A stretch of 64,000 bases of DNA from Halothermothrix sp. (GTDB lineage: Bacteria; Bacillota; Halanaerobiia; DY22613). Positions 1-64,000 of this stretch are shown here, piece by piece. The notes beneath the pieces are model-generated. The model saw nothing but the letters and a program-made list of their open reading frames with translations. It was not told the origin of the DNA and ran no database searches. The stretch covers positions 70,739 to 134,738 of the forward strand of contig JAENYK010000013.1 in NCBI GenBank assembly GCA_016841825.1. The letters run 5' to 3'. The position numbers and the translations under genes were made by a program. Position 1 is the stretch's first letter; each line of letters opens with the position of its first letter.

Positions 1-950
1 ATTTTGCTAAAGCTTTTTATATAAATAACATTCTCTGTATCAGCCACAGCACGTAATGGTGTAAAAGATTCCTGGGTAAAATAAAGTTCACTTAAGCTAT
101 CATCCTCTACAATGGTTAACCCATAATTTTGACTCAAATCCAACAATCGCTCCTTTTTCATTGAGGAATAACTATAACCAGTAGGATTTTGAAAATTAGT
201 CATCAGGTATAGGAACCTGGGCTGATATTCTTCCACTTTAGCTTCTAGAATCTTTAAATCTATTCCATCTTCCCTAATAGGAATACTAATAATCCGGGCT
301 CCCCGGGATTTGAAGGCAGATATAGCCCCGGTATAAGTAGGCTCTTCTGTAAAAACTACATCTCCAGGATTTAACATCGCTTTGGAAAGAATATCAATGC
401 CCTGTTGAGCTCCGGAAACCACCTGAATGCTTTTCACCGATGAATCGATATTTTTGGTCGCAAGATAATTCCGAAAAGCTTCCCGAAGGGGTTGGTACCC
501 TAGACTATCCTGATACCCAAAAACTTCACCTCCATCCCTATCCAACACATGATTTATTGCTGTTTTTACATCCTGAATTGGAAAGAGATCGGGATCGGGT
601 GTGGCGGTCGCAAAGCTAATTACATTTTGCTTTAATGAGAGCTGACCTTGATTCATTAATTGAATCTCATCGTCAATAAATACTTCTTCACGGTCAATTT
701 TCTGAATTAAAGGAGCTACATATGTTCCACTACCAACTTTTTTTAACACTAGACCTTCTTCTTCTAGCAATTTGTACGCATTCACAACAGTCACATTATT
801 CACATCCAACAAATTCGCCATTTGACGAATCGGAGGTAACTTTTGATATTCCTCCAAAAACCCCTGATCGATCATTTCTTTTATTTTTTGATAAAGTTGT
901 ATATATAAATGCTGTTCGCTTAACTTATTTAACTTTAGCTGTTCAAACAT
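1..950 (-). CDS. MocR/PdxR-type GntR-aminotransferase fusion regulator, C-terminus cut by window edge
   Basis: Translating the minus strand from an ATG at 950-948 gives 316 uninterrupted codons running off the left edge. The N-terminus (about residues 10-80) is a GntR-type winged helix: LPPIRQMANLLDVNNVTVV, then a KLLEEEGLV recognition segment and the wing GSGTYV. From about residue 105 it is a class I aminotransferase-like domain (GYQDSLGYQPLR, VVSGAQQGIDIL, NFQNPTGY). The last complete codons read SFSK, where the lysine (residue 316) matches the PLP-anchoring lysine of this fold. About 150 C-terminal residues are missing. A GGAGGGG ribosome binding site lies about 7 bases before the ATG. 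MocR/PdxR proteins are PLP-responsive transcription regulators, typically of vitamin B6, GABA or amino-acid genes. The regulated gene cannot be named; the serine dehydratase operon next door is on the same strand, not divergent. Confidence 0.9.
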   Translation of the reverse strand, partial: MFEQLKLNKLSEQHLYIQLYQKIKEMIDQGFLEEYQKLPPIRQMANLLDVNNVTVVNAYKLLEEEGLVLKKVGSGTYVAPLIQKIDREEVFIDDEIQLMNQGQLSLKQNVISFATATPDPDLFPIQDVKTAINHVLDRDGGEVFGYQDSLGYQPLREAFRNYLATKNIDSSVKSIQVVSGAQQGIDILSKAMLNPGDVVFTEEPTYTGAISAFKSRGARIISIPIREDGIDLKILEAKVEEYQPRFLYLMTNFQNPTGYSYSSMKKERLLDLSQNYGLTIVEDDSLSELYFTQESFTPLRAVADTENVIYIKSFSK

Positions 951-1120
951 GAATACACCCCTCCAAAACTTAGTTAATTAATACTCTGCAAGCTATATAA
1001 ACCAAATAATTATTACTCAAATTGTTCCCATACAATTATTATACCATATTTCTGAATGATGTAAAGCTGAAGGCTAAGGATATTAAATTTCTTTATCCCC
1101 ATTAAAGAAGCTGTATGCTA

Positions 1121-1156
1121 AATAAAAGGGGATCTGCCAATATTAGCATCTCCCCT
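1121..1156 (-). terminator. Intrinsic terminator after the serine dehydratase genes
   Basis: On the minus strand AGGGGA pairs with TCCCCT (1127-1132 with 1151-1156), with an inner TGC/GCA stem across a GA/GA internal loop, followed by TTTTATT. It lies about 85 bases past the sdaAA stop and separates that gene from the regulator downstream. Confidence 0.75.
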
Positions 1157-1239
1157 CAAAATTCTCGTGATTATTAACTATAATCTAACTCCAATGGCAT
1201 CTTTATTCCTCCGCTGGATAATTTCAGTCACGTAGATTA

Positions 1240-2130
1240 TTACCTGATTTTCATGCTCCCCAAAAACTTCTCTGCAATCCTTTTCCCGGTTTCCGTATTA
1301 GCAAGACCACCCAGGGAAGTCTCTTTAAGAGTACGTGGTAAGGCATCACCTATCTCATTCATCGCAGAAATCACTTCATCTGCCGGAATAACACTGCCAA
1401 TCCCTGCCAGAGCTAGTTCAGCAGAAGAGATAGCATGAGAAGCTGATAGAGCATTTCTTTTCACACAGGGAACTTCTACCAATCCAGCTACAGGATCACA
1501 GACCAATCCTAACATATTCTTCAAAGCCAGGGCAAAAGCTGCAATCACCTGTTCTGGTGTCCCACCCATCATCTCAACTATTCCACCTGCCGCCATACCA
1601 GTTCCAACACCACATTCAGCCTGACAACCGCCTGCAGCCCCAGATAAAGTAGCTTGTCGGGCTACTACCAATCCCAATCCAGCTGCCGTCAACAATCCAC
1701 GAATGATCTCATCATCGTTCAATCCTTTAACCTCCGCTACAGCCAGAAGCCCGCCAGGGACTATACCACAAGAACCAGCAGTAGGGCCAGCCACAATTTT
1801 ACCCATAGTAGCATTCACCGTCGAAACTGCCAGAGCTTTAGCAAGAGCGATAGAAATTACTCCACCCGCCAAACTCCTACCTTCACGGATAACCTTTGCC
1901 ATTCGAAAGGCTTCGTCACTAATCATTCCACTTTGGGTAGGTTCAGTCTGCTGCATTCCCTTTTCTGCAGCCTCCTTCATCACCTTCAAATTATTTGCCA
2001 TTCGTTGATAGACTTCTTCTCTGGTAAGATCACTATTTTTCATCTCATATTCAACTACGATATCCGAGATAGTACAGCTTCCTTCATTTGCTTTCCTCAA
2101 CAAATCTTCAATTGTATAAAATACAGGCAT
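1240..2130 (-). CDS. sdaAA: L-serine dehydratase, iron-sulfur-dependent, alpha subunit
   Basis: 296 aa. It converts L-serine to pyruvate and ammonia in the cytoplasm, using a [4Fe-4S] cluster rather than PLP. The cluster-type cysteines are visible in GPTAGSCGIVPG, GGCQAECGVGTG, GLVCDPVAG and VEVPCVKRN, and the GSCG and GLVCDP motifs are typical of the alpha chain. Length matches the family (about 290 aa). The start MPVFYTIEDLL follows a GAGGGTG site. The beta chain gene lies upstream on the same strand with an unusually wide 188-base spacer in which I see no terminator, so co-transcription is likely. The enzyme suits amino-acid fermentation in an anaerobe and would be oxygen-sensitive. Confidence 0.96.
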   Translation of the reverse strand: MPVFYTIEDLLRKANEGSCTISDIVVEYEMKNSDLTREEVYQRMANNLKVMKEAAEKGMQQTEPTQSGMISDEAFRMAKVIREGRSLAGGVISIALAKALAVSTVNATMGKIVAGPTAGSCGIVPGGLLAVAEVKGLNDDEIIRGLLTAAGLGLVVARQATLSGAAGGCQAECGVGTGMAAGGIVEMMGGTPEQVIAAFALALKNMLGLVCDPVAGLVEVPCVKRNALSASHAISSAELALAGIGSVIPADEVISAMNEIGDALPRTLKETSLGGLANTETGKRIAEKFLGSMKIR

Positions 2131-2318
2131 CTTTAGTCACCCTCTCTTGAACATAAATTATCAAAAAATTCTTCATTCAGGTCAACCAGAATCATTTAAC
2201 ACAGAACCATCAATTAAAGTCACATTAACAGTACGCGATTAACAGCTTCAGAAGGAGATTTGCCTCCGGTTAGAATTCGTAAACTATAGTAGCGAATATA
2301 TAATAATAGTATACTACT

Positions 2319-2987
2319 CTAAATAGGTTCGATAAATCGACAAATCTTCACCCCAATAAAGGAATTAACCTCTCGAATCACTTCAGCAGGTACATTTTGA
2401 TCTGTTTGAACCACCATCGAACTCAAAGCTCCCCGATCCTCACGAAAAACCTCCATAAAGGCAATATTAACTCCATTTAAAGCTAATGTAGAAGTCACCT
2501 TGGCAATTACTCCGGGTTTATCTAGATGTAAAATCCAGATTGTCGGATACTTACCGGTCAGATTTACTTTAAAACGATCGATCTTTGTAATCACAATCTC
2601 TCCCCCACCTACAGATGAACCAATAACTTGCAAGGTTGAATCATCTGCCCGAGTCAATTCTATCTTAATTGTGTTGGGGTGAGCGTTAGGGGCTTCAAAG
2701 CGGTGGAATTCCACATGGATATCCTTGTTAGCAGCACTCTCCAATGAAGTTCGAATCCGTTCATCATCCAGACGATATCCCAGCAATCCACCAACTACAG
2801 CAATATCGGTTCCATGCCCTTTAAATGTCTCGGCAAATGATCCATAGAAATAAATCTTCATCTCTTTAGGTTCTTCATTTAAAAGTTTCCTTGCCAGATT
2901 ACCAATTCGTACCGCACCCGCTGTGTGAGAACTGGATGGACCAATCATTATTGGTCCCATAACCTCAAATATGCTTAATTTCTCCAT
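2319..2987 (-). CDS. sdaAB: L-serine dehydratase, iron-sulfur-dependent, beta subunit
   Basis: 222 aa. The N-terminal SDH-beta domain (about 1-140) carries the diagnostic IGPSSSHTAGAVRIGNLAR segment; the C-terminal 70 residues form an ACT domain (ILHLDKPGVIAKVTSTLALNGVNIAFMEVFRE), the small-molecule-sensing module of this subunit. It pairs with the alpha chain encoded downstream. The ATG follows AGGAGATG at good spacing. The order beta then alpha and the length are as in two-subunit serine dehydratases of Firmicutes. The far end of this window carries serine synthesis genes, so the organism appears able both to make and to degrade serine. Confidence 0.96.
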   Translation of the reverse strand: MEKLSIFEVMGPIMIGPSSSHTAGAVRIGNLARKLLNEEPKEMKIYFYGSFAETFKGHGTDIAVVGGLLGYRLDDERIRTSLESAANKDIHVEFHRFEAPNAHPNTIKIELTRADDSTLQVIGSSVGGGEIVITKIDRFKVNLTGKYPTIWILHLDKPGVIAKVTSTLALNGVNIAFMEVFREDRGALSSMVVQTDQNVPAEVIREVNSFIGVKICRFIEPI

Positions 2988-3212
2988 TAAAATTCATCTC
3001 CTGTTATATGAAATCACCCCTATTATATACTAACACTTATCATAATTCTAGTCGTAGAAAAGAATATTTAAAAATTTCTCCTAAGTCAAATATCAGATAC
3101 TTTAGAGTAATGAACTATCTCTCTAAGTAGTTTATTTATTTCTTTAAATAATTTGGGAACAAATTTATATTATTAACGTCTAAAACTATATATTCCAAAA
3201 GGAGATGATAGC

Positions 3213-3968
3213 GTGAAAAAAATAAAACCCATTTTCATTATCACACTTTTGCTATCCTTAGCTGTAGTTTTTACCGTTTCTGCCGAAGACCTAAAAACTA
3301 TCTTTGGAGACAAACCAATTGACCAAGCTGCCAAAGTTGTCAGTACCCAGGGAATTACTGTCAATACTATAAACTTTTCTACTCTCAATTCTTCCGAATT
3401 ACCAACTGATATTCATGAACAGATCGAGTCACTCAAAAAGCAAAAAGGATTTGCCTTTTTCCAGACCAAACAAGGTGAGATCATTCTGGCTGTTTTTGCA
3501 GGTGAAAAGCGAACCGGCGGCTATTCCATCGAGATTGTAAAAGTTGAAGATAACGAAGGAATTACAAACGTTATAGCTAAAGAAATCTCACCCAAAAGTA
3601 CGGATTTTGTTACTATGGCCTTTACCTATCCATACACAGTCGTAAAAGTCAGTGGCGTAACCACTAACTTTAAAATTACTAATGCTCAAGGAGATATTTA
3701 TCTACAACTAATAGAAAATTCCACTACTAAATCTGAATCGATCAACCATATATCTTCTGCAGATGCTCTTCGAATGGACACCTTACAGTTCATTACCAAT
3801 GCCTGGGCCAATCGGCTACTTGAGCTCCAGGAACAGATGGACAGCTCCAATATTACCGAGGCAGAAGAAATGCTCTTAAGAGCTGAATGGAATTTTGTTT
3901 GGGAACAATGGGAAAAATATCAAAGAGAATTAGATCTCTTGACCAAAAAGTTGACATCCCCTAACTAA
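3213..3968 (+). CDS. Secreted protein with PrcB C-terminal-like domain
   Basis: 251 aa from a GTG codon, chosen because AAAGGAGATGATAGC precedes it. Residues 1-24 form a signal peptide (KK, hydrophobic core, VSA before EDL), so the mature protein is probably secreted or held at the cell surface; no lipobox cysteine is seen. Residues about 84-155 contain FAGEKRTGGYSIEIVKVE, the hallmark of the PrcB_C family, named after a protein associated with a treponemal protease complex. The C-terminal 60 residues are predicted helical (LLELQEQMDSSNITEAEEMLLRAEW). It is an isolated plus-strand gene with its own terminator. The function of the family in Firmicutes is not known to me. Confidence 0.75.
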   Translation: MKKIKPIFIITLLLSLAVVFTVSAEDLKTIFGDKPIDQAAKVVSTQGITVNTINFSTLNSSELPTDIHEQIESLKKQKGFAFFQTKQGEIILAVFAGEKRTGGYSIEIVKVEDNEGITNVIAKEISPKSTDFVTMAFTYPYTVVKVSGVTTNFKITNAQGDIYLQLIENSTTKSESINHISSADALRMDTLQFITNAWANRLLELQEQMDSSNITEAEEMLLRAEWNFVWEQWEKYQRELDLLTKKLTSPN

Positions 3969-4008
3969 AACTCCATGCCCAACTTAATTTCATTCATTTA
4001 TCATAAAT

Positions 4009-4046
4009 ATACCTCTAAGTTCAGCTTAGAGGTATTACTTTTTCTC
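4009..4046 (+). terminator. Intrinsic terminator of the PrcB-domain gene
   Basis: Perfect 11-bp stem ATACCTCTAAG/CTTAGAGGTAT with a 5-base loop (4009-4035), followed by TACTTTTTCT. It lies 40 bases after the stop codon. Confidence 0.9.
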
Positions 4047-4059
4047 ATCTATAATGCAT

Positions 4060-4096
4060 AAAAAGCCTCTAAAGGTCGCCCTTCAGAGACTTTTTA
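4060..4096 (-). terminator. Intrinsic terminator of the first MFS gene
   Basis: Minus-strand hairpin AAAAAG-T-CTCT-GAAGG / CCTTT-AGAG-G-CTTTTT with loop GCGA, starting immediately after the stop codon of the transporter gene and ending in a T run. Together with the plus-strand hairpin just to the left it makes a convergent terminator pair. Confidence 0.85.
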
Positions 4097-5338
4097 TCAT
4101 TTTGTACCAATTGTTGCCTGAGTACCAGTACCAGTATATTCATAATCCAGACTATATGCTTTTTTATAAATAATTGGCAGTACCAGAGCAACTCCCAAAA
4201 TCACAGCTGTCATCAATAATGCTGTATCCATTCCCCAATAATCATTAACATATCCGATAATTGGACTTCCCAATGCATATACTACTTTCTTGACTAGCTG
4301 ACGTAATGATAGAATAGTAGCCCGCTGCCCCGGATTAGTCCGACGATTTAGATAACCACTAATTAACGTTGGAATATACCCGCTAGCTATATATGGTAAA
4401 ATAAAGAGAATAATAACCAGATTATGTTTAAAGACCATCATACCCAAAACCGTAATCATCACCATCCCGGGAATTAAATAAAACATCTTCTCATAACCCA
4501 ATCTTTTAATTCCTTCAGATGTATAATTCGAAAACACAGCAGAAACCAAAAATAATATCGTATAAATAATTCCGGAAACCATAACTGGTAAACCCAAACC
4601 TTCTTTAATATATGCCTGGAAATAATCCTCACCAGTAACCAGACCTAAAGAAAGAATAGCTGTAAAGATCAAAAACCATCTGATCTCCACTCGCTGCACA
4701 GAGATTTTTATAGCATTTTTCAAAGTCATATAGTATTGCCGATAATATTCCTTTTGGGTTCTTTCTCCCCTCCGGTACTCTTTAGTTGGCTCTACTAAAG
4801 TCAAACATATACCAAAAGCAATCATCGAAAAAACTGCTGCCACATAGAATGGCAACTCCCACGCTGCCTGTGCCATAAAACCAGCCACGAAAATTAACGT
4901 AGCCGAAACTCCAAACTGTATCCCGCGCATCTTTCCAAATATCTTCTCATATTGGTCTTCAGCATTGTACATCTCCAGACTCTCATAAACAAAGGCTGTA
5001 TCCGCACCAGAGATAAACGCTTGAGCCAATGCTATAAATACTTCAGCAATCAAAAAACCTAAAAACCCATTGGAAACAGAGAAGATTAAACACGATATCG
5101 AAAAAGATGAAGTACCCAACATTAAATTATACCGATGTCCCACTATATCCGATAAAATTCCCGTTGGCACTTCAATTATAAGACCAATCACTCGCTGAAT
5201 TGCTGATAATAAAAGAATCTCTCCCATCGTCATTCCCCGATCTAACATAAAAAAGATCAAAATCGGATTAAGTATGTTGAAAACAGTGAAAAATTTGAAA
5301 TAATAAAATTTGCGAATGTTGGATTCCCATTGGCTCAT
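4097..5338 (-). CDS. Major facilitator superfamily transporter
   Basis: 413 aa when started at MSQWESNIRKF. That ATG (5338) has GGGAG 8-9 bases upstream, whereas an in-frame ATG 33 bases earlier has no visible site, so I prefer the shorter form. About twelve hydrophobic segments are visible with the MFS signature between helices 2 and 3 (GILSDIVGHRYNLMLG). Another loop reads GADTAFVYESLEMYNAEDQYEKIFGKMRG, as in drug/sugar-type exporters related to the YwoG/YfmO group. Substrate cannot be told. It is the last of three consecutive but non-paralogous MFS genes on this strand. Confidence 0.85.
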   Translation of the reverse strand: MSQWESNIRKFYYFKFFTVFNILNPILIFFMLDRGMTMGEILLLSAIQRVIGLIIEVPTGILSDIVGHRYNLMLGTSSFSISCLIFSVSNGFLGFLIAEVFIALAQAFISGADTAFVYESLEMYNAEDQYEKIFGKMRGIQFGVSATLIFVAGFMAQAAWELPFYVAAVFSMIAFGICLTLVEPTKEYRRGERTQKEYYRQYYMTLKNAIKISVQRVEIRWFLIFTAILSLGLVTGEDYFQAYIKEGLGLPVMVSGIIYTILFLVSAVFSNYTSEGIKRLGYEKMFYLIPGMVMITVLGMMVFKHNLVIILFILPYIASGYIPTLISGYLNRRTNPGQRATILSLRQLVKKVVYALGSPIIGYVNDYWGMDTALLMTAVILGVALVLPIIYKKAYSLDYEYTGTGTQATIGTK

Positions 5339-5643
5339 ATCTAATTCTCCCTTCAGTTTTAACCTTAACATTATATTCTACACCATTTATTAATTCTCCT
5401 TTTATTTATTGGAATTTTTATAAAAAAATTTGATTTTAGTAATCCCTTGCCCAATGGCAATCTCTAATCCTTTCTTTTATAAAACATTTATCTATTTATA
5501 GTTATAATTTTTGATGATACACAGATAATTATTTCCTATTGATCTATTATTCAGATATTTTTACTTATTTTTATTGCATTATCCTTTATTTCTATAATTT
5601 GGTTATGCAATATTTTACCTCTCCCCGAAAACTTTCAAAAAAA
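5339..5643. other. AT-rich gene-free spacer with a possible minus-strand promoter
   Basis: No gene seen. On the minus strand TTGCCA (5460-5455) and TAAAAT (5438-5433), 16 bases apart, form a plausible promoter for the MFS gene at 4097-5338. A GGAG site followed by a two-codon start-stop (ATG GTG TAG) lies between this promoter and the transporter start; its meaning, if any, is unclear. Confidence 0.35.
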
Positions 5644-6777
5644 TTATTTCACCCTTACAGTCCTTTTTATGATTACCAAAATCCCTAGTGAAAACAGAGC
5701 CAACCCGGAAGCTACCAAAAATAACACTTGATAATTCCACCAATCATATAAATATCCACCCAATATACTTCCTAATACTGATGCTACTCCAAAGGCGATT
5801 GCCCAGAGCAATGTTTGAGCTGATGTTGCAAAATCATGAGATAATATCCGATCTACATAAGTAACAGATGAGATGTAGAAAAATCCAAAAGTAATTCCAT
5901 GCAGAGCCTGAAGGAACATAATTTGAATTACTAATGTTGACCTTGCATATAAAAACCAACGTAGAGCAGAGGTAAATGCACTAATCATTAATAGACGACA
6001 TGGTTGAGTAATAGATTTCCCTTTTCCCAGACAATAATAAACAATTACTTCAGAAATTCCCGCAATAGTTAATGCCCAACCAAGAGTAACTTCATTTCCA
6101 ATTTTTTCCTTAACAAATAATCCGAAAAATCCATCTATAATAAATGCCCCTGTCTGTAAAAATAGAATTGCCGCTAAAAATAGCAAAAAATCTTTATATC
6201 TCAACAGACACCAAAAGTCTTTGATCTTTAATTTACCTTTGGTAAAACTACATCTTCGCTGTGGTAGTACAAAAGCAATTCCACAAGCCAATAAAGTAAA
6301 CAGAGTATAGACAGCAAACAGATTCTGTAAATTTGACTGATTAAAATAATATCCCATGAAAAATACAGATACTGACAGACCTAAGCCACCCCACAAACGA
6401 ATCTGACTATATCTCCTTCCATCTCCATTCAGCTCAATCATCACAATACTATCAGCAACGGGAACGATTGGACTTTTAAAAAATCCATACATTCCGATAA
6501 TTAGAAAGATCCAATAAAAATTATCCCTCACTGAGACCAGAAAAAAAAGAATTGCTGAGAAAGATAATAGTATTTTTAGTAAACTTTTGCGCATTCGAAA
6601 AATATCACACAAACAACCCCAGATAGGCTGACTCAAGATCATTACAACCGCTGAAAGGGCTTTGATTGTTCCAATCTCTAGTCCAGTTAAACCAATATCC
6701 CGAAAATATAAATTCAAGAAATGATGGGTTGTAAAGCTGACATAGAGCATAAAATAAAACAATTTATACCTCAACAT
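5644..6777 (-). CDS. MFS transporter, MFS_1-like (LacY/nucleoside-symporter-like) family
   Basis: 377 aa integral membrane protein. The N-terminus YKLFYFMLYVSFTTHHFLNLYFRDIGLTGLEIGTI and the loop GCLCDIFRMRKSLLK match the MFS_1-like group that includes sugar and nucleoside proton symporters. A conserved VADSIVMIELNGDGRRYSQIRLWGGLG segment follows helix 4, and LHGITFGFFYISSVTYVDR lies in the second half. The start follows GAGGAGTGGG. It lies 45 bases downstream of another MFS gene, probably in the same transcript. Substrate unknown. Confidence 0.85.
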   Translation of the reverse strand: MLRYKLFYFMLYVSFTTHHFLNLYFRDIGLTGLEIGTIKALSAVVMILSQPIWGCLCDIFRMRKSLLKILLSFSAILFFLVSVRDNFYWIFLIIGMYGFFKSPIVPVADSIVMIELNGDGRRYSQIRLWGGLGLSVSVFFMGYYFNQSNLQNLFAVYTLFTLLACGIAFVLPQRRCSFTKGKLKIKDFWCLLRYKDFLLFLAAILFLQTGAFIIDGFFGLFVKEKIGNEVTLGWALTIAGISEVIVYYCLGKGKSITQPCRLLMISAFTSALRWFLYARSTLVIQIMFLQALHGITFGFFYISSVTYVDRILSHDFATSAQTLLWAIAFGVASVLGSILGGYLYDWWNYQVLFLVASGLALFSLGILVIIKRTVRVK

Positions 6778-6822
6778 TAAAACCCACTCCTCTTTCCCAG
6801 ATGTCTATACAATCTCTATTCT

Positions 6823-8025
6823 TCATCCTATATTATTATTCGAAAATTTAATTCCCCGAAGAAGAATTGAAATAATTATCGGAGCTGGAATTAAAAAAGC
6901 CAGATAAATCCTCAAACGAGTAACATCCATCTCATGCCCCAATAAAAGATAGAATAATAAAATACTAAGAATCCTCCCCAGATTCAAAGGTATTTCTCTG
7001 GCAACAATATACTCAATCCGTAAATCTTCATCAATTGTGTCGGTTTCGATAACTTTAAAACTGAGGCTTTCAAAAGGAATGTCAAAAAATGGATCAAAAA
7101 TTCCGGTTAATACCCCAAAGACTAAAATACCTATCCAATCACTCCGCCAGAGCAAAACTAATAACGCTCCCACCAACATTATACTACTTGTATGAATATA
7201 GCATGGACGTTTATCAGGTTTCACTAAATATGCTAATGCATAAGCACTAATTAAAGTTAATACTCCCATTCCTAAAGAAAAACTACCCAGAATGAACTCC
7301 CGTCCACTGGCTAAAAAAACTAATAAAGCAGTAAGAAAACTAAAAATTCCTGTGCGAATTCCATAGAATCCAATAATTCCTAAGACTCTACGCCAATTTG
7401 GATCAGGGTTCTTCAATACCTTCCATACACAATACGGTCCAGGGCAAAATCGAGGATGAATAAAAAAACTCAAAATCTCCACCCCAATAAATAGACCTAC
7501 TGTAATCCCAAATATCACCATATATCCCTGTAAGTCGGGTAAATTATTGATTATCAGACCGGAGATAAATGGAGCAATCATGCCAAAAAAAGACGCTGAA
7601 AAACCATTGATTCCATTAAAATAATCTCTCGTATTATCTTCCGTAAGGTCAAAAACTAAAACATGCTCTGCCAGATGATAAAAACCTACTCCAATTCCCT
7701 TAAACATCCCCAAAGGAATAATATAGTTCACCGTATCCTGTTTGATCAACAATACGATTAAATAAAAGATAGTATGAATGATTATTCCAATTCTGATACA
7801 CCATAATCGATCATAATTACGGGCCAGCCAACCTGAAAAAAGAAAAGTAATCGGAACTACAGAAAACAAAAAAAGATTAAAAATTGCCAATACCTGCAGA
7901 TCTTTAGATACACGCCAGAGATAGATATTAACAAAAATATTAGATAGCTGAATTCCTAAAGTCAAAAGACCGTGAACTAACAACAAAATCTTACCCCCAC
8001 CACCAATTTTCTTCAAAATTTGCAT
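6823..8025 (-). CDS. MFS transporter of unknown substrate
   Basis: 400 aa with roughly twelve membrane segments. It has an MFS-like loop 2-3 (FSGWLARNYDRLWCIRIG) and a LAEHVLVFDLTEDNTRDYFNGINGF segment, reminiscent of YxiO/YqgE-like MFS proteins of bacilli. The start MQILKKIGGGGK follows GAGGTGAAAACTGATC. It is first of the two closely spaced MFS genes (45-base gap to the next). The upstream spacer carries only the terminator of mnmH, so its promoter must lie within about 8030-8160. No regulator or enzyme gene nearby hints at the substrate. Confidence 0.8.
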   Translation of the reverse strand: MQILKKIGGGGKILLLVHGLLTLGIQLSNIFVNIYLWRVSKDLQVLAIFNLFLFSVVPITFLFSGWLARNYDRLWCIRIGIIIHTIFYLIVLLIKQDTVNYIIPLGMFKGIGVGFYHLAEHVLVFDLTEDNTRDYFNGINGFSASFFGMIAPFISGLIINNLPDLQGYMVIFGITVGLFIGVEILSFFIHPRFCPGPYCVWKVLKNPDPNWRRVLGIIGFYGIRTGIFSFLTALLVFLASGREFILGSFSLGMGVLTLISAYALAYLVKPDKRPCYIHTSSIMLVGALLVLLWRSDWIGILVFGVLTGIFDPFFDIPFESLSFKVIETDTIDEDLRIEYIVAREIPLNLGRILSILLFYLLLGHEMDVTRLRIYLAFLIPAPIIISILLRGIKFSNNNIG

Positions 8026-8161
8026 GATCAGTTTTCACCTCATTAATTTTGGCCTACTTATCTAGTTTGCCAGCACAAGGCGTTTCCATACCTGATTGTC
8101 CAACTCTAGCGTGGGTATTTTCCTCCATTTTAATGTCACCAGATAATAGTGGGATTGCAAA

Positions 8162-8191
8162 TAAAAAACACCCACCTAGTCAGGTAAGTGT
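8162..8191 (-). terminator. Intrinsic terminator of the mnmH operon
   Basis: Minus-strand hairpin ACACTTACCT-GACT-AGGTGGGTGT (two G-U pairs) followed by TTTTTTAT. It begins at the mnmH stop codon and closes the ymfF-ymfH-mnmH transcript. Confidence 0.88.
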
Positions 8192-9288
8192 TAGTTTCCA
8201 CATTCGCATAATTCACTCGCGATCTCAAAACTGGATTGAAGAAACTGATCAATCATGTTTACACCTTGATCTAAATCATCAACATCTATCTCTAACTCAA
8301 AGTCATACATGTTTTGAGAGTGTTGATAGAGAGGATCATAGTACTCAGTTAACAAAACTGAAGTCACATAATGCAAATCTTTGCGCCATAAAGCCATTAC
8401 AACCTCTTCAAAACCAGCTTTACCAATACGCTGGACTAACTTCTTTTGAATAGCCTGTAAAGATTTATGACAGGTCTCCAAAAATTCCTGATTTATTCCA
8501 TTCACTACATATTCTCTAATAATTCTCTCTGCCCGCACATCTAAAGATGCATTCACCAAAATTGGAATACCTTGCTCTTTTTTCATGAACAAAAAATCAG
8601 GCATATTCACTCTGCCTATCCGCTTACTTTCTGCCTCCAAAAGAATATAAGGTTGATCTTTCAGTTCTTCCAATCTGTTGTATAGCAAAGCATCAAACTG
8701 CTTTTGATTTCGCACATCCTTGATTCCTATACTCCCAAAAGCAGACCCCCGATGACCTGCCAATCCTTCCAGATCAAGAACTGGATGACCTTTTTTTGCT
8801 AACTTTTCCAAAATCATGGTTTTACCTGAACCAGTATACCCATGCAGGACTATCGCTTTAGCGGATAAATAATAATTTGCTAACCGATCTAAAATATAGG
8901 TTCGATAAGCTTTATACCCACCTTCCAATCGATAACCTGAGATCATCATCATCTTTAAAATTGAGCAGAGATTCTTACTCCTTTCACCACCACGCCAACA
9001 AAAAATTATTGGTGTCTTGTTATCAGCCGCCTCTTTAACCTGTCTGACCAACCCGGGTAATTTAGGTGCAACAACCTCCAGACCTACTTCCCTGGCTTTT
9101 TCTGGATTCTGTTGTTTATACACAGTCCCAATTCTGGAACGCTCTGCATCAGTAAATAAGGGGATATTTACAGCACCAGGAATGGTTGCATCAGTATATT
9201 CTGAAGGTGAACGCACATCAATAAATATATGATCTTTAATCTGTAGAGCATCTTGAACCTTGATTGTTTTCACGATATTTCCCTTCAT
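8191..9288 (-). CDS. mnmH: tRNA 2-selenouridine synthase (rhodanese plus P-loop domain)
   Basis: 365 aa. This enzyme replaces the sulfur of 2-thiouridine at the tRNA wobble position with selenium, using selenophosphate. The N-terminal rhodanese-like domain (about 10-135) ends in FCWRGGERSKN, with the catalytic cysteine at residue 97, the same number as in the E. coli enzyme. The P-loop domain starts at VLHGYTGSGKT (about 148-157) and includes DLEGLAGHRGSAFG. Length is typical. The start codon overlaps the stop of the upstream peptidase gene (ATGA), so the two are translationally coupled. Selenophosphate synthetase (selD) is required for activity and is not in the window. Also called selU or ybbB. 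Confidence 0.95.
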   Translation of the reverse strand: MKGNIVKTIKVQDALQIKDHIFIDVRSPSEYTDATIPGAVNIPLFTDAERSRIGTVYKQQNPEKAREVGLEVVAPKLPGLVRQVKEAADNKTPIIFCWRGGERSKNLCSILKMMMISGYRLEGGYKAYRTYILDRLANYYLSAKAIVLHGYTGSGKTMILEKLAKKGHPVLDLEGLAGHRGSAFGSIGIKDVRNQKQFDALLYNRLEELKDQPYILLEAESKRIGRVNMPDFLFMKKEQGIPILVNASLDVRAERIIREYVVNGINQEFLETCHKSLQAIQKKLVQRIGKAGFEEVVMALWRKDLHYVTSVLLTEYYDPLYQHSQNMYDFELEIDVDDLDQGVNMIDQFLQSSFEIASELCECGN

Positions 9289-10613
9289 TTCTCTTCAGGA
9301 TACATTATAGATACAGCATGGTTTTTATAATCAAAATGTTCTCGCAAACGTTGGTTTAAATCATCTAAAGTGATCTCTTTTAAGATATTCAACTCATGAA
9401 AGAGGTCGATATTTTTAAAGTAATAACTAACAAAGTTTTGTGCTGTTGATTTTAAGGAATCAAAGGTAACAATATAGTCCCCAATCATTCGCTTTCTTAC
9501 CCGCTCTAACTCTTCTTCAGTAATCTTACCTTCTTGTGAGATAATACCTTCATATAGAGCCTGATGAAGTTGATCAGGATCATTGGTATGTCCACCAAGA
9601 ACAGTCATCCCATGATCAATCTCCAGGGTCACAGAAACAGAAAAACTATCATCAATTAAACCGGACTCATACAGACTTTGATAAAGATTCGAACCCTTAC
9701 CAATCAAAATCTCCAGTAAAATTCCTGTAATCAGATCCTTTTTCAATAACTTATCCCCGTCTATACCTATCTCTTGTTCTTTAAAACCCAGATAATAAAT
9801 AGGATGTGATAAGGACATATTTCCTTCAACCCGCTGCTTATTAACAAATTTAGGTTCATTCGGATAAATTTTTTCAATAGGTAGCTGTTTTGCAAAACCT
9901 TTTTTGCTTTGATTTTCTTTAATCTGTTGTAACACTGTTTCTGGGTCCAGGTCTCCTTCGATGAAAAGCACCATATTACCTGGATGATAAAACTTCTTAT
10001 GACATGTTAGCAATAGATCCCGATTAATCTTATAGATACTATCAGCTGTTCCTGCAATATCAATCCGCACAGAGTGGTGAAAAAATAAAGCCTGCATCAG
10101 ATTTAAGTATGTAATCCAGTCTGGATCATCTTCATACATCCTGATCTCCTGCTCAATTATACCTTTTTCCTTCTCTACAGACTCCTCAGTTAAAGATAGA
10201 GATTGAACAAAGTTTAACAGTAATTCTAGACATTCTGGAAAATTTTCAATGGTATCAAAAAGATAGCTAGTCATAGTATATGTTGTAAAAGCATTGACAT
10301 TAGCCCCAAAGGAAGCAAATGCATCAAAAACATTTAATTCGCTATTTTCAAACATCTTATGCTCCAGAAAATGAGCAATTCCAACAGGTACAGTTACAAC
10401 CTCAGACTTACCCGGAGCTTTAAAGGTATTATTTATAGATCCATAGTTGGTTGAAAAAATTGCGTACTTTTGCTGAAATCCTTTCTTCGGTAAGATATAT
10501 ACAGGTAATCCATTCTCTAAACGAGTATAATAGAGAGTCTCCTGGATTATGGAATTATACTTCATCTGCATCGAAGAATTATTCTTCATATTCGGCATCG
10601 TCATCGAACTCAT
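9285..10613 (-). CDS. M16 zinc peptidase, catalytically competent partner (YmfH-like)
   Basis: 442 aa. The inverted zinc motif HFLEH (His81, Glu84, His85) is intact, with the downstream acidic helix EKEKGIIEQEIRMYEDDPDW supplying the third ligand, as in the pitrilysin/insulinase family. The second half (about 215-430) is the non-catalytic M16 repeat. In bacilli the equivalent gene is ymfH, next to an inactive partner ymfF. The start at 10613 overlaps the upstream gene by 35 bases but has GGGAGGAGACG just before it; several in-frame ATGs follow closely, so the true N-terminus could be up to 17 residues shorter. The ymfF/ymfH assignment rests on the pairing. Confidence 0.88.
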   Translation of the reverse strand: MSSMTMPNMKNNSSMQMKYNSIIQETLYYTRLENGLPVYILPKKGFQQKYAIFSTNYGSINNTFKAPGKSEVVTVPVGIAHFLEHKMFENSELNVFDAFASFGANVNAFTTYTMTSYLFDTIENFPECLELLLNFVQSLSLTEESVEKEKGIIEQEIRMYEDDPDWITYLNLMQALFFHHSVRIDIAGTADSIYKINRDLLLTCHKKFYHPGNMVLFIEGDLDPETVLQQIKENQSKKGFAKQLPIEKIYPNEPKFVNKQRVEGNMSLSHPIYYLGFKEQEIGIDGDKLLKKDLITGILLEILIGKGSNLYQSLYESGLIDDSFSVSVTLEIDHGMTVLGGHTNDPDQLHQALYEGIISQEGKITEEELERVRKRMIGDYIVTFDSLKSTAQNFVSYYFKNIDLFHELNILKEITLDDLNQRLREHFDYKNHAVSIMYPEEK

Positions 10614-11901
10614 CGTCTCCTCCCTCTTTACCCTTCAAAAAATAGATAGTATCTAACTCCAGGTGTCTGGCAACTTTTCGTACATCTTCCAAAGTGACAG
10701 ATTCTAACTCCTCGGCAAACTCATCGAGTATTGGTTCTAAACCATTGGATATCTCTACCATACAAGAGTCAATCAAAGAATCATTATCATCAGTGATATA
10801 ATTGAAATAGCGGCTATATGCTTTTTTAGTGAATTCTAATTCTTCTAAAGTAACCTCTCCCTGAATAATATCATCCAACTGTTTATCCACAATCGCCAAA
10901 ACTTGATCCAGTGCAGTCGACTCAATTCCACAATCCACCTGAATAATTCCCTTAGTTCCATCCAATCCACTATGAATATAATATGCCAGACTGGCCTTCT
11001 CCCGTACATTTTGAAATAGTTTAGAGTGGGGGAGACTACCAAAAATCCCATTAAAGACGATCATGGCTGGATATAATGGATTTCGTCGAGTTAATCTCGT
11101 CCGATATCCTATAGATAGTTTGCCCTGACGAATATTCTCTTCTTCGATAACCCTTTGCGGACTTACGTCCTCTTTATCTGCAACAACTGGTTCAAAAACA
11201 GCAGAACGAGGAGCAAAATCTTTAAAGGTCTCGCTAACTTTTTGCTTAACATTTGCAATATCCAGATCACCAGCTAACCAGATATGAATCGGGTTATTTT
11301 GTAAAAGAGTTTGATAATAGTCAAACAACTGCTGGTTTTCAACTTGTTCTAAATCTTCTAAACTCCCATATTTATAGATTCCATAAGGTTCTTCTGCACA
11401 CATCAATTGCTTGCATCGCTCATAAGCATAACGAGACTTGTCGTTCATCAAACTATTAATATCATCTTTTAGAATATTTTTCTCCTGTTCAAAATACTCC
11501 TGTTTAAAAATACCATCCTTAGTTAAAGGATTTGTTAACACATCCAGCAGAAATGCTAGACCTTCGTCTAACAGATTATCTCCTCCTGGCAGATAATGTT
11601 GATTAATTACCTCCAAAGTCAAAGTTAAAAACTGGCATTCTCCCCGTTTATCTACATCTGCAGAAAAATCAGCCCCATAAAGCCCTTCCAGATATCTCAT
11701 CATCTCCAGGGTAGTTGGTCTTTTGACAGTACCTCTAAATAAGATGTAAGAGATTAAAGCAACCATAGGAGCGGTCTCCTTTCGGAGCCGCTCCTGAATA
11801 AACACTTTCATCAAGGTTGTTTTAAACTTGGAAGTAGGCAATAGATGTAATTCAATACCTTCTTTAATGATGATTCGTTGATAGTCGATTGTCTTCCTCA
11901 T
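10579..11901 (-). CDS. M16-family protein lacking the zinc motif (YmfF-like)
   Basis: About 440 aa. The fold-level landmarks of M16 peptidases are present (LMNDKSRYAYERCKQLMCAEEPYG, IHIWLAGDLDIANVKQKV, VDCGIESTALDQVLAIV). Where the HxxEH motif should be, around residue 45, the sequence reads APMVALISYILFRGT, so no zinc site can form. This is the expected inactive half of a heterodimeric M16 peptidase. The ATG chosen (11901) lies 5 bases after GGGAGGAT; an adjacent ATG and an upstream TTG are also in frame. A very acidic tail (EGGDDEFDDDAEYEE) overlaps the next gene. Confidence 0.85.
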   Translation of the reverse strand: MRKTIDYQRIIIKEGIELHLLPTSKFKTTLMKVFIQERLRKETAPMVALISYILFRGTVKRPTTLEMMRYLEGLYGADFSADVDKRGECQFLTLTLEVINQHYLPGGDNLLDEGLAFLLDVLTNPLTKDGIFKQEYFEQEKNILKDDINSLMNDKSRYAYERCKQLMCAEEPYGIYKYGSLEDLEQVENQQLFDYYQTLLQNNPIHIWLAGDLDIANVKQKVSETFKDFAPRSAVFEPVVADKEDVSPQRVIEEENIRQGKLSIGYRTRLTRRNPLYPAMIVFNGIFGSLPHSKLFQNVREKASLAYYIHSGLDGTKGIIQVDCGIESTALDQVLAIVDKQLDDIIQGEVTLEELEFTKKAYSRYFNYITDDNDSLIDSCMVEISNGLEPILDEFAEELESVTLEDVRKVARHLELDTIYFLKGKEGGDDEFDDDAEYEE

Positions 11902-12007
11902 CATATCCTCCCAATTCAATAATCATTTCTTATTAACCATTTAGTTATCCTTAAAACATTTGACTAATTCAGCAAAACTGGTCTTTACTGAAATGTCAAA
12001 GTTTCAT

Positions 12008-14755
12008 TTATTCAGTCGTTTGTGAATTTAATTCATTTAGTCTTTCGATCAAATCACTTAATTCTGCATACAATTGACCAAAATTAGCCAAATCCCCAGA
12101 TTTTAATGCCTCATCCATCTGGATTTTAATTGTAGCAGTCCGCTCAATCAACGAGATCATATCCAGAGCATCTTCTTCAGTAAGCTCTCCCAATTCCTCA
12201 GGCACCGGAGCTTCCTCTTCTATTTCTGAAGCGACACCAAATATCTTCTCCAAAGCACCTCTCAGGGTTGGTTCCATTACAACATCATCCCCATAAGCCA
12301 CAATCACCCGCTTAAGTTCAGGAAGTTGTGTCTCCTGGGACTGAAGGAAGATTGGCTCAACATAGAGGATAGAATTCTTAATGGGTATAGTTAATAGATT
12401 ACCCCGAATTACACTGGATCCTTTCTGATCCCATAAAGTTAATTGTTGAGCGATTACAGAATCCTGATCAATTCTCGCTTCAATCATCATTGGACCATAA
12501 ATTGTCCGATCTCTAGGAAAACTATATTGAACTAACTGACCATATTCTTCACCATCAGATTTAGCAACCAACCAGGAAACCATATTGTTCTTACCGACTG
12601 GGGCAAACGGTTGAAAGATGATGAATTCCAAATCAGTTTCACCAGGCAATCTGGTAATCATATAATACGGCTGTACTGGAATAGTTTCCCCTCCATACTT
12701 CTCAGTGGGAATGTTCCATTGGTCTTCTTTATTGAAGAAAGTCACAGGATTCTTCATATGATAAGTTGCATATATTTGCGACTGTAGACTAAACAGATCT
12801 TCGGGATAGCGAATATGTTCCTTCAAATTCCCAGGCATACTGTCTAACGATTTAAACATATCTGGGAAAATCTTAGCATAGGTTTGAATCAGTGGATCTT
12901 GCGGATCACTAATATAATAATCCACATTACCGTTATAGGCATCAACCACTACTTTCACCGAATTACGAACATAGTTTCCCCAACCCCTAACAGGCTCTGA
13001 ATATGGGTAATCAAAACTGGTCGTATAGGCATCGATAATCCAATACAAATTACCGTTATCAACTACAATATATGGATCTTTATCATACTTTAAGAAAGGT
13101 GCAATTTTAGCAACTCTTGTCATAATGTCTCGATCAAACAGCAATCTACTATCTGCATTAACGTCAGTAGATAAGAGGAATTTCATTGTACCATATTTAA
13201 TAGCAAAAGCAACCTTTCGCCAAATGTTTTTAATTGGAATACCACCTGTTCCATTATAATAATATGGATCAGATTCAGAAAAGTCAAACTCCCCATTCTC
13301 ACTATTGACTATAACATAATTGCTTGTCTTCTCCCCAAAATAGATACGCGGTTCACTTACTTTTAAATCAATAGCGCTAACTGGTGGGATATTTTTAATA
13401 TATAGCTCTGGTAAACCTTCAGAAGTTACCACATTAACCGGGCTCATGACCACACCCATACCATGAGTAAATTTTAACACCTGATTAATCCAGTTTTGGG
13501 ATCTTACAGGCAGCCCTTGTTGATTCATCTCCCGGGGAGCTAACATAACTTGACGGTATACTCCGTCAATTACATAACGGTCGATGTCTACATGATCTAT
13601 ATCATAATATGGACGAATCTCCTGATTTTGAGCATAAGTCCGCTGTAGTGGGCGCCAATCCCAGAGGCGAATATTTTCCACAATATCATCAGCCACGGTT
13701 AAATCTTGAAGAGTCAGATCTGTAGTAGCCGGAAAATCCCTAACGTCAAGATTAGTCAATCCATACGCCTGCAGCGTATATTCTATATTATGTGCAATAT
13801 ACGGTTTCTCCATCTCAATCTCATTAGGTTCAACCCGATATTTCTGAATAATTCCGGGATAAATCCCACCCAGAACTATTGAGACCAATAACCAGAGAGC
13901 TATTCCAATATAGATCAGTTTCATCTTTCTGGTAAAGATATTGATCAATGTAAACAGAGCCAGAACACCAACAACAACCATCAATACTCGTAAAGCAAAC
14001 AATTGAACATTTACATCTGTATAACTGGCTCCAAAAACAACTCCTCTGGGAGAATAGAGAAGTTTATACATTTGCAATTGATAGCCAAAAGCCTTTAAAG
14101 CAAAGAAAACTACTGCTAAAGCTGACAGGTGCAATTTCTCTGATAGATCTAATCTATATCCTCCTTTACCAGTCCGCAAATTGATTAACAGATAGATCAA
14201 ACCGACAACAACGCCAGTCAAAACTACCAATCCTGTCAACAAAGAATAGGCTATTTCTAAAAATGGTAAATCAAATAAATAAAAACCAATATCCTTTGTA
14301 AAGATTGGATCAGTAATCCCAAAAGGAGTCTTGTGAATGTATTTCTGGACAATCTCCCACATCCCTGAACTGATACTGCTTGTGAAAATACCCAATACAA
14401 CACTGACGAGAAGATAAAGCAAGTTCAACTTTCCTTTAGTCAACCATCTAAAAGATTGGTTTTCAGCTTCTTGCTGGTCGACCACCCGCAAATTTGAACC
14501 AGCGAAACTGTGCAAAAAATTCAAAACCTTCTTACCAGTAAAAAGTAGGTTGACATAGACAAAGAGAGCAAAAAGCCCCACAATAGCTAATCTCACCCAA
14601 ATCTTTGTCATTAAAATTGTTACGAATACTTGTTGTAAGTTAAGGTTTAAGAACCATAACCAATCAGAGTACATGTTGATCCCTGCAACAAATAAACCGA
14701 CTAAAATAAAACCAATAATCACCAAAATTATTAATGTACGCTTTAAATAAGACAT
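12008..14755 (-). CDS. UPF0182 family integral membrane protein
   Basis: 915 aa. Seven hydrophobic segments fill the first 300 residues (for example LIILVIIGFILVGLFVAG and LIYIGIALWLLVSIVLGG). A large extracytoplasmic region of about 600 residues follows, with family-typical stretches such as KPYIAHNIEYTLQAYGL, YYDIDHVDIDRYVIDG, RYPEDLFSLQSQIYATYHM and a helical, acidic C-terminus (about 850-915). This matches COG1615/UPF0182, conserved in many bacteria and without an assigned function. The start follows GGAGGTTACAT. It stands alone with large spacers on the left of the VWA gene; no terminator is obvious after it. Confidence 0.9.
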   Translation of the reverse strand: MSYLKRTLIILVIIGFILVGLFVAGINMYSDWLWFLNLNLQQVFVTILMTKIWVRLAIVGLFALFVYVNLLFTGKKVLNFLHSFAGSNLRVVDQQEAENQSFRWLTKGKLNLLYLLVSVVLGIFTSSISSGMWEIVQKYIHKTPFGITDPIFTKDIGFYLFDLPFLEIAYSLLTGLVVLTGVVVGLIYLLINLRTGKGGYRLDLSEKLHLSALAVVFFALKAFGYQLQMYKLLYSPRGVVFGASYTDVNVQLFALRVLMVVVGVLALFTLINIFTRKMKLIYIGIALWLLVSIVLGGIYPGIIQKYRVEPNEIEMEKPYIAHNIEYTLQAYGLTNLDVRDFPATTDLTLQDLTVADDIVENIRLWDWRPLQRTYAQNQEIRPYYDIDHVDIDRYVIDGVYRQVMLAPREMNQQGLPVRSQNWINQVLKFTHGMGVVMSPVNVVTSEGLPELYIKNIPPVSAIDLKVSEPRIYFGEKTSNYVIVNSENGEFDFSESDPYYYNGTGGIPIKNIWRKVAFAIKYGTMKFLLSTDVNADSRLLFDRDIMTRVAKIAPFLKYDKDPYIVVDNGNLYWIIDAYTTSFDYPYSEPVRGWGNYVRNSVKVVVDAYNGNVDYYISDPQDPLIQTYAKIFPDMFKSLDSMPGNLKEHIRYPEDLFSLQSQIYATYHMKNPVTFFNKEDQWNIPTEKYGGETIPVQPYYMITRLPGETDLEFIIFQPFAPVGKNNMVSWLVAKSDGEEYGQLVQYSFPRDRTIYGPMMIEARIDQDSVIAQQLTLWDQKGSSVIRGNLLTIPIKNSILYVEPIFLQSQETQLPELKRVIVAYGDDVVMEPTLRGALEKIFGVASEIEEEAPVPEELGELTEEDALDMISLIERTATIKIQMDEALKSGDLANFGQLYAELSDLIERLNELNSQTTE

Positions 14756-15120
14756 ATGTAACCTCCTTTCCCAATTTACAAACCTAGTATTAACAATATC
14801 TTTACCAAATATAAGTCTGGGCTATTAGTAATTATTCAATATTTGGAGGCATTCTCCTTCCGCAACCTCAATGTTTTTTTAGGATTAGACCTGCAAATAG
14901 CTAATAATAGATTTAATAACATTTCAGAAACGAAGACTCCCAGCCTCTATAGGTAGGAGTATTAATAACGAAATAGGATTTATTACTTCATTAAAGATAC
15001 AAATTTTCTGCTAAAGTCCTTAAACGTAAAGGCATTAACAGCCTGCTTTTAATGTAGCTTTGATACTTTTATCTAAAAAATAAAAAGATTGGCGATAACT
15101 TCCACCAATCTTTCCTTTGT
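14756..15120. other. Gene-free spacer upstream of the UPF0182 gene
   Basis: No coding region seen. It contains the VWA-gene terminator at its right end and a modest hairpin (ACTCC/GGAGT with an inner CCT/AGG stem, 14936-14960). It must also contain the promoter of the UPF0182 gene, which I could not pick out with confidence. Confidence 0.5.
15075..15113 (-). terminator. Intrinsic terminator of the VWA gene
   Basis: Minus-strand stem AAAGATTGG/CCAATCTTT (15113-15105 with 15092-15084) continuing into TTTTATTTTTT, 8 bases after the stop codon. Confidence 0.88.
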
Positions 15121-15813
15121 TTATGGCAATGTCATTGTTGGTACAACCAAATCCCTCTCGTTAAAGTTGAAAAAATGCCCTCCTCCTGTCTCCGCAATCT
15201 CCTGCAATCTGGTCTCACCAGTACCACCAGAACTATGCACATGGATTACATGAGTAATGATACCTTCGGCTTTCAATTCTCTGACTTTTGCTACAGGATC
15301 AATCTGACCATTGTCAATACCATCGCTGATCAACAAAATATATTTCCTTCCCTGCACGGTCTGTAAATCTTTTCCTGCTTGCTCGATGGCATATCCAATA
15401 GGTGACTTACCACTGGGTCTTAACTGCTGAATAATCTCTTGTATCTGCTCTCGATTATTTACTCCCAGTGGAACTTCCAGGCGACTTTCTCCCGAACCTC
15501 CAAAAGTTCGTAAACCCAATCTAACATTATCTGGTAGATCTTTTAGTAAAACATTCATAACACCACGTGAATTGATGATTTTATTCACTCCCTGGATTTG
15601 CCCCCACATGCTTCCGGATACATCAATAATCGCTTCTACATAAATCTCAGGTTGTGAATATTCCTGTGTAAGATATATTTCTTCCTGGATCACACTTTTT
15701 TCTGGCTGGGACGAGAATATCTCCTGAAACATCGGTGACTGGAATAAACCTTTGCATAAAGCTAGCAAAAATAGTAAAAGGAACAGGAGTGATAAATTCT
15801 TTCGGTTGAACAT
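15121..15813 (-). CDS. Membrane-anchored or secreted von Willebrand factor A domain protein
   Basis: 230 aa from the ATG at 15813, which has AAGGAGGGTCTATT in front; a longer in-frame form would add 26 residues without a ribosome binding site. Residues about 8-24 form a hydrophobic anchor or signal (SLLFLLLFLLALCKGLF). The VWA domain begins near residue 58 with the metal-binding MIDAS motif DVSGS (Asp64, Ser66, Ser68) and continues to a second acidic loop, LLISDGIDNGQ. VWA domains bind ligands through a divalent metal; in single-domain bacterial proteins the partner is usually unknown. It is transcribed separately, between two terminators. Confidence 0.85.
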   Translation of the reverse strand: MFNRKNLSLLFLLLFLLALCKGLFQSPMFQEIFSSQPEKSVIQEEIYLTQEYSQPEIYVEAIIDVSGSMWGQIQGVNKIINSRGVMNVLLKDLPDNVRLGLRTFGGSGESRLEVPLGVNNREQIQEIIQQLRPSGKSPIGYAIEQAGKDLQTVQGRKYILLISDGIDNGQIDPVAKVRELKAEGIITHVIHVHSSGGTGETRLQEIAETGGGHFFNFNERDLVVPTMTLP

Positions 15814-15856
15814 AATAGACCCTCCTTTCCTTACTAGTATAATGTTTATGATAACA

Positions 15857-15894
15857 AGAAAAAAAGTATGACTCCTCACAAAAGGAGTCATACT
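15857..15894 (-). terminator. Intrinsic terminator closing the cobalamin-mutase operon
   Basis: Perfect 12-bp minus-strand stem AGTATGACTCCT/AGGAGTCATACT with a 6-base loop, then TTTTTTTCTT. It lies 21 bases after the stop of the 70-aa gene and marks the 3' end of the seven-gene operon. Confidence 0.93.
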
Positions 15895-15915
15895 CTCAGT
15901 CGTCAGATTTAGTTG

Positions 15916-16128
15916 TTAATCAACTATGAAGGTTCCTGCAGTTGTACCTTCATTATATTGACGCTTCATGTTTTTCGCCTCTTCTAAACTTACATTAAGC
16001 TCATTAGCAATCTCTTGATCGGACATTGTATCCATCTGGCTGACAAAAGATGCAACATCTTTACCTTGCATAGCCAATCTGGTCTGCAAATTATTGTCAA
16101 TGTTATATGGCATTTTGTTATCAGTCAT
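15916..16128 (-). CDS. Small protein with helix-turn-helix-like segment, last gene of the mutase operon
   Basis: 70 aa. The segment MSDQEIANELNVSLEEAKNMK (about 35-55) has the spacing and composition of a helix-turn-helix as in small DNA-binding proteins. The N-terminal third is polar (MTDNKMPYNIDNNLQTRLAMQGKDV), and the end is hydrophobic with no charge cluster. AAGGAGATGAAATAA precedes the ATG. It starts 24 bases after the FAD oxidoreductase gene and is followed by a strong terminator, so it belongs to the operon. I do not recognise the family; a regulatory role for the operon is an inference from the helix pattern only. Confidence 0.7.
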   Translation of the reverse strand: MTDNKMPYNIDNNLQTRLAMQGKDVASFVSQMDTMSDQEIANELNVSLEEAKNMKRQYNEGTTAGTFIVD

Positions 16129-16152
16129 TTATTTCATCTCCTTATAGTATAT

Positions 16153-17445
16153 TTAAGCCTTAACTCCCACAGGCTTAGCAAAAACATCTATCAAACCCGC
16201 ATCTTCAACTCGTTTTCTTACCACCCCCAGGTCTGTAGTGTACAAGTTTTTCTCCTTCATCCGTTCAAAATAAACAGATCCAGAGAAAGTGTACTTTTTA
16301 GTACGACCTACTTCATTTTTCATCTGAGTATTAACATAGGCGATAGCATCACCGATAGCTATCGTCTCAGGAATCTCCAACAATTCCGCACCCTGTGCGT
16401 ATCTAACCGCATTGTGACCTGCCAGAGTACCAGTAACACATGCTTCTGTATGACCGACCAAAAGCCCTGCCTTTTCACCACCGCAGAACACATTATCCAA
16501 ACCGTCAACTTTCAAATGATTATCCCGGGGAGCCATCCCCATATAGCGCATTGAGTTACCAATACCACCTGCATAAGGGTCTTCATAGCGTGCATTTTCA
16601 AAACCTGGAACTCTTCTGAGCTTTTCTAATGGCATAAAAGGAGCCATTAACTTGGCATGACCTGTATCCAGAAGAATAATATTCTCAGCGAATTCTTTTA
16701 ATGCATACTGTTGACATGCTTTAACTCCCAGTTTGCCTTCATCAACTAACTCTTTAGGCACAGGAACCACTACTACCCCTTTGGTGTTCAACTCATTGAT
16801 AATATCTTCTCTAATTGAATCTTTGTGGAGTTTACAGGAACCACTCATTGCTCCCACCGATCCATCACCCTTTTTGCCGATGATCTCTTTAATTCCTGCT
16901 TTTTCCACAATACTCATTCTGGGTCCAAAAGTAGGGCAGCGATAAATACACATTACGCATCCATTTCCATATTTGCCACATTTATTCATCGGGCCTGCAG
17001 TACCACTACAATCTACAAATACATCAGCTTCTTCACCTGTGTGTTCTCTAGTGGTAACTGCTGCTACCTTACTACCATCTAATTTAATATTGGTCATCCG
17101 GTTAGTCAGACGAACATCTATTCCCATTTCCAGCACATGCCTTTTAATGGCAGGTTCAATTAGAGCCACATCATAAAGAGATGCATGCTTATGACCCGGA
17201 AATTCTATCTCTTTATGCCTGCTGACACTATCAGTAATCTGAAACAGATCCCCACCACCCATGGCAATCGCTTCTTCAGCAGCAGTCCAGCGGCCATTAT
17301 TACGCATTATCCCACCGACAAGACCAGTTCCCAATAACATATCTGCCCGCTCAAACAGAATAACTTTCTCTGCTCCTGCCTTCTTAGCTGCCACAGCAGC
17401 TGCACATCCTGCCCAACCACCACCAACAATTACTACTTTGGGCAT
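16153..17445 (-). CDS. FAD-dependent oxidoreductase with central cysteine cluster
   Basis: 430 aa from MPKVVIVGGG; this ATG has GGAGGG about 10 bases upstream, whereas an in-frame start 33 bases earlier does not. Residues 2-30 form a Rossmann dinucleotide-binding motif (VVIVGGGWAGCAAAVAAKKAG, then ILFERAD), as in GidA/succinate-dehydrogenase-like flavoproteins. The C-terminal part has the FAD-closing pattern DGLDNVFCGGEKAGLLVGHTEACVTGTLAG. Near residues 156-170 four cysteines are clustered (C-x6-C-x2-C-x3-C, in NKCGKYGNGCVMCIYRC), suggesting a metal or Fe-S site or a redox disulfide. It lies in the operon after the PLP enzyme. The substrate is unknown; oxidation of an amino-acid-derived intermediate is an inference from the neighbours. 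Confidence 0.82.
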   Translation of the reverse strand: MPKVVIVGGGWAGCAAAVAAKKAGAEKVILFERADMLLGTGLVGGIMRNNGRWTAAEEAIAMGGGDLFQITDSVSRHKEIEFPGHKHASLYDVALIEPAIKRHVLEMGIDVRLTNRMTNIKLDGSKVAAVTTREHTGEEADVFVDCSGTAGPMNKCGKYGNGCVMCIYRCPTFGPRMSIVEKAGIKEIIGKKGDGSVGAMSGSCKLHKDSIREDIINELNTKGVVVVPVPKELVDEGKLGVKACQQYALKEFAENIILLDTGHAKLMAPFMPLEKLRRVPGFENARYEDPYAGGIGNSMRYMGMAPRDNHLKVDGLDNVFCGGEKAGLLVGHTEACVTGTLAGHNAVRYAQGAELLEIPETIAIGDAIAYVNTQMKNEVGRTKKYTFSGSVYFERMKEKNLYTTDLGVVRKRVEDAGLIDVFAKPVGVKA

Positions 17446-17469
17446 ATATCTGTATCCCTCCTTTTTTTG

Positions 17470-17549
17470 CCACGTCAATGCTACAACGTGGTTGGTTTGC
17501 AGCGGGTTTACAAGGATACGGAGACCTATATGTAAGGGCTCCGTATTCC
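17470..17549 (-). other. Two hairpins in the spacer between the PLP-enzyme and FAD-oxidoreductase genes
   Basis: The 107-base spacer is the longest inside this operon. The first hairpin (17514-17549) pairs GATACGGAG with CTCCGTATT just after the PLP-enzyme stop and has no T run. The second (17470-17491) pairs CCACGT with ACGTGG just ahead of the ribosome binding site of the oxidoreductase. They could act as an mRNA-processing or stabilising element, or as a translational control; no function is established. Confidence 0.55.
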
Positions 17550-17552
17550 TAT

Positions 17553-19010
17553 CTACATTTTAATTACACCTGCATGTTTAGCCACAATCTCCATTAATGC
17601 AAATAATGCTTTAACTGCATAGCGCATCCGCTCTTCAATCAACACACCATTATTATCGGTGGTTCCCAATCCTGGTTCAATAAATATATTGCCATCATAG
17701 GCTATAGTTGGAATAACACCCATTTGCGCACAACCAGTTTGCATAATATTTGAAGAACCATACATATCTTCAATAGAGAAAATTGGCATACCAACTTGTC
17801 CATTCTTCCAGGTATCTTCATAGTTAACCTCAACTGCCATGGAGTTGAATGATTTAGTAATCTTGATACCTTGCTTAAGATCTGGATGGATTTTGTCAAA
17901 TTCTTCTTTGATAATCTCAAAAGTCTGATCCACAGGTTTAGTGTACATTTCAGGCTTATCACGCAGTGCCTTTAAGGCTGCTAATTGACCAAGAAGTGCT
18001 TCTTTACCTGGATCAAAAATAACATAGGCAGCTTTTCCATAAGCATTGGTTGTTCCCCAACGTTCACTGTGCACACCCAGAGCTCGCCTTATCTGAACCA
18101 TCTCTTCTTCTTTACCAATAATTAAACCACTGGTTGGGGCTCCTGTTGCTTTATCCATACTATAAATTTGTACTGTAGCACCATTTTTTCTTGGATCTGC
18201 ACCAACAAATGGCAAACCCCAGGCGTTGTCAACGATATATGGGATATCATACTCTTGAGCCAACTTAGCCAACTCTTTTTGTAATCGTGGAGTACCATCT
18301 GAATCTTTATCACCATAACCATAACCTGGAGTATCATAACCAAGAGAGGTAACACCGTTCAACATACTGGCATGACGTTCAGCAATTTTTCTAATCTCTT
18401 GCATAGATTTATCCACATCTACTCCAGTTAACTGGAGAGTTGGAAAAGATTTAATACCATGAGGCTGGTAGTCAGCACCCACCAATCTTGCATAAATTAC
18501 ATCAAGATTGTTTTGCCGTTTTCCATTAAAACCTAATTCACCAGGAGTTGAACCTCTCTCTGCAAGAAGGTCTTTATATTTTCCCGGGAAAGGACGACCA
18601 TAGCCACCTTGATGATGCAAATGTTTCTCATATAATGCAATATATCGGGAACGATAATTATCGCCTCTTCCTTGCATTGGAGGAGAAACCAAAGTATCAA
18701 AACACACCCACAAACCTGCCTCACAGACAGGAGTTGAACACGCTTCATACCCATCACCATATACATCCTTAACTACTGTTCTGATCTCGTCAACCAGGTT
18801 CTTTAACGGAATAACTCTTTTACCACCTTCATTAACTGCATGTTCAATCTCATCTCTAATAGGTGCAGGACAACCAGAGATAGCACCAGTCAAACCAAAT
18901 TGTCCGCGAATATCTTTGGGAATGCCAATCTTATCTGCTGCTTTCCTAGCCTCATCATAGATTTGGGGAATAGAGTTTTGCAGCTTTTTGTACATTTGAA
19001 ACTTGTACAT
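17553..19010 (-). CDS. PLP-dependent fold-type-I enzyme of unknown reaction
   Basis: 485 aa. The cofactor residues are recognisable: Asp261 in YIVDNAWGLPF (pairs with the pyridine nitrogen) and Lys287 in IYSMDKATGAPTSG (Schiff base). A glycine-rich stretch GGYGRPFPGKY, the GELGFNGKRQNN segment and a cysteine-rich early region (TPVCEAGLWVCFD) are unusual and do not let me assign it to a named aminotransferase, lyase or decarboxylase family. The start follows AAAGGAGGGATCTGG. It sits between the RidA-like and FAD oxidoreductase genes of the mutase operon, so it probably acts on the product of the mutase or prepares its substrate. The PLP assignment is firm; the reaction is not. Confidence 0.8.
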   Translation of the reverse strand: MYKFQMYKKLQNSIPQIYDEARKAADKIGIPKDIRGQFGLTGAISGCPAPIRDEIEHAVNEGGKRVIPLKNLVDEIRTVVKDVYGDGYEACSTPVCEAGLWVCFDTLVSPPMQGRGDNYRSRYIALYEKHLHHQGGYGRPFPGKYKDLLAERGSTPGELGFNGKRQNNLDVIYARLVGADYQPHGIKSFPTLQLTGVDVDKSMQEIRKIAERHASMLNGVTSLGYDTPGYGYGDKDSDGTPRLQKELAKLAQEYDIPYIVDNAWGLPFVGADPRKNGATVQIYSMDKATGAPTSGLIIGKEEEMVQIRRALGVHSERWGTTNAYGKAAYVIFDPGKEALLGQLAALKALRDKPEMYTKPVDQTFEIIKEEFDKIHPDLKQGIKITKSFNSMAVEVNYEDTWKNGQVGMPIFSIEDMYGSSNIMQTGCAQMGVIPTIAYDGNIFIEPGLGTTDNNGVLIEERMRYAVKALFALMEIVAKHAGVIKM

Positions 19011-19030
19011 CCAGATCCCTCCTTTATAGT

Positions 19031-19492
19031 TTAATCTTTTACCTCTACAACCATTTCTACTTCCACTGCAGCATCAATAGGGAGATTAATACTACCTACT
19101 GCTGCACGGGCATGTTTGCCCTTCTCCCCAAAAATCTGACCTAAAAGCTCCGATGCTCCATTGATTACTTTGGGCTGGTCAGAGAATTCAGGTACACTGT
19201 TAACAAAGCCACCTACTCGAACAATACGTTCTATCTTATCTAAACTACCTATTACACCCTTGATGACACTTAAACAGTTTAAAGCGCACAGTTTAGCTGC
19301 CTCATAACCATCTTCAATCGTCAAATCTTTACCTAATTTACCTTTGTACTTTAGCTCACCATTTAGAAAAGGAATTTGTCCGGCAGTATAAACATGCTTA
19401 CCTGAACGAATTGCTGGAACGTAAGCGGCAACAGGTTTTGGTGCTTCTGGAATTTCTAAGCCTAATTCTTTAATCTTTGTTTCATAGCTCAT
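19031..19492 (-). CDS. RidA/YjgF-family protein (imine/enamine hydrolase-like)
   Basis: 153 aa. It has the family pattern VPAIRSGKHVYTAGQIPF near the N-terminus and the C-terminal block HARAAVGSINLPIDAAVEVEMVVEV. RidA proteins hydrolyse reactive enamines and imines released by PLP enzymes, and use an arginine near position 105 of the E. coli protein; here the motif reads KHARAAVGS, with an arginine in the equivalent position. The longer length (about 150 rather than 130 aa) matches the YjgH/Rid7-like subgroups. Its place directly before a PLP enzyme supports removal of an enamine or imine intermediate. The start follows AAAGGGGGTGATAGG. Confidence 0.88.
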   Translation of the reverse strand: MSYETKIKELGLEIPEAPKPVAAYVPAIRSGKHVYTAGQIPFLNGELKYKGKLGKDLTIEDGYEAAKLCALNCLSVIKGVIGSLDKIERIVRVGGFVNSVPEFSDQPKVINGASELLGQIFGEKGKHARAAVGSINLPIDAAVEVEMVVEVKD

Positions 19493-19537
19493 CCTATCAC
19501 CCCCTTTCTCAAATTAATTTATCCATGTAGATAATTC

Positions 19538-19990
19538 TTATACTGTATCATGATTAGTAACTCTTTCTACTACAATCTCCTGTCCTAATTGCATATTCAT
19601 TTCTACACCGGTTTTTATTTTTTGTGATTTGACTATAATATTTAGATGATTTGGCAGATGAGTGGGATCAAAACCTGCAATTATTCCAATCTCTTGACCA
19701 CCCACACTCAGACGATCCCCGGCTACTATTACACCACCCTGGATAATCTCCATAAAACCCAAATATGCAATCCTATCTACACCTTTACCCGGGCCAGCTT
19801 CCAATTCATCAGTCAAAATCAGCTCATGGATTTCGTTTTTCAACACAGCTCTAGAGATGGGAATCATCAACTCTAAACCTCTCTCTTCCAATCTTCCATC
19901 AAGAATTACATTAAGTACTGCTTTAATCGATACTTTAGAAGCATATGGGTTTTTTTTAAACACACCACGCTTATACGGGTCATTAGACAC
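19538..19990 (-). CDS. Unknown 150-aa protein of the mutase operon
   Basis: 150 aa from a GTG that has GGGAGGGATGAACT just upstream. The protein is beta-rich and soluble, with no membrane segment or cysteine. Distinct stretches are KVSIKAVLNVILDGRLEERGLELMIP, ELEAGPGKGVDRIAYLGFMEI and VGGQEIGIIAGFDPTHLPNHLNII. I do not recognise a characterised family. It lies between the mutase-like gene and the RidA-like gene with spacers of 25 and 45 bases, so it very likely takes part in the same pathway, perhaps as an accessory subunit. It has no sign of degradation. Confidence 0.75.
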   Translation of the reverse strand: MSNDPYKRGVFKKNPYASKVSIKAVLNVILDGRLEERGLELMIPISRAVLKNEIHELILTDELEAGPGKGVDRIAYLGFMEIIQGGVIVAGDRLSVGGQEIGIIAGFDPTHLPNHLNIIVKSQKIKTGVEMNMQLGQEIVVERVTNHDTV

Positions 19991-20015
19991 AGTTCATCCC
20001 TCCCTGCTCATATAT

Positions 20016-21848
20016 TTACACCATATTTCTGGTAAAAATTGTCCCTGCACCATTTCGTCCCGGATAAGCACCTTCTTCTTTACTACCCAAAACTCCATCA
20101 TACAGTGCCTGGACGAATGTCGGTTTTTTTAAGACCGCTTTTAACACCTGTTCAATCCCCAATACCAGTTCATCAGACCAGGATTTAGCTTTGGCTGAAG
20201 ACTGAATCCTGGTTTGACCAAGATTGCGAAAAACCTCACCAACTGAACGCAAAGTATCACATCTGGATGGAGCGGCTATCGGTCCACCTGAATATGCTTC
20301 ATCAGACGATGCAATGGAAATAGCATCAACTCCCAACGATGCTGCTAAACCAGCATGTAAACCTGTGGTTACCGAAGACTGCACCCTGTCTTCTGTCTGA
20401 GTAAGGAAACCGATCGGAGCACCAGGCCAGATTGGTGCATTGATAATAGAACGTAATGCATAAATCTTAGCAGCATTAAAATCAACATAATTATCTTCCA
20501 TTCTACCATTAATCATTACTTCAGGTGAATAAGCAAACAGAGGCTGCAAAATTGGACGGGCACCCAATCTAATCCCCAGAGCTGTTGAAATCAACATACC
20601 AGCAAAGGCTTTATGAGCAGGGACTCCAGCCAATTCCTCATTAGTTGGCAGATCATAGGGTAGATTAAATTTAGCTGCATATTTTATTGCTTCAATGGAA
20701 TCAACTGTAAGTCTTTCAGGATCTGTACCTGCTGCCATCGATCCATAGGCAATATTTATTTTGGTCAAATCTGCACCACATAACCCAGCGAGGACCACAG
20801 TTTCTGTTACGTTCAGTCCCCGATGTGCCCTAACTTGCCACAGTGTGGAATCTTGAAGGGCATTTTTAATCTCAAACAGATTTTCCGGGGTAATTACCGA
20901 ACCATTTTCCTCATGAGTTAGAAAACCTTCCATATATCCTTCAGTCCTGGCGGCCCATGATGGATCAAAGTGAACCACACCATCTGCTCCCCAGGCTTCA
21001 CTAACTTTGATATGAGCAATATCCATGAAAGGACACCCTGTACCATATTGAACCCAAACGATAGGTTGACCCTCAACATGTTGTAAAATTGATGGGGTTT
21101 GCAAATTTTTACGAGAACGCTGCACAAAATCTTTAAATGCCCGATACTCTTCCCCGGTGAAACGTCTCAGTTTTGAAATGATTTCACCTTTACGATAAAA
21201 GTTTGCAATCATGTCATCAGAATAAGACGCGTATTCTTCCTGGAGTTTTTTCAACTCCTGACTGGCACCATCTTTAGCCCTAAGATCTATCATCTCTTCC
21301 CGCAAATGAGCCCGTTCAATTCCCGGAGAAGACTTATCCTTTGCCCACTCAAGGATGCCATCAACTATCTGCTCCAAAAGCTTTCCGATCTCTGGATGTT
21401 TATAGGTATAATCATAGGTGGCAGTCATATCTTTCTTTTCCTTTTTAACAAAATGGGCTTTCGGATTATACTTTTTGCCCTCCACAAATGCGATGGCTTC
21501 TTCCACAGTCGTTCCAGGTCCAAAGCCGCCATCAAAACCTAATTCTGCCGCCAATTCCGGGCGAATTGCCATCCCACCTATCCCAATCTTTACTCTGTCT
21601 CTAAGGCCTGTTGCTTCAGCCAAATCAACAAATTTACCTAAAAGTTCTGCTACTCCATATCCTAAAGTTCTGCTCAATAAGATGATGTCGACCTGTTTGT
21701 CTATACCCTCTTGAATGATCTCTTCTGGCTTTAAATCCGGGGGTAATAAAAATGCCTCATGCCCTGCTTCTTCCAGACCGCGTTTGATCATTTTCAATCC
21801 AATATCATGTACAGGATCTATTGGTGAAAGTAATACTTTCTTTTTCAT
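20016..21848 (-). CDS. Adenosylcobalamin-dependent mutase-like protein (B12-binding domain plus glutamate-mutase-like barrel)
   Basis: 610 aa from the ATG at 21848, which shares its first base with the upstream stop (TGATG). The N-terminal 125 residues form a B12-binding Rossmann domain: IDPVHDIGLKM (variant of DxHxxG, with His14 as candidate cobalt ligand), SRTLGYG (the SxL-type motif) and IGIGGMAIRPE (the GG motif). A charged linker (about 127-215) leads to a TIM-barrel region (about 230-560) with glutamate-mutase-like segments: NIAYGSMAAGTDPERL, TGLHAGLAASLGVDAISIASSDEAYSGG. Such enzymes move a carbon or amino group between adjacent carbons by a radical route. Domain order differs from D-ornithine aminomutase (B12 domain at the end) and from glutamate mutase (separate subunits). 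Substrate unknown. Confidence 0.82.
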   Translation of the reverse strand: MKKKVLLSPIDPVHDIGLKMIKRGLEEAGHEAFLLPPDLKPEEIIQEGIDKQVDIILLSRTLGYGVAELLGKFVDLAEATGLRDRVKIGIGGMAIRPELAAELGFDGGFGPGTTVEEAIAFVEGKKYNPKAHFVKKEKKDMTATYDYTYKHPEIGKLLEQIVDGILEWAKDKSSPGIERAHLREEMIDLRAKDGASQELKKLQEEYASYSDDMIANFYRKGEIISKLRRFTGEEYRAFKDFVQRSRKNLQTPSILQHVEGQPIVWVQYGTGCPFMDIAHIKVSEAWGADGVVHFDPSWAARTEGYMEGFLTHEENGSVITPENLFEIKNALQDSTLWQVRAHRGLNVTETVVLAGLCGADLTKINIAYGSMAAGTDPERLTVDSIEAIKYAAKFNLPYDLPTNEELAGVPAHKAFAGMLISTALGIRLGARPILQPLFAYSPEVMINGRMEDNYVDFNAAKIYALRSIINAPIWPGAPIGFLTQTEDRVQSSVTTGLHAGLAASLGVDAISIASSDEAYSGGPIAAPSRCDTLRSVGEVFRNLGQTRIQSSAKAKSWSDELVLGIEQVLKAVLKKPTFVQALYDGVLGSKEEGAYPGRNGAGTIFTRNMV

Positions 21849-22084
21849 CACTCTTCCCCCTTAATCTTCAACCAACCATAGCGGTCACCCGGTTTATGCA
21901 CATATCCTCTGGCACGAACTCTGACTCCTGGCCCTTCAAATTGAATGAATACTGTATCTACATCTGTAAAACCAAAATCTCGCAGCATCTTTAAAATCAA
22001 TCGTTTACCCTCTTCTTCACTATCACAGATCAAAAATGTTTCCAAATCTACAGCATCTAAAACCTGAGCAAAAACCTGAGACAT
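21848..22084 (-). CDS. Small protein, first gene of the mutase operon (possible small subunit)
   Basis: 78 aa from the ATG at 22084 (AGGAGGTGTTTGATA upstream). The sequence MSQVFAQVLDAVDLETFLICDSEEEGKRL... has an alpha/beta pattern, an EGPGVRVRARGYVHKPGDRYGW beta-rich end and one cysteine. Its stop codon overlaps the start of the mutase-like gene (TGATG), which implies coupled translation and fits a 1:1 complex. Ornithine and glutamate mutases also have a small second subunit, but this protein is shorter and I see no motif that links it to OraS or GlmS. A subunit role is therefore an inference from coupling only. Confidence 0.7.
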   Translation of the reverse strand: MSQVFAQVLDAVDLETFLICDSEEEGKRLILKMLRDFGFTDVDTVFIQFEGPGVRVRARGYVHKPGDRYGWLKIKGEE

Positions 22085-22210
22085 TATCAAACACCTCCTA
22101 CGTATTAGTATCTTTCAACTGTGATAATTTTATTGCATAAAAATTATAGTTCACAAAACAAAATAATTTTAGATAAGTTTTTGACTCTTCCAAAAAGCAT
22201 AATTTTCTCA

Positions 22211-22249
22211 TAACAAAACGGGGCTATTTCAAAAATGAGATAGCCCCGT
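22211..22249 (-). terminator. Intrinsic terminator of glpK
   Basis: Minus-strand stem ACGGGGCTATCTC/GAAATAGCCCCGT (one mismatch) with loop ATTTTT and trailing TTTGTTAT, 45 bases after the glpK stop. It isolates glpK from the mutase operon downstream. Confidence 0.9.
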
Positions 22250-22294
22250 TCTTCACAATTTATTCATATTCAGATTTTGTTTTAACAACTTATA

Positions 22295-23809
<1,515 letters not shown>

Positions 23810-23862
23810 TCATTCAGGTTCTTTCTCTAATCTCACATATCCGTATTATCCATTAAAACAGC

Positions 23863-24423
23863 CTATTCCATCTCCTCATTTAATAACACCATCTGCAGAT
23901 GATCTTCCCAGGTACCATTAATTTTTAAATATTTTTTTGCCAATCCTTGCGAATGAAAGCCTAATTTCTCTACTACCCGCAGTGAACGATGATTTTTTGG
24001 CATAATATTAGCTTCAATTCTATGAAGATGCAATTTTTTAAAAGCAAAATCAATAAAGGTCTGCAGGGCTTCAGTGATATAACCCTGGTTAATCTCCTTA
24101 CCATCCATCTTATAACCCAGAAAACAGGACTGGAATCCCCCTCTAACTATGTTGTTGAGAACAACCGCCCCAATTACCCTTTCCTTCGGGTCTCCCTTTT
24201 TAAAAATATATAGTTTATACATCAGATCCCTTTTCATAAACAATTGTTCATTGCGTAATGACTTTCGGGTATGTTTTAAAGTATAATAATCCAGGTCTTT
24301 ATCCGGTTCCCATTCTTTTAAAAACTCTTTATTTCGAAAGTGGAAATCCAATACCTGTTCAGCATAAGTCTCATCTAAAATCTTTAACAATAATCTTTCT
24401 GTCTCCAGATATCCATTCATCAT
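23863..24423 (-). CDS. GNAT N-acetyltransferase, RimJ/RimL-like
   Basis: About 186 aa from an ATG preceded by AAAGGATGGTGACT; two upstream ATGs lack such a site. The N-terminus GYLETERLLLKIL is the usual opening of RimJ/RimL/SpeG-type acetyltransferases. GDPKERVIGAVVLNNIVRG, YITEALQTFIDFAFKKLHLHRIEANIMPKNHRSLRVVEKLGFHSQGLAKKY covers the acetyl-CoA-binding core and the SLRVVEKLGF motif. Likely role is acetylation of a protein N-terminus, ribosomal protein, polyamine or small amine; the substrate cannot be told. It is separated from the upstream epimerase gene by a long palindrome. Confidence 0.88.
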   Translation of the reverse strand: MMNGYLETERLLLKILDETYAEQVLDFHFRNKEFLKEWEPDKDLDYYTLKHTRKSLRNEQLFMKRDLMYKLYIFKKGDPKERVIGAVVLNNIVRGGFQSCFLGYKMDGKEINQGYITEALQTFIDFAFKKLHLHRIEANIMPKNHRSLRVVEKLGFHSQGLAKKYLKINGTWEDHLQMVLLNEEME

Positions 24424-24456
24424 AGTCACCATCCTTTGCATTTCTTTAACTGTCCA

Positions 24457-24502
24457 ATTCTAAACCACTGTTTAAGAATTTTCTTAAGCAGTGGTTTAGA
24501 AT
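24457..24502. repeat. Long near-perfect palindrome (22-bp stem)
   Basis: ATTCTAAACCACTG pairs with CAGTGGTTTAGAAT and, inside it, TTAAGAA pairs with TTCTTAA across a single T/G position, leaving a two-base loop. There is no T run on either side, so it is not a standard terminator for the epimerase gene, whose stop is about 48 bases away. It could be an mRNA-protecting 3' hairpin, a recombination relic or a short interspersed palindrome. Confidence 0.8.
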
Positions 24503-24549
24503 TTACTATGTTTAAAGGTCAAAAATTCTCAAGAAGGATATTGTCAAAT

Positions 24550-25578
24550 TTACCTTAATTTTGTAGGAAAATATGTATTAATTAACTCTTTTTCTTTCTC
24601 ATAATCAACTGTTATCTGATAATCATCCTGACGAGGATTGTTCATCAACCAGTCAAAGGTGATCTGCATAGCTTTTGCCGGATGAACCAACTGCTTATAT
24701 CCCAGATCTTTTTTTATTTTGGAAAGATCACATAATAAATGATTATTTATTAGATAGGGGTTAGTCTCAATCTCTGCAGCATAGATCTCATAGGGAATAC
24801 TATAAAATTCAAATTCAACTCCATAAATCTCACCAGCCAATTCGAAAAGTTGGCGAGTTGTGAATACATCTTCATCACCTACGTGATAAATAGTATCTGC
24901 TTTCCGATAATTTTCTAGAGTAAGCACCACTGCATAAGCCAGATTTTCCGTAAAACCATGATGGAAGTACATTCTTCCACCATCCGGAAGTACTACTTGA
25001 TGGTTGCCGTCGATTATTCGTTTAATAATAAACCATTCTCGAAAACTTCCAGTGTCCTGCCCTGGACCATAAATTGCTGGGAAACGCAAAATCGTTGTCG
25101 AAAAATCTCCAGCCGCCTGAGCTTCCAGAAGTATCTTCTCAACCACAATTTTATCATAATCTGTATCGTAAGGATATAGGTTTCTCCTCAACTGTGAGTC
25201 TTCCCGTAATGGACTGGTTTGTAAGAAAGAATCTTTTTCCAGGATAACATCAAAGATCCGATATACATCCAGGCTGCTAATACAGACAGTATGTTTTAGC
25301 TTACCTCTAAATAAGTCAACAACCTTTCTCGCCTGAGCTTCCGTTTTCAAAACCATATCAATCAAAAAATCCACCTCTAGTTCAGCAAGCCTTTCCATCG
25401 CTTCCTCATTATCACGATCACCAATAATCTCCCGAACTCTGGAATTATAACTCCCGGATAGTTCCAGAGGATGTTCTCCACGATGAAAGATTGTCACATC
25501 ATAATCACGATCCAATAACATTTTAACAATATTTTTTCCGGTTAAACCGGTTCCACCTATAATTAAAACATTCATCAT
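24550..25578 (-). CDS. NAD-dependent epimerase/dehydratase-type SDR
   Basis: 342 aa extended short-chain dehydrogenase. The cofactor motif VLIIGGTGLTGKNIVKML (residues 4-21) is intact. The catalytic region shows VCISSLDVYR with a downstream tyrosine in PYDTDYDKIVVEK, that is a YxxxK. Segments TTILRFPAIYGPGQDTG and YHVGDEDVFTTRQLFELAG are typical of nucleotide-sugar epimerase-like proteins, including plant-type mRNA-binding relatives. GGAGGTACT precedes two adjacent ATGs, either of which may be used. Substrate unknown; no sugar-nucleotide genes lie nearby. Confidence 0.85.
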   Translation of the reverse strand: MMNVLIIGGTGLTGKNIVKMLLDRDYDVTIFHRGEHPLELSGSYNSRVREIIGDRDNEEAMERLAELEVDFLIDMVLKTEAQARKVVDLFRGKLKHTVCISSLDVYRIFDVILEKDSFLQTSPLREDSQLRRNLYPYDTDYDKIVVEKILLEAQAAGDFSTTILRFPAIYGPGQDTGSFREWFIIKRIIDGNHQVVLPDGGRMYFHHGFTENLAYAVVLTLENYRKADTIYHVGDEDVFTTRQLFELAGEIYGVEFEFYSIPYEIYAAEIETNPYLINNHLLCDLSKIKKDLGYKQLVHPAKAMQITFDWLMNNPRQDDYQITVDYEKEKELINTYFPTKLR

Positions 25579-25637
25579 AGTACCTCCTTGTATCTAAACA
25601 TTAAAAAATTTAAACTTTCAACAAACCATTATACCGC

Positions 25638-25961
25638 TTACCCAAGTCCAGATAAAAATCCAATAATTACAGCAGCAATACTGATTATGTATAGAACTCC
25701 TTGAATCTTTAAATAGGCATTTAGATTAGTGAAGACCATATCAAGTCGACAATTATCTTCGTCAGCATACAGGGCTTCACCTGCCCGTGTTGCTGCTTCT
25801 CTTAACTTTAAACCTAAAATCAGAGTAATAACTCCCGGAATCGCACCAATAAAATATGCAAAAATTCCGAAGACAATCTGAATTATCCCGAGAATAATAT
25901 TTATCACTCCGATAAAACCTGCCCAATCACTAAATTTTTTTAAATGTTCCCTACTTACCAT
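25638..25961 (-). CDS. Small integral membrane protein, function unknown
   Basis: 107 aa. It has two or three N-terminal hydrophobic segments (WAGFIGVINIILGIIQIVFGIFAYFIGAIPGVITLILG, about 12-50), a short soluble region with a conserved-looking LREAATRAGEALYADED stretch, and a C-terminal segment (GVLYIISIAAVIIGFLSG). The start follows AAAGGAGCATTGTC. I recall similar small multi-pass DUF families in Firmicutes but cannot name one with confidence. It is preceded by a possible attenuator-type leader and separated from etfA by a terminator, so it is regulated on its own. Confidence 0.75.
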   Translation of the reverse strand: MVSREHLKKFSDWAGFIGVINIILGIIQIVFGIFAYFIGAIPGVITLILGLKLREAATRAGEALYADEDNCRLDMVFTNLNAYLKIQGVLYIISIAAVIIGFLSGLG

Positions 25962-26026
25962 GACAATGCTCCTTTCTTAATGTATTAGTACACTATTTCG
26001 ACAATTCAAATTTTATACCTTCATCA

Positions 26027-26116
26027 GAAAAAAACTGTCGAGAAATGGTTGCCGAGCAGCATCTCAAGACTATTGATATTTTTTAAATTAATCTCATCTC
26101 CTGACTACTTTCTCGA
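26027..26116 (-). promoter_or_regulatory. Possible regulatory leader RNA with terminator/antiterminator folds
   Basis: On the minus strand, upstream of the small membrane-protein gene, TCTTGAGATG (26069-26060) can pair with CATTTCTCGA just before a seven-T run (26034-26028), forming a terminator. A segment further upstream, TCGAGAAA (26116-26109), is exactly complementary to TTTCTCGA (26045-26038), the 3' arm of that terminator, so the two folds exclude each other. That is the usual logic of a riboswitch or attenuator. The sequence does not match the T-box, SAM, purine, TPP, lysine, glycine or cyclic-di-GMP consensus that I know. The gene body starts 66 bases after the T run. Confidence 0.45.
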
Positions 26117-26209
26117 TCAACGGTTCCGGAACGTATGACTGCTGGACCGATTAAAATTAAACCAAAGCTAAAAGCATAATAATTATAAAAATATTTACTA
26201 AAATTTTAC

Positions 26210-26255
26210 TAAAAAAACACCAAAAACGAGTATTAAGGAACTCATATTTGGTGTT
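26210..26255 (-). terminator. Intrinsic terminator of etfA
   Basis: Minus-strand stem AACACCAAATATGAGT/ACTCGTTTTTGGTGTT (one mismatch, one G-U pair) followed by seven T, 47 bases past the etfA stop. Confidence 0.88.
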
Positions 26256-26301
26256 CTTCTAACAATATTATTTTTTACTATTTTCCCATTAAATTTTACC
26301 T

Positions 26302-27513
26302 TTACCTGGCGGCTGTAGTACCAAAAACTTCTTTATTCTTACGCAGTTCTTCAATCAATTTCGGAACTACAGTGTATACATCCCCAACAATCCCATAGTC
26401 TGCTACCTGAAAGATAGGAGCATTAGCGTCTTTATTAATTGCAACAATCATCTTCGAGTTAGTCATCCCAGCCAAATGCTGAATAGCTCCTGAGATGCCA
26501 CAGGCAATATATAAATCTGGCTGTACAGTTTTACCGGTCTGCCCTACCTGATGATCATGGCAGATCCATCCATTATCCACACAACCACGGGAAGATCCTA
26601 CCTGTGCACCCATAATTTCGGCTAATTCCTCTAGTAATTTAAATCCATCCGCCTTCTTCAAACCTCGTCCACCAGAGACAATTATCCTGGCTTCTTCCAG
26701 ATTTACCTGCTGCTTAGCAGCTTTCACAACCTCCTGGACCTGGGCTTTAATCGCTAACTCTGCCAGATTTGGATCGAATTTAATTACTTCTCCCTGACGT
26801 TGATTATCTACTTCTGCTTTGACCATCACTCCCGGACGTACAGTAGCCATCTGTGGTCGATGATTAGGACAGACTATTGTGGCCATTAAATTACCTCCAA
26901 AGGCCGGGCGTGTCTGGAGAAGTACTCCCTTCTCCTGATCAATGGCTAATTCTGTACAATCAGCTGTCAATCCTGTTCCTAATCTTGCAGAAAGACGAGG
27001 AGCCAGGTCACGACCGTTATGAGTGGCACCAATTAACAGAATCTCTGGTTTCTCCTGTTGAACCAATTTTTCTAATATAGCTACATATGACTCTGTATTA
27101 TAATTATTTAGTTGCGAATCTTCAATCAAATAAACCTTGTCTGCCCCATAAGCAATCAGTTCCCCAGTCAGTTTTTCTACCTCATCACCTAACAGAACTG
27201 CAGATAAGCTTCTTCCCAATGAATCAGCCAATTTTCGGCCTTCACTAACCAATTCCAGAGCAACTTTTAATAATTGTCGATCACGCTGTTCTACAATTAC
27301 CCATACTCCTAAATAGTCCTGATTATTGTTAATTTGCTTTTTCTTCTCCAATTTGATCGCCTCAACTGGACAAATCCGAACACAGGCACCACATAAAGTA
27401 CAGCTTTCGCAAACAACAACCCGATCTCCATCCATTTTTAACGCATCAAATGGACATTTCTCTATACAAACACCACAGCCAATACACTGTTCATGAAGAA
27501 TTTGCAAAGCCAT
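26302..27513 (-). CDS. etfA: Electron transfer flavoprotein alpha subunit with N-terminal ferredoxin domain
   Basis: 403 aa. The first 55 residues form a two-cluster ferredoxin (CIGCGVCIEKCPFDAL and CTLCGACVRICPVEAI, both CxxCxxCxxxCP). The rest is the ETF alpha chain, with the FAD-binding C-terminal domain showing RIIVSGGRGLKK, GSSRGCVDNGW, QVGQTGKTVQPDLYIACGISGAIQH and KDANAPIFQVADYGIVGD. It forms a heterodimer with EtfB and passes electrons to or from the acyl-CoA dehydrogenase encoded upstream. The fused ferredoxin, seen in a subset of anaerobes, offers a path to ferredoxin or another iron-sulfur partner. The start follows GGGGGGAGATAAG, 12 bases after etfB. Confidence 0.96.
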   Translation of the reverse strand: MALQILHEQCIGCGVCIEKCPFDALKMDGDRVVVCESCTLCGACVRICPVEAIKLEKKKQINNNQDYLGVWVIVEQRDRQLLKVALELVSEGRKLADSLGRSLSAVLLGDEVEKLTGELIAYGADKVYLIEDSQLNNYNTESYVAILEKLVQQEKPEILLIGATHNGRDLAPRLSARLGTGLTADCTELAIDQEKGVLLQTRPAFGGNLMATIVCPNHRPQMATVRPGVMVKAEVDNQRQGEVIKFDPNLAELAIKAQVQEVVKAAKQQVNLEEARIIVSGGRGLKKADGFKLLEELAEIMGAQVGSSRGCVDNGWICHDHQVGQTGKTVQPDLYIACGISGAIQHLAGMTNSKMIVAINKDANAPIFQVADYGIVGDVYTVVPKLIEELRKNKEVFGTTAAR

Positions 27514-27525
27514 CTTATCTCCCCC

Positions 27526-28311
27526 CTATACTAGATTTTTAGCTTTCAACTTCCCAACTAAAGTACCCACAACTTGATCTAAATCTCCATGCAAAATCTC
27601 TGCGGATCTGTCGTTGGTTGGGGTAAAAGTTTTCACAACCTGAGTTGGAGAACCATCTAACCCCAGACGGGCTTTATCCACGTTCAGATCAGCCGCTGTC
27701 CAGAATGTGATTTCATGCTTACGAAATGCATCGACAATCCCTTTAGCAGAGGGATATCTGGGTTCATTCAACTCTCCAATCACCGTCAATAATACAGGCA
27801 GAGGGGATTTAACTACTGCATAACCATCTTCCAGAGCTTTTTGAACTATTATTGTTGATCCATTAACTTTAATATCCCTGACATAAGTGATCTGTGGGAT
27901 ATTTAAGTGTTCAGCCAATTCGGGTCCCACCTGTGCTGTATCACCATCTATTGCCTGACGACCACAGAAAATCAGATCATATTTCCCGATTTTCTCAATA
28001 GCTCTGGCCAGAGTGTATGATGTAGCCAGAGTGTCCGAACCAGCAAAAGCTCTATCACTTAGTAAAATTGCTTCATCTGCTCCCATCGCCAGAGCTTCCT
28101 TAAGAGCCACCTCTGCTTGTGGAGGTCCCATTGAGAGCACTGTTACCTTACCTTGATATGCTTCTTTTAAACGCAATGCAGCTTCCAGAGCATTTTTATC
28201 TTCAGGATTTATGATAGAAGGAATTCCGTCGCGAATTAGCGTTCCTTTTTTCGGATCTATCTTAACCTCATTTGTATCAGGAACCTGTTTAACACACACG
28301 ATAATATCCAT
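27526..28311 (-). CDS. etfB: Electron transfer flavoprotein beta subunit
   Basis: 261 aa from MDIIVCVKQVPD; AAGGAGGTAAAAACT lies directly ahead of this ATG, and an upstream in-frame ATG would swallow that ribosome binding site. ETF-beta landmarks are KQVPDTNEVKIDPKKGTLIRDG, SMGPPQAEVALKEALAMGADEAILLSD, FCGRQAIDGDTAQVGPELAEHL and LPVLLTVIGELNEPRYPSAKGI. It forms the nucleotide-binding half of EtfAB. It is co-transcribed with the acyl-CoA dehydrogenase gene upstream (90-base gap) and etfA downstream (12 bases). Confidence 0.97.
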   Translation of the reverse strand: MDIIVCVKQVPDTNEVKIDPKKGTLIRDGIPSIINPEDKNALEAALRLKEAYQGKVTVLSMGPPQAEVALKEALAMGADEAILLSDRAFAGSDTLATSYTLARAIEKIGKYDLIFCGRQAIDGDTAQVGPELAEHLNIPQITYVRDIKVNGSTIIVQKALEDGYAVVKSPLPVLLTVIGELNEPRYPSAKGIVDAFRKHEITFWTAADLNVDKARLGLDGSPTQVVKTFTPTNDRSAEILHGDLDQVVGTLVGKLKAKNLV

Positions 28312-28401
28312 AGTTTTTACCTCCTTTTGCTCCATTGATACTCGGAGTCAAACAATTTGTATCCTCTTCAAACACATCGTATAGCATACGCTCGCCTAAT
28401 T

Positions 28402-29541
28402 TTATTTAATTATGCTACTAGCAATTACCATTTTTTGAACTTCAGTGGTTCCTTCGTAAATTTCGGTTATTTTGGCATCTCTCATTAATCTTTCCACAGG
28501 ATATTCTTTTGTATAACCATATCCACCATGCAGTTGAATAGCTTTTACAGTAACATCCATAGCAGCTTCTGAAGCATAGTACTTTGCCATTGCAGCCGCC
28601 GCAGAGTAATTTTCACCACGATCTTTCATATCTGCTGCCCGATAGGTTAATAACCTTGCTGCTTCAACTTTAGTTGCCATCTCCGCCAGTGTAAATTGAA
28701 TAGCCTGAAATTTACTGATTGGACGACCAAACTGTTTACGTTCCTGCACATATTGGATTGTCTCATCTAAAGCTCGTTGAGCTATCCCCAGTGCCTGTGC
28801 AGCAATACCAATTCTACCACCATCTAAAGTAGACATAGCAATTTTAAAGCCCTTTCCTTCTTGACCAAGAATATTCTCCTGCGGAACACGACAGTTTTCA
28901 AAAATTAACTCTCTGGTATCAGAAGCTCTAATACCCAGTTTATCTTCTTTCTTTCCAAGGCTAAAACCAGGAGTGCCTTTTTCGACAATAAAAGCACTGA
29001 TTCCTCGAGTTCCCTTACTTCTATCCGTCATCGCCATCACTACAAAAATGTCAGCTTCTCCGGCATTGGTAATAAAAATCTTACTCCCATCTAGTACATA
29101 GTCATCCTTATCTAAAATAGCAACAGTCTGTTGAGAAGCAGCATCAGTTCCCGCATTAGGTTCGGTGAGAGCAAAAGCTCCAAGTTTTTCACCTTTTAAC
29201 AAAGGAACCAGATATTTTTGTTTTTGTTCTTCTGTGCCAAAAGCATATAAAGGATAACAAGCCAATGAAGTGTGGGCTGAACAGATTACTCCTGTAGTAG
29301 CACAGGCTCTCGACAGTTCTTCAACCGTTATTGCATAACTCAAATGGTCTCCACCCGCACCACCATATTCCTGTGGAAACGGGATACCTAATAAGCCCAG
29401 TTTAACCATCTTCTCAACATTAACTCTGGGAAATTCACAGGTCTGATCAATCTCTGCTGCTAATGGAGCTATCTCTTTTTCTGCAAATTCTCTCACAACT
29501 TTACGGATCATCTCTTGTTCGGGTGTCAATGAGAATCTCAT
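28402..29541 (-). CDS. Acyl-CoA dehydrogenase (short-chain/butyryl-CoA type)
   Basis: 379 aa from [12 protein letters not shown] (GGGGGAATATGTA upstream; a longer in-frame start has no site). It oxidises acyl-CoA or reduces enoyl-CoA with FAD and exchanges electrons with EtfAB. The three domains and signatures are present: [35 protein letters not shown] (flavin-binding), [20 protein letters not shown], and [34 protein letters not shown], with the catalytic glutamate in IYEGT. The etfBA linkage and MaoC-type hydratase point to butyrate-type or short-chain acyl metabolism. Whether it bifurcates electrons cannot be read from the sequence. Confidence 0.95.
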
Positions 29542-29667
29542 TACATATTCCCCCTTTGTGCATTTTTTCACGTTTATATATAATTAAAAAATACTTATAA
29601 ACAATACTACTATTAAATAAATTTTGCTGGTTTAAGTTATCTTTCAGGATACTGTAATAACATTAGA

Positions 29668-30087
29668 TCACTTTCTTGGTGGAGACACTAGAGCTTCACC
29701 ATCAACTACAATCTTACCATCTTGATTAATACAGGTTGTCTTCAAGCGAATACGCTTTTTCTCTTCTAGCTTCTCAATTACCTCCACCTCAGCGGTAATG
29801 GTATCACCAAAATATACCGGGACTAAAAATGATAGATTTTGTTTCATATAAATTGTTCCTGGCCCTGGTAAATTCATCCCCAAAACCGTGGAGATTAAAC
29901 TAGATACTAACATTCCATGTGCAATTCTTTTTTTGAAAAAAGTCTCATTAGCATAAATCTCGTTAATATGAGCCGGATTTTGATCTGCAGTGATACCTGC
30001 AAAGGAGTAAACATCATATTCAGAGATCGTCTTTGTAAAAGAAGCCTTTTCACCCATTACTAATTCATCATAGGATTTACCTAACAT
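29668..30087 (-). CDS. MaoC-like (R)-specific enoyl-CoA hydratase
   Basis: 139 aa single hot-dog domain. The hydratase-2 motif is complete: AGITADQNPAHINEIYANETFFKKRIAHGMLVSSL, with the Asp/His pair in the D-x-NP-x-H pattern and the following GPGTIYMKQNLSFLVPVYFGDTITAEVEV. It interconverts trans-2-enoyl-CoA and (R)-3-hydroxyacyl-CoA. The start follows GAGAGGAGAATGAACAA. It lies 126 bases upstream of the acyl-CoA dehydrogenase gene on the same strand, probably first gene of the acd-etfBA transcript. No crotonase, thiolase or 3-hydroxyacyl-CoA dehydrogenase is adjacent, so the pathway is incomplete here. Confidence 0.92.
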   Translation of the reverse strand: MLGKSYDELVMGEKASFTKTISEYDVYSFAGITADQNPAHINEIYANETFFKKRIAHGMLVSSLISTVLGMNLPGPGTIYMKQNLSFLVPVYFGDTITAEVEVIEKLEEKKRIRLKTTCINQDGKIVVDGEALVSPPRK

Positions 30088-30627
30088 TTGTTCATTCTCC
30101 TCTCTGTCAATTATTCTTTCAACTAAGACTGACAGTTCCTGAGAGAATCCTGTACATAAAACTTTAACCAGCTAATGCTTAAACAATTTCTGTATCTTCA
30201 TCATGTCATAGTTTTGTTACACTATAGTTACATTGTTCACAAATGTAGATACAAAAATGGGTTTTTAGGTCTTCTATACAAGCTATTTTCGTGATTATGT
30301 CGCTATTTCCTGCTTATTTTAAAAAATTTTATTTTAATTAGTTGTGAAATATTTCGCAATTATCTGACTCTTTTGATAAATTACTATTAGAAGTATCCAT
30401 ATGCTGTAAATTATTAATCAAAAAAAGCATAATTGGTGATTTGTTATTCTCGAAATGACTACCTCTAATCAATGTTCCAGATATTAAATGTAGCAATTTT
30501 CATATATAATCATGCCTTCTCTAAACATTGTCAGTTTCTATCCTAAAAAATATTTTTTTGCATGTTTATTTTGTTGTACTCATAATAACATATTTCCACA
30601 ATCCAGCAAAATTAAAGTTACCTTAGC
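30088..30627. other. Gene-free divergent intergenic region
   Basis: No coding region seen between the MaoC gene (minus) and the tetR promoter (plus). The only pattern I note is a TGTAAC pair 11 bases apart on the minus strand around 30216-30234, inside a partly symmetric stretch upstream of the MaoC gene, which could be an operator. The stretch from about 30260 to 30600 is AT-rich without obvious stems. Confidence 0.4.
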
Positions 30628-30656
30628 TTGACAAGTAAAAGGAAAATCATTATAAT
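30628..30656 (+). promoter_or_regulatory. Consensus sigma-A promoter of the tetR/ABC island
   Basis: TTGACA at 30628-30633 and TATAAT at 30651-30656 with exactly 17 bases between them, both perfect matches. The start point should be near 30663, about 60 bases ahead of the tetR start codon. Confidence 0.92.
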
Positions 30657-30662
30657 TAATAT

Positions 30663-30705
30663 GACCATTATTTATATAATAGTCACTTAATAATATATAA
30701 TAGTC
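30663..30705 (+). promoter_or_regulatory. Putative TetR operator: imperfect palindrome plus direct repeat
   Basis: A 22-bp imperfect palindrome, GACCATTAT...ATAATAGTC (30663-30684), overlies the predicted transcription start. Its right half, TATATAATAGTC, recurs exactly at 30694-30705, 21 bases (two helical turns) further on. The position is ideal for autorepression by the TetR protein encoded just downstream. Binding is inferred, not shown. Confidence 0.65.
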
Positions 30706-30721
30706 GTAAAGGAGGTGTATT

Positions 30722-31315
30722 ATGTCACCCAAGATTTTTTCACTACAGGAAAGAGAAGAAACAAAAATAAAGATGTTAAATGCAGGATTTACCTTGATTA
30801 AAGAATACGGCATGACCCATGCTTCTGTGGAGAAGGTAACAAAAGCTGTAGGACTTGGAAAAAGCACCTTCTATAACTTTTTTCCTTCCAAAGAGATGTT
30901 TGTTTATGAGATCATCAAATATCAGCGTGACCGGGTCAAACAGTTCTTTATGGACACGCTGAATGGACGAGAAAAGATGACAGTCGTGGAAGCAAAAGAT
31001 TTTTTGAAAAAGATCATCTTCAGTAACGACAGTATTTATCAATACCTTACCGCTGAAGATGAGGCCAGGTTGAAAGCAGCATTACCTCCGGAATTCCGGA
31101 TCGATAATCGTTCAGAAACAGTGGTTATGAACAATCTATTAGATCATATCGAAGACGTTCGCAAAGATATTGACTTTAAAGTAGTGGCCAATCTGATTAA
31201 AATTATGGCACTAGCTATGTTTAATCAGGATGTCCTGCATGCAGACGCTCTGAAACGAACCCTCAATCATATATATGAGCTTCTATTCTCCTTCATTTTT
31301 GAAGAAGACGCCTGA
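30722..31315 (+). CDS. TetR/AcrR-family transcriptional regulator
   Basis: 197 aa. The N-terminal 60 residues are a TetR DNA-binding domain (MLNAGFTLIKEYGMTHASVEKVTKAVGLGKSTFYNFFPSKEMFVYEII). The C-terminal ligand domain is helical and not assignable. AAAGGAGGTGTATT precedes the ATG. It is first gene of a plus-strand island that continues into a two-gene ABC exporter, so it most likely represses that exporter and itself through the palindrome over the promoter. The inducer is unknown. The C-terminal codons and stop are part of a terminator hairpin. Confidence 0.93.
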   Translation: MSPKIFSLQEREETKIKMLNAGFTLIKEYGMTHASVEKVTKAVGLGKSTFYNFFPSKEMFVYEIIKYQRDRVKQFFMDTLNGREKMTVVEAKDFLKKIIFSNDSIYQYLTAEDEARLKAALPPEFRIDNRSETVVMNNLLDHIEDVRKDIDFKVVANLIKIMALAMFNQDVLHADALKRTLNHIYELLFSFIFEEDA

Positions 31316-31330
31316 GAAGCGTCTTTTTTA
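31306..31330 (+). terminator. Terminator-like hairpin spanning the tetR stop codon
   Basis: AGACGC-CTGAGAA-GCGTCT followed by TTTTTTA. The stem overlaps the last codons and stop of tetR. It should stop most transcripts before the ABC genes unless readthrough or antitermination occurs. Confidence 0.8.
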
Positions 31331-31337
31331 TAGCTAC

Positions 31338-31362
31338 AAAGTTAGTCTTTTCTAACTTTTTA
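31338..31362 (+). terminator. Second terminator-like hairpin before the ABC genes
   Basis: AAAGTTAG-TCTTTT-CTAACTTT followed by TTAT, lying between the first terminator and the ABC ribosome binding site. It is weaker (AT-rich) than the first. Confidence 0.5.
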
Positions 31363-31389
31363 TAAAAATTTCTGAAAGGAGTTTTACAA

Positions 31390-33201
31390 ATGAACAAAAA
31401 AAACAAGCCTTCTAAAGAAAAAATAGGAGTTTCCCGATTATTAGAACTGGCTGGACCTAAAAAGAAGAAACTTATCTTTGCTTGCCTGTTATCGGTAATT
31501 TCCTCGGCTGCACGCCTGGTTCCCTTCTTCACTATCTATCAAGTGATCCGTGAACTTCTGGCCCATTATAGCTTTGTCGGAGCAGTAGATACAGGGAAAA
31601 TCTACATGCTGACTGCCTACACTTTCGCCGCTGCATTGATTTACGGAGTTTGCGCTTTTGTATCATCGGTGCTGGCTCACAGCTCTGCTTATGATATCAT
31701 CTATGAGCTACGTCTAAAGCTGATGAAAAAACTCTCGCTTATTCCTTCAGGTTATTTTACTGGAACAACCCAGGGAACAATTAAAAAGGTGATTTCCGAT
31801 GATGTAGAACAGATCGAGGTGTTCATCGCTCATCATATCACAGATATTGCTGCAGCAGTGGCTACTCCAATCTTTACACTGATTTATCTTTTTGCCATGG
31901 ATTGGCGATTAACATTAGTGACTTTGATTCCCATCTTCGTTTCCGTCTCGCTATTGGCGAAGGGTTTAAAAAATCCTAAAGGGGCACAGACACAGGTGGA
32001 TATGCACAATGCCAAAGAAAAGATGGAAGGCACTATCGTTGAGTACATTCATGGAATGTCTGTCATCAAGATTTTTAATCGTACATTAAGTGCCTTCAAG
32101 CGTTACGAAGAGGATATTTCTACTTATGTGAACACTGTTGAGCATACTGCAGATCATTTTGCATCTGGCATGGGTGCATACTACGCTTTTTTTGGTGCAC
32201 AACTGTTGTTTCTATTACCTGCCAGTTTGCTCTTAATTCCTACCGCTTCCTCCTATCTTGATTTTCTGCCTCTGATACTTTTGTTCTTTCTTGTAGGTGG
32301 AGGATTAAAAGAACCGATGGAAAACATGATGCAGATGGTAATCCACAGCAAACGAATTACAGAAGGAGTGAACCGCATTGATCAGATTCTAAAACAACCT
32401 GAGCTTTCAGAAATAGGAGATGGAAATCCCCAAACATACGGCATTACCTTTGAAAATGTCTCATTTTCTTATACAGACGACAACCCGCAGGCAATAAAAA
32501 ATGTATCCTTTGATTTGCTTCAGGGAACAATCACCGGGATCGTTGGGCCATCAGGCGGAGGGAAATCTACGCTGGCTCAACTTCTTCTGCGGTTTTATGA
32601 ACCCCAGCAGGGTTGTATAAAGATTGGTGATGTAAACATTCAAGAAATCCCACCTCATCATCTTATGGATCTGGTATCCTATGTGTTTCAAGATTCGTTT
32701 TTGTTTCATGATACCATCGAAAACAATATCCGCATGGGAAACAGGGCAGCAACTCGTGAAGCAGTAATAATTGCAGCAAAAAACGCAGAAATCCATGAGG
32801 TAATCATGGCACTACCCCAAAGATATGACACGGTTATTGGGGAAAAAGATACTTATCTTTCTGGCGGTGAGAAGCAGCGAATTGCCATCGCCAGAATCTT
32901 CCTCAAGGATACCCCGATTGTAATCCTCGATGAGGCTACTGCCTATGCTGATGCAGAGAATGAGACCAAAATCCAACAGGCCTTCGCTCGACTTGCTCTA
33001 AATAAAACAGTGCTGATCATCGCCCATAGATTGAGAACAGTGGAGAATGCAGATCAGATTATTGTCCTTGAAGACGGACGGCTATTGGAGATGGGGACTC
33101 ATGAAAAATTGCTGCGGGATTGTCCACAATACCAAAATATGATTGCCGCCAATGAGCGACGAGATCGTTGGACCCTTCGGAAAGGAGTGACAATAGCATG
33201 A
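31390..33201 (+). CDS. ABC exporter, fused permease and ATPase, first half of a heterodimer
   Basis: 603 aa. Six membrane segments fill about residues 25-310, followed by an ATPase domain (about 350-590): Walker A GPSGGGKST, Q-loop FQDSF, signature LSGGEKQRIAIARIF, Walker B VILDEATAYAD and H-loop IIAHRL. The catalytic glutamate is present. The D-loop reads AYAD rather than SALD. It overlaps the next ABC gene by ATGA, so the two are coupled and should form a heterodimeric type IV exporter, exporting a drug, peptide or siderophore-like compound. Base composition looks richer in G+C than the flanking genes, suggesting horizontal transfer. Confidence 0.94.
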   Translation: MNKKNKPSKEKIGVSRLLELAGPKKKKLIFACLLSVISSAARLVPFFTIYQVIRELLAHYSFVGAVDTGKIYMLTAYTFAAALIYGVCAFVSSVLAHSSAYDIIYELRLKLMKKLSLIPSGYFTGTTQGTIKKVISDDVEQIEVFIAHHITDIAAAVATPIFTLIYLFAMDWRLTLVTLIPIFVSVSLLAKGLKNPKGAQTQVDMHNAKEKMEGTIVEYIHGMSVIKIFNRTLSAFKRYEEDISTYVNTVEHTADHFASGMGAYYAFFGAQLLFLLPASLLLIPTASSYLDFLPLILLFFLVGGGLKEPMENMMQMVIHSKRITEGVNRIDQILKQPELSEIGDGNPQTYGITFENVSFSYTDDNPQAIKNVSFDLLQGTITGIVGPSGGGKSTLAQLLLRFYEPQQGCIKIGDVNIQEIPPHHLMDLVSYVFQDSFLFHDTIENNIRMGNRAATREAVIIAAKNAEIHEVIMALPQRYDTVIGEKDTYLSGGEKQRIAIARIFLKDTPIVILDEATAYADAENETKIQQAFARLALNKTVLIIAHRLRTVENADQIIVLEDGRLLEMGTHEKLLRDCPQYQNMIAANERRDRWTLRKGVTIA

Positions 33202-34964
33202 ACAGATTCAAGACCTGGTTTCAAACTGTTACCTTTGGGGAGACCAAAAAATATATCTGGCTAACTCTCTGGAATTTTCTCGATAGTTTTGTGGTTACCA
33301 TTCCTTATGCAGTGATGTTAATCGCCATCTACTTGCTGTTAATTCCACTAGCGGAATTTAACAAGCCCCTCCCCATGAACCGATTGTGGATACTCTGCGG
33401 TATCCTATTTGTTCAGCTGATCGTATACTTTTTCATTCGCAAGAAAACCTATATCTCCATCTGCGTTGGATTTGCAGAGACGACCAAACGCGCTCGAATC
33501 TCCATGGGTGAACATTTAAGACGATTATCTATGGGCTTTTTCGGACGCCGGGATGCAGGAGATCTTTCAACAGTGCTGCTGCGCGACTATACTGAAGTGG
33601 AGAACCTGACTTCCGGACTCATCCCCCAGGTTTCTGTAATCCTGGTACGTCTAACCCTGGCTCTTATCTTTCTTTCTGCCTTAGATTGGCGCATGATGTT
33701 AGCAATAATTCTAGTGATTCCGCTGGCACTACCTTTCGCACTAATCAGTTATCAGAAAATGGGCCAGATAAGCCACGAGCTGCTTACCGCACAACAGGCA
33801 GCGGCATCGGGAATTCTCGAATACGTAGGTGGTATCCAGACCCTTAAGGCATTTAACATGGCAGGGGAACAATTTATAACGTTAAAAAATTCCTTCACCA
33901 GTCAACATAAACATTCTGTGGGTCTAGAGCTTGCAGCAGCTCCTGTGGGCATGATTGGTCGTTTTGTCCTTAATTGCGGTATTGGTGTAGTAATGTTAGT
34001 AGGAGCCTGGTTACTGACAAAGGGCGAACTATCACCTTTTTACTACATTGCTTTTCTTCTGCTCTCGTTAAACATCTATGAGCCGGTGATGATCTTTTTC
34101 GGCTTCATTGCCAATTTTGCACGCACTAACCGATCAGCTACACGGATTAACGAACTGAAAAATGAACAGTCTCTACCCGAACCTCTGCAGAGCAGTACAC
34201 CGAAAAGCATGGATCTTGTATTCAACAACGTCTCCTTCTCCTATGGTAATCAAGAGGTGCTGCACAATATCTCTCTACGGTTTCCAGAAAATAGGGTTAC
34301 AGCTCTGGTCGGACCTTCTGGTTCGGGAAAATCCACCATAACCAGGCTGGCCGCCCGTTTCTGGGATACAAATAACGGAGAGATTACACTGGGCGGTGTC
34401 TCAATCAAAAAGATGACATCCGACGAATTGCTGACCCACATCAGTATGGTATTTCAGGATGTATACCTATTTCATGATACGATCGAATCCAATATCCGCA
34501 TGGGAAAACCAGAGACGACAATGGACGAAATTATAGCAGCTGCCAAAACAGCTGCCTGCCACAATTTTATCTCTGGATTACCAAACGGCTACCAGACTAT
34601 TGTCGGTGAAGGGGGCTCTACACTATCAGGCGGGGAAAAACAACGCATCTCAATTGCCCGGGCGTTACTGAAAAATGCACCTATTGTCCTGCTAGACGAA
34701 GCAACGGCTTCCCTCGACCCACAAAATGAAGTTCTGATCCAGCAGGCCATCAGTGCCCTTGTCGCCGAAAAGACAGTGATCGTTATTGCCCACAGACTGC
34801 AATCGATCTGCAATGCTGATCAGATTATTGTCTTAGATGATGGCATGGTAAAGGAGACAGGTAACCATGAAGAACTTTTGAAGAAAAACGGTCTGTATGC
34901 CTGGCTGTGGAGAGAACAGAACAAAGCCGGAAACTGGAGAATTACCTCGACTTGTAAGAATTAG
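33198..34964 (+). CDS. ABC exporter, fused permease and ATPase, second half of a heterodimer
   Basis: 588 aa from MNRFKTWFQTV; this ATG overlaps the previous stop (ATGA) and follows GGAAAGGAGTGACAATAGC, so the longer in-frame start is rejected. It has six transmembrane segments, then Walker A GPSGSGKST, FQDVY, LSGGEKQRISIARALL, VLLDEATASLD and IIAHRL, all intact. Both nucleotide sites of the pair therefore look functional, unlike many heterodimeric exporters with one degenerate site. Its substrate is unknown; the TetR gene and adjoining metal-transporter remnants suggest an acquired accessory island. Confidence 0.94.
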   Translation: MNRFKTWFQTVTFGETKKYIWLTLWNFLDSFVVTIPYAVMLIAIYLLLIPLAEFNKPLPMNRLWILCGILFVQLIVYFFIRKKTYISICVGFAETTKRARISMGEHLRRLSMGFFGRRDAGDLSTVLLRDYTEVENLTSGLIPQVSVILVRLTLALIFLSALDWRMMLAIILVIPLALPFALISYQKMGQISHELLTAQQAAASGILEYVGGIQTLKAFNMAGEQFITLKNSFTSQHKHSVGLELAAAPVGMIGRFVLNCGIGVVMLVGAWLLTKGELSPFYYIAFLLLSLNIYEPVMIFFGFIANFARTNRSATRINELKNEQSLPEPLQSSTPKSMDLVFNNVSFSYGNQEVLHNISLRFPENRVTALVGPSGSGKSTITRLAARFWDTNNGEITLGGVSIKKMTSDELLTHISMVFQDVYLFHDTIESNIRMGKPETTMDEIIAAAKTAACHNFISGLPNGYQTIVGEGGSTLSGGEKQRISIARALLKNAPIVLLDEATASLDPQNEVLIQQAISALVAEKTVIVIAHRLQSICNADQIIVLDDGMVKETGNHEELLKKNGLYAWLWREQNKAGNWRITSTCKN

Positions 34965-35005
34965 GATAGGCTTATTTTAACTTCCAGATGCTCCTCAATA
35001 GAATT

Positions 35006-35155
35006 ATGAACAGTGATAAATCCATTAATTTTGGCGGAGTAACACTGATTAATCTGCATTTGATTGCCAGTGACCCGGTGAAAGAGGTGTTTCATGAAGA
35101 AAATCTACAAAAAACTTATCATAGTTTTACCACTCTATTAAGGAGTGTAGTATGA
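35006..35155 (+). pseudogene. C-terminal fragment of a metal (Mn/Zn-type) ABC transporter ATPase
   Basis: A 49-codon frame gives ...LINLHLIASDPVKEVF, then HEENLQKTY and a short LL-ending tail. This is the characteristic end of MntB/ZnuC-like ATPases, which usually read LLNxxLIAxGPxEEVFTEENLxKTYG. All catalytic motifs upstream are missing. The ATG here is internal to the original gene. The stop overlaps the region of the permease remnant start, as in intact metal-transport operons. Confidence 0.7.
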
Positions 35156-35156
35156 T

Positions 35157-35290
35157 ATGAACAGCATTCTGGCTTTAGTTCAAGGTTATACCTTTCAACT
35201 GTTGCCCTGGGCTTTGTGCTTCAGGGACTGATCAGTGGAGTAATGGGCAGATTGCCAGTATTCACAATTGATAGATTATTTTTAAAATAA
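35157..35290 (+). pseudogene. Frameshifted N-terminal remnant of a metal ABC transporter permease
   Basis: The frame from ATG 35157 reads MNSILALVQGYTFQ and then drifts to a stop at 35229. Shifting by one base at about 35199 restores TVALGFVLQGLISGVMG, the expected continuation of SitC/MntC/ZnuB-type permeases (YTFQTVALGxxLxGLISGVxG). One A appears to be lost from a short A run. After VMG the match ends and the frame stops at 35290, so the other roughly 230 residues are gone. Confidence 0.72.
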
Positions 35291-35662
35291 TATTACCCGA
35301 AAACGTGCTCTCTGCCCAAATCATCAGCCGCTGAACTGTTTTGAGCCTGAATTATTTTCATATTGACTATACATAGCTAATCGCTTTTCTCTTGCTGGAT
35401 ATGGTGAGAGGAGTAATGACGACAAAATTTATCAATTTCAAAGTAAAGAGTCAACACAGTAGGAATATTCATTATGTCAGAACTTTGTCAAAAGAAAATC
35501 GGATCTTTGCAGAATCTATCCGATAACTATATATCAGTGTTTTCAAGACGCTAAGCAATGCAGATAGCACTCTAAAACGATAGACTTTTTCCATCTATCA
35601 CAGTTGAACAAAACATACCGTTTAGCGTCTTTTTCGTAATATTAATACTATACATCGCCCCT
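35291..35662. other. Non-coding remainder downstream of the transporter remnants
   Basis: No gene that I can support. A 36-codon frame at 35416-35526 has a GAGAGGAG just ahead but at too short a spacing, and resembles nothing I know. The right part holds the long-loop hairpin listed separately. The stretch is probably decayed island DNA. Confidence 0.5.
35545..35636 (+). terminator. Long-loop stem ending in a T run at the right edge of the plus-strand island
   Basis: AAGACGCTAA (35545-35554) pairs exactly with TTAGCGTCTT (35622-35631), followed by TTTTCG; within the 67-base loop GATAGA pairs with TCTATC. The T run suits a terminator of a structured RNA, but the loop is much longer than in a simple terminator, so a small RNA or a decayed element end is possible. 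Confidence 0.5.
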
Positions 35663-37444
35663 TCAGGCATAATTAACCTGTGCCAGAATAAACATTAATC
35701 CAATTACATTCATCCAATATATCCAATAAACCGCATTAATTCCAGCATAATATAATCCTTTTTTCTGTCTATTCAGAGTAATGAATATCAGCACACCAAT
35801 AGTCGCCAGAATAAAACTAAACAATTGCTGCGAAAAAGTTAAGTGTGCAGGCCAGAAAAAGGTGTAGAGCCGCTTATACTGGAGGATAAAATGTATTCCG
35901 GCAATCAATAACCAACCTATATAAGGATTATTCAAGATAGTTCCAAATTTTGTCTTTCTAAGTATATTCTGAATTATTATAAAAAATGCTGAGATAAAAA
36001 CTAAAAATACGAGATGTAAAAATCCTATCATATTAACAAAAGGCATTCCCAGAATAAAACCTAAACTCATAAAAACATTTATACCCATAAAACTACGATT
36101 AATTCCAATAACTTCTAGTGGAGATATTTGGGTCGGATTCATCGTATTAGCATAGTAGATGTGATATCCAGCTGAGTCAGAATCTAACCAGGCACAATAG
36201 ATACCCCTATCTTTAGCAGAATCTGCGAACAAAAATGTCCTGTATATTCCGTTCAATAAATTAACATCTGGAACAAGATTTTGCCCAGGATACAATCGAC
36301 GTGGAGCTTTAATCTGACCAGCAAAACCATCCTCATAAATCTCATGGGTTAACGCCAACTCATCGATATAAGCATCAATATATAGGAGATGAACTAAACC
36401 ACCAGTATCCACAGCTAAATCAAGATTAAACGTTGGACCTCTTTGGTGAGTTAATCTCACAATTTTATAATCGGATTCGGGTTCATTTAGATTCAAGACA
36501 GTACCATAGATCATATAATTGGGAAATAACTTTTCTAAAGTCGAACCTCCTGGTTTATCAGCAATTTGTACAATCTTATTCCAGGTAAAATAAAGTTTAT
36601 CATCATTAACCGCTATTCCAATTTCAGTTGGTGCAATATTATCAATTATCATCGGATCTTCCAATAAAGCCTGACCAGATTGGTCAAAGGATTGGTAGCA
36701 TAGAAAGTAATCAGAAGTAGACACACTATCCTGCAAGCTTTTCTCCTCCATCTTCCAGATAACATGGAAATGTCCATACTTGTCTGTCTCAATCTTAGGT
36801 TGAGTAGCAATTCCCTCCGACGAACTGATCTGAATCGGTTTTCCTACAACAATATCTGATGAATTAATAATAACCTGTTTGATCTGTTGAACATTGTCAT
36901 TTATTAAATTAGTCCAGACAAGCATTATCTTCCCCGTATTTGCTGCTTTCGAGACCAGATCTTTTACTTGCCCAAACTCATCAGTTAATAATTTCCTTTC
37001 TTCAAGAATGTGACCGTTTAAATCCAGTGTAGTTACATTTAAATCATATTTTTCAAAATCACCTTGCCCTAACCAGAAAATATATATTTTATCCTCTATG
37101 ATGGTTATTGTAGAACGGGATAATCTTTCTTTCTCAACTATTACTTTATTAGAGATATTAGCTCTACCTTTCTGATCAATTCCACCTGTGTAGAGTATCT
37201 TCCCAATCATCTCTTCCCGATCAAAATCGACATACACCATATGCAGTTTACCTTCTTTATCCAGGGCAGCATCATAGATACCCAAACCAATTTCCGGAAG
37301 TACAGCAAAACTTTTTGACCAGTCCTCATCGGGAACAAATCCTAATGCAGTCGCCTGTTCTCGATTGAGCAGCCACATATAACATCCGGCTGCAAGAATC
37401 AAACTCAATGTCACAATACCTAAAATAGAAAAATAACGCTTCAT
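35663..37444 (-). CDS. Membrane protein with extracytoplasmic propeller-like domain and C-terminal transmembrane region, function unknown
   Basis: 593 aa from MKRYFSILGIV (GGGAGGATATTG upstream; an in-frame start 60 bases earlier has none). An N-terminal signal anchor (about 5-23) is followed by about 420 extracytoplasmic residues with repeated blocks such as KLHMVYVDFDREE, KIYIFWLGQGD, KIMLVWTNL, HFHVIWKMEEKS, KLYFTWNKI, LVHLLYIDAY and IYCAWLDSDSAG. This spacing resembles BNR/propeller blades. The last 150 residues hold about five membrane segments. I do not recognise the family. The peptide transporter operon lies upstream on the same strand beyond a hairpin, so the two may share a transcript. 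Confidence 0.72.
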   Translation of the reverse strand: MKRYFSILGIVTLSLILAAGCYMWLLNREQATALGFVPDEDWSKSFAVLPEIGLGIYDAALDKEGKLHMVYVDFDREEMIGKILYTGGIDQKGRANISNKVIVEKERLSRSTITIIEDKIYIFWLGQGDFEKYDLNVTTLDLNGHILEERKLLTDEFGQVKDLVSKAANTGKIMLVWTNLINDNVQQIKQVIINSSDIVVGKPIQISSSEGIATQPKIETDKYGHFHVIWKMEEKSLQDSVSTSDYFLCYQSFDQSGQALLEDPMIIDNIAPTEIGIAVNDDKLYFTWNKIVQIADKPGGSTLEKLFPNYMIYGTVLNLNEPESDYKIVRLTHQRGPTFNLDLAVDTGGLVHLLYIDAYIDELALTHEIYEDGFAGQIKAPRRLYPGQNLVPDVNLLNGIYRTFLFADSAKDRGIYCAWLDSDSAGYHIYYANTMNPTQISPLEVIGINRSFMGINVFMSLGFILGMPFVNMIGFLHLVFLVFISAFFIIIQNILRKTKFGTILNNPYIGWLLIAGIHFILQYKRLYTFFWPAHLTFSQQLFSFILATIGVLIFITLNRQKKGLYYAGINAVYWIYWMNVIGLMFILAQVNYA

Positions 37445-37522
37445 CAATATCCTCCCTTCTCTCCTGAAGACCACTATCTTAGCGTATATAAAAGTATTGA
37501 TCAAAAATCAACTTGTTCAAGA

Positions 37523-37553
37523 AGGGGTTCAAAACTAAAAGTTTTGAACCCCT
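37523..37553 (-). terminator. Terminator-like hairpin after the peptide ABC operon
   Basis: Perfect 13-bp stem AGGGGTTCAAAAC/GTTTTGAACCCCT with a 5-base loop, 9 bases after the last transporter gene. The minus-strand tail is only TTCTTG, so termination may be partial and the membrane-protein gene downstream may be read through. Confidence 0.65.
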
Positions 37554-37561
37554 CCAATTAC

Positions 37562-38599
37562 CTATGCTGTTTCAGAAACTTTTCCCTTCTCTCCTGAGAT
37601 CTCTTTCCACCGTCTACAGGCAGCTAAATGACCAACACCACTAACTTCTTCTAACATGGGTTCTTCCATCTCCCAACACTCAGGTTTTGCATATAGGCAG
37701 CGAGTGTGAAAACGACATCCATGAGGAATGTTGGCAGCTGATGGGATCTCACCTTTGATCGGAACCTCTTTGATCCGATTAACATTACCGGAAACAGGTT
37801 CACATACTGCAGCAATCAATGCCTGAGTATAAGGATGCTTAGCATTATCGATCAGTTCACCCGCAGGCCCCATCTCAACAATCTTGCCCAAATACATTAC
37901 TGCAATTCTATCTGTAAAGTATCTTGCGGTAGAGAGGTCATGAGTGATATAAAGATAGGTCAAACCCAAACTCTGTTGAACTTCTTTCATCATATGTAAA
38001 ATCTCTGCTCTGGTTGAGAGGTCAACCATAGATACAGGCTCATCTGCAACGATAAAACTGGGAGAGAGAATCAAAGTTCTGGCTGTTGCTATCCGCTGTC
38101 TTTGACCACCACTGAGCATATGTGGATACCGCTCCATAAATTCTTCGGGTGGATTAATCTTGACTTCTTCTAAAGCTTTAATTGCTCTCGCTTCTCTATC
38201 CTCACGGGAATCACCTATTTTGTGAATTAGCAGTGGTTCACTCAGTACATCACTAATCCGAAAACGGGGATTCATCGAAGCATATGGATCCTGAAAGACC
38301 ATCTGGACTTTACGCTTGTAAAGCTCTACAGCATCGGTATCCAGATAGGTGACATCTTGTGCATCGAAAATCATCTTTCCACCGGTTGGTTCCAACAATT
38401 TCATGATCAGTTTTCCAGTTGTAGTCTTTCCACAGCCAGACTCACCGATCAAACCAAAAATTTCCCCCCTCTTGATCTTAAAAGAAACACCATCCACAGC
38501 TTTTACATAATTTCTCTCTCTTTTAATGACCTGAGAAATATTTCGACGAATAGGAAACCATTTCTGTAGATTTTCAACTTCTAAGATATACTCACTCAT
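37562..38599 (-). CDS. Oligopeptide/dipeptide-type ABC importer ATPase (OppF/DppF-like)
   Basis: 345 aa from MSEYILEVENL, whose ATG overlaps the upstream stop (TGATG) and follows GGAGGTGTTATTG. Motifs are Walker A GESGCGKTTTGK, signature LSGGQRQRIATARTL, Walker B FIVADEPVS and a cysteine-containing tail GCRFHTRCLYAKPECW...AACRRW, which in the Opp/Dpp family binds an iron-sulfur cluster. It couples ATP hydrolysis to substrate uptake together with the OppD-like partner. It is the last gene of the importer operon. Confidence 0.93.
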   Translation of the reverse strand: MSEYILEVENLQKWFPIRRNISQVIKRERNYVKAVDGVSFKIKRGEIFGLIGESGCGKTTTGKLIMKLLEPTGGKMIFDAQDVTYLDTDAVELYKRKVQMVFQDPYASMNPRFRISDVLSEPLLIHKIGDSREDREARAIKALEEVKINPPEEFMERYPHMLSGGQRQRIATARTLILSPSFIVADEPVSMVDLSTRAEILHMMKEVQQSLGLTYLYITHDLSTARYFTDRIAVMYLGKIVEMGPAGELIDNAKHPYTQALIAAVCEPVSGNVNRIKEVPIKGEIPSAANIPHGCRFHTRCLYAKPECWEMEEPMLEEVSGVGHLAACRRWKEISGEKGKVSETA

Positions 38600-39564
38600 C
38601 AATAACACCTCCAACATGCCACTTTATGTTCTGGTCCAATCTCCTTTAATGGAGGTTCCTCTTTCATACATTTCTCCATTTTTTCATCACAACGTAGATG
38701 GAATCTACAACCTGTTGGTGGTGTTAATAGATCTGGCGGCGTTCCAGGGATAAAAGCCAGTTGCTCAACTTGTTGATGTAATCTTGGAGTAGCTGCTAAA
38801 AGTCTTCTGGTATATGGATGGGATGCCCCCTGTGAACCATAGATATGCTCATTAGTCCCGATCTCCACAACCTTACCAGCATACATGACCATAATTCGAT
38901 CAGACACCTCAGCTTCTGTAGCCAGGTCATGGGTGATAAAGATAAATGACAGCTTTAACTCTTGTTTCAGTTCTTTTAAAAGGTTAATGATCTGTGCCTG
39001 AACAACTACATCAAGCGCTGTAGTTGGTTCATCACAGATGACTACATCGGGTTCTAAAAATAAACCCATGGCGATAACTATCCTTTGCTTCATTCCACCA
39101 GATAACTCATGAGGATATCTCTTCAGAACATCTGCCGATAAACCAACAAGATTGACATACTTAATAATCCGTTCCAGAGCTTGATCATCTTCAATCTCTC
39201 GATGGAATTTAATAGTCTCCATCATCTGTTTTTGGATGGTATAAACAGGAGTCAAACAGTTCATCGCACCCTGAAAGACCATTGCTATCTTTTCCCAACG
39301 AATATTGGTCCGATACTGTCTCTCGTTTAGTTCTAAAACATTTTTGCCTTCTAAAAAAATCTCTCCCCCCACAATCTTACCAGGAGGTGTTGGCATATTT
39401 AATAAAGCTGTACCCAAAGTAGTCTTTCCACAGCCAGATTCTCCAACGACACCCAGAGTCTCACCTCTATACAAAGGGAAAGATACATCATCCAAAGCCC
39501 TAACAGCACCTTTACGTGTCAAATAATGTAACTTTATATTCCTAACATCTAATATTTTATCCAT
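38599..39564 (-). CDS. Oligopeptide/dipeptide-type ABC importer ATPase (OppD/DppD-like)
   Basis: 321 aa. Walker A GESGCGKTTLGT, signature LSGGMKQRIVIAMGL, Walker B DVVICDEPTTALD, H-loop FITHDL and the C-terminal oligopeptide-transporter cysteine region (TGCRFHLRCDEKMEKCM, then VACWRC) are all intact. It is coupled to the next gene by a TGATG overlap and starts 6 bases after the permease gene. The region KWFP or RKG-type N-terminus (NIKLHYLTRKGAVRALDDV) is typical. Substrate is not predicted from the ATPase. Confidence 0.93.
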   Translation of the reverse strand: MDKILDVRNIKLHYLTRKGAVRALDDVSFPLYRGETLGVVGESGCGKTTLGTALLNMPTPPGKIVGGEIFLEGKNVLELNERQYRTNIRWEKIAMVFQGAMNCLTPVYTIQKQMMETIKFHREIEDDQALERIIKYVNLVGLSADVLKRYPHELSGGMKQRIVIAMGLFLEPDVVICDEPTTALDVVVQAQIINLLKELKQELKLSFIFITHDLATEAEVSDRIMVMYAGKVVEIGTNEHIYGSQGASHPYTRRLLAATPRLHQQVEQLAFIPGTPPDLLTPPTGCRFHLRCDEKMEKCMKEEPPLKEIGPEHKVACWRCY

Positions 39565-39570
39565 AAGCCT

Positions 39571-40971
39571 CTACCTCGTTTTTAGTTTTGGATTTAGAAT
39601 AGTATCCATCGCAAATCCGATGAATGCGAAAGTCATACCCATTCCTGCAATGAACAGTCCCGGTGGTACTACCCACCACCATAAGCCCTGTAATACTGCA
39701 CCACCACTTACTGCATCCCGCAAAATCTGACCCCAGGTTACAATAGTTGGATCTCCAAGACCAAGAAGACTGATTGTAGATTCAGTAACTATCGCACCAG
39801 GTACAGAAAGAGCCATAGATGCAAACGCATACGGTATTAGCTGTGGAATCATGTGGCGAAAGATTATCCGTGAGTGGGATGCATTTAAAGCACGGGCTGC
39901 TTCAACATAAGTCTCTGCTTTAATCTGCAATCCAATACTTCTCACAGTCCTCACTGGTCCCACCCAGGAAAAGACACACATAATTAGTATAATAGTCCAG
40001 ATAGATGGTTTAAAGATGGCACTCAATACGATTAATACCGGAAGCATGGGAATACTGGCGGCAATCTCGTAAAATCTCATCATCAACATATCAACCAGAC
40101 CGCCAAAATAAGCACTACTGACACCAAAGATTACCCCAATGATTACTGCCAGAGAAGATGTCATCAGGCCAATCAACATGGCCCATTTGGTACCGGCAAT
40201 GACTCCACTCCAGATATCCCGTTTAAAGGAATCAGTACCGAGCAGACCAAAGACATTACCTGATATTACTAAATTTGGTTCCAGAAATTCTCCTTCTCCC
40301 AAAATAACAGCTGTAATCTTTAGTTGATACTCTCCCTGTAAAGAAGCTGGATTTTGTAACATTCCTTCTTCAGCTTTCGCAAAAAGAACCTGCATCGAGT
40401 TCATCACATTTTTAGGTTTTGCTTTAATATTCTCAAAACTCTCATGTTGTTTGACATAGTTATAAACATTATCTAGACTGTTAGTGCTAATTGGTATTCT
40501 CAAATCTCTTAAAGTTGTCGAGTTAACACTTTTTTCAGTCAAAAGAATCTCGTCACCATCAGGCCTGAGAAGAGATATCATTAAAGTTACTTCTCCTCTA
40601 GTCATTGCATGGAAGATGATATCATTTGGAGCAATATCGTACTGATAGTCATAAGGGATTACCACATCAATAAATTCAAAACCCGAATCCTCTTCCCGCT
40701 TTAGCTCTACATCAGTAATTACCTTCTGAGGAGTATGTTTAGTAGAAGTAAACCAATTAACCCAGACTGGAGCAGCTCCCTTGGGATTATCTTCCCAATA
40801 TGAGATATCTCTCCAACGAGTACTGGCTTCAGGAAATGGAATAATCGCTGTTTCAAAGAGAATAATCACCACAAAAAGACAAAAAGTTATTAGCCCAAAT
40901 ATACCAAACCTGGTCTGACGAAATTCATTCCAGAAACTCAACATTGAACGTTTGATGTTATTTAACTTCAT
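39571..40971 (-). CDS. Peptide-type ABC importer permease with large extracytoplasmic insert (OppC/DppC-like)
   Basis: 466 aa, about 150 longer than usual OppC/DppC (near 300). One membrane segment at about 22-42 is followed by some 190 extra residues (about 45-235), probably extracytoplasmic, then the standard permease domain with GVIAGTKWAMLIGLMTSSLAVIIGVIFGVSSAYFGG and the EAA loop region EAARALNASHSRIIFRHMIPQLIPYAFASM. The GTDSFKRDIWSGVIAG segment marks the start of the normal domain. Its start overlaps the oppB-like stop (ATGA). The insert may contact the unusually large binding protein of this operon. Confidence 0.92.
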   Translation of the reverse strand: MKLNNIKRSMLSFWNEFRQTRFGIFGLITFCLFVVIILFETAIIPFPEASTRWRDISYWEDNPKGAAPVWVNWFTSTKHTPQKVITDVELKREEDSGFEFIDVVIPYDYQYDIAPNDIIFHAMTRGEVTLMISLLRPDGDEILLTEKSVNSTTLRDLRIPISTNSLDNVYNYVKQHESFENIKAKPKNVMNSMQVLFAKAEEGMLQNPASLQGEYQLKITAVILGEGEFLEPNLVISGNVFGLLGTDSFKRDIWSGVIAGTKWAMLIGLMTSSLAVIIGVIFGVSSAYFGGLVDMLMMRFYEIAASIPMLPVLIVLSAIFKPSIWTIILIMCVFSWVGPVRTVRSIGLQIKAETYVEAARALNASHSRIIFRHMIPQLIPYAFASMALSVPGAIVTESTISLLGLGDPTIVTWGQILRDAVSGGAVLQGLWWWVVPPGLFIAGMGMTFAFIGFAMDTILNPKLKTR

Positions 40972-42017
40972 GCTTTACCACCTACCTTAATCCGTGGATC
41001 CAGGAACCCATAAATTAGATCTAAGATAACCAGACCTGACAACGATAATGTTGTAGTGACAGCCAAAAGTCCCATCAGAACCGGAACATCATTCTGCTGA
41101 ATAGCTACCCAATAAAGATTACCCATTCCAGGCCAACTAAAGATCCCTTCAAAGATCAAACTACCTCCAAAAGAAGCCAATAATGACATTAGAGCCATGG
41201 TAACAATTGGTGGAGCAGCAGTCCGCATAGTATGACCGTACAGAACTTTGTTTTCAGAAAGACCACGGGCTCTGGCAGACATAATAAAATCTTCCTGAAG
41301 GGTTGTCAAAACCAGATTGCGGATCAGATAAGCTCTCCCCCAAAACCCAATAGCAACCAGCACTAATACTGGAAGTGCCAGATGGTATAACATATCCAAA
41401 AAATAAGCAAAGCCACCAGTAGGAGGTGGTACGGAATGGATTCCTCCAGATGGGAAGATCGGTATCAAATAAACGAAGAACATAATACAGATCATAGCCA
41501 TCCACCAACCGGGAATACCGTAGACAATCATCGTAATGACCGAAGTACTCTGGTCAAGTTTTTTATTAGGCTTTTGTGCCTTCTTGATCCCTAAAGCAAT
41601 TCCTAAAAGGGTATCAATCACAACCACTGTGGTAAATAAGATCAGAGTATTAGGTATCTTACTTCCAACAATCTTGATAACCTCCCGATCTCCCTGAGGT
41701 GACTGCATCAATGTTGATTTACCAAAATTAAAAGTTATAGTATCAACAGCCCTCCAGAAAATTCTCTGCATAACCGGTTCATTTAGATGGTATCTCTTAA
41801 TAAAGTAATCATATCTTTTAGCTTTATAGACATCCAGCGCCTCCTGGCTCAATCCACTTGAACTTCGATTCAATATCTCCATCTCAACGGTCTCATTTAT
41901 CTGATCATATAAGGTCTTTTCCATAATAGTGTTAAATAGAGCAGAGAAGATAAACATGATAATTATAAAGCCCCCACAGGCATAGAGAATACGTTTAATG
42001 ACATATTTCCAGTACAT
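40968..42017 (-). CDS. Peptide-type ABC importer permease (OppB/DppB-like)
   Basis: 349 aa. The N-terminal membrane segment (YVIKRILYACGGFIIIMFIFSALF) and then an extracytoplasmic helix-rich region lead to the permease core TTVVVIDTLLGIALGIKKA, the LALPVLVLVAIGFWGRAYLIRNLVLTTLQEDFIMSARARGLSENKVLYGHTMRTA EAA-type loop and FSWPGMGNLYWVAIQQNDVPVLMG. Length is typical of OppB. GAGGTGATCTCAGA precedes the ATG. It is first permease gene, 95 bases after the binding-protein gene, across a strong hairpin. Confidence 0.94.
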   Translation of the reverse strand: MYWKYVIKRILYACGGFIIIMFIFSALFNTIMEKTLYDQINETVEMEILNRSSSGLSQEALDVYKAKRYDYFIKRYHLNEPVMQRIFWRAVDTITFNFGKSTLMQSPQGDREVIKIVGSKIPNTLILFTTVVVIDTLLGIALGIKKAQKPNKKLDQSTSVITMIVYGIPGWWMAMICIMFFVYLIPIFPSGGIHSVPPPTGGFAYFLDMLYHLALPVLVLVAIGFWGRAYLIRNLVLTTLQEDFIMSARARGLSENKVLYGHTMRTAAPPIVTMALMSLLASFGGSLIFEGIFSWPGMGNLYWVAIQQNDVPVLMGLLAVTTTLSLSGLVILDLIYGFLDPRIKVGGKA

Positions 42018-42059
42018 TCTGAGATCACCTCAATTTCTTCAAAATACTATATTATTAAT

Positions 42060-42083
42060 GTGCCCCCAACAAGTTGGGGGCAC
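42060..42083 (-). terminator. Strong hairpin between the binding-protein and permease genes
   Basis: GTGCCCCCAAC/GTTGGGGGCAC, a perfect 11-bp GC-rich stem with a 2-base gap, without a T run on the minus strand. It lies 28 bases past the binding-protein stop. In binding-protein operons such stems commonly stabilise or partly terminate the first-gene transcript, giving more binding protein than permease. Confidence 0.7.
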
Positions 42084-42111
42084 AGCTTTATGCAAAAATT
42101 CGCACAAATGA

Positions 42112-44607
42112 TTAGCGAAGAACAATCGGTTTAGTTACTGCTTCACCGACAGTTTTGCCTTCACCAGTAATCTCAACCAGGATGCTGTAAGAACCTGGAG
42201 CTAAATTCTGAGTCGCACTACCTGGAATCTTACCTTCAAAGATACCATTATTAGTTAGTTCAGCATTGTAGGTAAGTTCGCCATCATCAGTAATCAATGT
42301 AATGGTCGTATTCCCCATAGTAGCAGGTACACCAACATTATTAGGATAGATAGCTTCAGTCGCATGAACTTTGACCACAATATCTTTGCCTCTTACGTTC
42401 AACATTGGAGTTTCGATGGTCTCGATATCCAGAATTGTCCGCTCAAACAAGGCCATCAGTGAATCACTATCCATCGGATAATCTTCATCTCTGACAGCTT
42501 TCAGTTCAGCATAGTTGGCATCAGTATCGTATTTAGCCAGATAGTAACCACCGTTAGAGATATAAGCATGACCGTACTTGTTAATAAACGTCAGGGCAGC
42601 CTGATATCTTGCGATAGCATCTTCAACAGTGATGTACTCTTCCAGACCAAGAGGAATCCATTCCTCGATAATCATCTTATGTAATTCAGCTTTGATATCC
42701 TTAACACATCTCTCGACCAGAACATCAACCGGTTCAGCTCCCTCTCTACTACCGGAGAAGGAATAGACTGTTCCAGAGTTACTACCCAGTGCAACCATTC
42801 TGCCTAAAGCTTCAGCGATCTCCCAGGAGACACCAAGACTTGGACTATGGGTATTCGTACTCCAGGCCGGAGCCAATTTACCGATCATTCTGTTAGGATC
42901 TGGGGAATAGTCATCGGTCCAGCCGTAGACTATATTATTTTCAAAATCATAAATAGTACCTTTATCCAGATCAGCTGTCGGAGCATACAAATCATCAATC
43001 TCCTGTTCATACCAGGGATCACCTTCGTACTCTTTGATTCTCCATTCTTCCTTGAAGACATCATCATATAAGTAATCAATCATACTCATGGGAATACCTT
43101 GATGGAAATCTCTATATTCCAGCGTAAACTTCCCATAACCTTTGGCAGTAGTACCAGGACCTACTTCAACCCACTCATCTTTGTAAGCATCCCATTTGAC
43201 AGCATTGGCTGGGACTTCAATATCGCCGACAATCTCACCTTCAGCATTACGCAATACAGAAGTCTCAATTTCCAGAGGAACTGCTACTAATGACGTATAC
43301 ATTGCATCTACTGGACTCTCAAAGGCACCCATATCCATCAACAGATCAGCAATTCTACTGGAGTAAGTATCAGTCATGCCATCAAGACCGATCGGATCCC
43401 AGGCCTGCATGAATAGACTACCCTGGGAAGAGAATTGAGTAACCTTCATAACCTTATTTTTAGGTTTGGCTGTAAGCAAGGACCATTGATTTAAGCCATC
43501 ACCTAAACCATAGGCAAACCTCTCTTCAAAGGCATTCTTGTTAGCTAAGAAATAGTCGTGCTGAACTGCTACGAATATTCTGACAGCTTCTTCTAAACCA
43601 AGAGTCTGTGCTTTCAGAGTAGCATCCCAGTACTCTTCTTCATTCAAAACATCACCATACATAGCTATTTGAGTCAGTTTATCAATCTCGTCGTTAGTAT
43701 ATCTCCAGTTGGCAGCATTGGTTCGACCAGGCATCCAGTTTCTCCAGGGAGCATACATCTGACCGACGATATGATCCCAGAAACGCCGGGTTGCACCAGC
43801 ACCCCATGCTTCTGTTAACATGTTCCAGTCATAGTTGGCGGGATTATTATCGTAAACCAGATCATTCGCTTTATAGCGATCAACCATCAGTTTCTCCACT
43901 GTCAAACCAGTTTTTTCAAGTTGGGTAGTGAAATAATTCCCCAGTGGAACACGAACTGATGGGTCATCAACTCTGATGACAAACTTGATGACAACTGGTT
44001 CATTATTAAACATCCACTTGCCATCTTTTTTAACAAGTTTACCCTTATTCTCCGGTAAACTTGCAGCTTCATTCATGGCAGTTTCGATGGCTTCCAGAGC
44101 TCTGCTCTCATCGCCTTCTGCACTAAAGCCCATCTTGGAAGCATTCAACTCATATCTATAAGTTCCAGGTTGACCGGGAACCACGCAAGTGTACATCGGC
44201 ATCCCTGCACCACCTAAAATCTCTTCAACGACATACTTTCTATTTACTAAAAAGTTTAGTGCAAATCTTAAATCTTTAATTGCAAATGGGTTAAAGTATT
44301 CTTTGCCATCTACAGTTAAAGTGTATGGGGCAACATTGGGAATAGGATTAAGTATAAAATCTGTGTACCCAGAAGGTACTGAGTAGATATCCAATTTATC
44401 CAATTCTGCCTGACTTAAACTCAAAACTTGCGGGGCAGATAAGCCTTCCAAAAAGATATCAGTATTACCGGCTATAGCATCCTGAATACCAATATCTTCC
44501 TGCATTCTTACATCAAAATAAATAGTATCAGCATAAAATCCACCATCAGCTAATACAGAAACTGACATTAATAATACTAATAAAATACTTAACACTACTC
44601 GTTTCAT
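42112..44607 (-). CDS. Very large extracellular substrate-binding protein of the peptide-type ABC importer (SBP family 5)
   Basis: 831 aa from MKRVVLSILLVLL (GGAGGAGACTT directly before this ATG). Residues 1-20 are a signal peptide ending in VLA without a lipobox cysteine, so it is either released or tethered some other way. The family-5 core shows FAIKDLRFALNFLVNRKYVVEEILGG, GMPMYTCVVPG and EEAVRIFVAVQHDY. Usual members are 500-600 aa; the extra length includes a C-terminal Ig-like beta domain (about 740-831: RGKDIVVKVHATEAIYP..., GSYSILVEITGEG). It delivers peptides or oligosaccharides to the permease pair downstream. The ligand is unknown. Confidence 0.92.
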   Translation of the reverse strand: MKRVVLSILLVLLMSVSVLADGGFYADTIYFDVRMQEDIGIQDAIAGNTDIFLEGLSAPQVLSLSQAELDKLDIYSVPSGYTDFILNPIPNVAPYTLTVDGKEYFNPFAIKDLRFALNFLVNRKYVVEEILGGAGMPMYTCVVPGQPGTYRYELNASKMGFSAEGDESRALEAIETAMNEAASLPENKGKLVKKDGKWMFNNEPVVIKFVIRVDDPSVRVPLGNYFTTQLEKTGLTVEKLMVDRYKANDLVYDNNPANYDWNMLTEAWGAGATRRFWDHIVGQMYAPWRNWMPGRTNAANWRYTNDEIDKLTQIAMYGDVLNEEEYWDATLKAQTLGLEEAVRIFVAVQHDYFLANKNAFEERFAYGLGDGLNQWSLLTAKPKNKVMKVTQFSSQGSLFMQAWDPIGLDGMTDTYSSRIADLLMDMGAFESPVDAMYTSLVAVPLEIETSVLRNAEGEIVGDIEVPANAVKWDAYKDEWVEVGPGTTAKGYGKFTLEYRDFHQGIPMSMIDYLYDDVFKEEWRIKEYEGDPWYEQEIDDLYAPTADLDKGTIYDFENNIVYGWTDDYSPDPNRMIGKLAPAWSTNTHSPSLGVSWEIAEALGRMVALGSNSGTVYSFSGSREGAEPVDVLVERCVKDIKAELHKMIIEEWIPLGLEEYITVEDAIARYQAALTFINKYGHAYISNGGYYLAKYDTDANYAELKAVRDEDYPMDSDSLMALFERTILDIETIETPMLNVRGKDIVVKVHATEAIYPNNVGVPATMGNTTITLITDDGELTYNAELTNNGIFEGKIPGSATQNLAPGSYSILVEITGEGKTVGEAVTKPIVLR

Positions 44608-44971
44608 AAGTCTCCTCCTTTTCTCGTTCAACTACTTAAGACCAGAATACCTCCTCGAACTTCTAGAATACTGATTACTAGTACTGTTCTCTGAGTGATA
44701 TAAGTATTACATCACCTCCATTAATCGAATTTAAGTGCAAACTTTCATCTGTAGTATGTACTGTAGTATAAGAAGACTATATAGGCTAGTAGATAAATAT
44801 TTCGGTACATTAAAGCCAAAAACCTCTTTCTGAGTAGCAATTTTATTAAAAATTTTTTAGAAATATTAAATTACCTGTATTTTTAGAGCTGTTGGTATTA
44901 CTTCTAATTTTTTCTATTATTAAAAGAGAGATCAATTTTCGTAATTGACCTCTCTTTGGCAATAATCAATA
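44608..44971. other. Gene-free leader region of the importer operon
   Basis: No coding region. The left part is the 5' region of the binding-protein gene and must hold its promoter, which I cannot place with confidence. The right end holds the terminator of the DUF1015 gene. A GGAGGTG directly followed by ATGTAA at 44711-44723 on the minus strand has no usable spacing. Confidence 0.45.
44919..44957 (-). terminator. Intrinsic terminator of the serine-biosynthesis operon
   Basis: Minus-strand stem AAAGAGAGGTCAATT/AATTGATCTCTCTTT with one G-U pair and a 5-base loop, followed by TTAATAAT. It is 14 bases past the DUF1015 stop. Confidence 0.8.
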
Positions 44972-46213
44972 TTAGCCTAATAGGTGAACAAATATGCCAC
45001 TTCTCAGCTTCGGTTCAAACCAGGTGGACTTAGGTGGCATAACTTCACCATTATCAGCAATATCCATCAGATCTTCAATGGTTGTTGGATGTAAAGAGAA
45101 GGCAACTCTCATTCCTTGATGTACTCTTTTTTCTAACTCCTGTAAGCCGCGAATACCACCAATAAAATCAATACGACTATCTGTTCTTTGATTCTCAATA
45201 GCAAGAATTGGCCTTAGAAGATTATTGGTCAAAATGGAGACAGGTAGCCGATCAACTGGATCATTCACATCAAACAATCCATCCTTAATCGTCAGTTTAT
45301 ACCATTGATTAGCCAGATACATGCCAAAATCAGTCCGCGTTTCTGGACGATATGTGTGATCTATCTCCTCAATGGTAAATCTTTCTCTGATCAAATTCAT
45401 AAACTCCCGATCAGAATAACCATTCAAATCAGATACTACCCGATTATAATCCATAATGTACAATTCTTCATCTGGGAAAAGAACTGATAAGAAAAAGTTA
45501 AATTCCTCATCCCCAGTATAACCTGGATTCTCTTCTCTACGCTTTAAGCCAACCTTAACAGCAGAAGCAGAACGATGATGTCCATCTGCAATATATAAGT
45601 AATCTATCTCACCAAAAAGTTTTTCTATTCGAGCGACCAGGTCAGTACTATCTATCACCCAAACAGTATGTTGAATACCATCCTCAGCAGTAAAATCATA
45701 CACAGGATCATGTGAAATTTTCCAATTATTAATAATCTCACTGATATCAGCTTTAGCTCTATAGGTTAAAAATATTGGCCCAGTGTTTGCGTTAGTATAA
45801 TCAACATGGTTAATTCTATCCTGTTCTTTCTCCGGTCGAGTAAACTCATGTTTTTTGATGATATCATTCAAATAGTCATCAATTGATGTACATCCAACTA
45901 AACCAGTCTGTGCCCGGCCATTCATAATCTGACGATAAATATAAAAATTTGAGCTCTTGTCTTGTATATATATGCCGTCAGTAATCATTTTATACAAGTT
46001 ATCTCTTGCTTTTTCATAAACTTGTGGAGAATATGGATCAACAGATGGTTCTAAATCAATTTCAGCTTTATCTACATGCAGGAAAGAGTAAGGATTCCCT
46101 ACAACCATCTCCCGGGCTTCTTCACTATTCATAACATCATAAGGTAAAGCAGCTACCTTATCTGCCAATTTTGAAGTCGGTCTGACGGCTTTAAAAGGTC
46201 TCACTACAGCCAT
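44972..46213 (-). CDS. DUF1015 family protein
   Basis: 413 aa from MAVVRPFKAVRP (AAGGGGGCATAAACTT upstream), 4 bases after the serA stop. The opening AVVRPFKAVRPTSKLADKVAALPYDVMNSEEAREMVVGNPYSFLHVDKAEID is diagnostic of DUF1015. Other family segments are FIYRQIMNGRAQTGLVGCTSIDDYLNDIIKKHEFTRPEKEQDR and LYIADGHHRSASAV, where DGHHR looks like a catalytic or metal-binding site. These genes are often found next to serA and a serine-type aminotransferase in clostridia-like bacteria. The biochemical role is not established to my knowledge; a role in the serine pathway is inferred from this linkage. Confidence 0.93.
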   Translation of the reverse strand: MAVVRPFKAVRPTSKLADKVAALPYDVMNSEEAREMVVGNPYSFLHVDKAEIDLEPSVDPYSPQVYEKARDNLYKMITDGIYIQDKSSNFYIYRQIMNGRAQTGLVGCTSIDDYLNDIIKKHEFTRPEKEQDRINHVDYTNANTGPIFLTYRAKADISEIINNWKISHDPVYDFTAEDGIQHTVWVIDSTDLVARIEKLFGEIDYLYIADGHHRSASAVKVGLKRREENPGYTGDEEFNFFLSVLFPDEELYIMDYNRVVSDLNGYSDREFMNLIRERFTIEEIDHTYRPETRTDFGMYLANQWYKLTIKDGLFDVNDPVDRLPVSILTNNLLRPILAIENQRTDSRIDFIGGIRGLQELEKRVHQGMRVAFSLHPTTIEDLMDIADNGEVMPPKSTWFEPKLRSGIFVHLLG

Positions 46214-46217
46214 AAGT

Positions 46218-47126
46218 TTATGCCCCCTTATTGAAAAATTCACTAATTACAGATACAGTCTCTGCCCCAACTCGATCTTGAGCTTCCTTTGTTGACGCAC
46301 CAATATGAGGAGTCACAGAAACCTTATTGTGATTTACCAGTTTTTCATTTTTAGTCGGTTCCTCAATAAATACATCAATGCCCGCACCAGCCACTTTACC
46401 GGAATCTAGTGCTTCTAATAAAGCGGTTTCGCATACTACACCACCACGAGCACAATTGATTACAAATACGCCATCTTTCATCTTACTGAACTCTTCTTGT
46501 CCTAAGATTGGTTTCCCAGAAGCCGGAACATGTAATGAGATGAAATCTGACTTAGTTAATAGTTGATCCATACTGACAAACTCACAACCATCACAAGATT
46601 CGGTTAAAGCAATATCTGTAAAGATGACATTCATCCCCAAAGCCTTGGCTCTTTTAGCAGTTTCACGGGCAATTCTACCAAAACCAATCAAACCTAAAGT
46701 CTTATTAGCCAATTCGATACCTTTATAAATCTTTTTATTCCATTGACCCGCTCTCATAGTCAAATTAGAATGATGTAAAAATCTGGCGAGAGTAAACATA
46801 TGTCCAATTGTTAATTCAGCAACAGAAGCACTACTGGAGTTAGGAGTATTTCGAACGGCAATCCCCTTCTCTTCAGCATAGTCTACATCAATATTATCAA
46901 CACCAACACCAGCTCTTACAATGAGCTTTAACCTACCGCCTGCAGCTGCTGCATCAATAATTGGTTGACGAATTTTGGTCGCAGACCGGACAACTATTGC
47001 ATCAAAATTCTTAATCTGTTCTTTTAATTCTTCTGGTTCAAAATACTGCTCAACAACCTCAAAACCTTGAGCTTTTAAAGCTTCAATACCACTTTTAGCC
47101 ATTCCATCAGTAACTAAAATTCTCAT
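46218..47126 (-). CDS. serA: D-3-phosphoglycerate dehydrogenase, short form
   Basis: 302 aa, without the C-terminal ACT domain of long SerA enzymes. It oxidises 3-phosphoglycerate to 3-phosphohydroxypyruvate with NAD, the first step of serine synthesis. Visible motifs are VVRSATKIRQPIIDAA, LIVRAGVGVDNIDVDYAEEKGI, the NAD-binding LGLIGFGRIARETAKRA, INCARGGVVCETALLEAL and VSVTPHIGAST with the catalytic histidine. Lack of the ACT domain suggests no direct serine feedback through that module. GGAGGTTTCCA precedes the ATG, 14 bases after the aminotransferase gene. Confidence 0.94.
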   Translation of the reverse strand: MRILVTDGMAKSGIEALKAQGFEVVEQYFEPEELKEQIKNFDAIVVRSATKIRQPIIDAAAAGGRLKLIVRAGVGVDNIDVDYAEEKGIAVRNTPNSSSASVAELTIGHMFTLARFLHHSNLTMRAGQWNKKIYKGIELANKTLGLIGFGRIARETAKRAKALGMNVIFTDIALTESCDGCEFVSMDQLLTKSDFISLHVPASGKPILGQEEFSKMKDGVFVINCARGGVVCETALLEALDSGKVAGAGIDVFIEEPTKNEKLVNHNKVSVTPHIGASTKEAQDRVGAETVSVISEFFNKGA

Positions 47127-47140
47127 TGGAAACCTCCTTA

Positions 47141-48211
47141 TTATAAGCCCAAAATTTCTTCAATGATTACAAGTAATTCCTTAACCTCATCGAGAGTAGT
47201 CTCTGCCATATGAGCAATTCTAAAGGTCTTCTCTTTAAGTTTACCATAACCATTTGAAATGCTGTAACCCCTCTCTCCTAATTGCTTATTTAAGTCAGAT
47301 ACATTAATCTCTCTAGTATTTTTAATGTTAGTCAGAGTGTTAGAGGCATATTGTTCCACTGGGAATAACTCAAAATGTCTTCTAGCCCATCCCCTGGTAT
47401 AGTCAGCCATCTCTTTATGTCTGGCAAATCTATTTTCTAGACCTTCTTCAAAAATTAAATCTAATTGATAGTCAAGAGCAAACATATGAGCTAAAGAAGG
47501 CGTGGATGGATATTGATAATCTTTCTTCTGAATATAATCATACAAATTTAAAAGATCAAAATAGAATCCTCTGTTCTCAACCTGTTTAGCAGCCTCACGT
47601 GCTTTTGTAGAAAATGTACAGATCGCCATTCCTGGAGGTAGTCCCAGAGCTTTTTGCGTTGAAGTAATACAGATATCAATACCTAGCTTGTCCACTTCAA
47701 TCTTTGCACCTGCTGCAGAGCTTACGGCATCGACGCACCAGATTACTTCTGGATATTTTTTCATCACTTCTGCAATCTCTTCAACAGGATTCATTAGACC
47801 AGTAGAGGTTTCATTATGAGTCACAGTAACCAGATCATATTTCCCTGTTGCTAAAGCCTGATCTACCATCTCGGGTGTTGTTGGATGACCCCACTCAGAT
47901 TCAAATTTGTCAGCAGGAACATTGTTCCCTTTTGCCATATCAAACCATCTGTTACCAAAAGCACCTACTGAGAAAACTGCTGCACGCTTTCTGGTACAGG
48001 AACGGATTGCACCTTCCATTAGACCACTACCTGATGATGTAGATAGCAATATTTCGTTCTCAGTATAAAAAAGTTTTCGCATTTTGTCAGAAATATTTCT
48101 TTGAAGTTTGGAAGCATCCTTGGTTCTATGACCAATCATCGGTGTAGCCATCTTTTGCAGCACATCTTCCCGTACATCAACTGGACCTGGAATAAAAAGT
48201 TTCTTGTGCAT
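47141..48211 (-). CDS. Class V aminotransferase (serine-pyruvate/phosphoserine type)
   Basis: 356 aa. The opening KLFIPGPVDVREDVLQKMATPMIGHRTKDASKLQRNISDKMRKLFYT is typical of the serine-pyruvate/alanine-glyoxylate group of class V aminotransferases. VDAVSSAAGAKIEVDKLGID carries the PLP-binding aspartate, and ITSTQKALGLPPGMA the Schiff-base lysine. In organisms that lack a classical serC, this group is thought to provide the phosphohydroxypyruvate aminotransferase step; the serA neighbour supports that. It is first gene of the operon, behind a visible promoter. GGAGGAATGAGAA precedes the ATG. Confidence 0.9.
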   Translation of the reverse strand: MHKKLFIPGPVDVREDVLQKMATPMIGHRTKDASKLQRNISDKMRKLFYTENEILLSTSSGSGLMEGAIRSCTRKRAAVFSVGAFGNRWFDMAKGNNVPADKFESEWGHPTTPEMVDQALATGKYDLVTVTHNETSTGLMNPVEEIAEVMKKYPEVIWCVDAVSSAAGAKIEVDKLGIDICITSTQKALGLPPGMAICTFSTKAREAAKQVENRGFYFDLLNLYDYIQKKDYQYPSTPSLAHMFALDYQLDLIFEEGLENRFARHKEMADYTRGWARRHFELFPVEQYASNTLTNIKNTREINVSDLNKQLGERGYSISNGYGKLKEKTFRIAHMAETTLDEVKELLVIIEEILGL

Positions 48212-48280
48212 TTCTCATTCCTCCGTTTTAATTTTTTTCATTTCTCGACATGAAATAACTCAAATCGCACACCAGTTATA

Positions 48281-48309
48281 ATTGTAACATCAAACCTTCT
48301 AAATAGCAA
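48281..48309 (-). promoter_or_regulatory. Promoter of the serine-biosynthesis operon
   Basis: TTGCTA (48309-48304) and TACAAT (48286-48281) on the minus strand, separated by exactly 17 bases, about 65 bases ahead of the aminotransferase start codon. Confidence 0.65.
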
Positions 48310-48474
48310 TAATTTTCGCAAAAATCTAAAATAGTAAATTCTCTGATTTTGGTTCCCTATTTAGGTTGTTAAGTTTATCAACTATAAGTCTTCTTTTTTA
48401 ACCATCTATATGATGAAAAAAAGTAGTTAAACGTTAAATTTTACACTCATCAAATGACATAAATCACTGTCTAC

Positions 48475-48504
48475 AAAAAAGAGCCGCCTCAGTACGAGAC
48501 AGCT
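48475..48504 (-). terminator. Intrinsic terminator at the 3' end of the PKS/NRPS operon
   Basis: Minus-strand stem AGCTGTCTC/GAGGCGGCT with two G-U pairs and loop GTACT, followed by TTTTTT. It is 23 bases past the stop of the 147-aa gene and ends the biosynthetic transcript. Confidence 0.85.
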
Positions 48505-48526
48505 TCATAGCATCAATGACAGACAA

Positions 48527-48970
48527 TCATTCCTCCTCTAAGATTAACCCTTCATACATTTCAGGATATTCATCCTTGATAACCTGAATATAACTAGTAT
48601 CTCCATCATCACAGTCATATAGATATTTAATCCAGGCAAAAAATCCGCCTGTAATGTTAGATAAAGCAGTATCCAGCTCAGCTGAACATTCATCCAATTT
48701 GGACATATTCCCTGTAGTTTTAAACATGTCTATCTTTTTCAACACTTCATATGCCTTCCGCAAACTCTGTGCAATCACCTGGTGAATTTCTGGATAGATC
48801 TCAGGTGGGGTTAATTGTAAAAATTTAGTCATATAAAGATAAAAGTTTTGATCTTCTATTTCTAATGCAGCATCAATCGAATTCCGTAAAATCCCTGCTA
48901 TTGTTTTTAGATAAGTGTCTATATTCTCCCGGTTTCGAAGATATTCTGTTCTAGGTCTTAAATTAGACAT
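48527..48970 (-). CDS. Unknown 147-aa helical protein, end of the PKS/NRPS operon
   Basis: 147 aa, almost entirely predicted helical, acidic at the C-terminus (DEYPEMYEGLILEEE), with no signal peptide, membrane segment or cofactor motif; one cysteine lies in a KLDECSAELDTAL helix. I do not recognise it. AAAGAGGTAAAAGA precedes the ATG. It follows the 149-aa gene by 104 bases with no terminator between, and a terminator comes right after it, so it appears to be transcribed with the biosynthetic genes. Roles in release, self-protection or regulation are possible but unsupported. Confidence 0.65.
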   Translation of the reverse strand: MSNLRPRTEYLRNRENIDTYLKTIAGILRNSIDAALEIEDQNFYLYMTKFLQLTPPEIYPEIHQVIAQSLRKAYEVLKKIDMFKTTGNMSKLDECSAELDTALSNITGGFFAWIKYLYDCDDGDTSYIQVIKDEYPEMYEGLILEEE

Positions 48971-49074
48971 TCTTTTACCTCTTTTCTACACCAATTTTTG
49001 TTTAGTAAATTACTACTAACCTTCCCGCGAATAAAGATGGAAATTGACATAACAGACCAATTAGTTGACCTTTC

Positions 49075-49524
49075 CTAACTGGGAAATGAGATATTAGTAA
49101 AATTACCTATTAGAATGCTCTTTGACCTGACAGGCGCTAATATTTTCAACTCCTGGTCAGATGCACTGGAGATAATTATCTCTTCAAAGCTATCCAGAGG
49201 TTGATCTAGCTTACTTCTTCCAATCCAAAAATCATCGTGAGTATTGGTTAATTGAATCGCAAAATACTCTTCTCTATCTTTACATTTAATAAAAGCAAGG
49301 TACTGACTGGATTGAAAGAATTCCAGAGTTGGTAATCCAACAATCGTCACTACTAACTCATCTGTAAGAAAATTTAGATAGACTATACCTTCTGCACCAT
49401 ATTTTTTGATCTCCTCCAACAATAAACTTCCCCTGGCTGGCTTGATTCCTTCTGGGTTATTAGTAGAGGTTATAGTTTGTATAGAATCCGGATAAAAAGG
49501 TCGATATAAGCCTGGATAGTGCAT
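49075..49524 (-). CDS. Unknown 149-aa protein of the PKS/NRPS operon
   Basis: 149 aa, mixed alpha/beta and soluble. Segments include YRPFYPDSIQTITSTNNPEG, EGIVYLNFLTDELVVTIVGLPTLEFF and EEIIISSASDQELKILAPVRS. No catalytic motif or homology is apparent to me. The start has AAAGGAGATAGATT just upstream and lies 33 bases after the PKS stop, so it belongs to the same transcript. The ligand-sized beta-rich fold could suit a binding or accessory role, but this is a guess. Confidence 0.65.
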   Translation of the reverse strand: MHYPGLYRPFYPDSIQTITSTNNPEGIKPARGSLLLEEIKKYGAEGIVYLNFLTDELVVTIVGLPTLEFFQSSQYLAFIKCKDREEYFAIQLTNTHDDFWIGRSKLDQPLDSFEEIIISSASDQELKILAPVRSKSILIGNFTNISFPS

Positions 49525-49557
49525 AATCTATCTCCTTTCGCATAACAAATTTACCGC

Positions 49558-52500
49558 TTATTCTAAATCTTCATCTTTAAATAATAGTTCTACATCGTCG
49601 ACGCTAATCTCACCACTTGCCAATCGATCTAAAAGATCATCCATCTGGTCATCTTCTTCTACAATCTGCAGCTTGGGTTGATCCTGAATTCCACTCTTAC
49701 TATCGATATGAACAGCTAGTTCATGAACTGATGGATAAGTAAAAATATCTGAGATATCAAGGATTCCTGCAAACTCTTGTTCCAACTCTTTTGCCAGATG
49801 AGTTGCCAGAATCGAATCACCACCCAAATCGTAAAAGTTAGTGTAAACATTAATCTCAGCTAAGCCCAAAACAGTCCCCCAAATCCTGGCAACTAACATC
49901 TCTGTCTGTGTGTAATTGCCATCTCCTCCCCCTACTACTACTTCAGAGACTGGTCTTTTTCCTTCTTCTTTTGTAAATTTTTTTGCCTGATTGTTTTTGT
50001 GAATTCTTTTTTTATTTAAAATTATCTTTAAATCCTGAGCTAATTTAATAGGAAAACTCCCCATCAATGTACTCATCTCTTGATAATTCAACTCACCAAT
50101 GGTCACATTACTCAAATTACTATGTGTGTGAGTTGAGAAAATTTTGTCAAAGGCATTTATGGCATCATTAGTGGTTATTGTTTTAAAAATAATCCCGTCT
50201 TGATTAGCTCCATAATCTACAGCCATCCCAACCTCTTTCCAGGCTGGCCAATTAATGGTTAAAGCCTTTTGACCTAATTTACATCGATAACTGGCATAGG
50301 CATCTAAATAAGAATTGGCGGCTGTGTAATCACCCTGACCCGGACTACCCAGGAGTGAAGAGATAGATGAGAACATAATGAAAAAGTCCAGATCATCTTC
50401 CCTGGTTAGTCTATCTAAAACCCAGGTTCCGCTAATCTTTGGCGCCAGGACTTGATCGAAGGTAGTTTTTTCTTTTCTAATAATAAATCCATCTCCAGCG
50501 TTCCCTGCGCTGTGAATAAGACCATTAATTCGACCAAAATTGGATCTAAGTTCACCAACTATCTTAGTCATCTGATCATAATCACTCACATCTCCACTAT
50601 AGAGTACGACCCGAGAACCTAAAGATTCCATCTCTCTAATCATTTGTAGTTTGTGAGCCAGTTTGCCCTGACCACTCTGAATTATCTCATCCCACTGCTC
50701 TTTTTCCGGTAAAATAGAACGATTGAGCAAGGCTAAATTCACTTTGGCCTGTCTTGCTAAATATCTTCCGATCTCCAGTCCGATACCACCTGTTCCACCA
50801 GTAATTAAATATACACCTTCCTGGTGTAACTTCACCTTTTGTAAACTCATCTGAGTATCTTTTATCTGTCTAAATTCCTCTACATATCTTCTGTCTGCTC
50901 GATATGCTACCTGATATGTTTGACTCCTGACTGCCAATTCTTGCACAATACTGTCTATAGGGGTTGAATCATCAATGTCAATACACCTACAGATCAAGTG
51001 TGAGTATTCCCTGACAATAACTTTACCTAATCCAAATAAAGCAGCAGGTCCGGGATTGATACACTTCTCATCACCCATTACTGAATTAACATATTTCGAG
51101 ATCAGGACAATGTCCAGCTCCAAAAGATTGCTCTGCTTTAAAATAGCTTTAGTCAGATTAAACAGACTATCCACGCCTCTTTTCTGATTTTCTGATAATT
51201 GAGCCAGACTATCGGTTTGATATTCTCTGATTACAGTCTGCAGATGAATGATCTGACCTAACCCTTCAACACCAATTTCTGCAAACAGTTGTTCATAATC
51301 TGCCTGTTGATTGCCAACCGTAAACTCCTCAGACGAGATCATAGTACATCCAGTTCCATAATTTACAGTGATAACCTGCTGCCCTTTTTGTCGGAGAAGT
51401 TCAGCAAGTTTTCCACCTATTCCCTGCTCATCTGTAAAGATAAGTACTCTGGCGGCTGGATCTCTCTCAATTCCCGGTAGTTTATCAGTAACCCAACCGA
51501 TTTCAAAGAATGGATTACCTTTCTGAACAGCTTTCAGATCAGCCTGGTGAACTTTTTTGATGGTATAATCAAAAATCTGAGCAAATCCATGACCTTCTTC
51601 GTCCATTAAGGTAATATCAAAAGAGATTGTCTCTAATCTACTATCCGCGTTATCCTTTTTCCTAATATAGCTATAAAATCTCTCTGGCATATTCTTATAC
51701 AATACAAATCTCTTATAGGAGAATGGTAAGTATAAACCATCTCCAATCTGTTGACTCGCCAGATTGACTCCGATATCTAATAAAGCGGGATGGAGGCCAT
51801 ATTCTTTTATATCGGCTGCATATTGTGCTGGCAGTTGAATATCCACTAATAATTCCCCATCACCTAAATATACAGCCTGGACATTTTTCCATCTACCGCC
51901 GGTCTTAATCGCTCCAGTAACCATATTGGCATAATCCAGAATCTGAAGATCTGGGCATTTTTCTTTTAACATGACCAGATCATAATTAATCGACTCGGAT
52001 TCCAAACCAGGTTTGATCTTCCCTTCAGCATGTTTTACCCAATCAGCTGAGCTTTCTGTTCTACTTACAACCACATATTCCAGATATTCCTTGTCCTTTT
52101 TCACTATAGTATGGATTGTTTTGCTTTCCCCCTCATCTGCAATAAGTGGAGCAAAAAAAATTACATCAGAAAATTCAAGAACACTATCTGGATAATATTT
52201 ACTGCCTAAAGTTCTTCCCATCTCCAGATAGGTAGTTCCCGGAATGACATAATATTCGTTTACCAGATGTTCTTTCAGCACCCAATGGGTATCTACACTA
52301 AATTCAGTCAGATAAATGTCTTCATCATAAGATTCAGCTAAGCATAGATCGAACAATGGGTGATCTAATCCCCGGCTATAGTTAGCTAAGTTATTCTGAA
52401 AATCCAGGTTATGATAATCGATCCAACATCTCCTGCTTTCAAAAGGATATGTCGGAAGGCTGAGTTTATTGGGTTTTACCTGAAGATAGAGCTCCTCCCA

Positions 52501-54318
52501 GTTAATATCTGCTCCCCGAATATACATCTGGCATAGTTGTTCCAATTCAGTTAATTGAAGATCAGATTGCAGTCCTTTAATGATAAACTCAACCTGAGTA
52601 CTCAGATTTCTTCTTTCGCTTTCGGTCAATTCTTCTTTATCTTTAACCTCCTTGTTCTCTGCAATTATCCTATGTTCTCCATAAAAAAGACGACTGGTCT
52701 CCTCAGAATCTTTCCAGGATTGGAGTTGTGTAATTAGTTCCTGGCGAGTGTTAAAGATAACAGCCAGGCGATGATTGTAATGTCCCCGTCCTGTACTAAT
52801 TGTATAGCATAGATCGCGGCAGTTTATATCCATCGCTTCAGACAAGTAATCTACATACTGCCTGACCATTCTCTCTAATACCTCTCTGGTTTTAGCAGAA
52901 AGAGTTAGAACGTATGGCCCTGAAGTAATAGTATCCGACTCTCTGGCGGGTGCTTCTTCTAATACTAAATGACAGTTAGTTCCACTCAACCCAAAGGCAC
53001 TAACACCACACCTTCGTGGAGATTCTACCTGCCAACTCTGGTGCTGGTCTATTACATAAACTGGTGACTCAGCAAAATCTATCTTTTGATTGGGACTTTG
53101 ATAGTGAACTGTAGTTGGTAATTCACGATGTTTTAAAGCTAAAATAGCTTTAAGCAGACCGGCAATACCGGCAGCACTATCTAGATGACCGATATTTGTT
53201 TTTACAGAACTTACCCCACAGAACTGTTTTTTGTCTGTATACTTACGAAAAGCTTTGGTCATACCGTTAATCTCAATCGGATCACCCAGAACAGTTCCTG
53301 TCCCATGAGCTTCAATGTATGTGATGGTTTCAGGATCAATATTGGCATCCTTCCAGGCAGATTCGATCACCTGAGCCTGAGCCAATGAATTAGGAGCTGT
53401 TATCCCTACCGATGCTCCATCTTGATTAACAGCACTTCCCCTGATGACTGCATGGATATTGTCTCTATCTGCTATCGCCTTTTTTAAAGGTTTTAATAAT
53501 AATGCAATAACCCCTTCTCCTAAACCTGTACCATCAGAATCATTATCAAAAGTATGAGCCCTTCCGGTTGATGATCTGATACCAATCTCTGCCTGTCCAC
53601 TTCGGGATGGCAGGAGAATAATTTTTATCCCCCCTGCTATTGCCATCTCACATCTTCCTTTTTGTAGATCAGTGCAGGCTAAATGGACTGCTGTCAAAGC
53701 TGAAGAACAGGCAGTATCTACCACCATACTGGGGCCTTTTAAATCTAACAGATAAGAAATTCTACTGGCGATAATAGATTTAATGTTGCCAGACGTAGAT
53801 AGAGCAGCTAACTCAGGTGCTATTGTCTGAACAATGAATTTATAATCTATCTGACCATCATTGCTAAATCCCAGATAGACCCCGGTATCGGTTCCCATAA
53901 TCTTCTTTCCACCATATCCTGCGTCTTCGATAGCCCGCCAGGCAATTTGCAGAAATAGACGTTGGTTTGGATCCATTAAACTGGCTTCTTTAGGAGAAAT
54001 ATTAAAGAAAAGCGGATCAAATTTGTCAATCTCAGCTAAGTATGCCGCTTCACTCTCATCGTTGTTCTGTGCAATACCTAAATACTCCATAAAGGGTTGA
54101 ATATCAGCTTTTCTCTTTTCCGAATAAGGCCCTACACAGTCCAATCCCTGACGTAAAACCTCCCAGAATTCTGTCAAATCAGCACTCTGAGGTAACTGAC
54201 CAGCCATACCAATTATGGCAATATCCTTATTAGATATCTTCTCCAGGTGAATGGGTTGGCTAGAATTTATTAACAGGTCATCTAATTGAAGATTGTTTAG
54301 TTCTAGTGATTTCTTCAT
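49558..54318 (-). CDS. Type I polyketide synthase module KS-DH-KR-ACP without acyltransferase
   Basis: 1,586 aa from an ATG preceded by GGAGGTGGAGAAG; a start 15 bases upstream would include that site. KS (about 30-455) has Cys204 in DTACSSA, His338 in EAHGTGT and His378 in NIGHLDSAAG. Only a linker follows (about 465-640), ending in the post-AT motif LSLPTYPFESRRCW, with no acyltransferase. DH (about 655-930) has His684 in KEHLVNEYYVIPG and Asp848 in GLHPALLDIGVN. KR (about 1165-1375) has TGGTGGIG, FSSISS and Tyr1331 in GQGDYTAAN. ACP Ser1502 lies in DLGGDSIL. It should add and reduce one unit to a 2-enoyl stage. The malonyl unit must come from a trans-acting AT. No thioesterase ends the protein. 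Confidence 0.93.
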   Translation of the reverse strand: MKKSLELNNLQLDDLLINSSQPIHLEKISNKDIAIIGMAGQLPQSADLTEFWEVLRQGLDCVGPYSEKRKADIQPFMEYLGIAQNNDESEAAYLAEIDKFDPLFFNISPKEASLMDPNQRLFLQIAWRAIEDAGYGGKKIMGTDTGVYLGFSNDGQIDYKFIVQTIAPELAALSTSGNIKSIIASRISYLLDLKGPSMVVDTACSSALTAVHLACTDLQKGRCEMAIAGGIKIILLPSRSGQAEIGIRSSTGRAHTFDNDSDGTGLGEGVIALLLKPLKKAIADRDNIHAVIRGSAVNQDGASVGITAPNSLAQAQVIESAWKDANIDPETITYIEAHGTGTVLGDPIEINGMTKAFRKYTDKKQFCGVSSVKTNIGHLDSAAGIAGLLKAILALKHRELPTTVHYQSPNQKIDFAESPVYVIDQHQSWQVESPRRCGVSAFGLSGTNCHLVLEEAPARESDTITSGPYVLTLSAKTREVLERMVRQYVDYLSEAMDINCRDLCYTISTGRGHYNHRLAVIFNTRQELITQLQSWKDSEETSRLFYGEHRIIAENKEVKDKEELTESERRNLSTQVEFIIKGLQSDLQLTELEQLCQMYIRGADINWEELYLQVKPNKLSLPTYPFESRRCWIDYHNLDFQNNLANYSRGLDHPLFDLCLAESYDEDIYLTEFSVDTHWVLKEHLVNEYYVIPGTTYLEMGRTLGSKYYPDSVLEFSDVIFFAPLIADEGESKTIHTIVKKDKEYLEYVVVSRTESSADWVKHAEGKIKPGLESESINYDLVMLKEKCPDLQILDYANMVTGAIKTGGRWKNVQAVYLGDGELLVDIQLPAQYAADIKEYGLHPALLDIGVNLASQQIGDGLYLPFSYKRFVLYKNMPERFYSYIRKKDNADSRLETISFDITLMDEEGHGFAQIFDYTIKKVHQADLKAVQKGNPFFEIGWVTDKLPGIERDPAARVLIFTDEQGIGGKLAELLRQKGQQVITVNYGTGCTMISSEEFTVGNQQADYEQLFAEIGVEGLGQIIHLQTVIREYQTDSLAQLSENQKRGVDSLFNLTKAILKQSNLLELDIVLISKYVNSVMGDEKCINPGPAALFGLGKVIVREYSHLICRCIDIDDSTPIDSIVQELAVRSQTYQVAYRADRRYVEEFRQIKDTQMSLQKVKLHQEGVYLITGGTGGIGLEIGRYLARQAKVNLALLNRSILPEKEQWDEIIQSGQGKLAHKLQMIREMESLGSRVVLYSGDVSDYDQMTKIVGELRSNFGRINGLIHSAGNAGDGFIIRKEKTTFDQVLAPKISGTWVLDRLTREDDLDFFIMFSSISSLLGSPGQGDYTAANSYLDAYASYRCKLGQKALTINWPAWKEVGMAVDYGANQDGIIFKTITTNDAINAFDKIFSTHTHSNLSNVTIGELNYQEMSTLMGSFPIKLAQDLKIILNKKRIHKNNQAKKFTKEEGKRPVSEVVVGGGDGNYTQTEMLVARIWGTVLGLAEINVYTNFYDLGGDSILATHLAKELEQEFAGILDISDIFTYPSVHELAVHIDSKSGIQDQPKLQIVEEDDQMDDLLDRLASGEISVDDVELLFKDEDLE

Positions 54319-54333
54319 CTTCTCCACCTCCAT

Positions 54334-57300
54334 TTAACTATAAAATCTGTCTAGCAGACTTAGGATAAGTTTGATATACAGATTGGCTAACTCTTCAACT
54401 TTACCACTGTTAAGCTTTTCGGGATTATACCCATTGATCAAAGTATACCGTTCTTCATCTAAGATAATAGCCAGATACAGATCATCTTTAGAATCTATCC
54501 GACCTGGTCTGGATGTTCTGATAACCGGAATAATACTTGTTGAACCAGATTTCTGACGAAGATCCTGTTCAATAGGGTATCGGCCCATAAGTTCAGCCTG
54601 CCTATATTTTTGATTAACCAAGGTAAATAAATCAGTAAAATCAGTGATCTCCTGTAAATTAACCGGTAACGGGAATCGCTTATGAGTGTCATCTTTTCGC
54701 TCAACTTCAATAACCAACTCTTTTTTACCAGATAATTGAGATAAAAGATAGATATACATCGCTATAAGAATATCCTGGATCTCCACCTGACAGTCTACAG
54801 CCAGTTTAGCTAACTGTGTCAAAACATTATTTTGAATCTGAAATTGATAATCTAGATCTTCATGCAGATTATCAAGCTGATAGTATTCTCCCGGAAAAAC
54901 CAACAGTTCCCAATCTTTTCCCAGTTCCTGTGCCCAATAGTGTCTCTCAGCTGCTAACTTTTCTTCATCAATCTCTTCTATCTGTTCAGTCTGCCTCTCT
55001 AAATAACCAGTTAATTTAGCAATGGTTGGATATGCAAAAAGGTCGGCAACACTGATTTTTCCTGGGAAATATCTTTCCAACTGGTTGTATACCTGAACCA
55101 ATAGCATCGAGTTACCACCTAGCTCGAAGAAATTATCATATACCCCGACTAACTCAAGGTTCAGTCTTTCTTTCCATACTGAAGCAATAATCTGCTCAAC
55201 TTCTGATACAGGAGCTTGATATTCCTCAGTTAGTTGGGGACGCTTACTATCAAGCTCAGGGAGTTGACGATGATCAATCTTACCATTAGGTGTCAGTGGA
55301 AATTTTTCTAAATAAATATAGAATGAAGGAACCATATAGTCTGGTAAGATCTCTAACAGATGAGTCCGTAACCTGGATACTAAAATCTCTTGATCTGCCA
55401 GATAATACGCAACCAGATACTTAAAGCCATCGGGAGATTGTTGAGCAGTTACGAGACTTTCTTTTACTGCCGAATATCTGTCCAGGGCAGACTCTATCTC
55501 ACCTACTTCAATTCGATAACCTCTGATCTTAACCTGATGATCCCGCCGACCGAGAAATTCAATCTCACCATTGTCTAACCATCTGGCGAAATCACCTGTC
55601 TTGTACATCTTACTTCCAGTCTGATATGGATTGGAAATAAACCGTTCTGCTGTCAGTTCTGGACGTTGATAGTAACCTCTAGCCAATCCATCACCAGCTA
55701 TATATAAATCTCCAGTTACGTTAATGGGCACTGGTTGTAAATATTCATCCAAAATATAAATCTGAGTATTCGCTATCGGTTTACCGATAGTTACCTTTTC
55801 TGAGCTGGTTAATTCTTTCATCGTTGACCAGACTGTACTTTCAGTCGGACCATACATGTTAAATATTCTGGCCTGCGTGACCGCCTGCAGTCGTTTTAAT
55901 AGACTTAAGGGGAAGGATTCACCGCCAACGAAGATTACCTGTAATTTTTCCAGTACTTCTGTTGATCTAGTATCTTCTAACCATAACTGAAGTCTGGAAG
56001 GAGTGATCTGTACCATGTCTAGCTGCTGCTTAGAGATAAGTTTACTCATCAGTTCCGGATCTCGCTGTTCCGGTTCGGTAGTCAGAACCACCCTACTACC
56101 TCTAGTTAAAGGAAGTATTGTCTCCAGAACAAAAATGTCGAAGGAGATAGTAGTTAATGAGAGAATTTTATTCTCTGGTGTAAATGCAACTTTTTCAGTT
56201 ACACCAGTGATAAAGTTGTGAACTGTTCGATGTTCTAACATGGTTCCTTTCGGTTTCCCAGTTGAACCGGAAGTGTAGATCAAATAAATCAGATCTTCAG
56301 CTGAATTGATATTCTCCAGATTAGTTATCTCCCCTGTAAATGTTCTTTCACTATCGAGATAGATTTTCTCCCCAGTAAAACTATCGTTTTCTGTCAGCCA
56401 ACTCTGGGTCAAAAGTATCGTAGCTTCACTATCTGCTAACATATATTCGATTCGTTCTGCGGGATATTCAGGGTCTAAAGGCAGATATGCACCTCCTGCC
56501 TTAATAACTCCAAGTAGGGCAGCAATCATCTCAACCGAACGTTGAGCCAATATCCCCACCACTGACTCCCGAACCACACCTCTATTCCGTAAAAGTCTAG
56601 CCAATTGGTTAGCCTGTGTATTCAGCTGAGCATAGGTTACAGTTTTGTCGCCGACAACTAAAGCAATATTATCTGGTACCTGGAGTATTTGGTTTTCAAA
56701 AAGTTGGTTGATGGTTACAGTTTTCGGATAAGTAACTGCTGTATTGTTAAACTCGCGCAAAATACAGTCGCTTTCCTTCTGAGACAGCATCGGAATTTTT
56801 GCTAATTGACTGTCAGGTAGGGTTACGATTCCGTTTAATAGATTGATAAAATGTCCGATCATTTTCTGGACTGTATCTGTTTTAAATAGTTGAGTGCTGT
56901 ATTCAAAGGTACAACGTATTTCATCGCCTATTTCAAAGCAGGTCACCTGCAGGTCAAACTGAGAAGCTCGTGTCTCAAACTTGTACGGAATACATTGAAG
57001 CTCTTCACTGGCAATATTATCACTACGAAAATTCTGAAGTCTAAACATAGTATCAAATAAAGGATTACGACTCAAATCTCGCTGTAAATTCAGTTTTTCG
57101 ATCAAAATTTCAAAGGGATAATCTTGATTCTCATATGCAGCAAGAGTTCTGGTCTTTAAGTCTTCTAAGAATTCACGATAACTCTTATCCCCGCCAGGAT
57201 AATTTCGTAAAGCCAGTGTGTTAACGAACATACCGATCAAATTCTCTAAATCCCCATGGGTGCGTCCCGATATAGGAGTCCCAATAATAATGTCATCCTG

Positions 57301-60300
57301 CCCAGTATATCTGGCTAAAAGTAGGTTATATGCTGATAACAGAACCATAAATAAGGTAGAACTGGTCTTTTTAGCTAATTCATGCAATCTGGCAGATAAC
57401 TCCTGTCCAACTCCAATCGTCAGCTGATCTCCTGCATAGCTTTGTCTTTGTGGTCGCGGGAAATCAGAAGGTAAATTCAAGGCAGGAATAGGACGATTAG
57501 TACGTTCCTCCAGGAATTGACTTAACCAATACTCTTCTTGTTTTTTCATGCCTTCATCCTGTAAAAGTTGATTATGCCAGACTGCGTAATCCCGGTACTG
57601 AATATGAAGATCAGGGAGTCGTTCTCCGGCATATAATCTGACAAAATCTTTGATCAGAATATTTATTGAAAAACCGTCGGATATAATGTGGTGTTGATCG
57701 TAAACCAGATAGTTTCGCTCCCCGGTTTTAATCAGTCCCATTCTGAGTAATGGTGCTGTGTGTAGATCAAAAGGTCGGATAAACTCCTCAATAGTTCTCT
57801 TCACCTCAGATTCTGCTACCTCAAAGAATTGAATCTGAAATGTTAATTGGGAATACACTTTTTGGACAGGCTCTCCATCAATTAGTTCAATAGAGGTTCG
57901 TAAAGCTTCATGACGTTGAACCAGTTTCTGAATAGCCTGGTCAAATTTACTCTCCGAAAAATCTCCTTCAATCAATAGAGCACCCGGCAAATTATAGTTA
58001 ATCGAATTAGGGGACAATTGGTGTAAGATAAAGAGCCTCCGTTGAGCCGAGGAGACAGGGTAATATTCAGCATCAGGCTGTTTTGGGATAAGATTACCTT
58101 CCTGTACTTTATCTGTAATAGTATCTTCAATTGCTGTAAAAATCTGATCAATAGTCTTCTCCTCAAAAAATAATCCAAGGGGAATATCAATATTATATTC
58201 TCTTTTAATCTTTCCGACAAATTGTAAGATGCCAATGGAATCCAGATCCAGATCGGTAAAATGATTCTCCGGGGACAGTTCTTCTGTAACAGAAACCTCT
58301 CTTAACATCATTAATAAAGAATCCTTGACTCCCTGAGTTGTAACAGGATGTTCAACAACTTGCATCTCTTCAATCTGAGAAATTTGGGGATTAGTTTCCT
58401 TAAAATAGATAGCCAGAATTGATGGGTCTGGTCTCCCTAGATATCTCTTGCGATCATAGACATAGCCTGGCAAACTTAGCCGATATCTCTTCTGATCAGC
58501 ATAGATCTTTTCCCAATCCAATTCATGACCCAACTGCAAGTATCTAATTATGACGGAAAACAGAGAATTTTTAGCATTATTTAAAGAAAGTAAAATAGGT
58601 CCTGGTGAATCATCCTCCTGTAAACTAATCTCTGAAGCAATCTGAATAGGCAAAATAGCTTTACCTTTATTAGCATTAATAAATTGCTTATTCAATTTAC
58701 CAATAATAACCCGGGATAGATCTTTCTGCAGAACCTGATGCAATGCTCCAATTCCCTCTAATGTTGAAATAGAATAAAAGACTTTATCATAATTGACTCC
58801 TAAACTTCGGGCCATACCTGTCTCTTTCCATGAAGCCCAGTTGATAGTCAAAGTTCTCTTCCCTAACTTGTTGCGATATGTACTAAAAGAATCCAGAAAA
58901 CTATTGGCAGCCACATAGTTACCCTCTCCTGCTCCTCCAAGTACTGATGCAATTGAGGAAAATGAGACAAAGAAGTCCAGGTCATCATCTTGAGTCAGAT
59001 AATCTAAAATCCAGGTTCCATAAACTTTAGGTGCCAAAATTTGATCAAAAGTATCGGAGTCTCGGGTCGCGATAAACCCATCTCCGGCTGTACCAGCACT
59101 GTGAATAATTCCATTTATTTTCCCATATTTTTCTCTCAATTGATCAAAAATCTCAGCCATCTGCTCAATATCGCTGACATCGGCACTGTAATAGTTTACT
59201 TCGACATCATAGGATTCCAATTCCCGGAGACTACTCAATCTTTCACAAAGCTGCAGATCTTCACCTCTGGTGAGAATCTCCTCCCACTCTGTTTTATTCG
59301 GAAGAATTGAACGGTTAATTAAAGCCAGTTTTACTTTATTTTGTTGAGCCAGATATTTGGCTGCTTCCAATCCAATTCCTTTCGAACCACCAGTAATCAC
59401 ATACACACCCCGGTCTACGACAGCCATCTTCTTCTCCGGAAGTTTTGTTATCTCCAAAGGTTTGAACACATTCTCATAGCGCAGACCATTGCGATAAGCA
59501 ACGGTGTGAGTTGTAAGTCCAGTTGTGATTTCATTAAGAATCTGTTCAGCTGTAGTTGTTCGGTCAATATCGATGCAGTAACTACTGATTCCAGGATACT
59601 CCTGACCAACTGCCTGAGACAGACCAAACAGAGTGGACTGGGAAGGATTAATCCATTCTTCAGTACCAACTACTGAGTTGACATTATCTGCAACCAGAAT
59701 AATCTCAATCTTATTTTTGAGTTGCCGATCTACTAACCCTTTAGTTAAATAAAATAAACTATAGATACCCCTATCCTGATCCTGCTGCAGTTCAGCAAGA
59801 GAAGATGGGATTTTTTTATCCGTCAGAGTGGCCAGATGAACAATTCGAAGCAAATTAGTCTGGTTCACATTTTTCAATAATCTGCGATAACCTTCAGGAG
59901 TATTGGTGATCTGATAATGTTGACTATCCAGTTGTTTGTACTCTGGTCCAAATCGCACCTGGATCACTGGCTCTTCTATTCCCGCAACAATTCTACTGCT
60001 CAAATCTGTCTCACCGATAAAAATCAAGGTTGTACCCTCTTCATTGGCCTTCGAGTGGGCTTTTAAATCACTGTGGAACCAGTTGACCTCAAAAAACTGT
60101 TCTTTTTTTACTGCCATAACCTGGCTAAAAAGATTTTCCAATTTCTTGTCTGGCGAAAAGAGTAAGAAAAGATTAATTCCAGAATCGATGATTTTATCAA
60201 CTACGCCGTGCAAAGTAGCTTCCGTTAATACTTTAGATTTTTCTGAGTTATTTTGAATCTCCTCTAAAGCCTGTGCAAAACTAATTTTTTTCCTTGCCAG

Positions 60301-62130
60301 GTTTGCGATAATTAATCCCAGGCCAAACCCCATAACTCCTTTAGGTTTGATCCCGTATTTCTCTAATAATTGGATGGTAGCTGTGGCATGAAGAAGATAT
60401 TCAATTCTTTGATTTTGTCGTCTATCTTTTGCTGTAACACGTTTAGCCAATTGAGTATAGCATCTTTGATAATCTATAGATTTGGCAGCTAAATCCTGAT
60501 ATATTCTAAAATCTACATTATTCAAATCAGGGAAAATATAGATTGCTGTGGTTCGAACTTTTTTCTCCTGACGAGTTAATAAATAATTATCAACATGAGG
60601 TTCGTTTAGTAAGTATTTTCTAAGATTATACTGCAACTCCTCAATGTTATCTGCTATAGTCACAAATAATTTTCTCTGCTCACGTCGACCAGTATTCAAC
60701 GTATAGGCAAGATCATCAATAGATATGTCGGAATATTTCTCCAAATGGTCAGCTAATTTTGCAGCTATCCCTTTAAGAGATTTCTCTGTTCTGGCCTGAA
60801 GAAATACCAGATTCTTATTGAGGGCAAAGGTTTTTTGTACTATACGTTGAGGCGATTCCTGCAAGATTACGTGGGTATTGGTCCCGGTTAATCCAAGTGA
60901 GGTAACTCCGGCCCGTCTGACAGTATTTGACTTCCAGGCAGCCAATCGATCATTGACAAAAACTGACCCGGTGGTAAACTCGATTAAAGGATTAGGTTCC
61001 GCAAAATTCAATGACGGTGGAATCAGACCCTTATTCATGGCTAATACTACTTTGATCACACTGGCTACTCCAGCTGCACCAATCAGATGACCGATATTAG
61101 TCTTTAAAGAACCAATGGGTACTGATTGAGCAGGATATCCAAATTGATCAAAGATATCTTGTAATGCTGCCACTTCAATCGGATCTCCAATCCTGGTTCC
61201 TGTACCATGAGTCTCCACATAAGAGATGGTTTTAGGATCAATACCAGAGTTTTTCAAGGCTCGAGCAATAACTTCTGATTGAGCATGTTCACTGGGCGAC
61301 ATCATCCCATTAGACCAGCTTCCATCACTAAAAATAGCACTACCTTTGATCACACCCCAAATATGATCACCATCTTCTACAGCTCTGGTGAATCTCTTCA
61401 ACAGAAGAATTCCTCCACCTTCACCAAAAACAGTGCCATCAGCCTGATTATCAAAAGCTCTAACCTGTTCACTGGGCGACAAAATTGACACATTGGGAAG
61501 ATCGGCTTTGCTCATGGGCAGCATTAACATCTCTGTTCCCCCAACAATGGCCATCTCTAATTCTCCAGATTTAATACTCTGACAGGCAAAATGTAGGGCT
61601 ACTAAAGAAGATGAACAGGCTGTGCCGATAGTCAAGACTGGCCCGTGAAAATTGTAAGTATAAGCTACCCTTCCTCCATTTGAAGACGAGATACTGTTTA
61701 CTGTAGCCATTGGAGAATTATTCAATAGTCTTTCAGTATAATTATACCGATTCTCGGAGACAAAAACCCCAATATATTCATTAGCAAATTTCAACGGATC
61801 ATAACCCGCATCCAGAATAGCCTCTTCGACCAACTCCAATAATAATCTTTGCTGAGGATCAATATATTTGCACTCTTCCCGACTGATCGAAAAGAGTTCA
61901 GGCTCAAAAAGACCCAATTCTTCTAAATATCCACCTCTGGCAAAGTCCATTATTGGCAGCTTACCTACCATTGTAACAAGCTCTTCTTCTCTTGCTTTCG
62001 GAAATTGACGAATTGACTCTTTGCCTGATGCTAGATTTTGCCAAAACTGCTCCAGATCTGCGGCTTCAGGGAAACGTCCAGACATACCAATAATGGCTAT
62101 GTCATTGTCTTTGTATAGCTTACTGTCCAC
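54334..62130 (-). CDS. Hybrid polyketide synthase/nonribosomal peptide synthetase: KS-(degenerate AT)-KR-ACP-C-A-PCP-partial C
   Basis: 2,598 aa from a GTG preceded by AAAGGAGGGATTTCA. KS (about 5-425): Cys172 (GTACSSS), His308 (ETHGTGT), His348 (NIGHLIGAAG). A shrunken AT-like stretch follows (about 527-625) with GFGLG at 601-605 where GHSxG is expected, so no active-site serine. KR (about 905-1150): TGGSKGIG, Tyr1072 in GNYVAAN. ACP Ser1298 (DLDLDSIG). C domain (about 1355-1700): HHIISDG, His1481 intact. A domain (about 1805-2295): YTSGSTGKPKGT, NMYGPTE, YKTGD, NGKIDHRQLP. PCP Ser2341 (LGGNSM). The last 200 residues look like half a condensation domain. Product chemistry: one reduced polyketide unit, then one amino acid, probably glycine. 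15 bases before the next PKS gene. Confidence 0.93.
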   Translation of the reverse strand: MDSKLYKDNDIAIIGMSGRFPEAADLEQFWQNLASGKESIRQFPKAREEELVTMVGKLPIMDFARGGYLEELGLFEPELFSISREECKYIDPQQRLLLELVEEAILDAGYDPLKFANEYIGVFVSENRYNYTERLLNNSPMATVNSISSSNGGRVAYTYNFHGPVLTIGTACSSSLVALHFACQSIKSGELEMAIVGGTEMLMLPMSKADLPNVSILSPSEQVRAFDNQADGTVFGEGGGILLLKRFTRAVEDGDHIWGVIKGSAIFSDGSWSNGMMSPSEHAQSEVIARALKNSGIDPKTISYVETHGTGTRIGDPIEVAALQDIFDQFGYPAQSVPIGSLKTNIGHLIGAAGVASVIKVVLAMNKGLIPPSLNFAEPNPLIEFTTGSVFVNDRLAAWKSNTVRRAGVTSLGLTGTNTHVILQESPQRIVQKTFALNKNLVFLQARTEKSLKGIAAKLADHLEKYSDISIDDLAYTLNTGRREQRKLFVTIADNIEELQYNLRKYLLNEPHVDNYLLTRQEKKVRTTAIYIFPDLNNVDFRIYQDLAAKSIDYQRCYTQLAKRVTAKDRRQNQRIEYLLHATATIQLLEKYGIKPKGVMGFGLGLIIANLARKKISFAQALEEIQNNSEKSKVLTEATLHGVVDKIIDSGINLFLLFSPDKKLENLFSQVMAVKKEQFFEVNWFHSDLKAHSKANEEGTTLIFIGETDLSSRIVAGIEEPVIQVRFGPEYKQLDSQHYQITNTPEGYRRLLKNVNQTNLLRIVHLATLTDKKIPSSLAELQQDQDRGIYSLFYLTKGLVDRQLKNKIEIILVADNVNSVVGTEEWINPSQSTLFGLSQAVGQEYPGISSYCIDIDRTTTAEQILNEITTGLTTHTVAYRNGLRYENVFKPLEITKLPEKKMAVVDRGVYVITGGSKGIGLEAAKYLAQQNKVKLALINRSILPNKTEWEEILTRGEDLQLCERLSSLRELESYDVEVNYYSADVSDIEQMAEIFDQLREKYGKINGIIHSAGTAGDGFIATRDSDTFDQILAPKVYGTWILDYLTQDDDLDFFVSFSSIASVLGGAGEGNYVAANSFLDSFSTYRNKLGKRTLTINWASWKETGMARSLGVNYDKVFYSISTLEGIGALHQVLQKDLSRVIIGKLNKQFINANKGKAILPIQIASEISLQEDDSPGPILLSLNNAKNSLFSVIIRYLQLGHELDWEKIYADQKRYRLSLPGYVYDRKRYLGRPDPSILAIYFKETNPQISQIEEMQVVEHPVTTQGVKDSLLMMLREVSVTEELSPENHFTDLDLDSIGILQFVGKIKREYNIDIPLGLFFEEKTIDQIFTAIEDTITDKVQEGNLIPKQPDAEYYPVSSAQRRLFILHQLSPNSINYNLPGALLIEGDFSESKFDQAIQKLVQRHEALRTSIELIDGEPVQKVYSQLTFQIQFFEVAESEVKRTIEEFIRPFDLHTAPLLRMGLIKTGERNYLVYDQHHIISDGFSINILIKDFVRLYAGERLPDLHIQYRDYAVWHNQLLQDEGMKKQEEYWLSQFLEERTNRPIPALNLPSDFPRPQRQSYAGDQLTIGVGQELSARLHELAKKTSSTLFMVLLSAYNLLLARYTGQDDIIIGTPISGRTHGDLENLIGMFVNTLALRNYPGGDKSYREFLEDLKTRTLAAYENQDYPFEILIEKLNLQRDLSRNPLFDTMFRLQNFRSDNIASEELQCIPYKFETRASQFDLQVTCFEIGDEIRCTFEYSTQLFKTDTVQKMIGHFINLLNGIVTLPDSQLAKIPMLSQKESDCILREFNNTAVTYPKTVTINQLFENQILQVPDNIALVVGDKTVTYAQLNTQANQLARLLRNRGVVRESVVGILAQRSVEMIAALLGVIKAGGAYLPLDPEYPAERIEYMLADSEATILLTQSWLTENDSFTGEKIYLDSERTFTGEITNLENINSAEDLIYLIYTSGSTGKPKGTMLEHRTVHNFITGVTEKVAFTPENKILSLTTISFDIFVLETILPLTRGSRVVLTTEPEQRDPELMSKLISKQQLDMVQITPSRLQLWLEDTRSTEVLEKLQVIFVGGESFPLSLLKRLQAVTQARIFNMYGPTESTVWSTMKELTSSEKVTIGKPIANTQIYILDEYLQPVPINVTGDLYIAGDGLARGYYQRPELTAERFISNPYQTGSKMYKTGDFARWLDNGEIEFLGRRDHQVKIRGYRIEVGEIESALDRYSAVKESLVTAQQSPDGFKYLVAYYLADQEILVSRLRTHLLEILPDYMVPSFYIYLEKFPLTPNGKIDHRQLPELDSKRPQLTEEYQAPVSEVEQIIASVWKERLNLELVGVYDNFFELGGNSMLLVQVYNQLERYFPGKISVADLFAYPTIAKLTGYLERQTEQIEEIDEEKLAAERHYWAQELGKDWELLVFPGEYYQLDNLHEDLDYQFQIQNNVLTQLAKLAVDCQVEIQDILIAMYIYLLSQLSGKKELVIEVERKDDTHKRFPLPVNLQEITDFTDLFTLVNQKYRQAELMGRYPIEQDLRQKSGSTSIIPVIRTSRPGRIDSKDDLYLAIILDEERYTLINGYNPEKLNSGKVEELANLYIKLILSLLDRFYS

Positions 62131-62365
62131 TGAAATCCCTCCTTTATAATAATTGCCCGGATGTAGATGATAACTTTTGCGTAAGTTAACATTTTTTTGT
62201 GAAAAGTCTATCTATTCTAAGATTACTATATTTTTTCCCAAATTTCCTGCCTATTTTTGGTCTAAGTAAAAGTTTTTTAAATATTTAAGAGAATTGACCC
62301 CCTGATAACTGAAAAATAGTATCTAACCTGAATTATTAGGTAATAATTTAGATAATTTATCCAAA

Positions 62366-64000
62366 TTATATTTCAAATATTTGAATATCAGTATCTTCGA
62401 TTATAAGATCATCTTCTTCAGGTCTATCAATTAGGGATGCCATCAATTCAATAGTATTATAGTTAAAAAGGTCGAGAATTTTAAAATTAGTAGCAAACTC
62501 TTCGTTAACTAGCCTGGTTAATTCCATGATTGAAAGTGAATTACCACCCAGGTCAAAGAAAGAATCCCTCGTTCCAATTCCTGCAGCATCAAGTTTTAAG
62601 ATCCTGGCCCACAATTCTGCCAAACGTTTTTCTATATCTCTTTCTGGAGCCTGATACTCCACCCCTGTCTTAATTGTAGCGGTTGGTACAGGTAAAGCTT
62701 TGCGGTCTATTTTGTTAGTAGAAGTAAGCGGCATCTTTTCCAAAGTGATAAAATGTACTGGAATCATATAGTCTGGTAATACTTGTTGTAATGCTGATCT
62801 TAACTCATTAATTATCACTTCAGTATCCGTGACCAGATATGCACAAAGATACCTGGTATTATCCCCATAATCTCTGGCAGTAACTACTACTTCTCTGATT
62901 CCAGGGTATGTTAATATTTTACTCTCTATCTCGCCTAACTCTACTCGAAAACCACGAATCTTAACCTGAAAATCCTTTCTACCCATAAATTCAACAGTTC
63001 CATCTAATAGTCGCCTTCCCAGATCCCCTGTCAGATACACTCTACCCAGGCTTCTATCTTCCATAAATACCTGTTTTGTCTTTTCAGGGTTTTTCCAATA
63101 ACCTGGAGCAACATAGTCGCTGGCGACCACAATCTCTCCGATTCCAAACATCGGAACTTCCACACCAGATTGATCAATTACTAATAACTCGGTATCATCT
63201 ACTGGCTGACCAAGGGTAATCTTCTCGAATGAATCATCACTGTGAAAATACTGGGCTGAATTGAAGGAAGTCTCTGATTGTCCATAGAGATTAACCAATA
63301 CCGCGTTTGGAAATGACCTTCGAAAGTCCTGAATATCGTGTTCAATCACCTGTTCCCCCCCCAGAACAATCCACCTTAAATCCGGGAAGTATTTGACCTC
63401 TTTCAGAGTTCTAACAAAAAACCTGAAAACCGTAGGGACCGAATGCCAGACCGTTATCTTCTCGTCAATCATCCATTGGGCCAGATCTGCAATATCTATC
63501 TGATCTCTGACATTTACAGGATATAGAGTTGCTCCTGTTACGAAACCTGTATAAATATCCATTACTGCTGCATCATGAGTAAAAGTTGAAAATAGGGTTA
63601 ATCTATCATCCAATCCGATCTGCAGATATTTCTCATAGTTGCGGACAAAATGCAGAATATTGCGCTGGGTCTGCACCACACCCTTAGGTCTTCCGGTAGA
63701 ACCTGAAGTGTAGAGAATATATGCAGGTTTATCTTCACAGATCAGTCTCTGCGGATTCTGCTGAGAGACTTCTAAAGCTATGGTATCAAGATTAATAAAC
63801 ATGAGTGATAAACTCAGTTCTTCCATTATTCGGGTAATCAGTTTTTGATTAAAATTATTGCTGACAATTATTCCGATTTCGGCATCTACCAGAATATGGT
63901 GTAGTCTGTCCCTGGGATATGTCGGTTCCAATGGAACATAAGTCATACCTGCTTTAATTGCTCCGAGCACTCCAATAATCATGTCTGCACCCTGCTCAAA
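62366..64000 (-). CDS. Nonribosomal peptide synthetase, adenylation-PCP, N-terminus beyond window
   Basis: At least 544 aa; the frame stays open to the right edge, where FEQGAD precedes MIIGVLGAIKAGMTYVPLEPTYPRDRL, so the real start lies outside. Adenylation motifs: YILYTSGSTGRPKGVV, NLYGQSETS, LTGDLGRRLLDGTVEFMGRKDFQVKIRGFRVELGEIE and STNKIDRKALP with the catalytic lysine. The C-terminal carrier domain has LGGNSLSIMEL and the protein ends soon after (EDTDIQIFEI). By alignment to GrsA I read the pocket as D-A-M-H-V-G-L-F-N-K, which I cannot match to a substrate. As the first known gene in the transcript it may load the starter unit. A 235-base gap separates it from the next gene. Confidence 0.92.
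   Translation of the reverse strand, partial: FEQGADMIIGVLGAIKAGMTYVPLEPTYPRDRLHHILVDAEIGIIVSNNFNQKLITRIMEELSLSLMFINLDTIALEVSQQNPQRLICEDKPAYILYTSGSTGRPKGVVQTQRNILHFVRNYEKYLQIGLDDRLTLFSTFTHDAAVMDIYTGFVTGATLYPVNVRDQIDIADLAQWMIDEKITVWHSVPTVFRFFVRTLKEVKYFPDLRWIVLGGEQVIEHDIQDFRRSFPNAVLVNLYGQSETSFNSAQYFHSDDSFEKITLGQPVDDTELLVIDQSGVEVPMFGIGEIVVASDYVAPGYWKNPEKTKQVFMEDRSLGRVYLTGDLGRRLLDGTVEFMGRKDFQVKIRGFRVELGEIESKILTYPGIREVVVTARDYGDNTRYLCAYLVTDTEVIINELRSALQQVLPDYMIPVHFITLEKMPLTSTNKIDRKALPVPTATIKTGVEYQAPERDIEKRLAELWARILKLDAAGIGTRDSFFDLGGNSLSIMELTRLVNEEFATNFKILDLFNYNTIELMASLIDRPEEDDLIIEDTDIQIFEI

Follow-up and report, generated by a model that had tools for sequence, protein, structure and literature searches.

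The window analysed here is a stretch of 64,000 nucleotides (C30:70739-134738) from a draft genome of 5.08 Mb in 43 contigs, with a contamination estimate of 4.7%; the rest of contig C30 to the right of the window was also analysed. At the right end of the window lies a minus-strand gene cluster that extends rightward beyond the window edge. Annotation with Pfam and our own HMMs gives the operon order NRPS (four C-A-PCP modules), ORF2, ORF3, two small genes and a hairpin, placing NRPS and PKS modules together in one operon as in NRPS-PKS hybrids. The features, in window coordinates, are as follows.

62366-64000, minus: 3′ end of the NRPS gene, last A-PCP of its four C-A-PCP modules
54334-62130, minus: ORF2, 2,598 aa, KS-AT°-KR-post-AT linker-ACP-C-A(Gly-like)-PCP-half C, where AT° is a degenerate acyltransferase
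60850-62106, minus: KS of ORF2, catalytic Cys-His-His motifs intact
60061-60618, minus: AT°, pieces of the large subdomain only
60316-60330, minus: GFGLG, where an active AT has the nucleophile motif GHSxG
58813-60033, minus: KR of ORF2 (structural and catalytic halves), between AT° and the post-AT linker
58426-58590, minus: post-AT linker (LSLPGYVYDRKRYLG), shifted to a position behind the KR
58129-58284, minus: ACP of the ORF2 PKS module
56773-58065, minus: condensation domain of ORF2, HHIISDG
55258-56706, minus: adenylation domain of ORF2, predicted Gly-type code
55000-55188, minus: PCP of ORF2
54337-54990, minus: half condensation domain at the ORF2 C terminus, without HHxxxDG
49558-54333, minus: ORF3, 1,591 aa, KS-DH-KR-ACP, an ordinary trans-AT module
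49075-49524, minus: small gene 1, 149 aa, without a family match
48527-48970, minus: small gene 2, 147 aa, without a family match
48482-48504, minus: terminator-like hairpin with a T run, ending the operon after small gene 2

The whole NRPS gene, cut by the window edge, spans C30:133104-145925 and encodes 4,273 aa free of internal stops. The original prediction had read the gene order as A-PCP, KS-KR-ACP-C-A-PCP, KS-DH-KR-ACP and two small genes; all of this stands except the first item, which is the 3′ end of the four-module NRPS. Every domain that it named in ORF2 is likewise present, and to these we add the degenerate AT in the gap between KS and KR and the C-terminal half C domain. The cluster sits between a serA-type gene and leuS/tldD-type genes (named from sequence), and its G+C matches the remainder of the window. 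Because of these flanks and the matching G+C, contamination is an unlikely source of the cluster, which is native to the genome. The organism had been taken for an anaerobe, and the seven [FeFe]-hydrogenase matches in its genome, together with the lack of any match in a genome-wide search for COX1, fit that description. Small gene 1 (49075-49524) yielded a poor, low-confidence all-beta structure model, and its product is weakly similar to LysM proteins of two other Bacillota genomes, in their C-terminal domain. Upstream of the NRPS, at C30:146373-148793, an opposite-strand orphan gene of 204 aa is followed by genes for a methyltransferase and an alpha/beta hydrolase.

NRPS, ORF2 and ORF3 are all open frames over more than 25 kb, and the motifs of the KS, KR and C domains are preserved throughout the cluster. 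The DH of ORF3 keeps its His and Asp, but carries Glu at the Gly position of HxxxGxxxxP. For the C-A-PCP of ORF2, the closest solved structure is linear gramicidin synthase A. Judged by known specificity codes applied to the stretch from core A3 to core A5, the A domains presumably select Val-like substrates in three cases and Gly in ORF2, with one domain left without an assigned type; these assignments are predictions from sequence. The first C domain of the NRPS most resembles the chain-accepting C domains of McyB, TycB and SrfA-C. Because this domain is acceptor-like and the operon holds no upstream partner protein to act as its donor, the assembly line may be incomplete or may begin with a protein encoded elsewhere. 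Partial C domains recur at the C terminus of several NRPS proteins in this genome (window:54337-54990, C14:11549, C14:92215 and C14:124036), some just before KS proteins, and are possibly docking elements.

In the region between the KS and KR of ORF2, Pfam returned no match at a relaxed cut-off. An HMM built from ten ATs of the genome matches residues ~505-690 of ORF2 in two pieces (32.6 bits), and the best Foldseek matches of an AF2 model of the region are AT and KS-AT domains; the mean pLDDT of this model is 53, and it was built from an AT alignment whose other rows are intact ATs, which limits the weight of the Foldseek result. Alignment and motif inspection show that both catalytic residues, Ser and His, are missing, as is the small subdomain. 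Because all three are gone, AT° is almost certainly non-catalytic and would not transfer malonyl groups. In the open-access literature we found no description matching a truncated, vestigial or inactive AT domain of this kind.

ORF2 is also unusual in the position of its KR. The post-AT linker precedes the KR in 48 of the 48 other KR modules in which the linker motif was found, a set that includes some modules from near-identical strains, and ORF2 alone is reversed; 14 further modules lacked a motif match and are uninformative. A sister module on another contig of the same genome, C2:340044, aligns with ORF2 through KS, AT° and post-AT linker (42% identity over 55 aa in the linker) and lacks a KR in its frame. 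The KR of ORF2 itself resembles trans-AT-type KRs. The simplest reading of these alignments is that a KR cassette was inserted ahead of the post-AT linker. A match from an Alkalihalophilus plasmid, used as a control, has the ordinary module order and no AT°.

Neither PKS module of the operon has an active built-in AT, ORF3 being AT-less and ORF2 carrying the dead AT°; this is the condition of trans-AT lines and not that of cis-AT lines, which have an intact AT in each module. The predicted absence of an active AT, a TE and a PPTase was borne out along the whole of contig C30, where a search for the three gave no match apart from the dead AT°. C30 thus lacks the discrete AT that usually, if not universally, lies in or near a trans-AT cluster. 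The rightward search that had been proposed supplied none of the three on this contig, and they were found on other contigs instead: discrete ATs on C14, C22 and C41, FabD on C14, one PPTase of Sfp size and type besides an AcpS, and twelve thioesterase matches, stand-alone TEs included. Built-in ATs lie on C21, C43 and C41. We also looked for a discrete AT on C2, the contig of two sister AT° modules, and found none. Because no AT lies in the C30 cluster and none was found on C2, the case for supply in trans rests on analogy, and our best reading is that malonate would be fed to the line by an enzyme encoded elsewhere.

The C30 line is nonetheless likely, from its domain content and KS placement, to be a trans-AT-type NRPS-PKS hybrid, as had been suspected. 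The closest solved structure to ORF3 is 7zma (899 bits, KS-DH aligned over its full length), a 'putative polyketide synthase' that we take to be a trans-AT PKS. Trans-AT PKSs of Bacillota include this protein and bacillaene PksJ and PksL; the KS of ORF3 falls, alongside KSs from other Bacillota, in a broad AT-less clade (95). ORF2 has an AT core between its KS and post-AT linker, and we know of no such core in modules of the 7zma, PksJ and PksL type. With the cis-AT KS-AT cores of DEBS and CurL, ORF2 shares a recognizable KS, KS-AT linker, AT core and post-AT linker, but its catalytic Ser, His and small subdomain are gone and its KR stands ahead of the post-AT linker. In KS trees, ORF2, C2:340044 and C2:121492 form a clade (96) of three AT° modules that is sister to the remainder of the AT-less group (support 90), and the whole group, ORF2 and ORF3 included, is sister to cis-AT hybrid KSs. 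These trees did not support placing the AT-less modules of this genome with the AT-less KSs of Pseudomonas and other distantly related bacteria.

AT° is found repeatedly. This genome has five such domains (ORF2, C2:121492, C2:340044, C41:209072 and C41:224062), and three other Bacillota genomes (G448, G451 and G361) have at least five AT° modules. Among eleven AT° domains compared, of which ten aligned clearly and one (L164) weakly, nine carry Gly where the Ser would be. The small subdomain, 94-104 residues long in intact ATs, is reduced to 9-40 residues in most AT°; the count obtained for ORF2 is an alignment artefact in which KR residues are placed there, and direct alignment shows a gap. 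Discrete ATs accompany some of these modules: one directly follows the AT° module of G451:C667, the C41 cluster combines two AT° modules with one discrete AT, and G448:C105 has an AT-like ORF ~15 kb from its AT°. Intact, dead and absent ATs occur together in related modules of this genome. Pfam scores one AT° (C41:212711) as an AT above its cut-off, so modules of this kind can be annotated as cis-AT. Outside the three-member clade of ORF2, AT° modules are dispersed among cis-AT modules in the KS tree, which rejects a single AT° clade (AU p 8e-49). The AT-domain tree, itself weak through its long AT° branches, groups the AT° loosely, and once trait columns are taken out it remains compatible with a single origin (AU p 0.45). 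Either ATs were lost repeatedly by the same route, or AT° moved between modules, as far as these trees indicate.

We consider it quite probable that the operon encodes a trans-AT-type NRPS-PKS line supplied from elsewhere in the genome, in which AT° is a non-catalytic relic that may still have a structural or docking role. Silent decay of the whole line, with AT and TE lost, no upstream partner and AT° as rot, would account for an operon without TE, AT or loading module, for a first C domain that looks like a chain acceptor and for the great divergence of AT° seen in its branch lengths. Such decay is unlikely, however, given three megasynthase ORFs that stay open with their KS, KR and C motifs intact, an intact ORF3 and an AT° form repeated in several genomes. 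Still more improbable, to the point of being nearly negligible, is an assembly or gene-calling artefact behind the odd order of ORF2: the genome is a draft with some estimated contamination, but ORF2 is a single uninterrupted frame and C2:340044 matches it across KS, AT° and post-AT linker.

What AT° represents is a separate matter. Built-in ATs may have decayed repeatedly and independently once discrete ATs were present, leaving AT° without function, and we give this slightly less than an even chance. The KS tree favours it, requiring at least five changes of AT° state with AT° dispersed among intact cis-AT modules, as does the coexistence of intact, dead and absent ATs in one genome; free decay would nevertheless not be expected to produce one excision and one replacement residue, Gly, time after time. 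This recurrence, the retention of a three-Gly elbow beside a variable residue, the discrete ATs next to AT° in G451 and the C41 cluster, and an AT-domain tree compatible with one AT° origin where the KS tree rejects one clade all point towards a conserved platform that docks a trans-acting AT, intermediate between the cis-AT and trans-AT architectures. Docking of this kind is conceivable but falls some way short of even probability, as no local AT was found on C30 or C2, the AT° tree suffers from long branches and the same genome has AT-less modules without any AT°. We tentatively propose, with more doubt than confidence, that AT° is a functional, non-catalytic PKS domain of anaerobic Bacillota that has spread between modules and scaffolds or docks discrete ATs, with its small subdomain excised and Gly at the nucleophile position. 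If so, AT° modules would be a living intermediate between cis-AT and trans-AT lines, with ORF2 a case in which a KR was inserted before the linker. For the origin of trans-AT lines, the route from cis to trans is directly testable here, because one genome holds intact, dead and absent ATs and the dead form is common to several anaerobes. The KR-then-linker order would be of interest for engineering.

On the preferred reading of a trans-AT-type line fed from elsewhere, the four NRPS modules would add three Val-like residues and one residue without an assignment. The first PKS module would extend the chain with malonate and reduce the keto group to give a statine-like unit, after which the NRPS module of ORF2 would add Gly. 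The last module would extend, reduce and dehydrate, and its ACP would then carry an alpha,beta-unsaturated gamma-amino acid, a predicted Michael acceptor as in barnesin. By analogy, malonate would be loaded in trans by one of the discrete ATs of the genome or by FabD, and the product may be released by an enzyme encoded elsewhere. Lying between the KS and the remaining domains of its module, AT° would be a derived AT core, in the simplest view left over from an ancestral built-in AT and perhaps still serving as a structural or docking piece.

The nearest analogue of the C30 line is barnesin. The brn cluster of Sulfurospirillum barnesii, which makes barnesin A, is an AT-less NRPS-PKS of an anaerobe for which FabD is indicated as the trans-AT; its NRPS is followed by KS, DH, KR and ACP to give a vinylogous amino acid, with the AT encoded outside the cluster (PMC13096860). 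The C30 line shares the anaerobic host, the order of NRPS then AT-less PKS and the lack of an AT in the cluster, but brn encodes a TE and a PPTase and has a single PKS module (KS-DH-KR-ACP-TE), whereas C30 lacks TE and PPTase and has two PKS modules, one with a dead AT (PMC13096860). Clusters of this type had been thought rare in fermentative, low-G+C anaerobes, a view not supported in that form, given the trans-AT NRPS/PKS hybrids published from clostridia (PMC3250452) and the 16-32 KS matches in each of this genome and several anaerobic MAGs. The clostridial trans-AT and mixed cis/trans-AT hybrids likewise lack built-in ATs and come from strict anaerobes, with cis and trans modules mixed in one genome as here; they belong to a different cluster, and the accessible part of that report describes no truncated dead ATs like that of ORF2 (PMC3250452). 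A close relative of the full cluster was not found among 31 named loci, 399 genomes of the phylum or plasmids, and a KS match to ORF2 was absent from all 60 relatives searched, 58 of which belong to its own class or family.

This genome has about ten NRPS/PKS regions and 28 KS matches, and its class-level relatives mostly have no match. Two MAGs, G448 (uncultured Clostridia N1_Bin_25_1) and G451 (Bacillota bin150), have 32 and 16 KS matches, respectively, and each combines cis, AT-less and AT° modules. At C21:162802-168111 (L043:7803-13112, minus strand), an NRPS A domain is apparently interrupted twice, by Radical_SAM and B12-binding domains that form a cobalamin radical-SAM unit and by a second insert of ~335 aa without a Pfam match. 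C21:155412-162899 (L043:413-7900, minus strand) encodes a KS-AT-ACP-C-A-PCP protein whose A domain is interrupted by an oxidase-like domain of the nitroreductase family.
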